Assembly (NCBI GenBank): GCA_029941885.1
Contig: JAPYTP010000005.1
Location: 1-64,000 of the forward strand
DNA length: 64,000 bases
Source: Myxococcota bacterium
Lineage (GTDB): Bacteria; Myxococcota_A; UBA9160; UBA4427
Direction: 5' to 3'
The notes under the pieces: generated by a model
What the model was told of the DNA's origin: nothing
Seen by the model: the letters and a program-made list of their open reading frames with translations, nothing else
Database searches by the model: none
Shown here: one piece after another, positions 1 to 64,000 of the stretch
How the letters are laid out: each line of letters opens with the position of its first letter
How positions within the stretch are numbered: position 1 is the stretch's first letter
Position numbers and translations under genes: made by a program

Positions 1-15
1 GTCATAGGTGGCCAT
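1..15 (-). CDS. 5' end of a CDS running off the left edge (MATYD...)
   Basis: Reverse strand reads ...gaggagccctccccATGGCCACCTATGAC; purine-rich RBS-like stretch upstream of an ATG that is open to the window edge. Confidence 0.35.
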
Positions 16-103
16 GGGGAGGGCTCCTCACTTTCTTTCGTCGATATAGATCAAGTCGAACTCGGGCTGCACGAGAGTATGCCCCATGGATCGCCGGTAT
101 GGG

Positions 104-134
104 AGCACCGCCGATCGACACGATCGGCGGTGCT
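104..134. terminator. Perfect 14-bp inverted repeat with 3-nt loop; terminator-like stem-loop
   Basis: agcaccgccgatcg-aca-cgatcggcggtgct, lying about 20 nt past the stop of the 155..994 minus-strand CDS; no T-tract follows on either strand. Confidence 0.5.
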
Positions 135-154
135 TCATCCAACATGGCGCCCGC

Positions 155-994
155 CTAGAGCGGTGCCAGCTCCCCGTAGCGGGGCTTTCGCTCACCGAAG
201 AAGAATCGATGGGCGTTCCCGTAGAGGAACTTATCGAGCACCCCGTCACGTAGATCGAGGGCTCGCGCTTCGGTGACACAGCGCTCGAGATCGAGCGCCG
301 GGTGATCGGAAGCGAAGAGGATCTTGTTCTTGCCCCGGGTATTCATGAAGTGGATCAGTTCCGCCGGGAAATGCTTTGGCGAATACGCGGAGGTCATCAG
401 ATGTAGATTCGCGTATTTGATCATCAAACGCGTCGCAACCCCCCACCAGGGGTCAGCACCGTGGGCCATGCACAATTTGAGTTCGGGAAATCGCAGGCAG
501 ACTCGATCGAGATGAATCGGATCCTGGCATTCGCCTGGCATCGGCGGCCCCGGCAGGCCCGTGTTGATCGTCAGCGGCAGATCGAGCTCGATGCATTTCG
601 CGTAGAGTGGGTAGTAGAGTGCGTCGCTCGGAGCGATATCGAAACCGAAGGGAACGACCTTCGCACACGCCGTTGGATGGCTGCGCACCAGGGCCTCGAG
701 TTCCCAGAGTCCTTTCATCAGATGACGTGGGTCCACACCGAGCCCGAGGGAAAAACGTTCCGGATGTTTCTCGACGCAGCGCAGAGCGCGGGCAGTGGGC
801 GCGTTGGCGTTGCAGACGATGATCGCCCGCTCGACGCCCAGCCGATCCATCTCGGGGATCAGATCCTCGGGCTCGAAACTCCGAAAGAAGCCATCCCCGC
901 CCTTGAGGTAATCCTCCTTCACTCGGATCAGATATTCGGGCGGATCGAAGTCTCCCATGTCGACGTTGATCCAGCAATCGATCGCCTTCTGCAT
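155..994 (-). CDS. Amidohydrolase family protein (Amidohydro_2 type)
   Basis: Protein MQKAIDCWINVDMGDFDPPEY... with LCMAHGADPWWG and LFASDHPALDLE; longest ORF begins at 1102 but MQKAI is the likely start. Confidence 0.8.
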   Translation of the reverse strand: MQKAIDCWINVDMGDFDPPEYLIRVKEDYLKGGDGFFRSFEPEDLIPEMDRLGVERAIIVCNANAPTARALRCVEKHPERFSLGLGVDPRHLMKGLWELEALVRSHPTACAKVVPFGFDIAPSDALYYPLYAKCIELDLPLTINTGLPGPPMPGECQDPIHLDRVCLRFPELKLCMAHGADPWWGVATRLMIKYANLHLMTSAYSPKHFPAELIHFMNTRGKNKILFASDHPALDLERCVTEARALDLRDGVLDKFLYGNAHRFFFGERKPRYGELAPL

Positions 995-1082
995 CTTTCC
1001 GCTTCTCCCCTGTTTGAGTCCTTCCGCAACGTTACGCGGAGCGATTTCACCGGTTGAAAGGCGGGTCCGGGGCGGCGGTCGA

Positions 1083-1862
1083 TCAGTAGGCGGACATGCC
1101 ACCTTCCGCCGGGATCGTTGCGCCGTGGATCATGCGGGACTCGTCCGATGCGAGGAAGAGAGCGATCTGCGCGATGTCCTCGGGAACCCCGATGGCGAAA
1201 GGATGAGCCTGCTCGAGCGAGCCATCCTCTGCGGCGCGACCGAGCTGTCCACCTTCCATGCGCTTGCGGATCCGCTCGGACAACACGACGCCCGGACAGA
1301 TCGCATTCACCCGGACACCCTGCCCACCATAGGAGGATGCGAGCGCACGGGTGAGCGAGAGGATCCCGCCCTTGGCAGCGGAATAGGCATGAAGGGGGTG
1401 GCCCTTGAGCGCCACGACGGAGGATGCGTTGACGACCGAGCCCCCTCCGGACTCGATGATGCGCGGAATCCCATGGCGACAGCAGAGGAAAGTGCCTTTG
1501 AGATCGAGGTCGAGGCTGTGTTCGAGGACCCCGAGGTCGATCTCGGTCGCGAGCCCATCTTCCGGGACCGATCCCCCGGCACAATTGAAGAGAACGTGGA
1601 GGTCACCGAAAGCGGATATCGTTTCGGCAAAGGCCCGCTCGACGGAACCTTCGTCGGTCACGTCGGTCTGGACAAAACTCGCACGACCGCCGTCCTCCAA
1701 AATTTCCTTGGCCGCGGCCGAGCCGAGTTCGGAGGAGATCTCGGCGATGACGACCGAGGCCCCTTCCTGCGCGAAGAGACGGGCCGAGGCTCGGCCAATG
1801 CCCGACCCCGCGCCAGTGACGAGGGCAACCTTGCCCGCAAGCCGGCCCGAGCCGGGCTTCAC
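1083..1862 (-). CDS. SDR family oxidoreductase
   Basis: GKVALVTGAGSGIGRA (TGxxxGIG), NCAG-type segment, YSAAKGG (YxxxK). Confidence 0.9.
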   Translation of the reverse strand: MKPGSGRLAGKVALVTGAGSGIGRASARLFAQEGASVVIAEISSELGSAAAKEILEDGGRASFVQTDVTDEGSVERAFAETISAFGDLHVLFNCAGGSVPEDGLATEIDLGVLEHSLDLDLKGTFLCCRHGIPRIIESGGGSVVNASSVVALKGHPLHAYSAAKGGILSLTRALASSYGGQGVRVNAICPGVVLSERIRKRMEGGQLGRAAEDGSLEQAHPFAIGVPEDIAQIALFLASDESRMIHGATIPAEGGMSAY

Positions 1863-3019
1863 GCGGCACCCTCCGAGGTAGGCGAGGGAACGTCCATCCC
1901 GTAGAGTTCGACGACGTTCTCACGCACCATGCGGCGTCGTACATCATCGGGAACGCCCGCAAAGTTCTTCTCGATCCACATCCGCGAATCCGGAAATGTC
2001 GAATCCGAGTGTGGGAAGTCCGAGGCCCACATGTAGTTCTCGCGGCCGAAGATCTCGTGCGTCGCGGGACCGACCGGATCATCCTGGAAGGTCGCGTAGA
2101 GTTGGCGACGGATGTAGAAGCTCGGCGGTTCCGGAGGGGATTCGGGCCACAGGGCGCGGTACTTCAAGTCGCAGTGGTCCATGCGGTACATGAAATGCGG
2201 AAGCCAACCCGCGTCGTTTTCCGCCGACACGATCTTCAGGTTCGGAAAGCGGTGGAGCGCGCCACCGAAAATGATGCGCGAAAGCGAATCCTGGATTTCG
2301 TGCAGGACGCTCATGTACCACACGCCGGAATGCATGCGGCCGTTGATCGCGTCCACGACCCCACTACTCGTCCGCCCCCGACCGGCGATGATGTGGAGCG
2401 AAACCGGAAGGTCTGCCTCGGCCGCCGCGGCCCAGAAAGGATCGTAGACCGGGTCGTCGTAGGGACGGTCCTCGGGCGGAGCGCCCCAGATCATCGCACC
2501 GCGCATCCCCTGCTTGGCAATCGTCTCGAGATCGCGCACCGCGAGCGAAATGTCTTCGAGCGAGATCAGACCCACTCCGTAGAGACGTGCCGGGGAATGT
2601 TGGCAGTACTCGGCGAGCCAGCCGTTGTAGGCGTGAAAACAGGCGCGCTGGAGCTCGCCATTATCCATCGCGAAGAGCTTCATCCCGAGCGTCGGGTAGA
2701 GAATCTCGGCATCGATCCCATCGAGTTCTTGATCGTCGATCCGCGCGACCGGATCCCATCCCGACGGTCGGGCGCTTTCGTACCCCTTGTCCTGGAACTC
2801 CGCGAGATCCTTTCCGGAGCGCCCGGCTGCGAATCCCCCGGCGATCGGAAAGGGGGTCGCACCTTCCGCCACGAAGAGCCAGGCAGGTCCGTCCCCGGGG
2901 TTCTTCGTTACATATGGAGCGCGATCTCGCAGGTCGCGATCGAGACGCTCTTGCCAGAGATTCGCGGGCTCGGTGACGTGTGAGTCCGCTGAAATAACGC
3001 CGTGGGGTGCCATGATCAT
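1859..3019 (-). CDS. Amidohydrolase family protein (Amidohydro_2 type)
   Basis: ISADSHVTEPANLW N-terminus, C-terminal MWASDFPHSDSTFPDS; overlaps the SDR start by 4 nt. Confidence 0.85.
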   Translation of the reverse strand: MIMAPHGVISADSHVTEPANLWQERLDRDLRDRAPYVTKNPGDGPAWLFVAEGATPFPIAGGFAAGRSGKDLAEFQDKGYESARPSGWDPVARIDDQELDGIDAEILYPTLGMKLFAMDNGELQRACFHAYNGWLAEYCQHSPARLYGVGLISLEDISLAVRDLETIAKQGMRGAMIWGAPPEDRPYDDPVYDPFWAAAAEADLPVSLHIIAGRGRTSSGVVDAINGRMHSGVWYMSVLHEIQDSLSRIIFGGALHRFPNLKIVSAENDAGWLPHFMYRMDHCDLKYRALWPESPPEPPSFYIRRQLYATFQDDPVGPATHEIFGRENYMWASDFPHSDSTFPDSRMWIEKNFAGVPDDVRRRMVRENVVELYGMDVPSPTSEGAA

Positions 3020-3264
3020 CCTCCCGGGCCGACCCGCACACGTCGTTGAATCGCGGACTGCTCTAGTGACCCAGCCGAAAGACTAGTGCGTGGGGCATCG
3101 GGGCGGTACCGGGCAATTTCCAGCGATGGCAACTGCGTTCCCGGGCGAATGCGTCTCGGAGCGATCGGCTCTACCCCGATTTCGGACGACGATCGAACCA
3201 GGGCCTCGCCGCCTCGAGCTGGCCCGCGAGACGGAAGAGCGTGGCCTCATCGTCCATCCGTTCT

Positions 3265-4658
3265 CTACGAATTCTTTCCGAGCACCCGGCCCGGTTCGAT
3301 CTGGATCGGAGTCGCCGATTCGTTCCAAAGCTGGACCTCGCCCCTGACGACGCGACCCCTGCACCGAAGCAGTGGTCACCGGAGACGCTGAACCGGCGGC
3401 ATCTGACGAGAGACGGCGGCCCGTCTGGAAAGCGCGCGTGGAGATCCTCGACGTGCCCGAAGAATCTCGGGTCGAGGTCGATCACGCAGTCGGCATAGCG
3501 CGCCGGATCGGAGGCGACGAGCCGAAAAACCTGCGTCAACTCGAAGGCATCGGACCCGACCGCCAATAGATCGTTGGTCGTCTTGACGGGTGAGAATCGA
3601 TCGCGCGGCACGGAGATCGCGCGGGCGCCAGGGAAGCACTCGATTGCGGAGCCCATCGCAGTCTCGAGCTGATAGCAGCAAGGGCTCGCTTCCTGGCCCT
3701 GCGACACGCGCTTCTCGTTGCGAATGACAGGGAGGGAAAGATCACCCGGGTATCGATCGAACGCCTCGGACAGCGCCAGGAGGTCGAGCCAGAGATTGTT
3801 CGTATTGAAATATCGATGCTTGGATACATCCTCGAAATCCTCTCGTTCGTCCATCGGACACTGCGCGACCTCACGCAGGATCAGTCGACCGTTTTGCACA
3901 GCGAGATGGCCTCCCTTGCGATCCGCGTTCGTTCGAGCCGCCACCTCCATCGCGAAGGGAATCCGATTCTCCGCCACCCATCCAAGGATTCGCGCATCCA
4001 GCACGGCGCCTAGATTGTCCGCATTCGAGGTGAATGCATAGCGGACTCCCCTGTGAAGCAACCGATCGAGCGTTCCCGAGCATTTCAGGGCGACATAGAG
4101 ATCTCCATGTCCTGGAGGGCACCACTCGAGTTCGGGATCCTGACTCCAGCGAACGGGCTCCCAGGACTCTGCATCGATTCGAGGAACCTTGTGCTGAAGA
4201 AAGTCGGGCGAAAGATCCAAAGCGAACTCTTCGTAGGCGGACAACGCCGCCAGCGAATCATCGCGTGTGCGATAGCTGTTCATCATCAGCAAGGGAATAT
4301 CGCTCGCTCATCGAGATCGCTGAGCGAGCACCGAGCGAGCGATCAGGTCGAGAAAGGACAGCCCCGGACGAACCTCGAGAAGGCTCTTCGCCTTGGAAAG
4401 TCCCATACTGGTCCCGAGGCCCCCGTTGAGCTTGATCACGACGGTCCGCGACATGGCGTTCCGACCGGCCGCCTCGTAGCCGCTCTGCTGTTCCAGCGAT
4501 TCCAGTCCCGCGACTGCATCGAACGAAGATTCGGGAATCTCCGTGGCACCCCCACCATTCACGAATCGAAGCGACCGCAAGAAGCAATCCGTCGCGAGCG
4601 ACAGCATTCCCGCCCTCCTCATCTCGTCGGCGAACAGGCCCAGGTTCTTCTCGTCCAT
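3265..4658 (-). pseudogene. UTP--glucose-1-phosphate uridylyltransferase (UDPGP family), disrupted
   Basis: N-part (4308..4658) has VIKLNGGLGTSMGLSKAKSLLEVR; in-frame TGA at 4308-4310; same frame continues ASDIPLLMMNSYRTRDDSLAAL... (ORF 4292..3171); near 3353 the family-like C-terminus RVVRGEVQLWNESATPIQIEPGRVLGKNS* continues in another frame, ending at 3265. Confidence 0.85.
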
Positions 4659-4791
4659 CGCTTCCTCACGGCTGCCCGGGCGCCACTCGGCGAGTCACTC
4701 ACCCCGGACTTCCGTAATCGATCCGTAACGACCCCGAGCTTGCGCCTATTTCGATGCCCGGGCGCGGCGACTCAAAAGGTCCGCTCGCCCC

Positions 4792-4844
4792 CCCTCCGAG
4801 TTCCCAGGAGACCCTCGAGTTCCCAGGAGACCCTCGAGTTCCCA
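4792..4844. repeat. Tandem direct repeat, 19-bp unit, about 2.7 copies
   Basis: ttcccaggagaccctcgag at 4801-4819 and 4820-4838, then partial ttccca 4839-4844, preceded by ccctccgag. Confidence 0.85.
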
Positions 4845-5098
4845 CTCGACGAAAGGAGGGGCTCATCGCGGCGCAAGCGAACTGCGAGGAGGGGGCATGA
4901 CGGCTGCAGCAAGGGATGAGAATCGAGCCCGGGTCCGGTTCGGCGACCGCGCGCTCGAAATCCGGTCTCGCCAACGGAGTCGAGGCTCCGGAGAGAATTC
5001 GAGGGGCGGGAATCGGACTCCTCTCGGCCCCCGTTGCCCCGAAGTCGCTAGCATCCGGCGGCCCACGACCCCACGGAAATGAAGACCGGAGATCTCCC

Positions 5099-6265
5099 AT
5101 GAGCGCGACAGACCCGTTCGTCTACGACCCCTACGTTCCGGAATTCCAGGACCGATCTCACGACGTCTATCGCCAGTTGCGTGACGAGTATCCGCTCTAT
5201 CACAATGCCGATCGGGGATTCTGGGCGATCTCCCGATTCGAAGACGTGTGGCAAGCCACGTTGGAGATCGAGGCACTCACCACCGAGAACATCGAGGAAG
5301 CCGCCACTCTGCTCCCGATGCTGAACTTCCTCGATCCGCCACGCCACAATCGACTTCGCGCCCTCGTGTCACGCGCCTTCACGTTTCGTCGGATCAGCGA
5401 GATGGGTCCGCATATCCAGCGGATCGCAAAGGAATTGCTCGACGAGCTGGAAGGTCGCGAGGAATGCGATCTCGTCGAAGACTTCTCGACCCCCCTTCCC
5501 GGTCGAATCATCGCCGAGATGATCGGCGTACCCGCCGATCGCCGGGAGACCTTCCTCGGGCACACGCGCAAGATGCTCACGACGAATCCCGACCTCACCA
5601 TCGCTGAGACGATTCGGGAGCCGTCGGAAAGGATCTACGAAGAATTCGGCAGGCTGCTCGACGAGCGTCGTACGACGCCGCAGGACGATCTGATGTCCGC
5701 GCTGCTCGGTGCCGAGATCGAAGGCGAGAAATTGCTCGACGAGGAGATTCTCGGCTTCTGCTATCAGCTGATCGTCGCGGGCAACGACACGACGACCTCA
5801 CTGATCGGAAACGGGGCCGTCCTGCTCGCCAATCACCCCGACCAGAAGAAACTCCTGGCGGAGGACCCTTCGAGAATCCCGAACGCGGTCGAGGAGATGC
5901 TCCGATTCGAGCCCCCCGCTCAGTCTCTTCCGCGCCAATCACGACTCCCGTATTCGCGCCATGGCAAGACGATTCCACCGGGCGAACGCGTGCTTCTCGT
6001 GTGGGCCGCCGCCAACCTCGATGAACGCGAATTCCCGGAGCCCGAGCGATTCGATGTCACACGAACGATCAAGCGTCATCTCGGCCTGGGTCACGGCGTG
6101 CATTTCTGCCTGGGAGCCTCCCTCGCTCGGCTCGAGGCGCGGATCGCCTTTGAGACACTACTCGAGCGGCACCCCAACTACCTGCTCATCGAAGAACCCG
6201 GCTGGCTCCCCTCGCGATGGGCCCGTGCCCATGGCGAGGTCCGTCTCAGCCTGCCCGACCGGTGA
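5099..6265 (+). CDS. Cytochrome P450
   Basis: I-helix AGNDTTTSLIGNG, EMLR (ExxR), heme loop LGLGHGVHFCLGASLARLEARIAFE; start at MSATDPF. Confidence 0.95.
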   Translation: MSATDPFVYDPYVPEFQDRSHDVYRQLRDEYPLYHNADRGFWAISRFEDVWQATLEIEALTTENIEEAATLLPMLNFLDPPRHNRLRALVSRAFTFRRISEMGPHIQRIAKELLDELEGREECDLVEDFSTPLPGRIIAEMIGVPADRRETFLGHTRKMLTTNPDLTIAETIREPSERIYEEFGRLLDERRTTPQDDLMSALLGAEIEGEKLLDEEILGFCYQLIVAGNDTTTSLIGNGAVLLANHPDQKKLLAEDPSRIPNAVEEMLRFEPPAQSLPRQSRLPYSRHGKTIPPGERVLLVWAAANLDEREFPEPERFDVTRTIKRHLGLGHGVHFCLGASLARLEARIAFETLLERHPNYLLIEEPGWLPSRWARAHGEVRLSLPDR

Positions 6266-6299
6266 ATACGGAGTCGCAAGATCCGTTCGAGAGACCGAT

Positions 6300-7505
6300 T
6301 CAGCTCGACGCAGCCACGAGCAGAGCGATCGTCTCATCGTCCACGCCAGCCTCGGCGAGCACGTCCGCGGTATCCGCAGCGAGGACCGGCGCCGGATTAT
6401 CTCCGGTCATCTCATAGCCCGACATCTTGAAGGGCGGTGCCACGGTCCTGAAGGTCCCGTACTCGGGATGCTCGACCGTTGCGAACATGCCGGTCTGCAT
6501 CGCGTTCTCGTCCTGAACGGCTTCGGCCAGGGTTCGCACCGGAGCCCAGATCAAGCGCTCCGAATTCATCGGGGCGATCCATTGCTCGAGTGGTCGTTCG
6601 GCGAAGAGTGCATCGAGGAGCGAGACCAGCTCGCGCCCATTTCGATAGCGTTCGACCGCGTTCGAAAAACGTGCGTCCTCGGCGAGTTCAGGATGGCCGA
6701 CCGCCTTTGCGAAGCCGGACCAGTAGCGATCCGAGTCGATCATCACCAGAAAGAGCCAGCGACCATCCTGGCATTCATAGTGATTCCAGAGTGGATTGCG
6801 CGGTGCCTTGCGGTCGTGTCGAGGTGGGGTTTCACCGGTCACGAGGGAGTTCGCCGCGTCGTTGCCGTTGATGTAGTAGCCGATCTGCTGGAGAGCGACG
6901 TCGACGACCTGGCCCTCGCCACCCGCGTCGCGCGTTCGCAGCGCAGCCAGAATGCCGGTCACCATGGCCATCGCCGCCGAATGATCCCCCACCCCTGGAC
7001 GCATCCAACCCGGTGGCGAGTCGAGGTCGCGGAGATGATCCATCAAGCCCGAAAGAGCCCAGAAGGCGGTGTAGTCGAAGGCAGGATCGTTCGCCCGATC
7101 GCCCTCCGGTCCATAGCCGGACAGCCGAGCCACGATCAGCTCGGGTCGATTCGCGCGTAGCGTCTGCGGATCGAGTCCGTATTTCTCGAGCCGCGCGGGA
7201 AGCACGTTCGAGATCACGATGTCCGCCGTCTCGATCACCCGGGCGAGCGCATCCCGCGCCTGCGGTAGCGCCAGGTCCAATGCGAGGGACCGCTTGCCCC
7301 GGTTGTCCATCTGAAAGGGCGGCCCTGCAGGAAAATCGTTGTCGAAACCCGCGAGTCGTGGCGTCGAGTGGCGATAGATCTCGCCCCAAGGCACTTCGAC
7401 CTTGATCACTTCGGCGCCCATATCTGCAAGCAGCGCCCCCGCAGCGGGTACGGCGACGAAGCTCGCGATTTCGACGACCTTGATTCCCTCGAGCGGTGCG
7501 GTCAT
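6300..7505 (-). CDS. CaiB/BaiF CoA-transferase (family III)
   Basis: APLEGIKVVEIASFVAVPAAGALLADMGAEVIKVE, NRGKRSLALDL. Confidence 0.92.
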   Translation of the reverse strand: MTAPLEGIKVVEIASFVAVPAAGALLADMGAEVIKVEVPWGEIYRHSTPRLAGFDNDFPAGPPFQMDNRGKRSLALDLALPQARDALARVIETADIVISNVLPARLEKYGLDPQTLRANRPELIVARLSGYGPEGDRANDPAFDYTAFWALSGLMDHLRDLDSPPGWMRPGVGDHSAAMAMVTGILAALRTRDAGGEGQVVDVALQQIGYYINGNDAANSLVTGETPPRHDRKAPRNPLWNHYECQDGRWLFLVMIDSDRYWSGFAKAVGHPELAEDARFSNAVERYRNGRELVSLLDALFAERPLEQWIAPMNSERLIWAPVRTLAEAVQDENAMQTGMFATVEHPEYGTFRTVAPPFKMSGYEMTGDNPAPVLAADTADVLAEAGVDDETIALLVAASS

Positions 7506-7575
7506 GGGTCGACCTCCTTCGGCTGGCTTCTTCGCAAGCTAGCGCCTCTTCTCCTGCGAGCGGTAGACTTCGAAG

Positions 7576-8412
7576 ATGACCCGTAGCCCCGCAGCAAGCG
7601 CCGTCTTCGATGCGCCCCTCAACTACCTCCGCGAGCCACCCGCCGAAAAACCCGCCTTCTATATCCACATGCCGCTTCCCGAGAACGCGCGCCGTGGGCC
7701 CCAGCTCGGCCCCCGAACGATGCCGATCCACGACGCGCGTCAGTTGGACGAGAGCCCGTCGCTCGACGCCGAGGGGGTCGAATTGGTGGAGGCTCGCTCC
7801 GACTTCCGCTCGCAGCACGATTTCTACGATCCGGATGCGGTGCGCACCCGCTACTACCCTGAAATCGAGGCGCTCGTCAAACGAGAAACCGGCGCCGATC
7901 GCGTTGTCGCTTTCGACCACAACCTGCGTTCGCGCGCGCTCGCCGAGGCGAATCTGCATCAAGCACAGCTGCCGGTCACTTTTGCACATAACGACTACAC
8001 CGAAGATTCCGGTCCCCAGCGTGTCCGCGACCTGCTCCCGAAGGATGCCGGGAAACTCCTCGAACGGCGCTTCGCGGTCATCAACGTCTGGCGACCGACG
8101 CGTGCGACCGTCGAGGAATCGCCGCTCGCGGTCCTCGATGCTCAAACGATGGGACCGGGCGATCTGGTGGCGATGGACCTGGTTTATCCAGATCGGGTTG
8201 GTGAGATCCAATCTCTGCTATTCGACGCGAAGCATCGTTGGCTCTACTATTCGGAGATGGCTCCGGACGAGGCGTTGCTGATCAAGTGCTTCGACTCCGC
8301 GCGCGACGGTCGATCGCGCTTCACCGCCCACAGCGCCATCGTCATTCCCGATACACCCCCGGAGGCGACACCTCGGGAGAGCATCGAGGTTCGCACGCTG
8401 GCGTTCTTCTAG
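7576..8412 (+). CDS. CmcJ/NvfI-like (AsaB/GA4-desaturase-like) oxidoreductase
   Basis: AFYIHMPLPENARRGPQLGPRTMPIHDARQ, VVAFDHNLRSR, HNDYTEDSGPQRVRDLLP, FAVINVWRP. Confidence 0.7.
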   Translation: MTRSPAASAVFDAPLNYLREPPAEKPAFYIHMPLPENARRGPQLGPRTMPIHDARQLDESPSLDAEGVELVEARSDFRSQHDFYDPDAVRTRYYPEIEALVKRETGADRVVAFDHNLRSRALAEANLHQAQLPVTFAHNDYTEDSGPQRVRDLLPKDAGKLLERRFAVINVWRPTRATVEESPLAVLDAQTMGPGDLVAMDLVYPDRVGEIQSLLFDAKHRWLYYSEMAPDEALLIKCFDSARDGRSRFTAHSAIVIPDTPPEATPRESIEVRTLAFF

Positions 8413-8419
8413 ACGGGCT

Positions 8420-9436
8420 CTAGATCTCTTCCAGCCGATAGACCCTCGTCGCTGTCCCACGAAAAAGCGCTTCTTTTTCGTCCTCGGAGTATCCCGCCGC
8501 GATTTTCTTGAACGCGTTCCAGAGCACGTCATAGGACAGCGAAAGCTTGTCGACGGGAAAATTGCTCTCGAACATGCAGCGCGCCGGGCCGAAGACCTGC
8601 AGCGCGTGGTCGTAGTAGCGCGAATAGGTCGTGACGAACTCGTCCGAGGTGGGCGGCTTCTCGCGTTTCTGCCAGCCGAAGCCACACCAGGGCATCGCGA
8701 TCCCCCCGAGCTTCATGGTCGTATTCTCGCAACTCGCGACTTCGCTCACGTTCTTCTGCCATTCCGGAAAGAGCTCGTCGTGTCTGCCCGCGTAGGGACC
8801 CGCACCGAGGGGCGAACCCAGATGGTTCACGATGATCGGCGTGTCCGGAAACGCACGCGCCAGTTCTGCAACCGAGGGCAGCTGCGAATGGTATTGATGA
8901 GCGTCGAAGGATAGTCCCCGCTTCGCGAGCTCTGCGAATCCCTCGCGGAATCGGGTCTCGGAATAGAAGTTCATGTCCGTCGGTTTTTCGGCGTTCTCGA
9001 CCTCAGGACTCGCATCCCAGAGGCCCATATCCCGCACGCCGCGAAAGATTGGACTCGCCTCGAGATGCGCATCCAAGGTCTCCGCGGCCACCGCACCGTT
9101 GTAGAGTTGCGCGTCTCCGATCATTCCACCGATCCGGACGGACCCTGCCGGTCCCCGATCCGCCTTCTTCGCAAGATCGTGCACCCATTCCGATTCGCCC
9201 ACCGAGAGGAGATGCTCAGGACCATCTTTCCGATACCCCTCCTCGCATTCCATGAACACGGCCTGTAGGACATTGTGTCGGCGCGAATCCCTCTGGAGAT
9301 CCTCGAGTTGATAGTGCGGGAAGATCTCGTTCTCGACGAAGAAGTGAAAATGCGGATCCACGATCGGGCGTTCCGGTTCGAGAATTTCCTCCTTCGTCAG
9401 CGCGAGCCAATCTTCTCGGAGTTCCAGGCCTTCCAT
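8420..9436 (-). CDS. Amidohydrolase family protein (Amidohydro_2 type)
   Basis: IVDPHFHFF, IIVNHLGSPLG, CMFESNFPVDKLSLSYD; start at MEGLELREDW. Confidence 0.85.
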   Translation of the reverse strand: MEGLELREDWLALTKEEILEPERPIVDPHFHFFVENEIFPHYQLEDLQRDSRRHNVLQAVFMECEEGYRKDGPEHLLSVGESEWVHDLAKKADRGPAGSVRIGGMIGDAQLYNGAVAAETLDAHLEASPIFRGVRDMGLWDASPEVENAEKPTDMNFYSETRFREGFAELAKRGLSFDAHQYHSQLPSVAELARAFPDTPIIVNHLGSPLGAGPYAGRHDELFPEWQKNVSEVASCENTTMKLGGIAMPWCGFGWQKREKPPTSDEFVTTYSRYYDHALQVFGPARCMFESNFPVDKLSLSYDVLWNAFKKIAAGYSEDEKEALFRGTATRVYRLEEI

Positions 9437-9826
9437 CGATTCCCCTCCTCTTCCCTTGACGCTGGTCGACTCGTGGCTTTCATAAATTGATGATGCTGCG
9501 AGCGACCTCACCCGTCCGCCGCGATCCGCGTGCTCAGGCAGCGCGGAACGGTGCGTTTCGCATCCGCGAACGCCCGCCTGATACCCTCGCACGGCGCCTC
9601 GAAGTTTTCGACCTCGATCGGCAACCTCTTCTGGAGACGCTCCGCGGCCGCAGCCCGGTTTTCGGCCCCACCCCTCAATCGATGACACCGAACCGGCCGA
9701 CGAAATTGCCGATGACCGTCTGAGATCGCTCCTCTCGAGAGAATCCGGCCTCGAACCGGGGAAGCGAGTCTATGAAAAAGGCGCGCACTATACCCCTTCG
9801 AGTTTGTACTATGGAGAGCCCTGTAT

Positions 9827-9848
9827 CGACCCGCCCCGAGGCGGGTCG
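9827..9848. repeat. Inverted repeat / stem-loop upstream of the alpha/beta hydrolase gene
   Basis: cgacccgcc-ccga-ggcgggtcg, perfect 9-bp arms, 41 bp before the ATG at 9890. Confidence 0.6.
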
Positions 9849-9889
9849 TACGGCAATACCCCATCCCCTGTTCACGGAGTAGACCCACC

Positions 9890-10804
9890 ATGGCCAGTGC
9901 TGAGATCCAGACCGTCGTCGACATGCTGCGCGCGAATCCGATGTTGACGGGCGACGTCCTCGAAATGCGAGCGGGGATGAACGCCGCGACCGCGGGTGCT
10001 CCTCCGCCGGAGGGCGCCACTATTCAAGTCGTCGACGCGGGGGGCGCCCCCGCCGAGTGGACGGATGCCGACGGAGTGAGCGGAGACGCCGCGATCGTGT
10101 ATCTCCATGGCGGCGGCTACACGATGGGGAGTCTCGATTCCCATCGAAATCTCGTGGCCGGACTCTCCCGCGCAGCGGGGATCCGCGCGCTCTCCGTCGA
10201 CTATGGGCTCGCGCCCGAGAATCCCTTCCCCAGAGCGGTCGAGGATGCCGTCCACGCCGTGCAGTACGTGCACGCGGAGGGAATCGCCCCGAACCGCATC
10301 ATCGTCGCTGGCGATTCGGCTGGCGGTGGCCTGACCGCAGCCACGCTCGTCGCGCTCCGTGACCGTGGCATCGCGTTGCCTGCCGCGGGTGTGCTGATCT
10401 CTCCCTGGCTCGACCTCACCCAATCCGGCGCGACGATGAAGAGTCATGCTGCGGCCGATCCGATGGTGTCGGATCAGCTGCTCGGGCAATGTGCTGCTGC
10501 CTACCTCGATGGACGGGATGCGAAGACGGCTCTCGCCTCACCGCTCTTCGCGGACCTCTCGGGACTGCCGCCGCTGCTGATTCACGTCGGAACGGCCGAG
10601 GTCCTGCTCGATGACGCTCGCCGGTTCGACCGCGCAGCCAGGAAAGCGGGCGTCGACTCGACTCTCGAGGAGTGGGGCGAGATGATTCACGTCTGGCACA
10701 CCTTCGCCGCGATGCTTCCGGAAGGACAGCAGGCAATCGACCGAATCGGTGCGTTCGCCAAGGAACGACTGGGCTCCGTCGATCCGCAACGACATCCCCG
10801 GTAG
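9890..10804 (+). CDS. Alpha/beta hydrolase (hormone-sensitive-lipase-like)
   Basis: VYLHGGGYTMGSLDSHR and VAGDSAGGGLTAA. Confidence 0.92.
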   Translation: MASAEIQTVVDMLRANPMLTGDVLEMRAGMNAATAGAPPPEGATIQVVDAGGAPAEWTDADGVSGDAAIVYLHGGGYTMGSLDSHRNLVAGLSRAAGIRALSVDYGLAPENPFPRAVEDAVHAVQYVHAEGIAPNRIIVAGDSAGGGLTAATLVALRDRGIALPAAGVLISPWLDLTQSGATMKSHAAADPMVSDQLLGQCAAAYLDGRDAKTALASPLFADLSGLPPLLIHVGTAEVLLDDARRFDRAARKAGVDSTLEEWGEMIHVWHTFAAMLPEGQQAIDRIGAFAKERLGSVDPQRHPR

Positions 10805-10814
10805 GAGTCCGCCC

Positions 10815-13010
10815 ATGAGCATCGAGACGAAGATCACATTCTGTCGCATCTGCGAAGCGACCTGCGGACTCGAAGTGGATGTCGAAGACAATCGCGTCGT
10901 CGAGATCCGACCGGACGAAAAACACGTCGTCAGCAAGGGGTATGCCTGCGTGAAGGGAACGCGCTGGGGCGCCACACAGCACAGTCCCGATCGTCTGCTC
11001 CACCCTATGAAACGGGTAGGCGCCCAATGGGAGAAGATCTCCTGGGATCGTGCGATCCGGGAGATCGCCGCCAAGATCAAGAGCCAGATCGACGAGCACG
11101 GTCCGAGCACCTTTTCTCATTTCGTCGGGTCCGCCGGTGGCGCGATCCTGATGTCGCCCATGTTTCGAGTCGCACTCTACGAGGCGCTCGGAACACGACG
11201 CATGTACGGAACCGGGACCTGCGACACGATGAACAAGTTCCGCGTGAACGGCGAGATGTATGGTGCCGCGATGCGACTCATGTATCCGGACGTGGACAAC
11301 ACCTCGTTCATGATGGTATTCGGGGGAAACCCCGCGGTTTCCGGAAACACCCTCTATCACCTTCCCAGACCTCAAGAACGGATGGCCGCCATCACCAAGC
11401 GGGGTGGACGAGTCATCTTCGTGAACCCGCGCCGAATTGAAACCGCCTCGGCGGGCGAACATCTATTCATCCGCCCGGACACCGACGTCTTCTTCCTCGC
11501 GGCCTTCCTGAACGAAACCATCCGCAATGGCCACGTCGACCGGGATCGCGTCGATCGGACCATGGTGGGCTTCGACACGCTGGCCAAGTCCGTCGAGGCC
11601 TGGACCCCCGAGCGTCAAGCCGAGGCGACGGGCGTCCCCGCCGAAACGCTCCGCGACCTCGTGCGGGCACATTCGAAAGCGAGTGCGCGAAGCCAACCCG
11701 GACCGGGCGGCGCCGCACTCTACATGGCAACAGGGGTCAATCAGGGTCGCAGCGGCTCGACCTGTTTCTGGCTGCTGGAAGCCATCAACGCCATCAGCGG
11801 CAATCTCGACCGCCGCGGTGGAACGCTGCTCGGGAGCGGTCTGATCGACATGGGCGAAGCGATGGGCGAGCTGGGACTCACCTACGATCGCGAAGACGGG
11901 CTCCCAACGGTCTCCGGAATTCAGCCCTCCGGCATGCTCGCCGACGATATATTGCGGAACGCACCAGGTCGTGTGACCGCCATGATCGTCGAGGCGAGCA
12001 ATCCCCTACTCGCATGCAGCAATCCAAATGGCCGCCTCGACGAAGCCTTCGAAAGCCTCGAACTCCTGGTGAGCATCGACCTCTTCCGAAACGAAGTCGG
12101 AAGCCTCGCCCACTATGTCCTGCCTGCGCAGACATGGATGGAGCGGCCGGAGATGCCCTATGCACTCCAGAGCTTCGCGGGCGCCTGTGCCACGCCCTAT
12201 CTCATCTACGCCGACCCCGTTCTCGAAGCGCCGCCGGACGTGCGCCCTGAGTGGTGGATCTACGTTCGGCTCGCGGACGAACTCGGTGTGACCCTTTTCG
12301 GCAAGAAGGTGTTGAGTGCGGCTGCAAAAATCTACGCACGGCTCTGTTTCACGAAGCTCGGGCGCTTCCTCCCAGGCCCCGAAAGGCTCCTCGATGGGAT
12401 GCTCAAGCGCGCGAATATGCCCGGGATCAAGGAGATGAACGAAAAGCATCGCCACGGGCTCTTGCTTCCGCCGAACGAGGGAGAGAACTTCCTCGGAACG
12501 AATCGCGTTCTCACCCGAAACAAGAAAGTGGACGTGGCCCCGGCGCCGATCGTCGTGGCGTTCGAGGAGTCCGTCGAACGCCTCTACCGGGAAGAGGTCG
12601 AGAATCGGGACCGACTGAAACTGATCGGCATGCGACAGATCAAGCGGATGAACACGGCTTCGTCGAACAGCGAAGTCCTCGTTTCGGAGAAGACGAACTT
12701 CGCCTACCTGAATCCCGAGGATGCGGAAAGAATCGGGGTCGCGAACGGCGAAACCGTAAACGTGCGATCGGAACACGGGCAGATCAGGATTCCCGTGCGG
12801 ATATCCGATGCGATGATGCCGCGCACGATCGCGATTCCCCAGTGTTGGGGCCATGCCAAAGCCGACGGCCTATCGCACGCCTCGACCCACCCCGGTGTGA
12901 ACTCCAATTTGTTGGCGGGTGATGGGCTCGCGAACATCGAGAGCCTCTCGGGAATGTCACACCTCTCGGGAATCCTGATCGACGTGGATCCCGTGCGCGG
13001 CGAGGCCTGA
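10815..13010 (+). CDS. Molybdopterin-dependent oxidoreductase with N-terminal 4Fe-4S site
   Basis: FCRICEATCGLEVDVEDNRVVEIRPDEKHVVSKGYACVKG; molydopterin dinucleotide-binding-type C-terminus NGETVNVRSEHGQIRIPVRIS. Confidence 0.92.
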   Translation: MSIETKITFCRICEATCGLEVDVEDNRVVEIRPDEKHVVSKGYACVKGTRWGATQHSPDRLLHPMKRVGAQWEKISWDRAIREIAAKIKSQIDEHGPSTFSHFVGSAGGAILMSPMFRVALYEALGTRRMYGTGTCDTMNKFRVNGEMYGAAMRLMYPDVDNTSFMMVFGGNPAVSGNTLYHLPRPQERMAAITKRGGRVIFVNPRRIETASAGEHLFIRPDTDVFFLAAFLNETIRNGHVDRDRVDRTMVGFDTLAKSVEAWTPERQAEATGVPAETLRDLVRAHSKASARSQPGPGGAALYMATGVNQGRSGSTCFWLLEAINAISGNLDRRGGTLLGSGLIDMGEAMGELGLTYDREDGLPTVSGIQPSGMLADDILRNAPGRVTAMIVEASNPLLACSNPNGRLDEAFESLELLVSIDLFRNEVGSLAHYVLPAQTWMERPEMPYALQSFAGACATPYLIYADPVLEAPPDVRPEWWIYVRLADELGVTLFGKKVLSAAAKIYARLCFTKLGRFLPGPERLLDGMLKRANMPGIKEMNEKHRHGLLLPPNEGENFLGTNRVLTRNKKVDVAPAPIVVAFEESVERLYREEVENRDRLKLIGMRQIKRMNTASSNSEVLVSEKTNFAYLNPEDAERIGVANGETVNVRSEHGQIRIPVRISDAMMPRTIAIPQCWGHAKADGLSHASTHPGVNSNLLAGDGLANIESLSGMSHLSGILIDVDPVRGEA

Positions 13011-13163
13011 ACTCGGCTTCCCGCCGCACGACATAGATCCAAAGGCCCACTGGATTGCAACCCGCGCTGTTTCAGAGATCAGGTGCCCGGATGAGCGACC
13101 CGAATAACGACAGGGAGCGAAGCCTTGAAGAATCCCAGCCGCCTTCTCCGTTCTCTCCGTCTC

Positions 13164-13181
13164 CATCGCCATCGCCATCGC
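13164..13181. repeat. (CATCGC)x3 hexamer microsatellite at a gene start
   Basis: ctccatcgccatcgccatcgcgcgatg immediately 5' of the ATG at 13185. Confidence 0.7.
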
Positions 13182-13184
13182 GCG

Positions 13185-15083
13185 ATGAATACCCTCATCC
13201 TGTTTGGGGCAGGTCTGGCGATTTTAGTCGCCGACCCGGCGAACGCCGACCGCGTCGCATGCGCGGATCGAACACCGGAGCGGCGCGCGCTCTTCGGCGA
13301 TCTCCATGTCCACACTTCGCTCTCCTCCGATGCATATGTCTTCGCCACCCGGACGCGGCCGGACGATGCCTATCGCTTCGCGAGCGGAGCAGGCCCTGCC
13401 CCGATGAGCGTGATTACACAGGGCGGGCTGGTCCAGTCGACGGCGCACATCCCTCGCCCGCTCGACTTCGCTGCCGTCACGGATCACGCCGAGATGATCG
13501 CGGGGCCCGCCATCTGCACCACGCCCGGGAATGCCGGATACGAGAGCGAAGTCTGCCAGCAGTTCCGCGCGCCCTTTAGACCCTTCGAGACCCTCGAAGA
13601 GGGCGTCGCGATCGTGGTCGCGCTACTCGGCGGCCTCGACAGCGAGGCGGTGTGCGGCAAAGGGGGTGTTCGAGGGGAGCGATGCCTAGAGGGAATGGCA
13701 ACGGCGTGGCAAGAGATCCAGGATTCGGCTGCCCGCTTCGATGCGCCTTGTGAATTCACGACCTTCGTGGCCTACGAGTACTCGTCGAATCCCGAGATGT
13801 CGAAGGTTCATCGCAATGTGATCTTTCGAAACGAGCACGTACCCGCCCTGCCCGTTTCGTCTCGACTCGTCCCTTCTGAAATCGGCCTCTGGAGAAGCCT
13901 AGCGGCGGATTGCGTCGGCGCGGAAACGGGCTGTGACGCGCTCACGATCCCGCATAACCCCAACCTGAGCAATGGCCGCGCCTTCACACTCGACTACGGC
14001 GGCGCCAGGAGCCTCGAAGAAGAACGCGACGTGGCCCGCCTTCGGAGCTCGATGGAACCGCTGGTGGAGATGTTCCAGATCAAGGGCGACTCCGAATGTC
14101 GCAACGGACTCGTCGGCGTGCTCGGCGATCCGGACGAACTCTGCGGCTTCGAGAAATACCGGACTCCCCCACAGACTGGGGTGGAAGATTGCGGGGAAGG
14201 TGTCGGGGGCGGCGCACTGCTCGGTCGGGGCTGTTTCACTCGCAGGGATTTCGCACGCTATGCGATCGCACGTGGACTCACCGAGGACGAGCGTCTCGGC
14301 GTGAACCCGTTCAAGGTCGGTTTCATCGGCAGTACCGATACGCACCAGGGCCTCCCCGGAGACACCGAGGACTGGATCCGCGACGGGGTCCAACGACCGC
14401 AGCGGACCAACAGCTTCGGCGCCGACAATCCGGGTGGGCTCGCGGCGGTCTGGGCCGAGGAGAATACCCGCGAGTCGATCTTCCGGGCCCTGCGGCGTCG
14501 AGAGGCCTTCGCGACGAGCGGCCCTCGAATGCGCCTGCGACTCTTCGCTGGCTGGGACCTGCCAGAGGATCTCTGCACTGCCCCGGATCTCGCGGCGCGC
14601 GCCTACGCGAGCGGGGTGCCGATGGGCTCGGACCTCGCGGGGCACCGCTCCCCTGCAAGCGAGCGCGGCGGACCGACCTTCGTCGCCTCCGCCCTGGCCG
14701 ATCCCGGTCTTGCGGGCCATCCCGGGGGCCTGTTGCAACGACTACAGATCATCAAGGTGACCTCCGATGCAGACGGCAACGCGATCCAGCACATCGTCGA
14801 CATCGCGGGAGGAAACACGGACGCCTTCGTCGAGCCGGCCACCTGCGAGCCGCGCGGGGCCGGAGCCGCCTCCCTCTGCGCGACCTGGACGGACCCGAAC
14901 TTCGATCCGTCGGCGGGCGCGGCCTACTACGCCCGCGTCATCGAGAACCCCAGCTGCCGCTCGTATACTCGGGCGTGTCTGAATCTCGAGGGACCCGACC
15001 GCCCACGTGCCTGCGACGACGAGTCGATCCGCCGCTACGCCCAGGAACGTGCCTGGTCTTCTCCGATCTGGTACACGCCGTGA
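13185..15083 (+). CDS. DUF3604-type exported protein
   Basis: Signal-like MNTLILFGAGLAILVADPANA; RRALFGDLHVHTSLSSDAY, GSTDTHQGLPGDTEDW. Confidence 0.85.
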   Translation: MNTLILFGAGLAILVADPANADRVACADRTPERRALFGDLHVHTSLSSDAYVFATRTRPDDAYRFASGAGPAPMSVITQGGLVQSTAHIPRPLDFAAVTDHAEMIAGPAICTTPGNAGYESEVCQQFRAPFRPFETLEEGVAIVVALLGGLDSEAVCGKGGVRGERCLEGMATAWQEIQDSAARFDAPCEFTTFVAYEYSSNPEMSKVHRNVIFRNEHVPALPVSSRLVPSEIGLWRSLAADCVGAETGCDALTIPHNPNLSNGRAFTLDYGGARSLEEERDVARLRSSMEPLVEMFQIKGDSECRNGLVGVLGDPDELCGFEKYRTPPQTGVEDCGEGVGGGALLGRGCFTRRDFARYAIARGLTEDERLGVNPFKVGFIGSTDTHQGLPGDTEDWIRDGVQRPQRTNSFGADNPGGLAAVWAEENTRESIFRALRRREAFATSGPRMRLRLFAGWDLPEDLCTAPDLAARAYASGVPMGSDLAGHRSPASERGGPTFVASALADPGLAGHPGGLLQRLQIIKVTSDADGNAIQHIVDIAGGNTDAFVEPATCEPRGAGAASLCATWTDPNFDPSAGAAYYARVIENPSCRSYTRACLNLEGPDRPRACDDESIRRYAQERAWSSPIWYTP

Positions 15084-15149
15084 TCGGTCCGATTCCACGG
15101 GGGGCGTCCATGTGCGTCGGATGGGCATCGCATGGGCGAGTCCGGCGAA

Positions 15150-16694
15150 CTAAGGCGCACCCAGCCTGTCGATCTGTTCGATCATCTCGCGGGCAGAGTC
15201 TCGAAGCAACGTCGAGTGACTCCGCGACAACACATTCTGCGCGCCGGAAAGCGCGGAATTCGGTCTCCCGAGCTCCATCTGGACTCGCGCGAGCCAGAGT
15301 TCCAGCTCGAGGGAGCCCGGGCTCTGACGAAGAGCCGTCTCGAACCAATCTCGCGCCCGAATCAGTTCGGTCCCAGAGACCAGATAGCAGAGCCCGAGCC
15401 CCATCTGCGCCTCGAGCCGTCCCGGTTGGAGTACAAGACTCCGTTCGAAGAATCTTCGAGCCGAGAGCAGGTATTCGGTCCTCTTCTGTCCCACAGGCAA
15501 TTTCGCAGCCGTCAGGCTGAGCGCCCGGCCGAGGCGACTCGCCGCGACCGCATCCGAATCTGCAGATCCTACGACTCGAGACACGCGTGCTTCGATTCGG
15601 TCAAGACGCCCCGCGACCGCGTCCGCCAGCGCGAGACCGGCAAGAGACGGGGGGTAGTCCGGGCGATCGCGAAGCGCGTGCTCGAAATACTGCTGCGCGA
15701 GGCCGGGTCGCTCGAGGGCGAGCGCGAGTTCTCCCATGCGATCGCGGGCCACTACGGGCGGGACGGGTTCGAGCTCGAGATTGGCGAGACTGAGGCCACC
15801 GAGCTGCAATCGGTCGACGCGGTGTCGATCCCGTTCGAGGTGCGTGTAGATCCGCTCGGTCAAGACGGGCCCACTGCCGAGGGCTTCGACCGCCTTCTCG
15901 AGCCGGCCGGGCTCGCCCAACACGGATGCGGAGAGCACGGCATCGAGGGCCGCCCTCCCTTCGCGTTTCTGCGTCGAATCGAAGAGCAGCGTATGCACGA
16001 TCGCCCAGGTGCTCGCCTCGAAGCGGGTGCGAGCGGAAGCCGAGGCCGTTGCAAGGTGACGACGCACCATCGCCGTCGTCAGGTCCTGATGCCGCCAATC
16101 GAGCAAGAGTCGGCGGTGCTCGGCATGACTCCGACCGACGAGCGCAACGTCTCCGGACTGTTCGATCGTCGCCGCGAGCTGCGCGTGCCCCTCCTCGTAC
16201 CAGAGCGGAAGTTTCAGCCCCGAGAGGTCGCGCAGAATTCGGTGTGCGTAGCGATGGCGCAGATCCGAATCGACGCGCTCACGGAAATCTCCGATGGCGC
16301 GAATCATCAAGATGGGTCCATCGATCGTGGGAACCAACGACGCAGCGGCTCCCCGCTCCGAAAAGGGCCGTGACATACTCCGACCGTCGAAGGCGATGAC
16401 CTGGGTCGGGCGCATCGACTTCACGTCGAGGCTCATCCCGAGGGAGCTGATCACCGCGGCATGGAAGACCTCGAGATCCCGTACGAGTGCGCGCGTCGAC
16501 CGGTCACCAAAGCTGCTGATCACATGAAAATGGGGGCTGCGGACCTCCACGAAGGTCTGATTGAACGGAGAGCTGCTCGCGCAACCGAACTGCCCGCCCA
16601 GGATCATCGCCAGCCACAGACCGACGATCCTCTTCCCGACAGAATCCGGCGTCGTCCGACCCGACGCGTTGGCGCTAGCTGTCGATGCGAGCAA
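15150..16694 (-). CDS. Exported TPR-repeat protein with HExxH-like EEGHAQ segment
   Basis: N-terminal hydrophobic segment ending in Cys, LPLWYEEGHAQLAA, C-terminal TPR-like repeats. Confidence 0.65.
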   Translation of the reverse strand: MLASTASANASGRTTPDSVGKRIVGLWLAMILGGQFGCASSSPFNQTFVEVRSPHFHVISSFGDRSTRALVRDLEVFHAAVISSLGMSLDVKSMRPTQVIAFDGRSMSRPFSERGAAASLVPTIDGPILMIRAIGDFRERVDSDLRHRYAHRILRDLSGLKLPLWYEEGHAQLAATIEQSGDVALVGRSHAEHRRLLLDWRHQDLTTAMVRRHLATASASARTRFEASTWAIVHTLLFDSTQKREGRAALDAVLSASVLGEPGRLEKAVEALGSGPVLTERIYTHLERDRHRVDRLQLGGLSLANLELEPVPPVVARDRMGELALALERPGLAQQYFEHALRDRPDYPPSLAGLALADAVAGRLDRIEARVSRVVGSADSDAVAASRLGRALSLTAAKLPVGQKRTEYLLSARRFFERSLVLQPGRLEAQMGLGLCYLVSGTELIRARDWFETALRQSPGSLELELWLARVQMELGRPNSALSGAQNVLSRSHSTLLRDSAREMIEQIDRLGAP

Positions 16695-17730
16695 CGATTC
16701 GCCCCATCACGCGGCGCTCGGCCACATCACGCAAGGTTTCCGGAATCTCATCGAAGCCGACGACCTTCGAAACCGGGGTGCGATAGAGGCCCCGATCGAT
16801 CAGGTCGAGCACGTACGCGTGTGCCTCATCCTCGTTCCGCGGCATCTGTTCCTTCGAATAGCCAGATCCCACACAGCACCCGATAAGTGTCCAGTTCTGC
16901 AGATAGAACTCGTTCGGATGCACCGGAATCAACCCTCCGGCATGCCCAGCCATGATGTGTCTCCCCTCGACCCGCAGCAGCGATCGAGCGCGCTGGCCGG
17001 CCTCGCCCTGGACGAAGTCGACGATCGCATCGATCGCGTTGGGACCCACCTCACGAATCACGGCCGCTACGAAATCCTCGGCGCCGTGGTCGATCACGAT
17101 GTCGACGCCGAGCTTGCGGACGAATTCGACCTTCTCCGCCCCCCCCGCGACGGCGACCACGCGCGCCCCTTCCGCCAGGCAGATCTGGACCGCAGAGGAA
17201 GGCACGCCCCCCGCAGCACCGAGAACCAGTACCGTTTCCCCCTCCTTCACCTGACCGCGGCGAATCACGACGTGATGTGCGGTATGCGAGGGGATCAGGA
17301 AGGCAGCGGCTTCTTCGTCGCTGAACGACTCCGGCGCCTCATACATCATGGGCGGCATGACGACGCAACGCTCGGCAAAGCTGCCGTAGGGCTGCGGCGT
17401 GAAGGCGACGACGCGCTTGCCTACGAAATGCTGGAGGCCCGGGGTCGCCTCTTCGACGATGCCGACGGCTTCCTGTCCTGAAACATAGGGTCGCAGCATG
17501 GGAACTGGATACTGACCCGTCGCCATCGTAACGTCCGGCTTGGCCAGCCCCGCGCAGACGACCCGCATGAACGCGTATTCTCGAGCGGGCTCCTCGCCGT
17601 CTCGCAGCGGGCGAAGGCCCTCGAGGTCGATGCAATAGCCGGACATCGCGTCGTGCGTCGGCTCGGGAAAATCCTCCCTCTCGAACACCTCGTGAGGAAG
17701 TCCCTCGCCTCGGACGACCCAGGCTTTCAC
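16675..17730 (-). CDS. Zinc-type alcohol dehydrogenase-like / NADPH:quinone oxidoreductase
   Basis: VLVLGAAGGVPSSAVQICLAEGARVVAVAG; likely GTG start (VKAWVVRGEG). Confidence 0.85.
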   Translation of the reverse strand: MKAWVVRGEGLPHEVFEREDFPEPTHDAMSGYCIDLEGLRPLRDGEEPAREYAFMRVVCAGLAKPDVTMATGQYPVPMLRPYVSGQEAVGIVEEATPGLQHFVGKRVVAFTPQPYGSFAERCVVMPPMMYEAPESFSDEEAAAFLIPSHTAHHVVIRRGQVKEGETVLVLGAAGGVPSSAVQICLAEGARVVAVAGGAEKVEFVRKLGVDIVIDHGAEDFVAAVIREVGPNAIDAIVDFVQGEAGQRARSLLRVEGRHIMAGHAGGLIPVHPNEFYLQNWTLIGCCVGSGYSKEQMPRNEDEAHAYVLDLIDRGLYRTPVSKVVGFDEIPETLRDVAERRVMGRIVARIDS

Positions 17731-18057
17731 GATCCTTCCGTCCCTTCGGCGCTGCGGACAATCCGGTCTGTGCTGCAATAGAGCCAGGGCATCCGTCGTC
17801 CTCTCCGTACCGAACCCGTTCGGCGGCGAGTCGACACTACCAGGGTGCGGGGCGGAAGAGAATGGTGAAAGGATCCCGACCGAGATCGGCGGCACGTGAT
17901 TCTCCCCTCTGAGATTCGCCTCCCCGGAGGCCGCGGACCCGTGTATGGTTGGCGGTCCACGTCGCCATGCGGATTCGCAATCCGATCGAGGTGGTCACGA
18001 GCGATGCGGACCCGGGCCCGTAGCGAGACCCGGAACAAGGACCAGGGAGGCAGAAGC

Positions 18058-19218
18058 ATGAATGGACAGGCGGTCGTGGTCGGAGTCGGAGAATCCGAGT
18101 ACTACAAGCGCGGGGGATCTCCCGAAACGGAATTCCAGCTCGCGATCAAGGCCATCACCCGCGCAGCAGAGGACGCGGGACTCGAGCTCTCCCAGCTCGA
18201 CGGATTGATCTCCTACATGGACACGCGCAATGACCCCCTGCGCCTCTCGACGGCGCTCGGCATGCATGATCTCAAGTGGTCGGTGACGCCTTGGGCCGGT
18301 GGCGGCAACAACTCATCGGCCGCGGTCCAACTCGCCGATGCGGCCGTCTCTGGTGGCTATGCGGACTACGTCGTCGCCTTCCGATCGCTCGCCCAGGGAC
18401 AGTTCTACCGCCTCGGGTCCTCTTTCTCGGGAATGAGTGGTGCCGCGGGTGAGTACGCATGGCGCCATAGCTACGGATTGATTTCCCCTGCACAAGAGTG
18501 CGCGCTCCATACCAAGCGCTTCATGCACGACCACGGGATTTCCCAGGAGGCCCTCTGCGACGTCTCGCTCGCGTGTTATGCGAACGCGCAACTGAACCCG
18601 AGAGCAGTTCGCTACGGATCCCCGCTCACTCGCGAGGACTACCACGCCTCGAGGTGGATCGTAGAACCCTTCCACCTCTTCGACTGCTGTCCGGAGAACG
18701 ACGGCGCCGCCGCGATCATCATGACGACACCGGAACGTGCCAGGGACCTGAAGGGAAAGCCAGTTCCTGTCGTAGCGACTTCACAGGGAATCGGCCCGAA
18801 CATCGGAACACCCTCGTTCCAGGGCAAATGGTTCCCAGGCATGTTCTACGAGAAGGTCGGCGAGACACTCTGGAATCGTGCCGGCGTACGGCCGACGGAC
18901 GTCGACGTTTTGCAACTCTACGAGAACTTCACGGGACCGGTCATCATGGCGCTCTGCGAACTCGGCTACTGCAAACCCGATGAAGTCGAGGAGTTCGTTT
19001 CGAATGATGCACTCGTAGGGCCCAAGGCAAGGATTCCCTTCAACACGAGTGGCGGCAATATCGGAGAGGCCTATATCCACGGGTTCGAGATGGTGAACGA
19101 AGCCGTGCGCCAAATCAGAGGCGACTCGACCTGTCAGGTCGACAACGTGGAATTGTCGCTTGCGGTCGGCGGTCCGGGCTATTCGCCGGGAAGCGCCGTC
19201 CTCTTCGGACAGCCCTAA
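18058..19218 (+). CDS. Thiolase-family protein (SCP2/Ltp-like)
   Basis: VVVGVGESEYYKRGGSPETEFQLAIKAITRAAEDAG; C-terminal NTSGGNIGEAYIHGFEMVNEAVRQIRG, VGGPGYSPGSAVLFG. Confidence 0.88.
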   Translation: MNGQAVVVGVGESEYYKRGGSPETEFQLAIKAITRAAEDAGLELSQLDGLISYMDTRNDPLRLSTALGMHDLKWSVTPWAGGGNNSSAAVQLADAAVSGGYADYVVAFRSLAQGQFYRLGSSFSGMSGAAGEYAWRHSYGLISPAQECALHTKRFMHDHGISQEALCDVSLACYANAQLNPRAVRYGSPLTREDYHASRWIVEPFHLFDCCPENDGAAAIIMTTPERARDLKGKPVPVVATSQGIGPNIGTPSFQGKWFPGMFYEKVGETLWNRAGVRPTDVDVLQLYENFTGPVIMALCELGYCKPDEVEEFVSNDALVGPKARIPFNTSGGNIGEAYIHGFEMVNEAVRQIRGDSTCQVDNVELSLAVGGPGYSPGSAVLFGQP

Positions 19219-19297
19219 CGCGCCCTGCGACGAGACAAAAAGACGAACCCCGACAAGAAAGGGACGGGCGATCGGCCGCGTCCATGAGGATGATGAA

Positions 19298-19726
19298 ATG
19301 GCAAGGCACCTTGGTGACGACTACCTACTGCCGGTGCTCGACCCCGACAACACTCCGTGGTTTACCTCGGGTCGCCTGCAGGTCCAGTTCTGTAGCGATT
19401 GCAATGCGGCGCAGCATCCACCCGAAGACGTCTGCGTGAGCTGTCGAAGTACCCATCTCGAGTTTCGCGAGATGCCGGGCGAAGGCACGGTCGAGAGCGC
19501 GGTCGCCGTCCATTTTCCGGTCCACCCGCTGCTCAAGGATCGCGTACCCTACAACGTCGCTGTCATTTCGATCGACGGCGCACCCGGTTGCAACGCGATC
19601 GGGAACGTGACGAACAAGGGTGCCGGCGACGTGGAAATCGGACAGCGGGTCCGAGCGATCTTCGAAGAAGCCACCGATCCGAATACCGGCGAAAAGCTGC
19701 TCATTCCCAATTGGGTGGCGATCTAA
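19298..19726 (+). CDS. Zn-ribbon/OB-fold (DUF35-type) protein
   Basis: CSDCNAAQHPPEDVCVSC zinc ribbon followed by OB-fold-like domain; directly downstream of the thiolase. Confidence 0.9.
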   Translation: MARHLGDDYLLPVLDPDNTPWFTSGRLQVQFCSDCNAAQHPPEDVCVSCRSTHLEFREMPGEGTVESAVAVHFPVHPLLKDRVPYNVAVISIDGAPGCNAIGNVTNKGAGDVEIGQRVRAIFEEATDPNTGEKLLIPNWVAI

Positions 19727-19771
19727 CGGGCCGCTCGGCGGCTGACCGATCGACATCGAGGAGGAGACACG

Positions 19772-20596
19772 ATGGACAATTTCACGGACAAGATCGCGGT
19801 CGTGACCGGCGGTGCCAGCGGAATCGGTCTGGGAATCGCACGCGCGCTCGCGGCAGCGGGCGCCCATATCGTCGTCGCTGACATCGACGAGGATGCGGCC
19901 AAAAAATCTGCGGAAGATCTCCGAGGACGTGGCGTGCGTAGTATCGCCGTTCGGACCGACGTCCGGGAGGACGATTCCGTCGCATCCCTCTTCGACGCCG
20001 CGCAGAGCGAATTTGGCGGGATCGACCTGCTTTTCAACAATGCGGGCGTCTATCTCGGCGGCGAGATGAGGGACTGCACCGAGGACGACTGGCGGTTCGT
20101 GCTCGATGTGAATCTCGACGGCGTCTTCCGAATTGGCCAGAAGATCGCGGCCTTCCTACGCGAACAGAACCTTCGTGAGGAGGGACGAGGAGGCTATGTC
20201 GTCAACACCGCCTCGATCGGTGGTTTCATGTCTCATGGAGGCGGAGTGGCCTACGCGGCCAGTAAATACGGCGTCGTGGCCTACAGCGAGGCGATGCGCA
20301 TGGACCTCGAGGCGGACGGCATCGGGGTCTCGACCCTGTGTCCCGGCCCCATCGACACCAACCTTCCCGCATCCGACCGCCTTCGGAGCGATCACGAAAA
20401 GACCGGTGGAGTGTCCGAGGCGCTCTCGCCGTTCATTCGAGGCGGGATGAAGCCCGACGACATCGGCCCGATCGTGCTCTCCGGAATCCGCCGCAACCTT
20501 CCCTATATCTTCACCCATGATGATATGCGGGAGAGCTTCCAGGCACGCTTCGACAGCGTGATGGACTGCATCGATCGGATCGGAGAGCCGTCCTAG
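19772..20596 (+). CDS. SDR family oxidoreductase
   Basis: KIAVVTGGASGIGLGIARA, NNAGVY, YAASKYG. Confidence 0.92.
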   Translation: MDNFTDKIAVVTGGASGIGLGIARALAAAGAHIVVADIDEDAAKKSAEDLRGRGVRSIAVRTDVREDDSVASLFDAAQSEFGGIDLLFNNAGVYLGGEMRDCTEDDWRFVLDVNLDGVFRIGQKIAAFLREQNLREEGRGGYVVNTASIGGFMSHGGGVAYAASKYGVVAYSEAMRMDLEADGIGVSTLCPGPIDTNLPASDRLRSDHEKTGGVSEALSPFIRGGMKPDDIGPIVLSGIRRNLPYIFTHDDMRESFQARFDSVMDCIDRIGEPS

Positions 20597-20655
20597 AGGG
20601 GATCGCCAGATGGAAGGAGCGCATGAATCGTGCACGAGCCTCAGGGAGACCTCCG

Positions 20656-21303
20656 ATGAACCCCCTCTCCGTTCGACTGACTCCGATCGCTCTCGTCGTG
20701 CTCACAGCCCTTCTGTCGGCGCCCGGCTGCCTCGGCGGTCTTGCGCGCACGATCTCGACCGTCGAGCTCCCACCGATGAGCTTCTCCCACGAGTCGGCAC
20801 CCATCGACGGGACGATCGAGTTGTGTCTCACGCCGAAATTACGGATGCGTCAATGGAACGTAGCGAGCCACCCCTTCAAGATTGATCTCGGGAGCCGGGC
20901 AGCGCTGAACCTCGAGATCCTCGCCAAGAGTGCCTTCCGGGAGGTGATCGTCTCCTTCGACCGCACCTGCGGATCGGCGACCGATCACCCCTGGCTGAGC
21001 GCGACCATCCTCGCCGCGAATCGCGATTGGGACTCGCTTTGGTCGACCGAGCAGAACACGACGATCACGATGGAGTTCGAACTCGCCGGAAGCGATGCGG
21101 GCCGCATCTGGTCGACCACCACGAGAGGCGACGTCACGACGTCGCCGCCGACCTATACCCAGCGACGCGTCCGCGCGGCGGAAGATTTCGGAGAAGCGCT
21201 GGGAGTCGCTCTCGAGCAGGGCTTCGACGAACTACTCGAGTCCGAAGAGGTGCGAGACCTGTTCCGCGCCGGCCCGAGCGAAGAGTCCGCCGAAGCCTCC
21301 TAG
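20656..21303 (+). CDS. Hypothetical exported protein, possibly lipoprotein
   Basis: MNPLSVRLTPIALVVLTALLSAPGC signal-like segment; no family recognised. Confidence 0.6.
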   Translation: MNPLSVRLTPIALVVLTALLSAPGCLGGLARTISTVELPPMSFSHESAPIDGTIELCLTPKLRMRQWNVASHPFKIDLGSRAALNLEILAKSAFREVIVSFDRTCGSATDHPWLSATILAANRDWDSLWSTEQNTTITMEFELAGSDAGRIWSTTTRGDVTTSPPTYTQRRVRAAEDFGEALGVALEQGFDELLESEEVRDLFRAGPSEESAEAS

Positions 21304-21344
21304 GGCCCTGATCCAGAGGATGTCTTCAGAGTCCGGTGATTATG

Positions 21345-22460
21345 TTAGTCAACCAGATACTTGTCCAGCTGCTGGTGGAAATGAGTGATTCGGCATTCAT
21401 GGGTGTTGTACAGGTTTCCCTCGTTCGCGAATGAATCCCGGGTCGCTCCGATCTCGTTCGAAATCGCGAGATCTTCCGCCATGATCCGATCCATCAGGCC
21501 CTGGCTTCGTGCGACGCTCGCGTCCCACTTTTCATAGTCCATGCCCGCCGGCGCCTTGCTACGACCGACCACATACCCCTGACATAGGGTCTGCTCAGCG
21601 TTGATCGGATGGACGGTGATCAGGTTCCCCTGATCCGGAAACATGTTGATGAAGGCCGTCGGAAAGAGGAGGTATTGGCAATCCGCCCACGCCTGGTGGA
21701 CGACGGGTTCGGGTACCGAGTCGATATCGAGTGCGGTGATCGGAACCACCATCATCGAATGGGCGGCGAGGCTCGCAAAGGTTCCACGCAGGGGCTCGAA
21801 GCCACCTCGCACGGTCCCCGTGTGGACCGTCGGTGTGTGCCATGCCTCGAGAAATCCCTCGAGCACGACCTTCCAGTTCGCATCGACCCGGTAGGTCGAC
21901 TCACTGTAGTATTTCCAGTCCTCCATGCCGTACCAGTCGAGTTCGTCGGCCAGCGGGCCCAGAAACTCGGAAAGCGGCTCCGCGATTTCGGGGTCCATAT
22001 GGATCCAGATCCAGCCGCCGTAGATTTCGACCCGGACGGGGGCGGCCCGCAGGCCTTCGAGATGGGCCGGATCGAAGCTCGCGCGCTCCGGCACGCCCAC
22101 GACGTTTCCGGTCGAGTCATATACGAATCCGTGGAAGGGACATTCGAAGGCACCGGACTCACAATGGCCACTCTCGGTCGCGAGTCGGGCCCCCCGGTGT
22201 CGACAGACATTGTGGAAGGCCTCGACGCTTGCGTCGGGCTGGCGAACGATCAACACCGATTGCCCAACGCGCTCCCAGACGATGAAATCGAAGGCCTCGG
22301 GGATCTGTTCAATCCGACCCGCGACGTGCCAGGTGCGCCGAAACAGCCTGTCACGCTCGAGAGCCAAGCGAGCGGGATCCGTATAGATCGTCGGATCGCC
22401 CCGGCTCGTTCCGAGTCGTTCCGATTGGTCAGCTCCATCGCCCCAGCGGATTTCGCCCAC
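21345..22460 (-). CDS. Aromatic ring-hydroxylating oxygenase, Rieske alpha subunit type
   Basis: Rieske CRHRG...CPFHGF; mononuclear-iron type EAWHTPTVH. Confidence 0.93.
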   Translation of the reverse strand: MGEIRWGDGADQSERLGTSRGDPTIYTDPARLALERDRLFRRTWHVAGRIEQIPEAFDFIVWERVGQSVLIVRQPDASVEAFHNVCRHRGARLATESGHCESGAFECPFHGFVYDSTGNVVGVPERASFDPAHLEGLRAAPVRVEIYGGWIWIHMDPEIAEPLSEFLGPLADELDWYGMEDWKYYSESTYRVDANWKVVLEGFLEAWHTPTVHTGTVRGGFEPLRGTFASLAAHSMMVVPITALDIDSVPEPVVHQAWADCQYLLFPTAFINMFPDQGNLITVHPINAEQTLCQGYVVGRSKAPAGMDYEKWDASVARSQGLMDRIMAEDLAISNEIGATRDSFANEGNLYNTHECRITHFHQQLDKYLVD

Positions 22461-22566
22461 GCTCTGATCCTCCTCATCGGTTTACCCACCCATGTTCCCA
22501 CCTCGCAGGGGACATCGCAAAGCGAGTCCGATCGGTCCAGCGACGGGTTCGAGGGCGGAGTGGCGC

Positions 22567-23337
22567 CTAGCGGAGGACACCACCTCCGTCGACGATGACG
22601 CCCTGCCCGTTCACGCGACTCGCGCGATCAGAACAGAGCCACACCGCGGTTTCGCCCACCTCCTCGGGCTTGCCGATCACACCGCCCGGAACCGTGCTCT
22701 CCAACACGGCCCGATAGTCTGGTCCGTTTCGTGACAGCGATTCTTCGAGCATCGCCGTCTCGGTGATCCCGGGGAGGACCGAGTTGCAGCGGATGAAATC
22801 TCCGGCGTACTCGGCAGCCACGTTCTTCATGATCCCGAGCACGCCGTGTTTGGCCGCGGTGTAATGCGGTTGGCCCGGTGCCGGAACCACGCCTGCACCC
22901 GACGAGGTGTTGCAGATCGCGCCGCGGCCCGACCCGAGGACTGGCTGGGTCAACATCTGCGCGATCTCGTGCTTCATGCAGAGAAAGACCGACGTCAGAT
23001 TCACGGCGATCATGCGTTCCCACTCGTCGCGAGGCATCTCGTGAAACTTGAAATGCCCGCTCGTGATCCCGGCATTGTTCATCGCCGCATCCAGCCGACC
23101 GAAGCGCGCAATCGTCGTCGCGACCATCTGCTCGACGGCCGCTTCGTCGGAGACATCCGTGCGGATGGCGATTGCCTCCCCACCGGCGCCTTCGATGGAC
23201 GCAACGGTCTCCTTGGCTCCCGCCTCATTCAGGTCGACCACCGCAACCTTTGCGCCCTCCCGGGCGAAGATCTCCGCAGTCGCGCGGCCGATTCCACTCG
23301 CCGCGCCGGTCACCAAAGCGACTCGTCCTTCGTGCAT
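22567..23337 (-). CDS. SDR family oxidoreductase
   Basis: RVALVTGAASGIGRATAE, NNAGITSG, YTAAKHG. Confidence 0.92.
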   Translation of the reverse strand: MHEGRVALVTGAASGIGRATAEIFAREGAKVAVVDLNEAGAKETVASIEGAGGEAIAIRTDVSDEAAVEQMVATTIARFGRLDAAMNNAGITSGHFKFHEMPRDEWERMIAVNLTSVFLCMKHEIAQMLTQPVLGSGRGAICNTSSGAGVVPAPGQPHYTAAKHGVLGIMKNVAAEYAGDFIRCNSVLPGITETAMLEESLSRNGPDYRAVLESTVPGGVIGKPEEVGETAVWLCSDRASRVNGQGVIVDGGGVLR

Positions 23338-23587
23338 GCCCATGCTTCGATCCCCCACTCCGCCCACCGGCGAAAAAGACGTGAATTGACTGGATTGTTC
23401 AGGTCCGAGAACGCCTCCAGCAACACTGGCCCTCCGTTCTCGGTGATCTTGACCCGCCGGCCACCCCTTTCGGCCAGAACGACCCTCTCGACCGCCGCAG
23501 ACTTTCTCTGCGTCTTTGTCTCCTCGTCGCGGAGGGCACCTGCTGGGTCGCAGCCGGGTTCCGGCCGCCGAATTCTCGAGACCCGGC

Positions 23588-24346
23588 TCAATGGTTCAAC
23601 GCGTGTCCCCCGTCGAGGTAGATCGTCTCGCCGGTCAAGAAGGGTATGTCTTCGCTGAATAGCGCGCCGATCAGACGCGCGACTTCCGCCGGCTCGCCGC
23701 CGCGCCGCATCGGCACGCGTTTTTTCAACCACGAAAGCGCCTCCTCGTCACTCCACATGGGTGTGAGGTCGGTCTTGATATACCCGGGCGCCACGTTGAG
23801 AACCGAGATGTTATCCCGCGCCCACTCGACAGCGAGCACCCGTGTCATCGCGCCGATCGCCGCCTTGGACGCACAATAAGCCAGCTGCTGGGCTGCACCG
23901 ATCTTGTCGAAGAACGAGCCCAAATTGATGATGATGCCGCGACCATTCGCCTTGAGATGCGGATAGATCTCCCTCGACGCGACCATGACCGCAGTCGCGT
24001 TCACTCGCATCACGGCCTCATATGCCGGAACGGTGAGTTCCGCGGTCGGACCTGTCGTATGGAGACCGGCATTGTTCACCAGGCCGATGATGGGTCCGAC
24101 GCTCGCAATGTCGGCGATCGCGGAGGCCAATGCCGCTTCGTCGGTAATATCGACGGCGATTCCACGGCCGGTCGGCACATCGCCCGTGCGCGAGAGTCCC
24201 ACGACCTCGAAATCTCGCCGCGCGAGTTCCTCTGCGACCGCCGCGCCGATTCCGCGGCTGGCACCTGTGATCACGATCTGGGGCCGGTCGCCCGGCTCGA
24301 TGGGTTCTCTCGGAGTTGACGGTCGTTTGGGCGATCGATCGGACAT
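23588..24346 (-). CDS. SDR family oxidoreductase
   Basis: IVITGASRGIGAAVAEEL, NNAGLHT, YCASKAA. Confidence 0.92.
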   Translation of the reverse strand: MSDRSPKRPSTPREPIEPGDRPQIVITGASRGIGAAVAEELARRDFEVVGLSRTGDVPTGRGIAVDITDEAALASAIADIASVGPIIGLVNNAGLHTTGPTAELTVPAYEAVMRVNATAVMVASREIYPHLKANGRGIIINLGSFFDKIGAAQQLAYCASKAAIGAMTRVLAVEWARDNISVLNVAPGYIKTDLTPMWSDEEALSWLKKRVPMRRGGEPAEVARLIGALFSEDIPFLTGETIYLDGGHALNH

Positions 24347-24536
24347 GGGGCGAGGGGACCCTTCGGGTTCGAGACGGGCTCGTTGGCAAGAAATTCGACG
24401 CTACTGCTTCGGGCGACGGACCCGCAACTGCGAATGCCGGCGACGCGGCGCGGGTTGTTCTACGGTCGACGAGCCCCGAAATTGACCTCCTACGATCCCG
24501 ATCCCCGGCGCTCCGCCGCCCAGATGCGAGCCCCCG

Positions 24537-26705
24537 ATGACCTCGGACACCCCGAGACCGAACCCCCAGCAATCCGACGCCGCAGACCCGCCCTTTCCTT
24601 CGCGGAAGGCGAGTGAGTTCACGCTCGCCGAGCTCGACCAGGCGTTCCAGGGATGGCTCGACGAACGAGCCCCCTCGCACGCACACTACAAGATCGAGCC
24701 GCCCGAGTTCGATGACAAACTCGAGCTCCTGCTCGCGCTCCAGCGTGAGCTCTTCGATGCCGGATGGGCCCGCTACGGATGGCCCGAGGAGCACGGAGGT
24801 CTGGGGGGAACGGTGCTTCACCGCGCGACCCTGGTCGAAGTTCTCGAACGCAATGGGTATCCGCCCCGCCATGTATTCGAACACCTCGACATTCTGCCCC
24901 CCGCGCTGGTTCGCTACGCACATCCCGCCACCCTCGAGAGGATCTTCCTACCGACCCTGCGCGGCGACGTGCTCTGGTGTCAGGGATTTTCGGAGCCGAC
25001 CGCCGGCTCGGACCTCGCGGCGCTCCGCACCCGAGCCCGCAAGGTCGATGGCGGCTATCAGCTCGATGGCCACAAGATCTGGACGAGTTGGGCCAAGTGG
25101 GCCACCCATTGCGTCGTCCTCGCAAGAACCGGAACGACCGAGGAGCGCCATCGAGGTCTTTCTGCCTTCATCATCGACATCGACGCCCCCGGCGTCAGCG
25201 TCGGTGGGATCAAACAGAGCAACGGGAGTATGGAACTCGGCGAGGTCTTCCTCGATGCGACCTTCGTACCCGACGAAGCCCGGGTCGGTGAAGAAGGCCA
25301 GGGTTGGGCGATCGCGATGCATATTCTGGCCGGAGAACGCGGTAGCTATACCTGGCTGCGCCAGAGCGAGATGTTGGCCCGGATCGAGATCCTCGCGCGT
25401 CGACCTGACGCGTACGACCATCGTGCGCGCCTCGGCGAAGCGTTGATCAAGCTGATCGCTCTGCGTTGTCGCGCGAGAGAAGTCATGGAGATCCTCGCAC
25501 GAGGAGATGAGCCTGGACCGGAATCCTCTGTATCGAAAGTCCTGGCGATCGACGCGGAGCAGTATTTCTACGAAGCCGCACGCGAGATCCTGTCTCCCGG
25601 CCTCGATCTGGGGACGGCGGAGGAGGTCGATTTCTGGCAGGAGCACTACCTCTATTCTCGTGCGGCAAGTGTATACGGCGGCTCGCGCCAGATTCAATTG
25701 AACGTGATTGGCAAATTGATGATCACTCGCGGCATCGGCGGGGGCGGCGCCTCGCCCGCGAGCGACGAGGTCGACGCGGTGCGCGCCAGTGTCGAAGAGG
25801 CGATCGAACAGTCGAGGACCGGACGCGAGGCGCTCATCGGGCTCGACTGGTGGTCCTTTGCTGCAGAGCCTCGAGACGAATTCGGCCGTGCCGCATTCTC
25901 AGCCTGGTTCGAGACTCAGGGCGCGACCCATGCGACGAGTCCCGCACTGGCCGGCGTTCGCGGTGCCGCGGTCTCCGCGGCGCTGTCGACGGAGCCGGAG
26001 ACGCTTGCCTGGGCGATCGGCCATCACGGAGAATTGTTGCTCGTGGTCGGAATGGACGCACAGACACAATGGATCGTCGAGGAGCGCGGTGACCGAATCG
26101 TCGCCCATCCGGCACTCGGTCTCCGTGCTGAACCCTCGGACGCGCTCGACGCAAGACTCGTCCAGCGTGTCCGGGTCGATCCCGCCCAGTCGATTTCGGT
26201 CGAGGTCGACGCCACCGGACAGGAACGCGCCCTTGCCCTCGCTCGGATCGCGGCAGCCCATGAAATCCTCGGGGCCTCCCGCTCGCTCCTCGCAAAGGCG
26301 ATCGAGCACAGCAACGAACGCGAGCAGTTCGGTCAGCCAATCGCCCGATTCCAGGCGATCCAACATCTCATCTCAGAATGTCAGATCGAGATTTCCTCCC
26401 ACGAAGCGGTGTGCCGCGCCGCGCTCGAAGAGTGGAGTGCTGGAGACGGCATCGATCTGGCCCGAATCGCCAAGGCTCAGGCAGGGCGCGACGGACGAAA
26501 TATCGCCCAACGCGCGCTCCAGTGTTTTGGTGCGATCGGATTCACCGACGAGCACGATCACCATCTCTACTCCCGCCGGATTCACACGCTCGACGTGATC
26601 TTCGGGAGCTATCCGGAATTGCGAGATGCTCTCGGTGCCAGCATGACCGAGAGCGGTTGCGCCCCGCGCTGTATCCAGGCCTGGCATCCAGCGAACGTCG
26701 GCTAG
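24537..26705 (+). CDS. Fused two-module acyl-CoA dehydrogenase
   Basis: N-module WCQGFSEPTAGSDLAALRTRA ... VYGGSRQIQLNVIGKLMITRG; second C-terminal ACAD-like module HSNEREQFGQPIARFQAIQHLISECQIEISS ... QCFGAIGFTDEHDHHLYSRRI. Confidence 0.92.
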   Translation: MTSDTPRPNPQQSDAADPPFPSRKASEFTLAELDQAFQGWLDERAPSHAHYKIEPPEFDDKLELLLALQRELFDAGWARYGWPEEHGGLGGTVLHRATLVEVLERNGYPPRHVFEHLDILPPALVRYAHPATLERIFLPTLRGDVLWCQGFSEPTAGSDLAALRTRARKVDGGYQLDGHKIWTSWAKWATHCVVLARTGTTEERHRGLSAFIIDIDAPGVSVGGIKQSNGSMELGEVFLDATFVPDEARVGEEGQGWAIAMHILAGERGSYTWLRQSEMLARIEILARRPDAYDHRARLGEALIKLIALRCRAREVMEILARGDEPGPESSVSKVLAIDAEQYFYEAAREILSPGLDLGTAEEVDFWQEHYLYSRAASVYGGSRQIQLNVIGKLMITRGIGGGGASPASDEVDAVRASVEEAIEQSRTGREALIGLDWWSFAAEPRDEFGRAAFSAWFETQGATHATSPALAGVRGAAVSAALSTEPETLAWAIGHHGELLLVVGMDAQTQWIVEERGDRIVAHPALGLRAEPSDALDARLVQRVRVDPAQSISVEVDATGQERALALARIAAAHEILGASRSLLAKAIEHSNEREQFGQPIARFQAIQHLISECQIEISSHEAVCRAALEEWSAGDGIDLARIAKAQAGRDGRNIAQRALQCFGAIGFTDEHDHHLYSRRIHTLDVIFGSYPELRDALGASMTESGCAPRCIQAWHPANVG

Positions 26706-26706
26706 T

Positions 26707-27363
26707 TCAGGGCGACCGTCTGTCCCGACGCGCCGCGGCGACCATCGCTCGACGTGCGGGTGCAAAGCCCGGTCCGCTATGGACTTCGAAGAGCGCCTTC
26801 GTCACGTCATAGTGATTCGCGAGGCCGCCGCGCTCGACGCGTTCGATCGGCCCATCGGGATAGCTCAATCCGAGTCGGCACGTGAGGTCCATATCCTCCG
26901 CGGTCGCGAGCCCCTCGTCGAGAAAACGCAGGGCATCATTGTATTTGGGTCGAACGAGACGGTCGATGATCCGCCCCGCCTGGTCGGCACAGACGGCCAC
27001 CTCGAGTCCCGCAGACTCGAAGACGCCCCGAGCCACTTCGATCGCGGACGCTCGGGTGCCCGGCTGACGCACGAGTTCGATCAGGTTCGAGGGCGGATCG
27101 TCCCCGTTCCGATAGCGTGCGAAACCGAGCACGTTGCTTCCCTCTCGCCCCACGTCCTCACCCGTATGCACCCCGAGGCACTCGATCCCGAGTTCGACGA
27201 GAATCGCATCGCGACCTTCCTCCGGGCGATAGTCGGCGCCACCGAGATAGAGGATCACGTCGCTCGGACTACCCGTGTCCGAAGCGGCCTCGATAAAAGC
27301 GTCTCCGGCTGGAAAGGATCGGCTCTCCGCGTTCTGAACGATCGCATAGGTCATTCTCGTCAC
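26707..27363 (-). CDS. 3-hydroxyacyl-CoA dehydrogenase-like protein lacking a recognisable NAD-binding motif
   Basis: GRIIDRLVRPKYNDALRFLDEGLATAEDMDLTCRLGLSYPDGPIE resembles the 3HCDH C-terminal domain; N-half has no GxGxxG; GTGA overlap with the upstream gene (alternative ATG at 27354). Confidence 0.75.
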   Translation of the reverse strand: MTRMTYAIVQNAESRSFPAGDAFIEAASDTGSPSDVILYLGGADYRPEEGRDAILVELGIECLGVHTGEDVGREGSNVLGFARYRNGDDPPSNLIELVRQPGTRASAIEVARGVFESAGLEVAVCADQAGRIIDRLVRPKYNDALRFLDEGLATAEDMDLTCRLGLSYPDGPIERVERGGLANHYDVTKALFEVHSGPGFAPARRAMVAAARRDRRSP

Positions 27364-28238
27364 TCGCTCCCGAACATCTTTGCACCCTCGTACGTATAGA
27401 AGCCCCGTCCACTTTTTCGGCCGAGGTGACCTGCCGCCACCATCCGCCTGAGCAGCGGCGGCGCTGCCGCACGGGGATCGAGAGTGATCGGATAAAAGGC
27501 TTCACAAAGCCGAACCTGGGTGTCTAGACCGATCATGTCGAGCAACTCGAGCGGGCCCATGCGGTAGCCGAGACCGACCTTGAGAGCGCGATCGATCTCC
27601 TCGGGCGCCGCGACGCCAGCCTCGACCGCCCGAATCGCATCGTTGTTGAAGGGTACGACGAAGGCATTCAGGATGAACCCCGGCTTGTCCTGAGTCTCCA
27701 CCGGCTTCTGGTTCATCGCCTCGGCGAAGTGCCAGACCGTCTCGAAGGTTGTCCTCGACGTATTCATGCCGGCGGATATTTCGACCAGCTTCATCAATTG
27801 CGCAGGCAGACAGAAATGCATCCCAACGACGCGATCCTGTCGATCGACGGCAGAGGCGATCTCGCTAATCGAGAGGGTCGAAGTATTCGAGGCGAAGATC
27901 GTCTTCTCGGAACAGACCCGATCGAGCTTCGCAACCAGTTCCTGTTTGACTGACAGGTCCTCGAAGACCGCCTCGATCACGAGATCGCAATCCGCGAGTT
28001 CGTCGAGCTTCGTCGTTTTCGACATGCGTCGGAGAATCTCGGTCCGCTCACTCGCCTCGAGCTTCCCCCGTTCGACGGATCTACCGAAGAACCCGACGGT
28101 CTCGACTTCAGCCTGGTCTAGCGCCGCCTGGGACACGTCGAAGGAAACGGTGTCGAAACCGCCGCGGGCCGTAGCGATCGCGATTCCTGCCCCCATCGTT
28201 CCCCCGGCGCCACAGACACCGACCTTCCGAATCGTCAT
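27360..28238 (-). CDS. 3-hydroxyacyl-CoA / 3-hydroxybutyryl-CoA dehydrogenase
   Basis: KVGVCGAGGTMGAGIA, VGMHFCLPAQLMKLVEI, GLGYRMGPLELLDMIGLDT. Confidence 0.93.
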   Translation of the reverse strand: MTIRKVGVCGAGGTMGAGIAIATARGGFDTVSFDVSQAALDQAEVETVGFFGRSVERGKLEASERTEILRRMSKTTKLDELADCDLVIEAVFEDLSVKQELVAKLDRVCSEKTIFASNTSTLSISEIASAVDRQDRVVGMHFCLPAQLMKLVEISAGMNTSRTTFETVWHFAEAMNQKPVETQDKPGFILNAFVVPFNNDAIRAVEAGVAAPEEIDRALKVGLGYRMGPLELLDMIGLDTQVRLCEAFYPITLDPRAAAPPLLRRMVAAGHLGRKSGRGFYTYEGAKMFGSE

Positions 28239-28317
28239 CGTTTTCGAGACCTCTTCCCGCTCCACAGCGAGTTCCCTTTGCGCGCTCCTCGGAGGCTACG
28301 ACCAGAGTCCAACGAGT

Positions 28318-29487
28318 CTATTTCTTGTGGCGAAAGCTGCGTCCGATCAACTGGCGATGGACCTGGTTCGTCCCCTCCCAGATCTGGGTGACCTTGGCGT
28401 CGCGCATGAGCCTCTCGACGCGATAGTCCGCCATGTATCCATAGCCGCCGAAGATCTGGACGGCCTCGGTGGTCATCTTCATCGCCAGATCCGAAGCACG
28501 AAGTTTCGCAATCGACGCCTCCATCGAAAAATCTTCGACCCCACCGTCCACCAGTTCCGCGACGTAGTCGAGCCATCGCTCGACCATCGCGAGCTCCGCT
28601 GCGAGGTCCGCGATCGTGAATTGATTGCCCTGGAAGTCGATCACCCGCTGGCGGGACTGCTCGCGTTCGTTCGCGTAGGCGATCGCGTCCTTGAATGCCG
28701 CCCGCGCGATCCCGATTGCATGAGCCGCGATGCTCGGTCGCGACGTATTGAGCGAGGCGAGCAGAATCTTCAGCCCCTCTCCCGGTTCGCCAATCAGGTT
28801 TGCCCGCGGAATACGAGCACCCTCGAATGCCAGCCCGACCGTCGACGAAGCCCGATGGCCCATCTTGCGTTCCTTCGAGACGACGCTGAGACCCGGTGTC
28901 CCCTTCTCGACCACCGCGACCGAGATCGATGCCCGGGCGTCCTCGATCTCGTTCCATTTCCCGAAGAGCAGGATCCGGTCGGCGACGTCGCCGCTCGAAA
29001 TGAACGTCTTCGAACCCTCGATCACGATCTCATCGCCGTCCGGAACGAAACGCGTCTTCATGCCCGTCGCGTCCGAGCCCGCCGTCGCTTCGGTGATCGC
29101 GAGCGAGGCCAGTCCCCCTTCGGCGATACAGGGCAACAGGCGTGCCTTCTGCTCTTCATTGCCGAAGTCGATCAGCGGCTTCATGCCATGAAAGTTGGTC
29201 GCAAAGGTGATCCCGGTCGAAGCACAGGCCTCGGAGATCGTCTTCACGACCTCTAGATAGAGTGCGTACGATGAGGGTGCTCCGCCGTAGGCCTCGGGCA
29301 CGAAGATCGCGTTCAGTTCGAGTTCGCCCAGGGCCTTGATATTCTCCCACGGAAATTCGCCAGACTCATCGAGGCGAGCCGCATTCGGGGCGATGACATC
29401 GTCCGCGACACGCTGGACCTGTTCGAGGAAGGCGCGCTCCTCGTCGCTCCAGCGGCGGCTGCGATCGATCTGCTCGAAGATCTTCAT
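28318..29487 (-). CDS. Acyl-CoA dehydrogenase
   Basis: SLAITEATAGSDATGMKT, KERKMGHRASSTVGLAFE, IFGGYGYMADYRVERLMRDAKVTQIWEGTNQVHRQLIGR. Confidence 0.94.
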   Translation of the reverse strand: MKIFEQIDRSRRWSDEERAFLEQVQRVADDVIAPNAARLDESGEFPWENIKALGELELNAIFVPEAYGGAPSSYALYLEVVKTISEACASTGITFATNFHGMKPLIDFGNEEQKARLLPCIAEGGLASLAITEATAGSDATGMKTRFVPDGDEIVIEGSKTFISSGDVADRILLFGKWNEIEDARASISVAVVEKGTPGLSVVSKERKMGHRASSTVGLAFEGARIPRANLIGEPGEGLKILLASLNTSRPSIAAHAIGIARAAFKDAIAYANEREQSRQRVIDFQGNQFTIADLAAELAMVERWLDYVAELVDGGVEDFSMEASIAKLRASDLAMKMTTEAVQIFGGYGYMADYRVERLMRDAKVTQIWEGTNQVHRQLIGRSFRHKK

Positions 29488-29494
29488 CGTCTCG

Positions 29495-29672
29495 CTAGTC
29501 GTCCTTGCATTCGGGCTCGCGATTCTCCTCGAGAGCCACCAGTCCCTTCTCCGCATCGCCCGATCGGTAGGCGGGCAGCGAGAGGTCGGCTTCGATCCTC
29601 ACTCCCTCCGCGAGCAGCCCGGTCGATTTCCCGGATCGCCGCGTGGTCCCGCCGCGATCGGCGGACGGTCAT
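29495..29672 (-). pseudogene. 3' remnant of an enoyl-CoA hydratase-like gene with a frameshift
   Basis: HAAIREIDRAAR in one frame, then EGVRIEADLSLPAYRSGDAEKGLVALEENREPECKDD* in the next (crossover near 29600); resembles typical ECH C-termini ending ...SxDAxEGxxAFxEKRxPxFK. Confidence 0.5.
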
Positions 29673-29687
29673 GGCCTCACCTTCCGC

Positions 29688-30467
29688 TCAATGTCCGAAG
29701 CGGTCGGCGTCTGGCGGTCGCTTCTCGCCGAAGGACGCAGACAGCTCCTGGCTCTCGTCGCTGTCGAGATAGGGGCGGAGCAGGAGATCGTGCGCCATGC
29801 GCGAGAGACCCCCGACGCCGCCATGGCGAGCGTTGAAAGCCGCCTTGATCGACGCCAGCGCATAACTGCCGCGGTCGGCGATTTCGAGCGCGAACTCGGT
29901 TGTCGCAGTGGCGAGTTCCTCGTCCGGAACGACCCGATTGATCAAACCGATCGAGAGCGCTTCCTCCGCCGAGACCCTCGAATTGCAGAACCACATCTCC
30001 TTGGCCTTCTTCTTGCCGATGAGATCCTCGAGGTACCAGGTCCCATAGCCGGCATCGAAGGAGCCCATCATCGGCCCGACCTGCCTGAAAACCGCGCTCT
30101 GCTTGGCGATCGTCACATCACATACGCACTGAAGGACGTTGCCCCCTCCGACCGCATATCCGTTCACGCTCGCGATCACCGGCTTCTGGAGCCGATCGAT
30201 CGACTCGTAGATCTCGAGGGTCGGGAGCACGCCCGCGTAGAGGTGGGTGTCGGGCATTCCCGTCTTGCGACCGCCGATGCAGAAGAACCGGTCTCCAGAT
30301 CCCGTCAGCACGACGACCCGCGTTCGCGTTTCTCGACGGATCTCGTTGATGCAGTCACGTAATTCGTGGCACATCTCGTGGGTGAACATGTTGCCGTCAT
30401 CGGGGCGGTTGAGGGTGATGCGCCCGATCGGGCCGTCTTCTTCGTAGAGGATCGTTTCGAAGGCCAT
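29688..30467 (-). CDS. Enoyl-CoA hydratase/isomerase family protein
   Basis: MAFETILYEEDGPIGRITLNRPDDGNMF, VNGYAVGGGNVLQCVCDVTIA. Confidence 0.9.
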   Translation of the reverse strand: MAFETILYEEDGPIGRITLNRPDDGNMFTHEMCHELRDCINEIRRETRTRVVVLTGSGDRFFCIGGRKTGMPDTHLYAGVLPTLEIYESIDRLQKPVIASVNGYAVGGGNVLQCVCDVTIAKQSAVFRQVGPMMGSFDAGYGTWYLEDLIGKKKAKEMWFCNSRVSAEEALSIGLINRVVPDEELATATTEFALEIADRGSYALASIKAAFNARHGGVGGLSRMAHDLLLRPYLDSDESQELSASFGEKRPPDADRFGH

Positions 30468-30895
30468 CGTGTCCTTGCCCCGGCCGGGGCTATTTCGAGA
30501 TCTCATCAGTCGCAGCGGCCCGCTGAATCTTGTCTTGCCGCGTAGCGTGAACCCGAGGCGTCCCCGGAAACGGGCCTGAGGAGCCAAGGCGCCCATCTCC
30601 GATCCATGGGTACGGCGCATCGCCTAGTCTAAACGGCCGAACCAAGCCTCGCCCGCGCCCCCGGCGAGTCAGAGTGACGATCGAGTCCGCTGGACTCGGC
30701 CCGGGCGAGGGCCGACCGGACCGGAAACTCGGGTCTCGAACCCCATGCCGCGTACGAAATCGGGCCCCTCCGGGAGCGAGCGCCCCGTGGCACAAGTGCC
30801 CGCGCTGTCCGGTTCTGATATATCCAGGAAGTCGACTCACTCGCCACCGACGAGAATTCGATCCGGGTCAGTAGTCGTCGACCAGGAAGGCCACG

Positions 30896-31588
30896 ATGAG
30901 CACGACGGAGGCGGATTCGAGCAACGCGACCAAGAAATCTCGCCGTGGCCAAATGACCCGAGACAAGATCATCGAGGTCGCCGAGACCCTGATCGCGCGC
31001 CATGGACCGGACGGATTCCAGCTCCAGAACGTGACGGAGATTCTGGGAATCACGCCGCCGGCCATCTACAACCACTTCAAGGACCGCGAGGATCTCGTCG
31101 CCCAGATCGCCGAGAAGGGGGGCCGTATGCTCGCCGACCGGATGCGTCGGCAATCCGGCGAGGACGTCCTCACCTCGCTCCGGAGGAACGCCCGAAGCTA
31201 CGTGGAATTTCTCGCCGACAATCCCGCTCACGCGCGGATCATCCTCTGGGACATGGCGGGTCGTGGAACCAGCGGCTGGCGTGGGCTCGCGATCTCGAAC
31301 GTCGAGACCCGCGATCGAATGCGCGAAGCTTTCGAGATTGCCGGCGAACAGGGTGTGATCCGCCCGATTCGGATCGAAGCCTACCTGCAATTTCTCTATA
31401 TCGGATCGGCGGCGGCGGTCGTCTGGACGGATTACGACGACCCGCAAGGGGATTCGGACAAGAACGCGCCGGTCGAGACGCGGCCCGGCCTGCACAGGAC
31501 GGCGTCAGCGATCGAGCAACTGAAGGATGAGGCGGAAGACCTCGTCAAGCGTTTGCTCACGCCCGATCCGATCGACTCCAACGACTGA
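30896..31588 (+). CDS. TetR/AcrR family transcriptional regulator
   Basis: RDKIIEVAETLIARHGPDGFQLQNVTEILGITPPAIYNHFKDREDLV. Confidence 0.93.
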   Translation: MSTTEADSSNATKKSRRGQMTRDKIIEVAETLIARHGPDGFQLQNVTEILGITPPAIYNHFKDREDLVAQIAEKGGRMLADRMRRQSGEDVLTSLRRNARSYVEFLADNPAHARIILWDMAGRGTSGWRGLAISNVETRDRMREAFEIAGEQGVIRPIRIEAYLQFLYIGSAAAVVWTDYDDPQGDSDKNAPVETRPGLHRTASAIEQLKDEAEDLVKRLLTPDPIDSND

Positions 31589-32659
31589 TCAGATCGCCAG
31601 TGTCTCCGCGACCGCGACCGTCCGCGCAACCAGATCTCCGAGCGTGAGTTCGGCGTGACCCGCGAGCGAGACGCCGACTCGCTCCTGCCACGGCGCCGAC
31701 CAGTGTTCCGGAACGGGCTTGCCCTGTAGCGCCCAGAGGGCGCCAACGGTTGCGCCATTGCAGTCCGTGTCCCACCCAGCGGCCACGACGTCCCCGATTG
31801 CGGCCCCGAAATCGTCCGCGTGCGAAAGAAGAGCCCACACGACCAAAGCCAGATTGTTGATCGTGTGTACCGGTGAGAGGTCGGCATAGGTCGCGTGGAT
31901 TTCGTCGACCCCCTCGCCCTCGCGCGCGAGCCTGCGGCCGAGTTCGACCGCTCGAGCGGCCCCCGAGTCGCTGGGAATGAAATGCGTCGCCCGGTCGAGT
32001 GCCGCGTCGAGGGATCCGGAGGTGGGAATCGCAGCGCCCCAACCGGCCACGATCACCGCCCCATGAACGCCGTCCCCGCGGTGGGATAATTCGGCATCCG
32101 CCCGAGCCAGGCGGACCGCCAGCTCCGGATTCCCCGGCGTGACCCATCCGTAGACATCGGCGCGGATCTGCGCCCCGATCCATTCGTTGTATTCGTTGTC
32201 CGAGCAAAGGGCCAGATCGAAACCCGGCGCGCTCCCCATCGCGAAGAACTCATGGCCGTGCACCAACAGCTGCCGGTAGGCGGCGCGCTCCGCGGTAAAG
32301 GTCATCCCGGCCGGAAGGGTATTCAACCACGCCCGCGCGACATCCTCTGTCGACAGATGAGCGCCGTGCCGCTCGAGCATTTGCAGGGCGAGCACCGAAT
32401 AGTTGATGTCGTCATCCGGTGAGCTGGCCTCGATCCGGCCCCGACAGCAGGGCGCGAAGACCAGGGGCGGTGGATCCTCGGCGAGCGGGATGTAGTCGCG
32501 AAGTGGCAACGCATCCACGCCCCCGAGATAATCCGAGAGCAACTCGTGCCCCGAGGTCATCGAGAAGGCTTCGACCGCCTTGCCGAGCATGCAGCCCGAG
32601 ACCCGGCCCTGCCAGGCGCCCCGCAATCGACTCTCGAGATCACTTACCCCAGGCCCCAC
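31589..32659 (-). CDS. ADP-ribosylglycohydrolase family protein
   Basis: LRGAWQGRVSGCMLGKAVE; SSPDDDINYSVLAL and GWDTDCNGATVGALWAL metal-site motifs. Confidence 0.88.
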   Translation of the reverse strand: MGPGVSDLESRLRGAWQGRVSGCMLGKAVEAFSMTSGHELLSDYLGGVDALPLRDYIPLAEDPPPLVFAPCCRGRIEASSPDDDINYSVLALQMLERHGAHLSTEDVARAWLNTLPAGMTFTAERAAYRQLLVHGHEFFAMGSAPGFDLALCSDNEYNEWIGAQIRADVYGWVTPGNPELAVRLARADAELSHRGDGVHGAVIVAGWGAAIPTSGSLDAALDRATHFIPSDSGAARAVELGRRLAREGEGVDEIHATYADLSPVHTINNLALVVWALLSHADDFGAAIGDVVAAGWDTDCNGATVGALWALQGKPVPEHWSAPWQERVGVSLAGHAELTLGDLVARTVAVAETLAI

Positions 32660-32667
32660 CCGCCGAC

Positions 32668-33630
32668 TCAGCCTTCGGCCGCGAAGGCCTTCTCCACCGC
32701 CTCGAACACCTCCGCACCGAGATCGCCGCGGGTGAGCTTCGCGTTGGCTTCGACCTGGTCGGGCCGCGTAGCGCCGGCGATCACCGACGAGACGACGGGC
32801 TGGCTCGCCAACCAGGAGAGCGCAAGCTCGACGATCGTGAGCCCCGCCTCCGCTGCCACCTTCTCGAGCCGCTCGACCTTGGCCAGGTTCTCGTCCGACA
32901 CGAAATGGCCGTAGTAGCTCGTAAACATCTCACGCCCTTCGCCGCCGCCAAAGCGACTGTCCTTGCCGAATTCCTGGCCGCGCTTGTATTTGCCCGTCAA
33001 TGCCCCCGACGCCAGTGGGAAGTAGGGCATGATGCCGAGACCATGATGTTCACAGGACGGCACGACTTCCGTTTCGATCCCCCGCTGGAGCAGGCTCCAT
33101 TCGTTCTGGGCGGTCACGAAACCGCGCATGCCGGCGCCCTCCGCCTCCCACGTCGCGTCCGCGATCTGCCAGCCCGAGAGATTCGAGCATCCCGCATATC
33201 GGACCTTCCCCTGATCGATCAGCGTGTTCAGCGCGTCGAGGGTCTCCCCGATCGGTGTCTCGGGATCGGGCTGATGGAGAATGTAGACGTCGATGTAGTC
33301 GGTACCGAGCCGGGTAAGGCTCGCTTCACAAGCCTGAATCGCGTATCGACGCGAGCCACCCCCCATCAACGGTCCGGTCCCCATCGGCACCCCGAATTTG
33401 GTCGCGATCACCGCCTTGTCTCGATCCGCGCCGAGGGCCTTGCCAAGAAAGGTCTCGGAGCCGCCATTGCCATAGCAATCGGCTGTATCGAAAAAATTGA
33501 TCCCCGAATCGAGCGCCGCGCCGACGACTTTCTCGCTCGCTTCGTAGTCGATCGTCATACCGAAATTGTTGCAGCCAAGCCCGGCGAGTGAGACCTTGAG
33601 CCCCGTGTCTCCGAGATTTCTAAATTCCAT
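32668..33630 (-). CDS. Aldo/keto reductase
   Basis: GDTGLKVSLAGLGCNNFG, FFDTADCYGNGGSETFLGKAL, YIDVYILHQPD. Confidence 0.95.
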   Translation of the reverse strand: MEFRNLGDTGLKVSLAGLGCNNFGMTIDYEASEKVVGAALDSGINFFDTADCYGNGGSETFLGKALGADRDKAVIATKFGVPMGTGPLMGGGSRRYAIQACEASLTRLGTDYIDVYILHQPDPETPIGETLDALNTLIDQGKVRYAGCSNLSGWQIADATWEAEGAGMRGFVTAQNEWSLLQRGIETEVVPSCEHHGLGIMPYFPLASGALTGKYKRGQEFGKDSRFGGGEGREMFTSYYGHFVSDENLAKVERLEKVAAEAGLTIVELALSWLASQPVVSSVIAGATRPDQVEANAKLTRGDLGAEVFEAVEKAFAAEG

Positions 33631-33732
33631 GCCATCCTCGCTTTCTTGTGTCGATCAATTGCGCGACTTTCACGTCGCCAGGGGTCCGCTCCGGTGGATT
33701 AGCCGCATCGTGCGCGATGCCGGAGGGAGGAA

Positions 33733-35487
33733 TCAATTCTTGAGCTTTCGCTTTCCGTAATAGGGCAACGCCACCTCGTCACCGACCGCGGGCTTCCCCT
33801 CTCGTCTCGCCCCAGCGAATTTCCCCTTGTTCGGCGGGGCATGGGGCTGGCTCGCGTCGGTCATCACGTTCACGCAGGCCGCCTTGCCGCTCGCGAGAGC
33901 GCGCTCGAGCGCCGGGCGGATCCCCGAGGCATCCTCGACGAACTCGGCATGGCAGCCGAATCCCTCTGCCGCCTTCTCGTAGTGAACGACACCGAGCTCA
34001 GCACCGACGACCCGTCCGTATCGCTCGAGCTGGTCGTGGCGGATCATCCCCCAGCCCTGGTCGTTGTTGATCACCACGACGACGTTCAGCCCATGGCGCA
34101 CGGCGGTCTCGAATTCTGCGAAATTGAAGCCGGCAGCGCCGTCGCCTAGCAAGATCAACACCCGCCTTTCGGGATGGGCGACCTTCGCGGCGAGTCCAAA
34201 GGGCATCCCGATTCCGAGAGTGCCCAGATAGCCATGACTGATGAAACGGCCGGCGTGCCCGACGATCGCCTGCTCCGCCATCCAATTGGCCGTATCGCCG
34301 CCATCCGCGACGAGAATATCCTCGTCCGTCAGGAATTCTGCGATCTCTCTGCAGAGCCGGGACTGATGAATCGGGCGCTCTTCCCGAAACATCAGGCTCT
34401 CGTGGACGTCGCGGAAGGAGCCCCGCGCCGCAACGAGGGCGTCGATCCAGATTTTGTGGTCCCGGAAGACGAGATCCCTCGAACGCTCGTTCATGATCTC
34501 GAGCGTCCCGGCCACGTCACCGACGAGACCGATCTGCACATCGTGATTGCGGCCGATCTCCTCGGGCACGATGTCGACCTGGATGATCGTTGCATCGGCC
34601 GGAATCATCGAGCGCCCTCCCCCCGACGATCCCGTGAACATGCCGATTCGCGCACCGAGCAACATCACCACGTCGGGCGCTCCGCCCGACTGCTTGTGGA
34701 CGCCGCGCGAAGCCGAGAGGCCGAAACCGCCGTAGCCGAGAGACGTTCGCTCCGAAATGCAGCCGCGCGCCTTCGAGGAGGCGAAGACCGGAATCTGGGT
34801 CGTTTCAGCGAATTTTCGGAGTTCCTCCTGGGCGCCCGAGAAGAGAACGCCTCCGCCGGCGAAGATGGCCGGGCGTTCAGCCCGAGCGAGGGCCTCGAGG
34901 GCCTCGTCGATCGAATCCGGCTTCGGCGTCGGTAGGCCTCGGGGCAGATCGTGCCGAAAGGTCGGAACGTCCTCTTCCTCGATCGGCGTGAACAGAATAT
35001 CGAGGGGAATGTCCAGGAAGGCCGGACCCGGGCGCCCACTGACCGCATGCCGAATCGCCATCGAGGCAAACTCCGGGATCCGATCCGTGTGCAGGATCGT
35101 TCGGGCAAATTTCGTGATCGGCTTCATCACCGCCAGCTGATCGATCGCCTGCAACGCGAGTCGGTCCTCATCTCGCAGCGGTGATCGGCCCCCGATCACG
35201 AGGATCGGGCTGGCGTCGGCATACGCAGTCGCGACGCCCGTCACCCCATTCGTCACGCCCGGGCCGGCCGTGATCACCGCCACGCCCAGCTTGCCCGTCG
35301 CGCGGGCGTAGCCGTCCGCCATATGGGTCGCGGCCGCTTCGTGCCGTGTATCCGTGATCCGAATCCCGTGATCCGCGGCGGCAAAGAAAATAGGATCGAG
35401 GTGCCCCCCGGAGAGAACGAAGAGTTCTTCGACTCCGGCGTGCAACAAGGCTCGAACGAGCAGCTCACCCCCATCCACGACCGCCAT
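33733..35487 (-). CDS. Thiamine pyrophosphate-binding enzyme (acetolactate synthase-like)
   Basis: VEELFVLSGGHLDPIFFAAADHGIRITDTRHEAAATHMADGYARATG; TPP site LLGDGAAGFNFAEFETAVRHGLNVVVVINND. Confidence 0.93.
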   Translation of the reverse strand: MAVVDGGELLVRALLHAGVEELFVLSGGHLDPIFFAAADHGIRITDTRHEAAATHMADGYARATGKLGVAVITAGPGVTNGVTGVATAYADASPILVIGGRSPLRDEDRLALQAIDQLAVMKPITKFARTILHTDRIPEFASMAIRHAVSGRPGPAFLDIPLDILFTPIEEEDVPTFRHDLPRGLPTPKPDSIDEALEALARAERPAIFAGGGVLFSGAQEELRKFAETTQIPVFASSKARGCISERTSLGYGGFGLSASRGVHKQSGGAPDVVMLLGARIGMFTGSSGGGRSMIPADATIIQVDIVPEEIGRNHDVQIGLVGDVAGTLEIMNERSRDLVFRDHKIWIDALVAARGSFRDVHESLMFREERPIHQSRLCREIAEFLTDEDILVADGGDTANWMAEQAIVGHAGRFISHGYLGTLGIGMPFGLAAKVAHPERRVLILLGDGAAGFNFAEFETAVRHGLNVVVVINNDQGWGMIRHDQLERYGRVVGAELGVVHYEKAAEGFGCHAEFVEDASGIRPALERALASGKAACVNVMTDASQPHAPPNKGKFAGARREGKPAVGDEVALPYYGKRKLKN

Positions 35488-35588
35488 GCAACCTCCTGCC
35501 CGAGTGACCGCCACCACGCCGGCGACACTCGGAACCCAATCAGATTACATCAACGAACGGGGGCCGCTGCCGAGTCTTCGCGTGCATT

Positions 35589-36482
35589 TCAGGACCAGTC
35601 GACGGCGTCTCGAAACGTCTTGAGCGCATCGATATAGGCAGCAGGGCCCGAATATCCGACATGCGAGGCTCCCGAGAATTCAGCCGCCGTATCCATGGCC
35701 CGCAGACTGAGATGGGTTCCCCCCGCCGCGCGCCAGACCTCGAGCTCCTTTACCCACCTGTCCGCACCGAGACTGAAATCGACCATCGCCTCGGCGCCAA
35801 AGCTCTCGCGATCGCGGCCCGCCACCTCGAGTTCGGCCAGCGTCTTTTCATGAAGCCGCCGCATCGCGGTCGGTGGCGCGCCGAAAAGGACCCCGTCCCC
35901 CTCGCGTACCGCCCGTCGCACCGCGACTGAAGAGAACGCTCCGAACCAGAGCGGAATCTTCCTCGTGGGTCGCGGCAACAGGGAAGCGCGATCGACGCGA
36001 TGAAACGAGCCCGAGAAGTCGACCAGGGACTCTTCCCACAGGCGACGCATGAGATCGATCTGCTCGTCGAAGACCTTCCCTCGCTTCTCAAAGGACATCC
36101 CGAGCGAGTCGTACTCGACGTAGTTCCAACCGGTCCCGATCCCGAGCCGCAATCGACCGCTGGAGAGCAGATCGATCTCGATCGCCTGTTTGGCGACGAG
36201 AGCCGTCTGACGCTGCGGCAGGATCACGACACCGGTCGCCAAGCCGATCTTCTCGGTCACTCCCGCCAGGTAGGCGAGCAAGGTCATTGGCTCGTGAAAG
36301 GCGTCATCTTCGGTATAGGGTCCCGTGAGTTTCACCTCCCGGTTCGCGTGTTCGGCCCCGAGCACGTGATCGAAAGTCACGATGTACTCGTAACCAAGCC
36401 CCTCAGCGGTCTGAGCCCAATCACGAATTGCGGCCGGGTCGTTTCCAATGTCACAGGTCGGGAAGACGGCACCGATTTCCAT
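35589..36482 (-). CDS. LLM-class (luciferase-like, F420-type) oxidoreductase
   Basis: MEIGAVFPTCDIGNDPAAIRDWAQTAEGLGYEYIVTFDHV; SSGRLRLGIGTGWNYVEYDSLG. Confidence 0.9.
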   Translation of the reverse strand: MEIGAVFPTCDIGNDPAAIRDWAQTAEGLGYEYIVTFDHVLGAEHANREVKLTGPYTEDDAFHEPMTLLAYLAGVTEKIGLATGVVILPQRQTALVAKQAIEIDLLSSGRLRLGIGTGWNYVEYDSLGMSFEKRGKVFDEQIDLMRRLWEESLVDFSGSFHRVDRASLLPRPTRKIPLWFGAFSSVAVRRAVREGDGVLFGAPPTAMRRLHEKTLAELEVAGRDRESFGAEAMVDFSLGADRWVKELEVWRAAGGTHLSLRAMDTAAEFSGASHVGYSGPAAYIDALKTFRDAVDWS

Positions 36483-36642
36483 GGGATCTCCTTCCATCGA
36501 CGAGGGGCCAGGCCAACCGGTGAACCCATCCGCCGAGGCCCACCATCTATAGCAGGCAATGAAAGGGCGACCCGGAAGATTCCGGCCGTCCCCCCGCGAT
36601 CCTCGCGGGTTATGCTCTGCTCATCCAACCAGGAGGGAATCC

Positions 36643-37494
36643 ATGCTCGAGCGAAACGCCACTTCTCTCGACGGCAAGGTCGCCGTCGTCACCGGTTCCG
36701 GAAGCGGGATCGGCCAATCCATTGCCGAAACCTTCGCCGCCCACGGCGCAAAGGTCCTGGTCGTCGATAAACAGGAGGACCTCGCACGGAGCGTCGTCGC
36801 CGGAATCGAAAAGCGCGGAGGCGTCGCGCTCGCCTGCCCGGTGGACGTCACCCGCCCCGAGAGCGTCTCGGCGCTCTCCTCTGCCGCCCTCGACGGTTAC
36901 GGGCAGGTCGACATCCTCGTCAACAACGTGGGGCATTTCATGCCCGGCGCCGGTCCCTTCCTCAAGACGACCGAGGATGATTGGGAGGCACTCTACGACA
37001 TCAACCTGAAACACATCTTTCGCTGTACGAAGGCGCTTGCCCCCCAGATGGTCGAACGGGGCTCGGGATCGATCATCAATATCTCGACTGTCGAAACGCT
37101 GCGCGGAATCCCAGGCAACTCGATCTATGCGGCCTTCAAGACCGGCATCACCGCGTTCACACGCTGCTTCGCACTCGAAGTCGCTCCCCACGGCGTTCGC
37201 GTGAACGCGATCGCGCCGGAGACGACGGACACGGGCCAGATCCCGCTCTCCGAGTGGATCCCGGAGCGATACCGGGACAAGATCCCCCTGATGATTCCGA
37301 TGGGTCGATTCGGACGACCGGACGATCATGCGGGGGCCGCCCTCTTTCTCGCGTCCGAGCTCTCGTCCTGGGTCACGGGCATCACTCTACCCGTCGACGG
37401 CGGTGCGATTACGGCCGGTGGCTTCTATCGCCTCGAGGGTGATCGCTGGACCAACGCGCCCATTCTCGCCGACGCCGGAATCCACCCGGGTTGA
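36643..37494 (+). CDS. SDR family oxidoreductase
   Basis: KVAVVTGSGSGIGQSIAE, VNNVGHFMPG, YAAFKTG. Confidence 0.9.
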   Translation: MLERNATSLDGKVAVVTGSGSGIGQSIAETFAAHGAKVLVVDKQEDLARSVVAGIEKRGGVALACPVDVTRPESVSALSSAALDGYGQVDILVNNVGHFMPGAGPFLKTTEDDWEALYDINLKHIFRCTKALAPQMVERGSGSIINISTVETLRGIPGNSIYAAFKTGITAFTRCFALEVAPHGVRVNAIAPETTDTGQIPLSEWIPERYRDKIPLMIPMGRFGRPDDHAGAALFLASELSSWVTGITLPVDGGAITAGGFYRLEGDRWTNAPILADAGIHPG

Positions 37495-39050
37495 CAGTAG
37501 GCGCGCGTCCGACGCGAGACACTCTTCTCCGGGTCGCATCACTGTTGGTCGCGCTGGTTTTCGCGTCGGTCTTCTGTGCGGACGCGCGAGCCGGCGGGAA
37601 ACCCTTCGATCTCGTCATCTTGGGAGGCCGAGTCATCGACCCGGATTCCGGCCTCGACGCGATCCGCCATGTCGGAATTCGCGGATCCACGATCGAGATC
37701 ATCAGCCAGGACCCTCTCCAAGGCATTCGTACGGTCGACGCGCGGGGTCTGGTCGTCGCGCCGGGGTTCGTGGACCTGCACTCGCATTCTCCGACACCGC
37801 TCGGACAGCGTTACCAGCTGCTCGACGGCGTGACGACCGCCCTCGAACTCGAAAGCGGCGCCTATCCCAGCGATGCCGTGGGTGGGACGCTCGTCCCGGG
37901 CGCCCGCATCCACTACGGCGCCTCCGCCGGTTGGGGATCGATCCGAGCCGAGATCAAGCTCGGCATAAGACAGTCCGAACTCCTGATTTCGAAGCCCGAG
38001 ATCGTCCACTTGCGCGGCGTGTGGACAGCGTTGCGTTCGATCTTCGGAACGCCGAACGATGTTTTCATCGAGCGCGTGTCCGAACACGAGAGAGCGCGGA
38101 TGCGCCGCATGCTCGGATCCGCCCTCGACGCGGGTGCGCTCGGAATCGGCGTCCCCCTCGACTATTTCAGCGAGGCGGTCGACGACGCGGAGCTTCGCAT
38201 GATCTTCGCCCTCGCTGCCGAACGCGAGACACTCGTCTTCATTCACCTCCGGCGCGGCATCAACGGCGATCCTGCCGGCCTGCGGGAAGCCCTCCGGCTC
38301 GCGTTCGAGACCGGCGCCGCGATTCACATCTGCCACATCCAACACAACGCGATGCGAAATATCGAGCTCTTCCTGCGCGAGATTCGCGCCGCACGCGAGA
38401 ATGGAGTCGATGTGACGACCGAACTATTGCCCTACAACGCCGGGTCTGCACCGATTTCCTCGGCGGTCTTCGGCCGTGATTGGCGGACGATCTTCGACAT
38501 CGACTACGCCGATGTCGAGTGGACCGCGACCGGAATGCGATTCGATGAAGAGACATTCCCGGACTACCGGAAGCGATTTCCGAACGGTCAGGTCGCACAT
38601 CACTATCTGAAAGAAGAATGGACACGGCGCGCGCTCGTCGAACCGGGGGTCATCGTCGTGAGCGATCTGCTCCCGATGACCGACGAATCGAGCAGGGTCG
38701 CCCCGCACAACGGTGCTTTCGCGCGAGTACTCGGGAGATATGTCCGGGAAGCGGGTCTCCTCGATCTCGAAACGGCCCTGGCCAAGATGACGATCCTGCC
38801 CGCTGCGCGACTCGAAGCCTTCTTTCCCACTTTCCGACGCAAGGGTCGGATACAGGTCGGGGCCGACGCCGACCTCACCCTCTTCGATGCCGCCCGGGTC
38901 ATCGACCGGGCGACCTACAGCAACCCCTTCCAACCCTCGGCGGGGATCCATACCGTCGTCGTGGCGGGACAGATCGCCGTCTACGCGGGCACCCTCGTCG
39001 AGGGCGTCTACGCGGGCGAACGTATCGAGAACAGAGCCCCTACGGATTGA
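37491..39050 (+). CDS. Exported amidohydrolase (N-acyl-D-amino-acid deacylase-like)
   Basis: Signal-like N-terminus; DLVILGGRVIDPDSGLDAIRHVGIRG, APGFVDLHSHSPT; TTG start overlaps the upstream SDR stop. Confidence 0.88.
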   Translation: MTVGARPTRDTLLRVASLLVALVFASVFCADARAGGKPFDLVILGGRVIDPDSGLDAIRHVGIRGSTIEIISQDPLQGIRTVDARGLVVAPGFVDLHSHSPTPLGQRYQLLDGVTTALELESGAYPSDAVGGTLVPGARIHYGASAGWGSIRAEIKLGIRQSELLISKPEIVHLRGVWTALRSIFGTPNDVFIERVSEHERARMRRMLGSALDAGALGIGVPLDYFSEAVDDAELRMIFALAAERETLVFIHLRRGINGDPAGLREALRLAFETGAAIHICHIQHNAMRNIELFLREIRAARENGVDVTTELLPYNAGSAPISSAVFGRDWRTIFDIDYADVEWTATGMRFDEETFPDYRKRFPNGQVAHHYLKEEWTRRALVEPGVIVVSDLLPMTDESSRVAPHNGAFARVLGRYVREAGLLDLETALAKMTILPAARLEAFFPTFRRKGRIQVGADADLTLFDAARVIDRATYSNPFQPSAGIHTVVVAGQIAVYAGTLVEGVYAGERIENRAPTD

Positions 39051-39082
39051 GAAGATCTCATTACTCCGTTCTCGAGCAGGGC

Positions 39083-39922
39083 TCAATCCGCGTCCCGATC
39101 GGCCACGTTCGTCGTCACCATCCCCGAAGTATTCAAATACGAATAGTGCGGGAGATGGGAGAGCTGCCCACCATCGATCGAGATCAGCTGGCCGGTTACG
39201 AAGGACGCCTCATCCGAAGCCAGATAGAGCACGGCATGAGCGAGATCCACCGCCCGTCCGGCGCGCGCGATCAGGTTGTTCGACACGATCGCTTCGGCCA
39301 TGTCGTCCGAGACCGCCTTGCCCGTCGAGGCGGTCGCGATGAAACCCGGTGCGACGGTGTTGCAACGAATACCCTGCCGGCCGTAGGCGGTCGCAATCGA
39401 CCGGGTCAACGAGTTGACTCCGGCCTTCGCCGCAGAGTAGGCGAACTGGGAGAGGTCTCCCGCGAGCGATTGATTGGTCGAAGTATTGACGATCGCCCCT
39501 CCCCCGCCCGAGATCATGACGGGAATCGCGTGTTTGGAAGCCAACATGGCGCCCCGCAAGTTCACCGTGAAGGAACGATCCCAGAATTCGACGGACATCG
39601 TCAGCAGATCCGCGTCGTGCGCGTGCTCATGCGCCGCAGTCATCGCAGCGTTGTTGTGGAGCACGTGCAGCCCGCCAAACTCGCTCAGCGTCGCTGCGAC
39701 CATGCGCTCGATTTCCGCTTCGACCGCGATATCCGTTGGCTGCGCAATCGCACGGCCGCCGACGCCGCGGATCTCGGCGGCCACTCGCTCCGCGCCCTCC
39801 CCATCGAGATCCGCGATCACGACGCTCGCGCCCTCAGCCGCGAAGAGCTCCGCGGTCGCTCGTCCGATTCCGGACGCCGATCCCGTAATGATGGCGACCT
39901 TTCCCGCGACGCGATCAGACAT
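39083..39922 (-). CDS. SDR family oxidoreductase
   Basis: KVAIITGSASGIGRATAELFA, HNNAAMT, YSAAKAG. Confidence 0.92.
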   Translation of the reverse strand: MSDRVAGKVAIITGSASGIGRATAELFAAEGASVVIADLDGEGAERVAAEIRGVGGRAIAQPTDIAVEAEIERMVAATLSEFGGLHVLHNNAAMTAAHEHAHDADLLTMSVEFWDRSFTVNLRGAMLASKHAIPVMISGGGGAIVNTSTNQSLAGDLSQFAYSAAKAGVNSLTRSIATAYGRQGIRCNTVAPGFIATASTGKAVSDDMAEAIVSNNLIARAGRAVDLAHAVLYLASDEASFVTGQLISIDGGQLSHLPHYSYLNTSGMVTTNVADRDAD

Positions 39923-40733
39923 TCGTCTCTCCTTCGGGCCGGCGACCCCACACGCCGACCCAGAGCACATCGACATAACAGAAACTCGGATCGTCGAAAC
40001 AATCCATCAACTCCTGGAAGGAGGCCTCCGTATAGGTTCCGTGTGTCACCGCCATCTCTCGGACGTTCTCCATCGTTTCTTTGCGGTACGCCGCGCGAAA
40101 GCTCCCGCCAGACACGATCTCGGTCACCGCACTCGACTGCAAATCGACCAGACCCATCTCGCGCATCGCGGCATGGACGTTCCGACCGGCGTAGGGATCC
40201 ATCCGGTCGCCCCCGAGCACGCCGTCGAGATAGAACCGGAAGATCGAAGCCCCCGGATGACTCGGATCGCAGATCTCGCACGCCCCGTAGTCCGGCTCTT
40301 CGCAGAGCAGGACGCCACCGGGTCGAAGGGACTCGACGAGGTTCCGGACCGCCCCCGGGAGGTCCTCGATATGAGCCAGCAACGCTCGACAGTGGGCAAA
40401 ATCGAAATCCGCGGGAGCGACGGCCCCCTTCGAGAGATCATGGGTCACGACGCTCGTGTTCGGCCCGTCGAAATCGTCCAGGAAGCGTGGGTCGATGTCC
40501 GCCGCGACGACGGCTCCCGTACTTCCGACGCGGCGCGCCAGCTCGCGCGCGATCGATCCCGCACCTGCCCCGACCTCCAGACATCGCTGGCCGGGCCCGA
40601 TTCCAATCGAATCGAGGCGCGAAAGGGTCGCGGGATCGTTGATCGCCTGAAGCTTCTCGAGTCGAGAGAGCTCCGCAGCATGATCGACCGAAGCCAACGC
40701 ATAACGGACTTCATCGGGCATGGTCTCGCACAT
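39915..40733 (-). CDS. SAM-dependent class I methyltransferase
   Basis: QRCLEVGAGAGSIARELARRV, GAVVAADIDPRFLD, LRPGGVLLCEEPDYG. Confidence 0.92.
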   Translation of the reverse strand: MCETMPDEVRYALASVDHAAELSRLEKLQAINDPATLSRLDSIGIGPGQRCLEVGAGAGSIARELARRVGSTGAVVAADIDPRFLDDFDGPNTSVVTHDLSKGAVAPADFDFAHCRALLAHIEDLPGAVRNLVESLRPGGVLLCEEPDYGACEICDPSHPGASIFRFYLDGVLGGDRMDPYAGRNVHAAMREMGLVDLQSSAVTEIVSGGSFRAAYRKETMENVREMAVTHGTYTEASFQELMDCFDDPSFCYVDVLWVGVWGRRPEGETNV

Positions 40734-40854
40734 CCCTTTCTGCTGTAGCGGCCGCGGCCGCCGGTCGTAACCGAACCGAAGCGGCTGTGGCATGCTTATC
40801 GCCACATGATGATGGCGCGCTTCCGAGGTCGCTGCCCGTGTGATTGAGGTCTCG

Positions 40855-42999
40855 ATGACTACCGTTTCACGCCGTTTGAGGGTTGCCCGATCGTTGTTCT
40901 TGCTGGTCGTTGCGGGCACGGCGACCGCAGCCGCCGGCGCGCCGGAGCCTCGCCCTCTGCCTCCTCAACCGGGTTCGACGGACGTCGACTGGACGATGCA
41001 CGGGGGCTCCCCCTACGAGGAACGGTTCAGCCCACTCAACAGCATCGACCGAAACTCGGTTTCCCGCCTGGGCCTCGCATGGTCCTACATGACCGGCTCG
41101 AATCGCGGGCTCGAAGCCACGCCACTCGTCGTGGACGGCGTCCTCTTCGCGACCGCTTCCTGGAGCGTCGTTTTCGCTCTCGACGCAAAGACGGGCCGTG
41201 AACTCTGGCGACATGATCCCCAGGTACCGGGCTGGAAGGCCAAGCACGTCTGTTGCGATGTCGTGAATCGCGGCGTCGCCTACTCGAAGGGACGCGTTTT
41301 TTCCGGGACCCTCGATGGCCGACTCCTCTCCCTCGATGCCGCGAGCGGCGAGGTCATCTGGAGTGTCCAGACGACGGACCCGACTCAGCCCTATTCGATC
41401 ACCGGCGCTCCCCGGCTCGTTTCGAATCTCGTCGTGATCGGAAACGGAGGGGCCGAATTCGGAGTACGCGGCTATTTCTCCGCCTATCATGCTGAGTCCG
41501 GCAAACTCGTCTGGCGCTTCTATACGGTTCCCGGCAGCAAGGAAGGCCCCCACGAGCACGTTGAGCTGGAAGCCGCCGCGAAGACCTGGCCAGCTAATTC
41601 GCTCTGGGAATCCGGTCTCGGTGGCACCGCCTGGGATGGAATGGCCTACGACCCGGAACTCGACCTCCTCTACGTGGGAACCGGAAACTCGAGCGTCTAC
41701 GATCGCGCCAAGCGAAGTCCCGGTGGCGGAGACAACCTCTTCCTGGCATCGATCCTGGCACTTCGCCCCGAGACGGGCGAACTGGTCTGGCATTATCAGA
41801 CGACCCCCGGCGAACATTGGGACTACACCGCGACCCAGAACATGATCCTCACCGACCTCGAGTGGGAGGGACGCACCCGCAAGGTCCTGCTGCAGGCCCC
41901 GAAGAACGGATTCTTCTACGTCCTGGACCGGGCAACCGGTGAGCTCCTTTCGGCCGAGAAATACGCCCACGCGAGTTGGGCCTCTCACGTCGACCTCGAG
42001 ACGGGTCGACCCGTCGAACGAAAGGAAGCGGACTGGTCGACCCAAGACCGCTACATCGCCCCCTCACCACCGGGTGCGCATGGCTGGCACCCGATGAGCT
42101 TCCATCCTGGAACCGGACTCGTGTATATCCCCGCCATCGAATCGGCGTACCTCTATATGGCGAACGACTCTTTCCAATTTCGGCCAGGGCTCTGGAATAC
42201 CGGTGAGGATTTCACGCGACTCCACGAGACCATGGAAGATCGGATGGCAGCCCGCTTCCTGCCCTGCGGACCGACTCGACTGGTCGCTTGGGATCCGATC
42301 AAAGGGGAGAAGGCGTGGGAGGTGCAGCATCAATCGGGCGTTCCGGGTGGCACCCTTGCGACCGCGGGCGACCTCGTGTTCCAGGGCTCGGGCGCCGGTC
42401 GCTTTTCGGCCTTCGACGCGATCGGCGGCAAACTCCTGTGGTCGAGCGAGATCGGAATCGATGTCATCGCGCCGCCCATCGCCTATCAGATCGATGGTGA
42501 GCAATTCATCGTCGTCCTCGCGGGCACCGGCGGCTCGGCCGGCGGTCACGCGACCGTCTTCGATCACGACAACGCCGGCCGAGTGCTGGCCTACAAGCTC
42601 GGCGGAAAGGCTTCCCTGCCGCCCATCGAAAAGCGGCCGGAGCGAGTCGTGTCCGTGCCTCGGCTCGAAGTGCCGCCAGAAACCATCGCCCGTGGTCGCC
42701 AGGTCTACGCCGAGAATTGTTTCACGTGCCACGGGTTGGGCGCTGAATCCAGTGGCCTCTATCCGGATTTGCGTACCGCCTCTCCCGAGACCCATGCGCA
42801 ATGGGACGCGATCGTGCGCGGAGGGATCCGCACGGACAAGGGCATGGCGAGCTTCGCCGGCTCGGTCAGCCAGGAAGACGCCCGCGCCGTTCAAGCCTAC
42901 ATTCTCGATCGGGCCTGGCACGAGCCGGACCTCACCGAGCGCTTCCTGGACTTCGTCGCCGACCGCGCGTGCATCCCCGTCTCCTGGACGACGGACTGA
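40855..42999 (+). CDS. PQQ-dependent dehydrogenase (quinohemoprotein alcohol-dehydrogenase type)
   Basis: KHVCCDVVNRGVAY vicinal Cys pair, VGTGNSSVYDRAKRSPGGGDNLFLASI, HWDYTATQ, APKNGFFYVLDRATGE; C-terminal cytochrome c CFTCHGLG. Confidence 0.95.
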   Translation: MTTVSRRLRVARSLFLLVVAGTATAAAGAPEPRPLPPQPGSTDVDWTMHGGSPYEERFSPLNSIDRNSVSRLGLAWSYMTGSNRGLEATPLVVDGVLFATASWSVVFALDAKTGRELWRHDPQVPGWKAKHVCCDVVNRGVAYSKGRVFSGTLDGRLLSLDAASGEVIWSVQTTDPTQPYSITGAPRLVSNLVVIGNGGAEFGVRGYFSAYHAESGKLVWRFYTVPGSKEGPHEHVELEAAAKTWPANSLWESGLGGTAWDGMAYDPELDLLYVGTGNSSVYDRAKRSPGGGDNLFLASILALRPETGELVWHYQTTPGEHWDYTATQNMILTDLEWEGRTRKVLLQAPKNGFFYVLDRATGELLSAEKYAHASWASHVDLETGRPVERKEADWSTQDRYIAPSPPGAHGWHPMSFHPGTGLVYIPAIESAYLYMANDSFQFRPGLWNTGEDFTRLHETMEDRMAARFLPCGPTRLVAWDPIKGEKAWEVQHQSGVPGGTLATAGDLVFQGSGAGRFSAFDAIGGKLLWSSEIGIDVIAPPIAYQIDGEQFIVVLAGTGGSAGGHATVFDHDNAGRVLAYKLGGKASLPPIEKRPERVVSVPRLEVPPETIARGRQVYAENCFTCHGLGAESSGLYPDLRTASPETHAQWDAIVRGGIRTDKGMASFAGSVSQEDARAVQAYILDRAWHEPDLTERFLDFVADRACIPVSWTTD

Positions 43000-43063
43000 A
43001 TCCCGATCGCGAGGGCGGAGTGACGTCTCCGTCTCGCGAACGTCCATCTGAAAGGCAAAGAAA

Positions 43064-44758
43064 ATGAACCTTCCTCGATGGCTCAAGATCATCGCGATGA
43101 TCGGTCTGGTCCTCGCCCTCCTGGTGGGGATCGTGGCCAGTCAGGGCGCAAAGCTCTTCCTGGAGTTTCCGGTCCTGCTCAAGATCGTCAGCCGGCTCCG
43201 CGATCCGATCGGCCCCCACCAGACCGTCGTCTGGGAAGCGGGGCCCGATCGAGCCTCCGCAACGGCGAGCGAGCGACGTCCCAATATCGTCGTCATCCTC
43301 GTCGACGATCTGGGCTGGAACGATCTCAGCTGGAATGGCGGGGGCGTGGCCGGCGGCGCGGTCCCGACGCCCAATATCGATTCCCTCGCCCGCGACGGCG
43401 TCGAATTCACGATGGGCTATGCGGGCAACGCGACCTGTGCGCCCTCCCGAGCCGCTCTGATGACGGGCCGCTATCCCCAGCGCTTCGGCTTCGAGTCGAC
43501 TCCAGCGCCTCCGGCGATGGGCCGACTATCCGCCGAGATGAGCAACGAGGGCCTTCCGGAGGGGGCTCCTCGAACGATCTTTCACGAGGAGTGGCTGAGC
43601 CAGGTTCCGCCGATGCGCGAGCAGGGTGTGCCGGGTGAAGAGATCACGATCGCCGAGTTATTGAGAGGGGGCGGCTATCGGACGCTCATGCTCGGCAAAT
43701 GGCACCTCGGCGACACCGAGGGCAAGCGTCCCTCCGACCAGGGCTTCGACCAATTCCTCGGCTTCAATTCCGGCGGCTCACTCTTCGGACTTGACGAAGA
43801 TCCCGAGATCATTTCGGCAAAGAACCCGGATGATCCGATCGACACGATCGTCTGGCAGCTCCTGCCCTTTGCGGTGCAGATGAACAACGGCCCTCGCTTC
43901 GAACCGGATCTCTATATGACGGACTACCTCTCACGCGAGGCCGTGCGTGCGATCGAAGCGAATCGGGATCGCCCCTTTTTCCTCTATCTGGCCTACAACG
44001 CGCCACATAACCCGCTCCAGGCCATGAAGTCGGATTACGATGCACTGGCCGGGATCGAGGACCATACGACGCGCGTCTATGGCGCGATGCTACGGAGCCT
44101 CGACCGCGGTGTGGGAAAGGTCCTCGACGCCCTGCGCGAGAATGGACTCGAGGAGAACACGCTCGTCGTATTCTCGAGCGACAATGGCGGCGCTCACTAT
44201 ATCGGAGTCCCCGGACTGAACGATCCCTATCGAGGCTGGAAGATGACCTTCTTCGAAGGCGGCCTGCATTCCCCCTTCTTCATGAAGTGGCCGGCCCGGC
44301 TGCCGGCAGGACGCAAAGACGACACGCCGGTCAGCCATATCGATCTCTTCACGACGGCGGCGGCGGCGGCCGGCGTCACACTCCCGGCTGATCGCCCGAT
44401 CGATGGCATCAATCTCCTTCCCCATGCACGGGGAGAGGCGCAAGGAGCGGAGCGGGAAGCGCTCTTTTGGCGTTCCCACGGACTCAAAGTCGTTCTCGCC
44501 GAAGGCTGGAAGCTTCAGGTCGACGAGCGCCAGGACAAGCGTTGGCTCTTCGACCTCGCCTCCGACCCCACCGAGCGCCGCGACCTCGCGGATCGCGAAC
44601 CCGACCGGGTGGCTTCCTTGCAGGCTCGCCTCGATCGACACGATCGTGAACTCGGACCGATCGCCTTCCCGGCGCTCGTCGAGGGCGCGATCCCGATCGA
44701 CCGGAATGGCTCCGAGCCGCGTGTGCCGGGCGAGGCGTTCCAGTACTGGCCCAACTGA
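43064..44758 (+). CDS. Sulfatase (type I, Cys-type formylglycine site)
   Basis: N-terminal TM; PNIVVILVDDLGWND; NATCAPSRAALMTGRYPQRFG. Confidence 0.95.
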   Translation: MNLPRWLKIIAMIGLVLALLVGIVASQGAKLFLEFPVLLKIVSRLRDPIGPHQTVVWEAGPDRASATASERRPNIVVILVDDLGWNDLSWNGGGVAGGAVPTPNIDSLARDGVEFTMGYAGNATCAPSRAALMTGRYPQRFGFESTPAPPAMGRLSAEMSNEGLPEGAPRTIFHEEWLSQVPPMREQGVPGEEITIAELLRGGGYRTLMLGKWHLGDTEGKRPSDQGFDQFLGFNSGGSLFGLDEDPEIISAKNPDDPIDTIVWQLLPFAVQMNNGPRFEPDLYMTDYLSREAVRAIEANRDRPFFLYLAYNAPHNPLQAMKSDYDALAGIEDHTTRVYGAMLRSLDRGVGKVLDALRENGLEENTLVVFSSDNGGAHYIGVPGLNDPYRGWKMTFFEGGLHSPFFMKWPARLPAGRKDDTPVSHIDLFTTAAAAAGVTLPADRPIDGINLLPHARGEAQGAEREALFWRSHGLKVVLAEGWKLQVDERQDKRWLFDLASDPTERRDLADREPDRVASLQARLDRHDRELGPIAFPALVEGAIPIDRNGSEPRVPGEAFQYWPN

Positions 44759-44877
44759 CCCAGGAGTGGAATAGACGGCTCGGCCGGCCCATCCACGCCC
44801 TCGAACGGGTGCTATCCAATGGCCACCCGGAGGAGCGTCCGTCGACGAATGCCTCGACCCCATGCCCAGGAGACTTC

Positions 44878-46359
44878 ATGGCTTCGTCCGCTTCCCGCCG
44901 CCCCACGATCGTGGGCGTCGGCCAGATCGTCCAACGCGTGGAGGATCCGCGCGACGCGGCTCCACCGATCGCCTTGATGGAACGCGCGACTCGGCAGGCC
45001 GCGGAGGATGCCGGTGCACCGAAGCTGGTCGAGTCCCTCGACGCGATCTGCGTTCCCCAGGGCCTTTGGCGGTACGGGGACCCCGGTCGCATGCTCGGCG
45101 AACGACTCGGTTCACCGAACGTCCGCACGACCGTCGGCGCGATCAGCGGTCATATCGTTCAGATGCTCGTCAATCGTGCCTGCACGGAGATCGCCGCGGG
45201 CCGCGCGGACGTGATCGCGATCGTCGGAGGGGAGAGCGAAAACAGCAAGCGCCGACTCGCACGAGACAAGATCTCACTGCATTGGGACGACCGGATTCCC
45301 GGCGAGCCCGACCATCGCCTCGGCCATGTAACGTTCATGCGAACACCGGACGAGCAGGAGGCCGGGATCCTGAATGCGACCTCCGTCTTTTCGCTATGTG
45401 ACGTCTCTCTTCGCCGCGCCCAGGGACTCTCCCCCGCAGAGCATCGTGACCACATCTCCCTGCTGTCGCACCGGATGAGCCAGGTCGCCGCGAATAATCC
45501 CTACGCCTGGATCCAACGTGAAGTTCCCGCGGACGAAATTCGCGATCCCAGCCCGACCAATCGGATGGTCAATTATCCATATACGAAATTGATGACGTCG
45601 AATATCTCGGTCGACCAGAGCGCCGCGCTGATCCTCTGTTCCGCCGAAGCCGCGAGCCGATTCGGTGTTCCCGAAGACAAGCGGGTCCATCTCCATGCAT
45701 CGACGGAGATGAGCGAGACGATCCTGCTATCCGAGCGCGACCTGCTCCATCAACACCCCGGCCAGGTCCTCGCCGCCGAGCGAGTCCTCGAGCTATCGGA
45801 CACGAGCATCGACGACCTCGACCACATCGACCTCTATTCCTGCTTTCCCTTTGCGGTACAGGCCGGCGCGGCGGCGTTGGGCATCGGGACCGACCCCGTC
45901 CCCAGCCTCACCGGTGGCATGACGTTCTTCGGAGGCCCCTTCGGCAATTACGTCCTGCACAGCAAGGCGAGTATGATCGAGAGACTGCGCGCCGATCCCG
46001 GCTCGATCGGAGCCATCGGATCCGTGGGGGGGAGCTTCGCCCACTTCTCCTATGGCCTGTACTCGACCGACCCCGGTGATCACGAAGCGCCTCAGATCGA
46101 GGACGTGGGCGACGAGTTCGCCGCGATGCCACGTCGGAACTATCAGGAAGGCTTTTCGGGCTCGTGCGAGATCGAAGCCTACTCCGTCGTCGTGGTGCAC
46201 TCGGGCCCCTATCAGGCTTCCTTCGCCGCCTTGACCGACGAGGGCAAACGGGTCTGGGGGCGATCTCACGACCCGGACGTGATGACCGCCCTGCTCGCCG
46301 ATGAAGAGGGCTGCGGACGTCGAGCCCACCTCGACCGGGGAATCATCGAGCTGCGCTGA
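44878..46359 (+). CDS. Acetyl-CoA acetyltransferase / thiolase-like protein
   Basis: RPTIVGVGQIVQRVEDPRDAAPPIALMERATRQAAEDAG; thiolase-like C-terminus LTGGMTFFGGPFGNYVLHSKASMIERLR. Confidence 0.88.
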   Translation: MASSASRRPTIVGVGQIVQRVEDPRDAAPPIALMERATRQAAEDAGAPKLVESLDAICVPQGLWRYGDPGRMLGERLGSPNVRTTVGAISGHIVQMLVNRACTEIAAGRADVIAIVGGESENSKRRLARDKISLHWDDRIPGEPDHRLGHVTFMRTPDEQEAGILNATSVFSLCDVSLRRAQGLSPAEHRDHISLLSHRMSQVAANNPYAWIQREVPADEIRDPSPTNRMVNYPYTKLMTSNISVDQSAALILCSAEAASRFGVPEDKRVHLHASTEMSETILLSERDLLHQHPGQVLAAERVLELSDTSIDDLDHIDLYSCFPFAVQAGAAALGIGTDPVPSLTGGMTFFGGPFGNYVLHSKASMIERLRADPGSIGAIGSVGGSFAHFSYGLYSTDPGDHEAPQIEDVGDEFAAMPRRNYQEGFSGSCEIEAYSVVVVHSGPYQASFAALTDEGKRVWGRSHDPDVMTALLADEEGCGRRAHLDRGIIELR

Positions 46360-46368
46360 AATGGCGAG

Positions 46369-46710
46369 CTAACGATCGCCCTCGCGAAATCCACGCGGGT
46401 CGGTTTCCCGGTAGCGTGGATCCGAGGGCTCTCGCATCGAGGCGAGCAGCGGCTCGAGCCCGTTTTCCTTGATCACGTAGAGCGTCTCGAGGAGCATGCC
46501 AAGGCGACCCCGCGGATATCCCTTCTTCTGGAACCAGACCAGATAGGGCTCCGGCAGGTCGATCAACCGCGTCCCCGCGTAGCGGCCGAAGGGCATCTTC
46601 ATGCGCGCGATCTGAATCAACAGCTCGGGATCCGGCTCGCTCGAAGTATCCCCGCACGCGCCCTTGGACGCGTCTCCCGGTGCTCTTCCCTGTTTCTCCG
46701 TCGACGGCAT
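46369..46710 (-). CDS. DUF3820-type small protein
   Basis: KMPFGRYAGTRLIDLPEPYLVWFQKKGYPRGRLGMLLETLYVIKENGLEPLL. Confidence 0.8.
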   Translation of the reverse strand: MPSTEKQGRAPGDASKGACGDTSSEPDPELLIQIARMKMPFGRYAGTRLIDLPEPYLVWFQKKGYPRGRLGMLLETLYVIKENGLEPLLASMREPSDPRYRETDPRGFREGDR

Positions 46711-46792
46711 CGTCCCATCATGTCGCATCGGCGCCGCGGATGCCCGGCGACATTCCCTTCGTCTATGATCCCGGCCCAGCGAGAGAGGACTC

Positions 46793-48271
46793 ATGAGCCA
46801 GATCAGCCCGACCCACCCCCGCAAACTCGAGGACATCGACGAGTGGCATCTCGAGACCGATGTCGCAATCGTCGGCTTTGGCGGCGCCGGGGGCTGCGCG
46901 GCAATCGAAGCGGCGGACCAGGGAGCCGACGTCACGATCTTCGAGGTCGCGGCCGCGAGCGGTGGTTCCACCGCGCTCTCGAGTGCCGAGATCTACATGG
47001 GTGGAGGCGGAGGCACTCGGGTCCAGCGGGCCTGCGGTTACGAGGACTCCACCGAAGATCTCTTCAACTATCTGATGCTGGCTCAGGGCGACCTCGCCGA
47101 CGAAGAACGTATCCGTCTCTACTCAGAAGGCAGCCTCGACCATTTCAATTGGATCGTCGGCCTGGGCGTTCCTTACAAGGACTCGGAGTACAAGAACAAG
47201 GCCATCGTTGCACTCACCGATGATTGCCTTCTCTACACGGGCAACGAGAAAGCCTGGCCCTTTCGAGACGTCGCCAAGCCCTGCCCTCGCGGACACAACC
47301 TCGAAGTCGAGGGCGACAACGGCGGTCCGATGTTCATGGAGACCGTGACCCGACAGGTCGAATCCCGGGGCGTGCGGATCGAATACAACGCGCGGGTACT
47401 GACGCTGATCGCCGATGAACACGGGGAAATCCTCGGACTCGTCGTTCGCATAGACGGTGAGCAACGCCACGTTCGCGCCCGCAAAGGTGTTCTCCTCGCG
47501 ACCGGCGGCTTCTCCATGAACCGGGAAATGTGGAGGCACTACTCCCCGAAAGTCGCGAATCGCGCCATCCCGATCGGCAATCCCTTCGACGACGGCGGCG
47601 GAATCCGGATGGGACAGGGGGCTGGGGGTTCGCTCCTGCACATGAATCAGAGTTTCGTGACGATTCCCTACTACCCACCGGCGTCCCACACCTTCGGCAT
47701 CCTCATCAACGCCCAGGGCCAACGTTTCATCAACGAAGACGTCTACCACGCGCGCATCGCGGCCAACAACATCCAACAGCTGCAGACCGGGAACGCCGTC
47801 TACCTGATCATCGGCGAGAGGCACTGGGAACAGCCGAACATGCTCGGCGGAGAGATCGCGACCGCCGGTGACAAGATCGAGGAGATCGCGGAGGAGATCG
47901 ACCTCCCGGTGGACAACCTCACGCATACCTTCAATCACTACAATGAAAACGCCGCTCGGGGCGAAGATCCGCTCTTTCACAAACAAGCCGAGTGGCTCGA
48001 ACCCATCGAACCCACGATCGCCGCGGTCAACATCACACCGGGCCAGCACGGACTCTACGTCGGATTTACGCTCGGCGGACTCGAGACCCGACCGACGGGC
48101 GAGGTTCTCACGATGGACGGCGATGTCGTGCCCGGGCTCTATGCCGCAGGACGCGCGACCTGCGGCCTGCCGCGACGCGCCGAGGGCTACGGCAGCGGAA
48201 TGTCGGTCGGGGACGTGACCTTCTTCGGTCGCAAGGCCGGCGGGCAGGTCGCCCATCGCAAGACGGGCTGA
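46793..48271 (+). CDS. FAD-dependent oxidoreductase (fumarate reductase / 3-ketosteroid dehydrogenase-like flavoprotein)
   Basis: DVAIVGFGGAGGCAAIEAADQGADVTIFEVAAASGGSTALSSAEIYMGGG; C-terminal GLYAAGRATCGLPRRAEGYGSGMSVGDVTFFGRKAG. Confidence 0.9.
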   Translation: MSQISPTHPRKLEDIDEWHLETDVAIVGFGGAGGCAAIEAADQGADVTIFEVAAASGGSTALSSAEIYMGGGGGTRVQRACGYEDSTEDLFNYLMLAQGDLADEERIRLYSEGSLDHFNWIVGLGVPYKDSEYKNKAIVALTDDCLLYTGNEKAWPFRDVAKPCPRGHNLEVEGDNGGPMFMETVTRQVESRGVRIEYNARVLTLIADEHGEILGLVVRIDGEQRHVRARKGVLLATGGFSMNREMWRHYSPKVANRAIPIGNPFDDGGGIRMGQGAGGSLLHMNQSFVTIPYYPPASHTFGILINAQGQRFINEDVYHARIAANNIQQLQTGNAVYLIIGERHWEQPNMLGGEIATAGDKIEEIAEEIDLPVDNLTHTFNHYNENAARGEDPLFHKQAEWLEPIEPTIAAVNITPGQHGLYVGFTLGGLETRPTGEVLTMDGDVVPGLYAAGRATCGLPRRAEGYGSGMSVGDVTFFGRKAGGQVAHRKTG

Positions 48272-48285
48272 TCCGCTTCTACTCT

Positions 48286-49518
48286 CTAGGAGAGCCCGAG
48301 GAATCCGAGTCCATTCGTCCGCATGAATTGCTCGACCTCTGCCGGTGCGAGACCTTTTACGTCCGCGAGGTAGTCGAGCGGTGTGACCTTGCCCTCACCG
48401 TGCGGCCAGTCCGACCCAAAGACCAACCGGTCGATTCCGATCGCATCCACCAGGTCTCTCATGGATGATTCGTAGAAGGGCTCATAGAAGGGCGAAACGT
48501 AGAGAAACTCCCGAAGGATCTCTGAGGGCTTCGCTTCGAGTGCACCACCCGGCCATCGTGTGCTCGGTTGGGTGTAATGCATGATGTGGTCGAGATCCTT
48601 CATCAACTGGGGAACCCACCCCGAGCCATTTTCGATCGATGCAACGCGAAGGCCCGGAAAACGGCCGAATAGATTATTGAAGACGAGCGACGCGATCGTG
48701 TCGATGATCGGGCGCTGCATGAAGGTCGTGAACCATTGGAACGCGGAAAAGCTTCCCATCGTCGAATCTGTCGCTTCGCCCCAGAGTCTCGAAATCTCCG
48801 TTTCGTAGGTCGACAGGCTCACGTGGAAGATGACCGGCACGTTCGCCTCCTGGATCCGGGCCCAAAAGGGATCGAAATGGGGGTCAGCCGGTGAACGTCC
48901 CCGGAAGGGCCCGGTCCGGAGCATCACGAGACGTGCTCCCTCCACGAGCACACGATCGAGTTCAGCGATCGCGAGATCGACGTCCAACAGGCTCAGCGTG
49001 GCTGGCACGAAGAGCCGATCACAATAGTTGAATCCCCAATCTTCGTGCGCCCAGCGGTTGTAGGCGCGAAGGTTCGCGAAGCCCGCCTCCGGGTCGGTTG
49101 CGAACTCGTTCTCGAAAAAGAAGGACGAGAACATCACGCAGGCCTGGACGCCGAACTGGTCGAGTTTGGCGAGACGGGCGTCCCGGTCTCGGAAGGCGGG
49201 GTCCGACTTCGAATCGATCAGCCGCGCTTCGGTGAGACCTCCGCTCTCGCGCGTCGCCATCAGTCGGCGGAGATCTCCCGGCTCGAGCACGTAGTCCAGG
49301 GGACGCCGATCGAATGTGAGTGGCCGATCGCCCGCATACCAGCTTCGCCGACCCTCCCCCTCGTCCCGGATGTGCACGGCACGATCGCGAAATTGACTCT
49401 CGAGATGACGAGTGCAGCAATCATCCGGCTCGTAGTAGTGGTGATCGATGTCGATGATCGGGTAGTCGAGTCGAACATCGGATTGGGTCGGTCGAGAGTC
49501 GGACGTGCCGGAATTCAT
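48286..49518 (-). CDS. Amidohydrolase family protein (Amidohydro_2 type)
   Basis: IIDIDHHYYEPDDCCTRHLES; VFGSDWPHGEGKVTPLDYL. Confidence 0.87.
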   Translation of the reverse strand: MNSGTSDSRPTQSDVRLDYPIIDIDHHYYEPDDCCTRHLESQFRDRAVHIRDEGEGRRSWYAGDRPLTFDRRPLDYVLEPGDLRRLMATRESGGLTEARLIDSKSDPAFRDRDARLAKLDQFGVQACVMFSSFFFENEFATDPEAGFANLRAYNRWAHEDWGFNYCDRLFVPATLSLLDVDLAIAELDRVLVEGARLVMLRTGPFRGRSPADPHFDPFWARIQEANVPVIFHVSLSTYETEISRLWGEATDSTMGSFSAFQWFTTFMQRPIIDTIASLVFNNLFGRFPGLRVASIENGSGWVPQLMKDLDHIMHYTQPSTRWPGGALEAKPSEILREFLYVSPFYEPFYESSMRDLVDAIGIDRLVFGSDWPHGEGKVTPLDYLADVKGLAPAEVEQFMRTNGLGFLGLS

Positions 49519-49531
49519 CCCCACAGCCTCC

Positions 49532-51394
49532 CTACGACCCGTTCTGGTGGGACAGCGAGGGGAAGAAGAGCCGGGAGTCGAGCGGCCACTCGCGACACGC
49601 CCCCTCGCCGATCTCCGCGTACTCCTCGACCGTGAGTGCCTCGCTCCACTGAACGAAATTGCGGAAGACGCGACAGCGCTCCTCGTCATTCAGGAGACGC
49701 GGATCCTTGGCCGCCCGAGCCAACACGAATTCCTGATCGATCCCATCCGTCCCCATTTCGATCCCGCCATCCCGGTCGGAATCGAAGACGAGATATTTGC
49801 TCCCGGACTCCCCCTCTGTCCAGGGCTTCCATTCCGGAAGGTCGCCCCCCTGCCCGGTGCCCGGACGGAGCGTGTGCGCAAAATTCGCCCAATAGGAGCG
49901 CATCTGTCGGGAGAGGCGCGCCGCTGAGGGCTGATCCTCGAAGACGAAGCGGTTGGCGAAGCCGAGATCGGTCAGTCCGAAGACGAAAAGCATCTCGACC
50001 GCATGCGCCGCACCGATCAGCTTCGACAGGTCCATACCGAGCACGCTCGGTTCCTCGTCCCAATCGAAACGATAGGCCCAAACCGATGAACCCTGTACCT
50101 TGCGCATCGCCGAAATCGGTTCATCCGCCCCCATTGCCCGCCAGATCAAGCCTCCGTACTCACCCTCGACATCATAGAGTCGTTCGCTCTTGAATCCGCT
50201 CGGCATTCCGAAAGTCGTCTCGAGATGGGGAGAGTTCATCGCGAAGAAGAGTTTGCTCTCCTCGCGATTCGTGCCCGCGATGAACGGCACCGCGTTGTAC
50301 GTGCCCCGAGTCGCGAACAAGTCGATCGGCTCTCCAACGCTGATCACGTGTCCATCCTGGAACATATTGGGCGTGATATAGATCGGCATCGCACCCTCCA
50401 TCAATTCGATGAAGGGCGTGAGCATTTCCTCCGTCGAGAAACCACGCAGGAAGACGTTGATCTCGGCCGGAGTCATGGAGGCTGCAACCTGCTTCGCGGT
50501 CGCGCGATCCGCCGCGCGCCCCGTCTGCCGAAGCAGCGCGAGGACCAGCTCCCGAGAAGATCCGGGAATTCCCGGTGCGTTCGGGTCGTCGGTGTAATTC
50601 TCCGATTCATCTCGGGTCATCGTCGTCGGCGTCCCGCTCTCGCTGATTGCGGCGTGAAAGAGGCCCTTCGCCGGCGGCGAGACGAGCAGCGAGAAGACGT
50701 TCATTCCCCCCGCGGACTCGCCGAAGATCGTGACGCGATCGGGATTCCCGCCAAAGGCGGCGATATTGTCCCGCACCCACTCGAGCCCACGAATCATGTC
50801 GAGGGTCCCGAAATTCCCCGATGCATCTTCGGGGGATGCGGCCGCCTCGCGAAGCGCGGGATGAGACAGCCAGCCAAAGATTCCCAGGCGATAGTTGATC
50901 GTGACGACGATGACCCCGTTATCCCGGGCGAGCGCCTCGGGCGGCAGCTGGTTGCCAGCGCCCATACTATTGCCGCCGCCGTGGATCCAATACATGACAG
51001 GCAATCGATCCGATCCCGTGGGCACCGCCTCCGCCGCCATTGCGGGGGCATAGACGTCCAGATAGAGACAGTCCTCGCCGCCCATCACGGGGTCTCCACC
51101 CAACTGAGAACACTCGGAGCCCGATACGAGTGCGGGACGTACGCCCTGCCAGGGCTGCGCGGGTCGCGGTGCGCGCCACCTCGAGTCGCCGACGGGGGGG
51201 GCGGCGTAGGGCAGGCCGCGCCAGGCCTGAACCGCCCCGTCCTCACTCGAGGTTCCGATCAACGCCCCCTGTGCAACAGTCCGCGCGCTCGCTTCGTCGG
51301 GGGTCGGGATCGAGTCGCTACAACCCACTAGCATCAGGACGGAAGCCAGCAGAGCCGCGGCGGAAGGGGTTCTTCTGTGACGGAATCGAATCAT
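49532..51394 (-). CDS. Type-B carboxylesterase/lipase, predicted lipoprotein
   Basis: LLASVLMLVGCS lipobox; EDCLYLDVYAP; VTIFGESAGGMNVFSLL. Confidence 0.94.
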   Translation of the reverse strand: MIRFRHRRTPSAAALLASVLMLVGCSDSIPTPDEASARTVAQGALIGTSSEDGAVQAWRGLPYAAPPVGDSRWRAPRPAQPWQGVRPALVSGSECSQLGGDPVMGGEDCLYLDVYAPAMAAEAVPTGSDRLPVMYWIHGGGNSMGAGNQLPPEALARDNGVIVVTINYRLGIFGWLSHPALREAAASPEDASGNFGTLDMIRGLEWVRDNIAAFGGNPDRVTIFGESAGGMNVFSLLVSPPAKGLFHAAISESGTPTTMTRDESENYTDDPNAPGIPGSSRELVLALLRQTGRAADRATAKQVAASMTPAEINVFLRGFSTEEMLTPFIELMEGAMPIYITPNMFQDGHVISVGEPIDLFATRGTYNAVPFIAGTNREESKLFFAMNSPHLETTFGMPSGFKSERLYDVEGEYGGLIWRAMGADEPISAMRKVQGSSVWAYRFDWDEEPSVLGMDLSKLIGAAHAVEMLFVFGLTDLGFANRFVFEDQPSAARLSRQMRSYWANFAHTLRPGTGQGGDLPEWKPWTEGESGSKYLVFDSDRDGGIEMGTDGIDQEFVLARAAKDPRLLNDEERCRVFRNFVQWSEALTVEEYAEIGEGACREWPLDSRLFFPSLSHQNGS

Positions 51395-51449
51395 GACGAC
51401 TCTCCTCTATTGCCGACCACTCGCGGCGGCATCTTCTTCGGCAGCGCTT

Positions 51450-52889
51450 CTATTCGGAATCCCTCGGCGCGAGCGCGGCATCCCGAAGCTCCTCGTAGGA
51501 TTCGAGGATGCATTGTCGATAGACGTCCGGGTTCGGCATCGCGTCCCGACACGCCCAGAAGCTGAGCAACATTCGACCCTTCTTGTTCACGACGACGCTC
51601 GTCGCCGTATGGAAGAGCGCCACGCCCGGCACCAGGGGTCCGATTCCGAAGCCCTCGACACTCTGGGCACCGGCAAAATAGAGATCCGCACTCGTACCGG
51701 GAACATTCGTGAGAATCGTGTTGAAGGGCGTCGCATTGACTCCCAGGGATGCCTGAACGCGCATCGCGGTGGTCATGATGCCACTCGGGACGGCCTCCAT
51801 GAATTCGAGCGGGATTCGGACGTCCGACGCCTGGGCGTCGGCCTTCGCTTCGACGGCAGCCGCGTGGACCGCGCGCAGGCGGTCTAGCGGATCCGCGACA
51901 TCCGTGCGGAGCATCACACCCATGAAACCGATCACGTTGCCCCCCGTGCCTCGCTCGCTCGGATCCCGCACATCGATCGGGCAGCCGCAGGTCAGACTCT
52001 CGCGCGGTAGCTCTCCAATCGACTCCAGGTATTTTCGAAGCGCACCCGAGACAATCGCGAGCATCGCATCGTTGATGGTCGCTGCGGGGATCGTGCTCTT
52101 GATCGCCCGCACTTCGGAAAAATCGAGAGTGATCGAGTCAAGGACGCGGTGTTGGGAGATCTCCCCGTTGAACCGGGTGGTGGCCTTGCGCTCGGCGACA
52201 GCGCCCCGCTCGGATCGCGGGAGCTTTCGAGCTTGGCTCTTCTGGCCGACGATCCGTCTGGCCAGCTTCAAGATTCGGCGAGGCTTGCGGAGTGCGTTCA
52301 GGTACGCGCGCAGCCCCAGCTCAACGGGCGACGGCGGCGTATGTACGACGCGCTGCTTCTCGGGCTCGATCACGCGCGGCTCGGGGCTGAAGTCGTGGAG
52401 CGCTGCCTGCATCTCGACAGCGCTCGCCCCGTCCATCACACAATGATGAATCTTGTGAAGGATCGCGAAGCTTCTCGGCGGGACCTGGGGAATCTTGTCC
52501 AGACCTTCGATCACGTACAACTCCCAGAGCGGGCGGGAGAGATCGAGCGCACGAGCGTTGATGCGGGCGATCAGGATACAGAGCTGGCGCCAGTCCCCGG
52601 GCTGCGGGAGCGCGATATGTCGAACGTGATATTCGAGATCGAAATCGTCATCGTCGATCAGGTAGGGGCGATCGAGGTCCAGCGGCGCGTGATGGAGTTT
52701 CGATCGAAAGAGCGGTGACAGGTGGAGGCGGGACTCGAGATATCCGAGGACCTGTTTGAAACGAACGATGCCACCCGGTGCAGTGCTCTGGTCGTAGATC
52801 GCGACGCTCGCGATATGCTGCGGCAGGCCTAGTTTCTCGAGTTCGAGAAACGAGTTGTCCTGACCACTCAGCTGCTTGAGTTCACTCAA
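51450..52889 (-). CDS. Wax ester synthase/diacylglycerol acyltransferase (WS/DGAT)
   Basis: HKIHHCVMDGASAVEM (HHxxxDG); SGQDNSFLELEKLGLPQHIASVAIYD; TNVPGTSADLYFAGAQ. Confidence 0.94.
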   Translation of the reverse strand: MSELKQLSGQDNSFLELEKLGLPQHIASVAIYDQSTAPGGIVRFKQVLGYLESRLHLSPLFRSKLHHAPLDLDRPYLIDDDDFDLEYHVRHIALPQPGDWRQLCILIARINARALDLSRPLWELYVIEGLDKIPQVPPRSFAILHKIHHCVMDGASAVEMQAALHDFSPEPRVIEPEKQRVVHTPPSPVELGLRAYLNALRKPRRILKLARRIVGQKSQARKLPRSERGAVAERKATTRFNGEISQHRVLDSITLDFSEVRAIKSTIPAATINDAMLAIVSGALRKYLESIGELPRESLTCGCPIDVRDPSERGTGGNVIGFMGVMLRTDVADPLDRLRAVHAAAVEAKADAQASDVRIPLEFMEAVPSGIMTTAMRVQASLGVNATPFNTILTNVPGTSADLYFAGAQSVEGFGIGPLVPGVALFHTATSVVVNKKGRMLLSFWACRDAMPNPDVYRQCILESYEELRDAALAPRDSE

Positions 52890-53158
52890 CGTCGGCTCCT
52901 CGTCGCAATGCTTCGGCCGGGATGATTCCAGCGAGGGGTTCGCAAATTAGCACAGGGTCTTGAGACGAATTCGGCGCCAAACCCATCGATTCTATCCGCA
53001 GGACGTGATTCACGAAGGCTTCCGGAGTGTTCGGATTTCGGTACCTTCGAACGTCCGGTAGATCGGGGAGGTACGCGGGCCCCTCCCGATCAGAACGTGT
53101 CGCGAGGGCCCCTCCGCCCGCTGGTCCAGACCCGTCAAAGTCACGAGGACGACCACAC

Positions 53159-54478
53159 ATGGCATGGGATTTCTCGACCGAACCCGAGTTCCAGGAGAAG
53201 CTCGATTGGATCCGCGACTTCGTAGACAACACGATCATCCCCCTCGACCTGCTCTGTGAGGGACTGGACCAGGCGCAGCTCGATGAACTCTGGGCGCCAC
53301 TCAAGTACGAGGTCAAGAAACAGGGACTGTGGGCACCGCATCTCGGCCCGGAGGACGGCGGACAGGGGATGGGCCAGATGAGCCTCGCACTCATCCACGA
53401 GATCCTAGGACGACACTCTCTCGCCCCGGAGATCTTCGGCTGCCAGGGACCCGACTCGGGCAACGCCGAGCTTCTGGCGGTCGGTGCGACCGAAGAGCAG
53501 CGCGAGCGATGGCTCTATCCGCTGATTCGAGGCGACGTGCGGAGCACATTTTCGATGACCGAACCGTTCACGGCAAGTTCCGATCCCACGGAGATGAAGA
53601 CCCGGGCTCGTCGCGACGGCGACGAGTGGGTCATCAACGGCCACAAATGGTTTGCCTCCAACGCCTCGGTCTCCGATTTCACCCTGCTCTTCTGCATCAC
53701 CGACCCCGAAGCCCCACCCCACCAGCGCGCGTCGATGATCGTCGTTCCCCGCGGCACTCCGGGCATGACCGTCGTGCGCGACGTCGGCTCGATGGCGCAC
53801 CCGCACACGGCCGAACCCGGCCAGCTCTTCGATCGGATTGGAGGCCACTCGGAAGTACTCTACGAAGATTGCCGCGTGCCGCTCGACCACATCATCGGCG
53901 CGCCGGGCGAGGGTTTCCTGCTCTCGCAGAAACGCCTCGGAGGCGGGCGGATTCATCACGCGATGCGCTGCATCGGCCAGGCCCAATACGCCTTCGAAAT
54001 GATGTGCGAACGTGCGGTTTCGCGGACGACGAAGGGAAAGCCGCTCGGCAAGATGCAAATGGTCCAGGACATGATCGCCATATCCTATACCGAGCTCGAG
54101 ACGGCGCGGCTGATCGTATTGCGCGCGGCCTGGACGATGGACCAACGCGGCGATCACGGTTCGAAGTCGAGAACCGAGATCTCAATGATCAAATATCATG
54201 TGCCCAAGCTCACCCTCGACATCATCGATCGCGCCATCCAGATCCACGGGGCACTCGGCTACACCACGGACATGCCCCTGGAACAGATGTATCGCCAAGG
54301 CCGTGCGCTACGAATCGCCGACGGGGCGGACGAGGTCCACAAGCAGGCGATGGCGCGCCAGGTTCTCAAGGATGTCCAACCCGTCGAAGGTTGGCCGAGT
54401 GAACATCTTCCGACGCGACGCGCAGCGGCCCAGCAGCGCTTCGGTGCACAGGTCGACGCCGTACGAGCGAGGCGCTAG
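53159..54478 (+). CDS. Acyl-CoA dehydrogenase (ACAD10/11-like)
   Basis: FSMTEPFTASSDPTEMKTRARRDGDEWVINGHKWF; QIHGALGYTTDMPLEQMYRQGRALRIADGADEVHKQAMAR. Confidence 0.94.
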   Translation: MAWDFSTEPEFQEKLDWIRDFVDNTIIPLDLLCEGLDQAQLDELWAPLKYEVKKQGLWAPHLGPEDGGQGMGQMSLALIHEILGRHSLAPEIFGCQGPDSGNAELLAVGATEEQRERWLYPLIRGDVRSTFSMTEPFTASSDPTEMKTRARRDGDEWVINGHKWFASNASVSDFTLLFCITDPEAPPHQRASMIVVPRGTPGMTVVRDVGSMAHPHTAEPGQLFDRIGGHSEVLYEDCRVPLDHIIGAPGEGFLLSQKRLGGGRIHHAMRCIGQAQYAFEMMCERAVSRTTKGKPLGKMQMVQDMIAISYTELETARLIVLRAAWTMDQRGDHGSKSRTEISMIKYHVPKLTLDIIDRAIQIHGALGYTTDMPLEQMYRQGRALRIADGADEVHKQAMARQVLKDVQPVEGWPSEHLPTRRAAAQQRFGAQVDAVRARR

Positions 54479-54583
54479 CGGGTCGAACGGCGATCGATTG
54501 ATGCCTTCCGCCACGAATGCCAGATCGGCTTGGGGCCGGTCTCGGCGAAGCGTCGATATCCCTAAAATCACGGACCCGTCGCG

Positions 54584-55720
54584 TCACGCTCCCAGCGCGC
54601 TTGCCAATTCGAGTCCGCGATTCGCCAGCGGCACGGCGATCTTCCCAAGTTCGATCGCCTGAGTGCCCGCGGCAGTTCCCGCCCGCGCCCGGCCCGCGAT
54701 CCCAAACATGATCCCAGCCGTCCGGAAAAGATGAAACGTAAGATAGAAATCGAGATTCTCGATTTCGCCTCGGCCGGTCAACTCGCAATAGCGCGCGACG
54801 TACTCGGCCTGGCTCGGAATCCCCATCCGCGGAAGATCCGCCGCGTCCAGCCGCGAGAAATCACCGCCCGGCGAGAGACGCTGAGACAGGTGATAGGTCA
54901 GATCTGCTACGGGATGCCCCAACGTCGACAGCTCCCAGTCGAGAACAGCGACGATCCTGCCTTCACTCGGATGGACAACCATGTTATTCAATCCGAAATC
55001 ACCATGAACGATGGTGCTGAAAGGATCCTCGGGAATATTCTCCGGGAGCCACTCCATCAGTCGTTCCATCGAGGAGCACCTCTCGGTGGGGCCCGATGTG
55101 TCCGATCCGTCTCCTTTGGATAGTGAACTCGAATACTGCTTCGACCAGACGTGGATCTGCCGCGCAAAGTAGTTGCCTGGCTTTCCGTAATCCGCGAGGC
55201 CGATCGCCTCGTATTCGATCTGGTGAAGCTTCGCGAGAATCTCGATCTGGGACGAATAGAGCGAGCGTCGCTCTTCGGGACGCCAATCGGGGAGCGTCTG
55301 GTCGACGAGAATCCGCCCGACGACCCTGTCCATCAGGTAGAACTCGGTCCCGATGACCGACTCGTCCTCACAATAGGCCCGCGCCCGCGGCACGGGAAAG
55401 TCGGTGGTCCCGAGCGCCGAAAGGATCCGGAACTCGCGATCCGTGGCATGTGCCGACGAGAGGAGCTTGCCGGGGGGCTTGCGCCGAAGGACCCATTCCC
55501 GAGTGCCGTCCGAGAGCAGATAGGTCGGGTTCGACTGTCCGCCTACGAATTGGCGAACGGCGAGGACACCCTCGAACTCTTCGAGATGAGCGCGAACATA
55601 TTCTTCGAGCTTCGCCACGTCGAGAGCGTGTCGGGGGTCGACCTCCTGAATTCCCGTCCGGATCTGTGTCGGCTTTCGGCGGCCCGGGGGATCCGCCGAT
55701 CGCGTGGCGTCGGAATCCAT
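54584..55720 (-). CDS. APH-type phosphotransferase family protein
   Basis: VRQFVGGQSNPTYLLSDGTREWVLRRKPPG; IVHGDFGLNNMVVHPSEGRIVAVLDWELSTLGHPVADL. Confidence 0.94.
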   Translation of the reverse strand: MDSDATRSADPPGRRKPTQIRTGIQEVDPRHALDVAKLEEYVRAHLEEFEGVLAVRQFVGGQSNPTYLLSDGTREWVLRRKPPGKLLSSAHATDREFRILSALGTTDFPVPRARAYCEDESVIGTEFYLMDRVVGRILVDQTLPDWRPEERRSLYSSQIEILAKLHQIEYEAIGLADYGKPGNYFARQIHVWSKQYSSSLSKGDGSDTSGPTERCSSMERLMEWLPENIPEDPFSTIVHGDFGLNNMVVHPSEGRIVAVLDWELSTLGHPVADLTYHLSQRLSPGGDFSRLDAADLPRMGIPSQAEYVARYCELTGRGEIENLDFYLTFHLFRTAGIMFGIAGRARAGTAAGTQAIELGKIAVPLANRGLELASALGA

Positions 55721-55733
55721 CGTCCGGAACGCC

Positions 55734-56636
55734 CTACCCGATCAACCAATCAGGATGCCGAGCCTCGACCATCCCACGGAGCCCGTCCTTCCACTCGACT
55801 TCCGTCGGGCCTACGAGCTCACGCATCCGACGATTGTCCGTCATCACACTTTCGAGCGTGTTCTCGGTGTAGTCGAATTTCGGCTCCACGCCGATCAGGC
55901 TACCGAGATAGCCGCACCACTCTTCGATCGCGACGTGTTCCTGCCCGCTCCAGTTGACGATCTGCGCCGGAACGGATGCGGATTGAACCAGGCCAGCGAC
56001 CGTCCGATTGATGTCGTCTTGATGGATCAGGGTGTATTGCGAGGGCTTGTTCGTGTGGACGGGAACCGGAGTTCCGTTCTTGATCATCATCAGGTGAAAA
56101 TAGGGCCAACCTCCATTCGACCCATAGGGTGTGTTGAGCCGCGTGATGATGGTCGGGAGATTGAATTCGCGCGCAGCATAACGAGCCACGACTTCGGCAC
56201 CGATCTTCGAGATGCTGTAGGTAGGCATCATGACGCGATGATTGTCGCCGAGGGGGCTTCCTTCCGTGAACGGGTTGTGATCATCCGCTTCGTAGACACC
56301 CGTTGTCGAGCAAGCGAGGAATCCCTTTGCGTTCCGGCAATGACTCATCAGCAGTCCGACGCCCTCACTGTTCGCGCGCAGATCGGTTTCGAAATCCGGC
56401 GTGCGGGAACACGCGAAGTGGAGCACGTAGTCGAAATCGTCCGGGAGCGCTGAGAAATCTCCCGTTCCGAGGTCGCTCTTCACACACGTGATGCCCTCGG
56501 TCTCGAAAGCCGTCTTCTTGCTCTCGTCCGTAAAGCGCGCAGTCGCCCAGACATCGTTGTCCTTGGCGAGGTGGCTCGCGATGGGCCCGGCGACCTGGCC
56601 GGTCGGGCCGGTTACGAGGATTTTCTGATCATTCAT
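55734..56636 (-). CDS. NAD-dependent epimerase/dehydratase family protein
   Basis: KILVTGPTGQVAGPIASHLA; YSISKIGAEVVARYAAREF. Confidence 0.9.
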   Translation of the reverse strand: MNDQKILVTGPTGQVAGPIASHLAKDNDVWATARFTDESKKTAFETEGITCVKSDLGTGDFSALPDDFDYVLHFACSRTPDFETDLRANSEGVGLLMSHCRNAKGFLACSTTGVYEADDHNPFTEGSPLGDNHRVMMPTYSISKIGAEVVARYAAREFNLPTIITRLNTPYGSNGGWPYFHLMMIKNGTPVPVHTNKPSQYTLIHQDDINRTVAGLVQSASVPAQIVNWSGQEHVAIEEWCGYLGSLIGVEPKFDYTENTLESVMTDNRRMRELVGPTEVEWKDGLRGMVEARHPDWLIG

Positions 56637-56717
56637 TTGGGGATTCCTCCGGTAGTCGATTCTATTCTGGTCTCAATCGCGCCCGAGGACGCGGCCGACC
56701 GGGATTCTCGCCCGGCA

Positions 56718-57389
56718 TCATCTCAGTTTCGAAAACGGGGTCGGCTCGAGCCCCCGACGCTCCCGCTCCGGTGCGATTCGGGCCAGTTCGGCCGTGAGCT
56801 CCGCATCTCCGCCGTCGTCACCCCTCGGCCATTCGATCGCCCCCTCCGGCAACAGCCAGAGTTCGACGAGATCCATCACGGGACCGACCAGATAGAAGAA
56901 GGAAGTGACCAGCCGAGCGGTCCCCGCCTTTTCGATCTGATCCGTGAGGAGCGCGAGCGCCTCGAAGGCGCGTACTCGACCTGTCCCGCCGCTCGTCCTC
57001 ACGATTCGCACATAGCGACGAGGATTCTCCGCGTCGGGATTCTCGGAGATGATCTGGTCGATTCGCTCGTCCGACGAATACGGTGCGTGAATCGCGATTC
57101 CGCGGGTCTCTTCGATTTCGATCTCGGCGAAGAGTGCTTCTGTCGCCGAGACGAAGTCTCGATCTCCCCCGAAGCTCATCATCGACTCTTCGATCTTGGC
57201 CATCGACTCGTAGCGATAGAGGGCGAAATCCTCGTTCGAGGGTCCGTCGGTGTAGCGGAATCCTCCGACGACATCGAAATACGCCGAGGGGGGACCGACC
57301 ACACTCCTTCCGTAATAGTCGAGAAAGCGTGCATGCGCTTCGGGAGTCAACGGATGGGTTCGGTGCCAGACATCGATGTAGACGCTCAT
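56718..57389 (-). CDS. Hypothetical protein (possible dimeric alpha/beta-barrel)
   Basis: MSVYIDVWHRTHPLTPEAHARFLDYYG...; co-directional, 10 nt from the next gene; no firm family. Confidence 0.65.
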   Translation of the reverse strand: MSVYIDVWHRTHPLTPEAHARFLDYYGRSVVGPPSAYFDVVGGFRYTDGPSNEDFALYRYESMAKIEESMMSFGGDRDFVSATEALFAEIEIEETRGIAIHAPYSSDERIDQIISENPDAENPRRYVRIVRTSGGTGRVRAFEALALLTDQIEKAGTARLVTSFFYLVGPVMDLVELWLLPEGAIEWPRGDDGGDAELTAELARIAPERERRGLEPTPFSKLR

Positions 57390-57399
57390 TCGCTCGGAC

Positions 57400-57942
57400 T
57401 CAGACTTCACGCAATACGACCAGCGGCAACTCGCGCGGCGCGCACATCGCCTGGTATTGCTCGGTCGACTTGCTCTTCTCATTCAGGATCTTGAAGATGC
57501 GTTCTCGCTCCTCACCCGCCGCGACATGGGCGTGGACCTTCTTCGTTCGGCCTTTCACACGAATCTTCGCGTCCGGATTCGCTCGCAGGTTATGGCACCA
57601 ATGCGGGTCAGTCGCTCCGCCGCCATTGCTCCCACGCACGACGTATTGTCCATCGACCCTGAAATAGGGAAGACCACAGCGCCTCGGCTTCCCGGTCTTC
57701 GCACCCGTCGTGTAGAAAAGCAGCGTCCTCTGGTAAGGCGCACCATTTGCGTAGGTGTACTGCTTCGTCATCAACGAGTACCCAGTCAGCCAGAGGATGA
57801 ATGTATCGATCGCAAGCCCCACCTTTCCGCGCAGGATGATGAGGTGGCGATTCCCTCCGGAGGAGAACTCCTCTTTCTCAGCGGTCGATTCGGGACGATC
57901 ATGCGTCGTGCTTCCCGACTCGGGCAAATTCCTGGAGGTCAT
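57400..57942 (-). CDS. Nitroreductase/deazaflavin (F420)-dependent oxidoreductase, DDN-like
   Basis: RTLLFYTTGAKTGKPRRCGLPYFRVDGQYVVRGSNGGGATDPHWCHNLRANPDAKI. Confidence 0.9.
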   Translation of the reverse strand: MTSRNLPESGSTTHDRPESTAEKEEFSSGGNRHLIILRGKVGLAIDTFILWLTGYSLMTKQYTYANGAPYQRTLLFYTTGAKTGKPRRCGLPYFRVDGQYVVRGSNGGGATDPHWCHNLRANPDAKIRVKGRTKKVHAHVAAGEERERIFKILNEKSKSTEQYQAMCAPRELPLVVLREV

Positions 57943-58036
57943 GGAGGGCTCTCCTAGACGGGACCGAGCCCGCCCCAAAAGGTTAGACAGACCCGCGGCC
58001 GCTGTCTATTCTCGGGACATCTGTCCGGGAGCTCTC

Positions 58037-58768
58037 ATGATCCACAAGCTCAGGAACGCCCTCACGAAAACCCGTGCCCAACGGGACGCTCCTCTGCAGA
58101 TCGCACCGGCCGTCCACAGCATGGACGCCATCGGGCTGCTGCTCGGCCGCGGCGACAAGACCATGGTCCGGGGGATGAAAGCGAGTGCGCTCGGGCGCAG
58201 GCTGCTCGAAGAACGCCACGACATCCTGGCCGTCGTGTCGAACCGCGATCATCTGCGAACCCTGCCCGAGGGCAGCCTCGGACGCGAGTATTGTCGGTTT
58301 GCGGAGGAGAACGAGCTCTTCCCCGAGGTGCTCGCGAAGATCGTTCGCGAGGCCCGTGTCGACACCGGCGGTTTCGTTCCGGAATCGACGCCCGAAGCCG
58401 CATACCTGCACGACCGTTTCCGAGATCTCCACGACCTCTGGCACATCCTCACCGGCTACGGGACGGACATGGCCGGTGAGTGGGGAATCATCGCCTTCCA
58501 GTGCAGGCAGGTCGGCTACCGATCCATGGCGATCATGGCCTTCGGAAACGTGCTGAGACACTCCTTCCCGACTCGTCCCGATCTACTCAGGACCTGGTAC
58601 CACGGCAGTCGCCGTGGCGCGCGCGCACGCTTCCTGCTCGCCGAGGACTGGGAACGACTGCTCCCGATGCCCCTCGAAGACGTTCGCCAGCAGCTCGGAA
58701 TCGAACCGCTCCCCGCCTATCGAGCCTGGAATTATCCCGAGTCCGTAGTCGCGCGTGCCGCGGCCTGA
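58037..58768 (+). CDS. Coq4 family protein
   Basis: LHDRFRDLHDLWHILTGYGTDMAGEWGIIAFQ (HDxxH); ARFLLAEDWERLLPMPLEDVRQQLGI. Confidence 0.92.
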   Translation: MIHKLRNALTKTRAQRDAPLQIAPAVHSMDAIGLLLGRGDKTMVRGMKASALGRRLLEERHDILAVVSNRDHLRTLPEGSLGREYCRFAEENELFPEVLAKIVREARVDTGGFVPESTPEAAYLHDRFRDLHDLWHILTGYGTDMAGEWGIIAFQCRQVGYRSMAIMAFGNVLRHSFPTRPDLLRTWYHGSRRGARARFLLAEDWERLLPMPLEDVRQQLGIEPLPAYRAWNYPESVVARAAA

Positions 58769-59124
58769 GCCCCCGGCTCTTTGCGTCTTCCCGCCCAGAC
58801 AGCCAGAGCGGCACTCCAGCCCGTGAGCAGCGCGAGGCCACCGGCCTCCCGCGGCTCTTCATGGGCAACGTGTCGCATCTCGAAGGAAGTGAAGGCGTCC
58901 CGCGGCGCACCGACCAGCGTCGACGCAAGGCTCGCGAACCAGAGTCCGAACACGATCGCGGCGACGGCGTTGGCGATTCGATGGGGTCGGCCGAAAGCCG
59001 CCGCCAGACTGAGCACTGTCGCCGTCGCATATCCCAGGATCCAGAGGAAGGGGTCCGGATCGTTGAGTTGCACGATCGCACCGATCGCGAAGAGCACAGC
59101 AAAGGCGGCTGAGGCGACTCTCAT
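58732..59124 (-). CDS. TMEM220-like small membrane protein
   Basis: AVLFAIGAIVQLNDPDPFLWILGYATATVLSLAAAF; three to four hydrophobic segments. Confidence 0.8.
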   Translation of the reverse strand: MRVASAAFAVLFAIGAIVQLNDPDPFLWILGYATATVLSLAAAFGRPHRIANAVAAIVFGLWFASLASTLVGAPRDAFTSFEMRHVAHEEPREAGGLALLTGWSAALAVWAGRRKEPGAQAAARATTDSG

Positions 59125-61622
59125 AGCCCCACCGGCCGCTTTCCGATGATCCCCTCCGCAGCGAGCTCGCGCAGCTTCTCTTCCGACAGACCCAGGAGAC
59201 CTCCGAGGATCTCCTCGTTGTGCTCGCCCAGCATCGGGGCGGCCCGCGGCAGACCGCGATCCGTCTGGCTCGCGAATCGGAAGGGGTGGGTCGGGATCGG
59301 GACGGGGCCCAGGAGAGCGTGCGAGGCCGATTGCACGAAATCGCTTTTTGCGATCGGTTCGAGGGTCATACCCGCGCGTGTCGGCATCACGACCGCGGCG
59401 GGGACCCCCCGCGTGAGGAGCGCTGCCGTCGCGTCCGTGGCGGATCGACCGCTCGCCCAGGCGAGAATCGTGGCGTCGATCTCGTCCTGCTCGGTGCGCC
59501 GCGCGAACGCGTCAGCAAAGCGTGGCTCCTCGAGCCACTGGGGTCGACCGATCTCCAGCGCCAGCGCTCTCCAATGCGCATCGGTCTCGACGGAGATCGC
59601 AATTCGATTCGGCTCCCCGAGCGCGTCGAGCCCCGCGCATTCATAGAGGTTCTGGGGAGCATGATGGGGCGAGCGATTACCGTCCCCCTGCATGAGCCGC
59701 CCGGTCTCGTCGAATTCGATCACCCCCTCGGCCGTCACACCGAGCACCGTCTCGACCATCACCGATTCGATCATGCAGCCCTCCCCGGTTCGATCCCGAT
59801 TTTCGAGCGCAACCAGGGTCGCGAAGGCCGCATGCAATCCAGCCAGCGGATCGGCGCAGGCACGCGGCGTGAGAGGCCCCGCCTGATCCCCTGCGGAGGG
59901 TCCATAGGAAGTCATCCAGGCCAGGCCCGATACCTGCTCCATCGTCTGCGCAAACCCGCCTCGCTCGCGCCATGGGCCATCGAGTCCGAAGGCGGGCATC
60001 CGCACGAAGATCGCGCGCGGATTGGCCGTCGCGATCCGGTCCGCATCGAGCCCGAAATTATCCATGACCCGCGGCGAGAAATTTTCGATCACGACGTCAC
60101 TCTCCGCAACGAGTGAAAGCAGGAGGTCGATGCCCTCGGGCCGCATCAGATCGAGGGTGAGTGAGCGCTTGCCCGCATTCGCGGAATGAAAGGTCGGTCC
60201 GCGCTCCCACCATCGATCGGTATCGGGCGTCGCCATCGTGCCGAAGCGCATCCCATCCGGCCGCTGGATCGATTCGAGGTGGATGACATCCGCTCCGAGT
60301 CCAGAGAGCATGTAGCTTCCATAGGGCCCCGCCCAGAACGCCGTCAGATCCAGTACCCGGATGCCTGCGAGGGATCGACCCTCCGGACCAGAGCCCGAGC
60401 GACCGGGCTCACTCGTCGGCTCGCGGGCCGCGGTGAGCCATCCGCCCTGTGCCCCAGGCTTCCGCTCCGCTGCGCTCTGCGCCAGCGCAGCCGTCAGATC
60501 TCTTGCGTCGGCCATCGTCGGCGCCGCTTCGAAGGGTCGGCGCGGCCAGCGATTCGAGGCATAGGGGATGCGAGGCTGTCGAAATCCTCCACGGGGATTC
60601 GGAACGAACACGCTCCGCTTGCGCAAGTGATCGATTTCCGGGAGCAGCGCTCCGTTGCCGATCGGTGCCGCCGGAACCCGAAGCAACTCCGATCGGTCGA
60701 GTAGCGCCGCCGTCGTGTGGCGACGCGTGTAGTTTCGTACCAAGGGGATGAGCTCCGCGGAACGTTGCACCCGGGTCATCATGTGATTGAGTTCGGGATC
60801 GAGTCCGAGCTGCGGTTCTTCGATCAGGACCGAGAAGTCCTGCCATTGTTGCGACGTGAAGATGCAGAACCCGATCCAGCCGTCGGCGGTCGGTTCGATC
60901 GAGGGCACGTCCTCACTGGAGGGCAGATCCCAGACCCCCGAGAAGAATCCCCAGACGCTGCCGGCATTCGTGAGCGTCGGTGTCATCGCTTCGAGCCTCG
61001 AGATATCCACGCGCTCACCCTGACCACAACGATCCGCTTTTCGAAGCGCCGCCAGGGCCGCGAGTGCGAGACACGAGCCGGAGAGCCAGTCCCCGACTTC
61101 GCCTCCTGCATGAATCGGTGGCAATCCCGCCCTCCCCCTCGCCGCCGTCGAGCCACACCAGGCTTGAAGCGTGAAGTCATTCGCTGGCCGATCGCTCCAG
61201 GACCCGCCTCTCCCGAACGCCGAGATCGACAGCAGGCTCGCTCTCGGGTTGAGCCGTGCGAGTGCCGCCTCGCCGAGATCGCGGGCGTCGAGCCAACCCT
61301 CCTCCGCCGACTCGAGGACGAGATCGCAGCCCCGGAAGAGATCGCGCAGCAGAGCCCGGCCCTCCTCGACCTCTAGATCGAGCACGCAAGATCGCTTGCT
61401 CGTGTGTAGATAGCGGAAGAGCAGACCGTCTCCCGCAGCGTCCAGCGAGTCCGGGGAGAAGGCGCGTTGCCGAAGCGGATCGCCCCGCGGCCCCTCGACC
61501 TTGAGCACGTCGGCCCCCGCATCGGCGAGCAGCTTGCCGGCATAGCCACCGGGTATGCCGGTCGTGAGGTCGATGACCCGGATACCGGCAAGGGGTTGGC
61601 TTGCGCCTGATTCGAATGGCAT
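59121..61622 (-). CDS. Double-domain CaiB/BaiF CoA-transferase
   Basis: Domain 1 PLAGIRVIDLTTGIPGGYAGKLLADAGADVLKVEGPRGD; domain 2 SLAGIRVLDLTAFWAGPYGSYMLSGLGADVIHLESIQRPDGMRFG ... NAGKRSLTLDLMRPEG. Confidence 0.92.
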   Translation of the reverse strand: MPFESGASQPLAGIRVIDLTTGIPGGYAGKLLADAGADVLKVEGPRGDPLRQRAFSPDSLDAAGDGLLFRYLHTSKRSCVLDLEVEEGRALLRDLFRGCDLVLESAEEGWLDARDLGEAALARLNPRASLLSISAFGRGGSWSDRPANDFTLQAWCGSTAARGRAGLPPIHAGGEVGDWLSGSCLALAALAALRKADRCGQGERVDISRLEAMTPTLTNAGSVWGFFSGVWDLPSSEDVPSIEPTADGWIGFCIFTSQQWQDFSVLIEEPQLGLDPELNHMMTRVQRSAELIPLVRNYTRRHTTAALLDRSELLRVPAAPIGNGALLPEIDHLRKRSVFVPNPRGGFRQPRIPYASNRWPRRPFEAAPTMADARDLTAALAQSAAERKPGAQGGWLTAAREPTSEPGRSGSGPEGRSLAGIRVLDLTAFWAGPYGSYMLSGLGADVIHLESIQRPDGMRFGTMATPDTDRWWERGPTFHSANAGKRSLTLDLMRPEGIDLLLSLVAESDVVIENFSPRVMDNFGLDADRIATANPRAIFVRMPAFGLDGPWRERGGFAQTMEQVSGLAWMTSYGPSAGDQAGPLTPRACADPLAGLHAAFATLVALENRDRTGEGCMIESVMVETVLGVTAEGVIEFDETGRLMQGDGNRSPHHAPQNLYECAGLDALGEPNRIAISVETDAHWRALALEIGRPQWLEEPRFADAFARRTEQDEIDATILAWASGRSATDATAALLTRGVPAAVVMPTRAGMTLEPIAKSDFVQSASHALLGPVPIPTHPFRFASQTDRGLPRAAPMLGEHNEEILGGLLGLSEEKLRELAAEGIIGKRPVGL

Positions 61623-61807
61623 GACTGACTCCCGCCCCCAGACTACTGTCTCCTCCCAGACGCGCACGCGACCGGGAGGCCGGCGCCCGGCCCCGGTGGC
61701 GAATCGGCTCGAACCCGGGTTGGCTCGCCCACATCTCGAGGACTAGGATACGCGGGCGCTTCTTCCGATTCCGGCAGAAAGCAAGCGACCGGGAGCTCAG
61801 GTTCGCC

Positions 61808-62629
61808 ATGGCCACCGCCGAAATCGAGATGACCATTCGCCGCCCGATCTTCGACTATGCCTCGACGCCGCGGAATTGGATGCCCGCGAATCCGGCCTTC
61901 GGCTACCACCTGAATGGCGGCTCTCTCACCCTGCCCTATCTCGAGCCCTATCTGATCCGGGTGATGCGACGAGCGTTGGAAGTCCTGGGCGACTCTCGAC
62001 CCGATCTCCGCGAGGACGTGAGACTCTTCAGTGGTCAGGAGGCGAACCACTACAAGATCCACTCGCAATTCAACGCGCTCCTGCGCGAGCGCTACGCGGG
62101 GATCGAAGAACTCGAGGCCAAGATCGAGGCGGATTTCGCGCGCATGCTGCGGGAGGAGACGCTCGAGTGGAATCTCGGCTATTCCGCCGGCTTCGAGACG
62201 ACCGGAATGGTGATGTCGCAGCTCTTCTTCGAGGATGTCGCCGAGTCCCTCGCCGGCGCGGACCCGGCGGTCGAGGGCCTCTGGGGCTGGCACCTCGCCG
62301 AGGAATACGAACACCGCTGCGTCGCCTTCGACGTTTTCCAGGCCGTGGGCGGCAGCTACCGCGAACGGTTGAGACTCTTCTTCTACCAGGCGAATCACCT
62401 GAAGACCTTCGGCGACAAGGCGGCGCGCCTCATGCGCGACCAGGACGAGGCGGCGGGCCACCTCACGATCCGCCCCGAGCATCGAGCCGCCCATGCGAGG
62501 ATCGAGCGCAGGCAGATGCGATGCGCCCGACGACGCATCGCCTGGGCGCTGCTGCCCTGGCACGACCCGCGCCGGCACCCCGTGCTGTCCTCCGCCGACC
62601 GCTTTCTCAAGAAGCTGGACTACGCCTAG
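61808..62629 (+). CDS. Metal-dependent hydrolase (PF10118-type)
   Basis: WMPANPAFGYHLNGGSLTLPYLEPYLIRVMRRAL; FSGQEANHYKIHSQFN; AEEYEHRCVAFDVFQAVGG. Confidence 0.88.
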   Translation: MATAEIEMTIRRPIFDYASTPRNWMPANPAFGYHLNGGSLTLPYLEPYLIRVMRRALEVLGDSRPDLREDVRLFSGQEANHYKIHSQFNALLRERYAGIEELEAKIEADFARMLREETLEWNLGYSAGFETTGMVMSQLFFEDVAESLAGADPAVEGLWGWHLAEEYEHRCVAFDVFQAVGGSYRERLRLFFYQANHLKTFGDKAARLMRDQDEAAGHLTIRPEHRAAHARIERRQMRCARRRIAWALLPWHDPRRHPVLSSADRFLKKLDYA

Positions 62630-62692
62630 CCCCGATCGCCAGATTCCCCGCCGACTCCGTCCGTGACATACCGAACAGGTCGCCGGGCAAGT

Positions 62693-63463
62693 CTATTTGG
62701 GCGGCATCCTGATCCCGCCGTCGACGCGGATCGTCTCGCCGTTCATGTAGGGATTGGTGATCAACTCGATCACCATCGACGCCAACTCGTCGCCGGAGCC
62801 GAGGCGCTTGGGAAAGAGAACGCTCTGGCCGAGATGTGCTTTGAACTTCTCCGAGCCCTCTCCCTCGCCATAGATCGGCGTATCGATGAGACCCGGGGCA
62901 ATCGTATTTACGCGCACGCCAATCGCGGCGAGATCGCGGGCGATCGGAAGTGTCATTCCGACGACGCCCCCCTTCGAAGCCGAATAGGCGGCCTGCCCGA
63001 TCTGACCGTCGAAGGCCGCCACCGACGCGAGATTGACGATCGCACCACGCTGACCGTCTGCGTCCACCGGCTCGCTCTTCGACATCGCCGCCGCCGCGAG
63101 GCGCAAGACGTTGAATGTGCCGATCAGATTGACGCGGATCACGAATTCGAACGCCTTGAGATCGAAGGGCTCGCCCTCACGATTGACGGTGCGCGAAGCG
63201 TTGCCAATCCCCGCGGCGTTCAGGACGGCGCGCAGGGGAGCGAGCTCCGTTGCGACACCGATCGCTCGCCCGACGTCCTCCTCGCTCGAAACGTCGGCCT
63301 TCACAAAACGACCCCCGAGCCTCTTGGCCGCCGCTTCCCCCTTCTCCTCATTCATATCGAGTATGACGACGCGGGAGCCGAGCGCAGCGAGACGCTCCGC
63401 TGTGGCCAATCCGATTCCCGATGCGCCCCCGGTGACGAGCGATGACGTTGCGTTCAGATCCAT
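62693..63463 (-). CDS. SDR family oxidoreductase (3-hydroxyacyl-CoA dehydrogenase type II-like)
   Basis: SSLVTGGASGIGLATAERLAALGSRVVILDMNEEKGEAAAKRLGGRFVKADVSSEEDV; YSASKGGVVGMTLPIARDLA. Confidence 0.93.
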   Translation of the reverse strand: MDLNATSSLVTGGASGIGLATAERLAALGSRVVILDMNEEKGEAAAKRLGGRFVKADVSSEEDVGRAIGVATELAPLRAVLNAAGIGNASRTVNREGEPFDLKAFEFVIRVNLIGTFNVLRLAAAAMSKSEPVDADGQRGAIVNLASVAAFDGQIGQAAYSASKGGVVGMTLPIARDLAAIGVRVNTIAPGLIDTPIYGEGEGSEKFKAHLGQSVLFPKRLGSGDELASMVIELITNPYMNGETIRVDGGIRMPPK

Positions 63464-63566
63464 CTTCTCTCTCCTGATCCCCGAATTTCGTTCAAGTCGA
63501 TCCCGGCGACGAGACCCGCGGCGACGCCGCGCAAAACCGCGCCGAGGATAGGCGTTCGGTGTGACG

Positions 63567-63599
63567 TTGTGTAGGTGTTGTGTAGGTGTTGTGTAGCTG
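63567..63599. repeat. Tandem direct repeat, 11-bp unit x3
   Basis: ttgtgtaggtg-ttgtgtaggtg-ttgtgtagctg between two minus-strand genes. Confidence 0.9.
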
Positions 63600-63613
63600 T
63601 CGAGTGGTCTCGG

Positions 63614-64000
63614 CTAGACCTCTGCCTCGCTCGCGAGCTCGGGAGAGGCGTACGTTTCGAGGTGGCTCTGATCCGGTGGATCGATCCAGTGATGCCAGGC
63701 AATTGCCTTGCTCTTCGACCGGGTCATGTCGCGAAACAGCGACGCCCACTCGCCGAATCCGATCACGAAGGGATTGAAGGTTCTGATATTTCGGATCAGG
63801 CCGTACCTTACAGGGGCGATCTCGGGCGCGAAGGATCCGAAGAGGCGATCCCACACGATCAGCAGATTCGCGTAGTTGGTATCGATATATTCGGGATTCG
63901 CCCCGTGATGAACCCGGTGATGTGAGGGCGTGACGAAGAGCCATTCGAGAGGCGCCCAGAGTCGACCGACCTGCTCGGTATGCGTCCAGAATCCATACAG
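63614..64000 (-). CDS. Sterol desaturase / fatty acid hydroxylase family, C-terminal part (5' end outside window)
   Basis: Frame open to the right edge: LYGFWTHTEQVGRLWAPLEWLFVTPSHHRVHHGANPEYIDTNYANLLIVWDRLFGSF (HHRVHH). Confidence 0.92.
   Translation of the reverse strand: MYGFWTHTEQVGRLWAPLEWLFVTPSHHRVHHGANPEYIDTNYANLLIVWDRLFGSFAPEIAPVRYGLIRNIRTFNPFVIGFGEWASLFRDMTRSKSKAIAWHHWIDPPDQSHLETYASPELASEAEV

Follow-up and report, generated by a model that had tools for sequence, protein, structure and literature searches.

The window analysed here comprises 64,000 nt, positions 1 to 64,000 of contig JAPYTP010000005.1 (C5) of the Myxococcota assembly GCA_029941885.1 (G000), and all positions below refer to it unless another contig is named. 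Near its beginning, on the minus strand, lies an interrupted gene of the UDP-glucose pyrophosphorylase (UGPase) family, in the following called copy A. The features of the locus are:

3171..3260, minus strand: relic of an amidase (PF01425) gene that is deleted except for its 3' tail; 26 residues with 88% identity, E about 1e-9; 80.5% DNA identity over 77 nt
3265..4658, minus strand: probable pseudogene of a UDP-glucose pyrophosphorylase (copy A), with ATG at 4658 and the old stop TAG at 3265-3267; PF01704; 76% DNA identity to the intact orthologue on contig C45 of the sister species G001
3345..3358, minus strand: shift of the reading frame, net +2 compared with the orthologue, placed by alignment with the orthologue and relatives; exact position not resolvable
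4299..4343, no strand: nested inverted repeats around the TGA, with 11-bp perfect arms at 4299-4309 and 4333-4343 and 12/13-bp arms at 4302-4314 and 4317-4329
4308..4310, minus strand: premature TGA, opposite TGG (Trp) in the G001 orthologue

Copy A is matched by the profile PF01704 at 4511-3354 (E 3.6e-121, 405 bits) over profile positions 35-410 of 413, with one TGA inside the match; this significant full-length match places it in the family by ancestry. When scored separately, its two pieces cover profile positions 34-94 (E 6.4e-16) and 106-410 (E 4e-96). The motif KLNGGLGTSMG is encoded in a 116-codon ORF (4658-4308) that is terminated by the TGA. Past this stop, translation in the unchanged frame gives ASDIPLLMMNSYRT and extends, with IPLLMMNSYRT on the way, as far as about 3345, and the last approximately 25 residues of the family-like C-terminus are provided by another frame, which ends at TAG 3265-3267. 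A tblastn search with the G001 orthologue recovered this C-terminus as a second piece at 3351-3280. Since the two pieces match neighbouring parts of PF01704 and the signature is present, an earlier note on this DNA, which had described a UDPGP gene with two lesions, was right as to place and kind. The uninterrupted reading frame that a working member of PF01704 needs is broken by the TGA and by the frame change near 3350, and copy A thereby carries at least two disabling changes relative to intact orthologues, as is characteristic of a pseudogene. Judged from this anatomy, the product made before the TGA should comprise 115 residues without most of the catalytic domain, and a product restarted after the TGA should be devoid of the KLNGGLGTSMG nucleotide-binding motif; neither is expected to be an active enzyme.

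The two lesions are about 950 nt apart. Most close relatives have Trp in the column of the TGA, among them G001, G005 (copy A), G006, G007, G008, G022 and G025. The earlier note had derived the stop by one transition from CGA (Arg), which does not agree with TGG in the orthologue and Trp in G005, G006, G007, G008, G022 and G025. At the second lesion the window is 2 bases longer than the G001 orthologue, and the residue count there is equal in all relatives. The 1-nt deletion that had been assumed would leave an extra residue that none of the relatives has, so that a net +2 change is the simpler account, and the frame change would most simply be due to one net +2 insertion; the repetitive GTC/CG context prevents its exact position from being fixed. 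Likewise, the frame past this lesion had been taken for low-complexity sequence, and its end was found instead to read in frame into the 26-residue amidase relic.

The relic is separated by 4 nt from the old stop of copy A and consists of the last 29 codons of the amidase gene, RMDDEATLFRLAGQLEAARPWFDRRP. The matching gene end belongs to the amidase located directly 3' of copy A in G005, where the full gene belongs to PF01425 (Pfam); in G002, G006 and G007, too, the A locus is recognised by this amidase. No orthologue of the G005 amidase is left in G000 or G001 (best matches 48-50%, versus 66-68% among G002, G005, G006 and G007), and the tail was not found in G001 either. The shifted ORF of copy A runs on to 3171 because its frame happens to match that of the amidase tail, which is a one-in-three coincidence. 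A scan for promoters and terminators was uninformative. A block of three genes (155-3019, minus strand), two of them amidohydrolase-like and one for a short-chain dehydrogenase, is located beside copy A in G000 and G001, at the place where G005 has the amidase. The amidohydrolase at 1859-3019 (minus strand) belongs to a family (PF04909) that is strongly expanded, with 102 matches here, 66 in G001 and 6-47 in the other members of the genus. A tRNA-Sec over the gathering score is present in G000 (G000:C104:13941-14035), G001 and G005, so that selenoproteins are probably made in this genus.

A second, uninterrupted PF01704 gene, copy B, was found by profile search on contig C19 of the same assembly. 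Its best relatives of solved structure are the UDP-glucose pyrophosphorylases 3gue/2oef (E 1e-103), and it has the usual residue at all but 2 of 137 near-invariant positions. G002, G003, G004, G005, G006, G007 and G008 share the neighbours of copy B; because these are conserved through the genus, copy B stands at a conserved locus and copy A is the additional copy. GalU was considered as a replacement for copy A and rejected, as none above the cut-off occurs in G000, G001, G002 or G005. Loss of the gene had been thought to imply either a paralogue elsewhere or a change of lifestyle. The search for a second UGPase in the genome, proposed in the earlier note, confirmed the paralogue in the form of the intact gene on C19, and with copy B intact neither a lifestyle change nor a lost UDP-glucose supply is needed. 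Copy A would be a redundant paralogue, with UDP-glucose presumably supplied by copy B; since the enzyme acts in trans, the cell should be able to use either copy. The organism need not have lost its UDP-glucose supply, and in biological terms the loss of copy A is ordinary gene decay, of a duplicate and not of a core function.

In the sister species G001 the situation is the reverse: copy A on C45 is intact and copy B on C67 is broken.

G001 contig C67, 25031-26200: copy B pseudogene (L067); fragments in several frames, with several indels and about 145 bp deleted; KLNGGLGT motif altered

Contig C5 is collinear with C45 over 39 kb and C19 with C67 over 31 kb, and DNA identity across both syntenic loci is about 72-85%, mostly 78-80%. 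The UGPase tree pairs the window copy with that of C45 and the copy of C19 with that of C67, both with support of 100/100, while its deeper branches are weakly supported. G005 has both copies uninterrupted, with A at a locus syntenic to that on C45. Since both loci are syntenic and the tree pairs the copies accordingly, A and B were present at these loci in the common ancestor and each species broke a different copy, A here and B in G001; both elements of a reciprocal loss, a pair ancestral at the same loci and a different copy broken in each descendant, are thus seen. Beside the amidase of the A locus no trace of copy A was found in G002, G006 and G007 (in G002 the A-locus neighbourhood is present without it), so that A may have been lost there or may have been gained later. 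An origin of copy A by duplication and one by transfer both fit, given the weakly supported deeper branches.

The dN/dS ratio between the A copies of the window and G001 is 0.17, alike on both sides of the TGA, with values of 0.09-0.22 for other pairs. The nonsynonymous branch ratio of window to G001 is 1.23 (0.84-1.80) for copy A and 1.22 for the intact control pair. There is no clear acceleration in copy A, and the two lesions are the only direct signs of its death. Provided that the G001 branch evolved under constant constraint, the unconstrained part of the window branch would be no more than about 16% (arithmetic from 1.80 and an omega of 0.17). The earlier note had considered the decay to be recent, and these values bear this out, with the restriction that they fit an artefact equally; taken alone, the branch-rate measure is consistent with a late loss of copy A and with lesions that are not real.

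The lesions are read from the assembly consensus, and the comparison is based on one metagenome-type assembly per species. If one lesion or both were errors of assembly or consensus and the cell had an intact gene, the lack of accelerated nonsynonymous change would be as expected; moreover, the TGA is located inside a strong inverted repeat, the sort of place where sequencing errs, and the assembly consists of 500 contigs. Over the 39 kb shared by C5 and C45, however, copy A is the sole internally interrupted gene of this assembly, and yet it has two lesions; the other 25 of the 26 gene pairs are uninterrupted, which makes a generally error-ridden contig unlikely. Other cases flagged as possibly broken, besides the two UGPases, were judged from match coordinates to be stops at the ends of ORFs with over-long starts or wrong-frame overlaps. 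Near the TGA a Gln codon that is otherwise near-invariant has changed as well, and the deletion of the adjoining amidase down to a relic points to real change at the locus. Two lesions in a redundant gene adjoining a deleted gene fit real decay, and we regard an artefact as unlikely.

Even a real UGA might be read through or recoded, as Trp by suppression or as selenocysteine, with copy A still making enzyme. It stands exactly at the Trp position of the relatives, with constraint on both sides and a tRNA-Sec in the genome. Nevertheless, 16 of the 29 ORFs listed for the contig end in TGA as their ordinary stop, and recoding would leave the second, C-terminal lesion in place. Selenocysteine was rejected despite the tRNA-Sec, as no relative has Cys in this column and no clear bacterial SECIS-like hairpin was detected in the stretch after the UGA (z -1.66); recoding of either kind appears extremely improbable. 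The redundancy itself would disappear if copy A or B came from another organism in the bin, and contamination is estimated at 6% here and 9% in G001. Against this, C5 and C19 have the same G+C content (0.633 and 0.636), and each has a collinear, equally diverged partner contig in the one sister assembly. Mis-binning of A and B would be required in both assemblies, and G005 also has both. Contamination was rejected on this two-way collinearity and has very little probability left.

Copy A is thus very probably a redundant second UDP-glucose pyrophosphorylase gene that has recently turned into a pseudogene, with reciprocal loss of the duplicates in the sister lineage. As synteny shows, copies A and B were both carried, at two separate loci, by the ancestor that this species shares with G001. 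In this lineage A would have been broken by the nonsense codon and the C-terminal frame change and B kept, and in the lineage of G001 B would have been broken and A kept; as either copy would supply UDP-glucose in trans, the choice of the survivor may have been close to arbitrary. A duplicated central-metabolism gene of an uncultured bacterial genus would in this way have been resolved oppositely in two sister species, and to take the single-copy UGPases of these genomes as orthologues would be misleading (hidden paralogy). A search of the literature for a UGPase pseudogene accompanied by a paralogue, or for reciprocal loss in bacteria, found nothing on point.

The inverted-repeat region at the TGA folds better than shuffled sequences (z -2.65), and perfect repeats of the 11-bp size occur 4 times in the window versus 1.0 expected. 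TGG GGG of the orthologue corresponds to TGA GCG in the window, both substitutions matching the upstream arm of the repeat, and the nearby Gln codon, invariant in all relatives, has become TCG in the other arm. Template-switch mutation at quasipalindromes is a known mechanism (PMC7202029, PMC8604942), and the substitutions around the TGA are such as it would be expected to produce; ordinary point mutation would also suffice. That the TGA was made by one template-switch event at the inverted repeat, in the same short period as the neighbouring amidase deletion, is a tentative and somewhat doubtful proposal. If true, it would add to the reciprocal loss a duplicate whose killing mutation and the mechanism thereof are still readable.

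With the eukaryote-type UDPGP (PF01704), such as the UGPases of Leishmania/Trypanosoma (2oef, 3gue), copy A shares KLNGGLGTSMG, the LMNS.RT block and a profile match of nearly full length, and it differs from them in that a TGA and, at the C-terminus, a frame change interrupt it. As in template switching at quasipalindromes (PMC7202029, PMC8604942), the changes near its TGA raise the complementarity of a short inverted repeat, but only two substitutions, read against the orthologue, fit, so that the likeness is a suggestion. Reciprocal (divergent) loss of duplicates is well known from eukaryotes that have undergone whole-genome duplication, such as Paramecium (PMC10195154), and as in that case two sister species keep different members of an ancestral pair. 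Unlike in Paramecium, the present case concerns one pair of bacterial genes at unlinked loci, no genome duplication is involved, and both broken copies are still readable.
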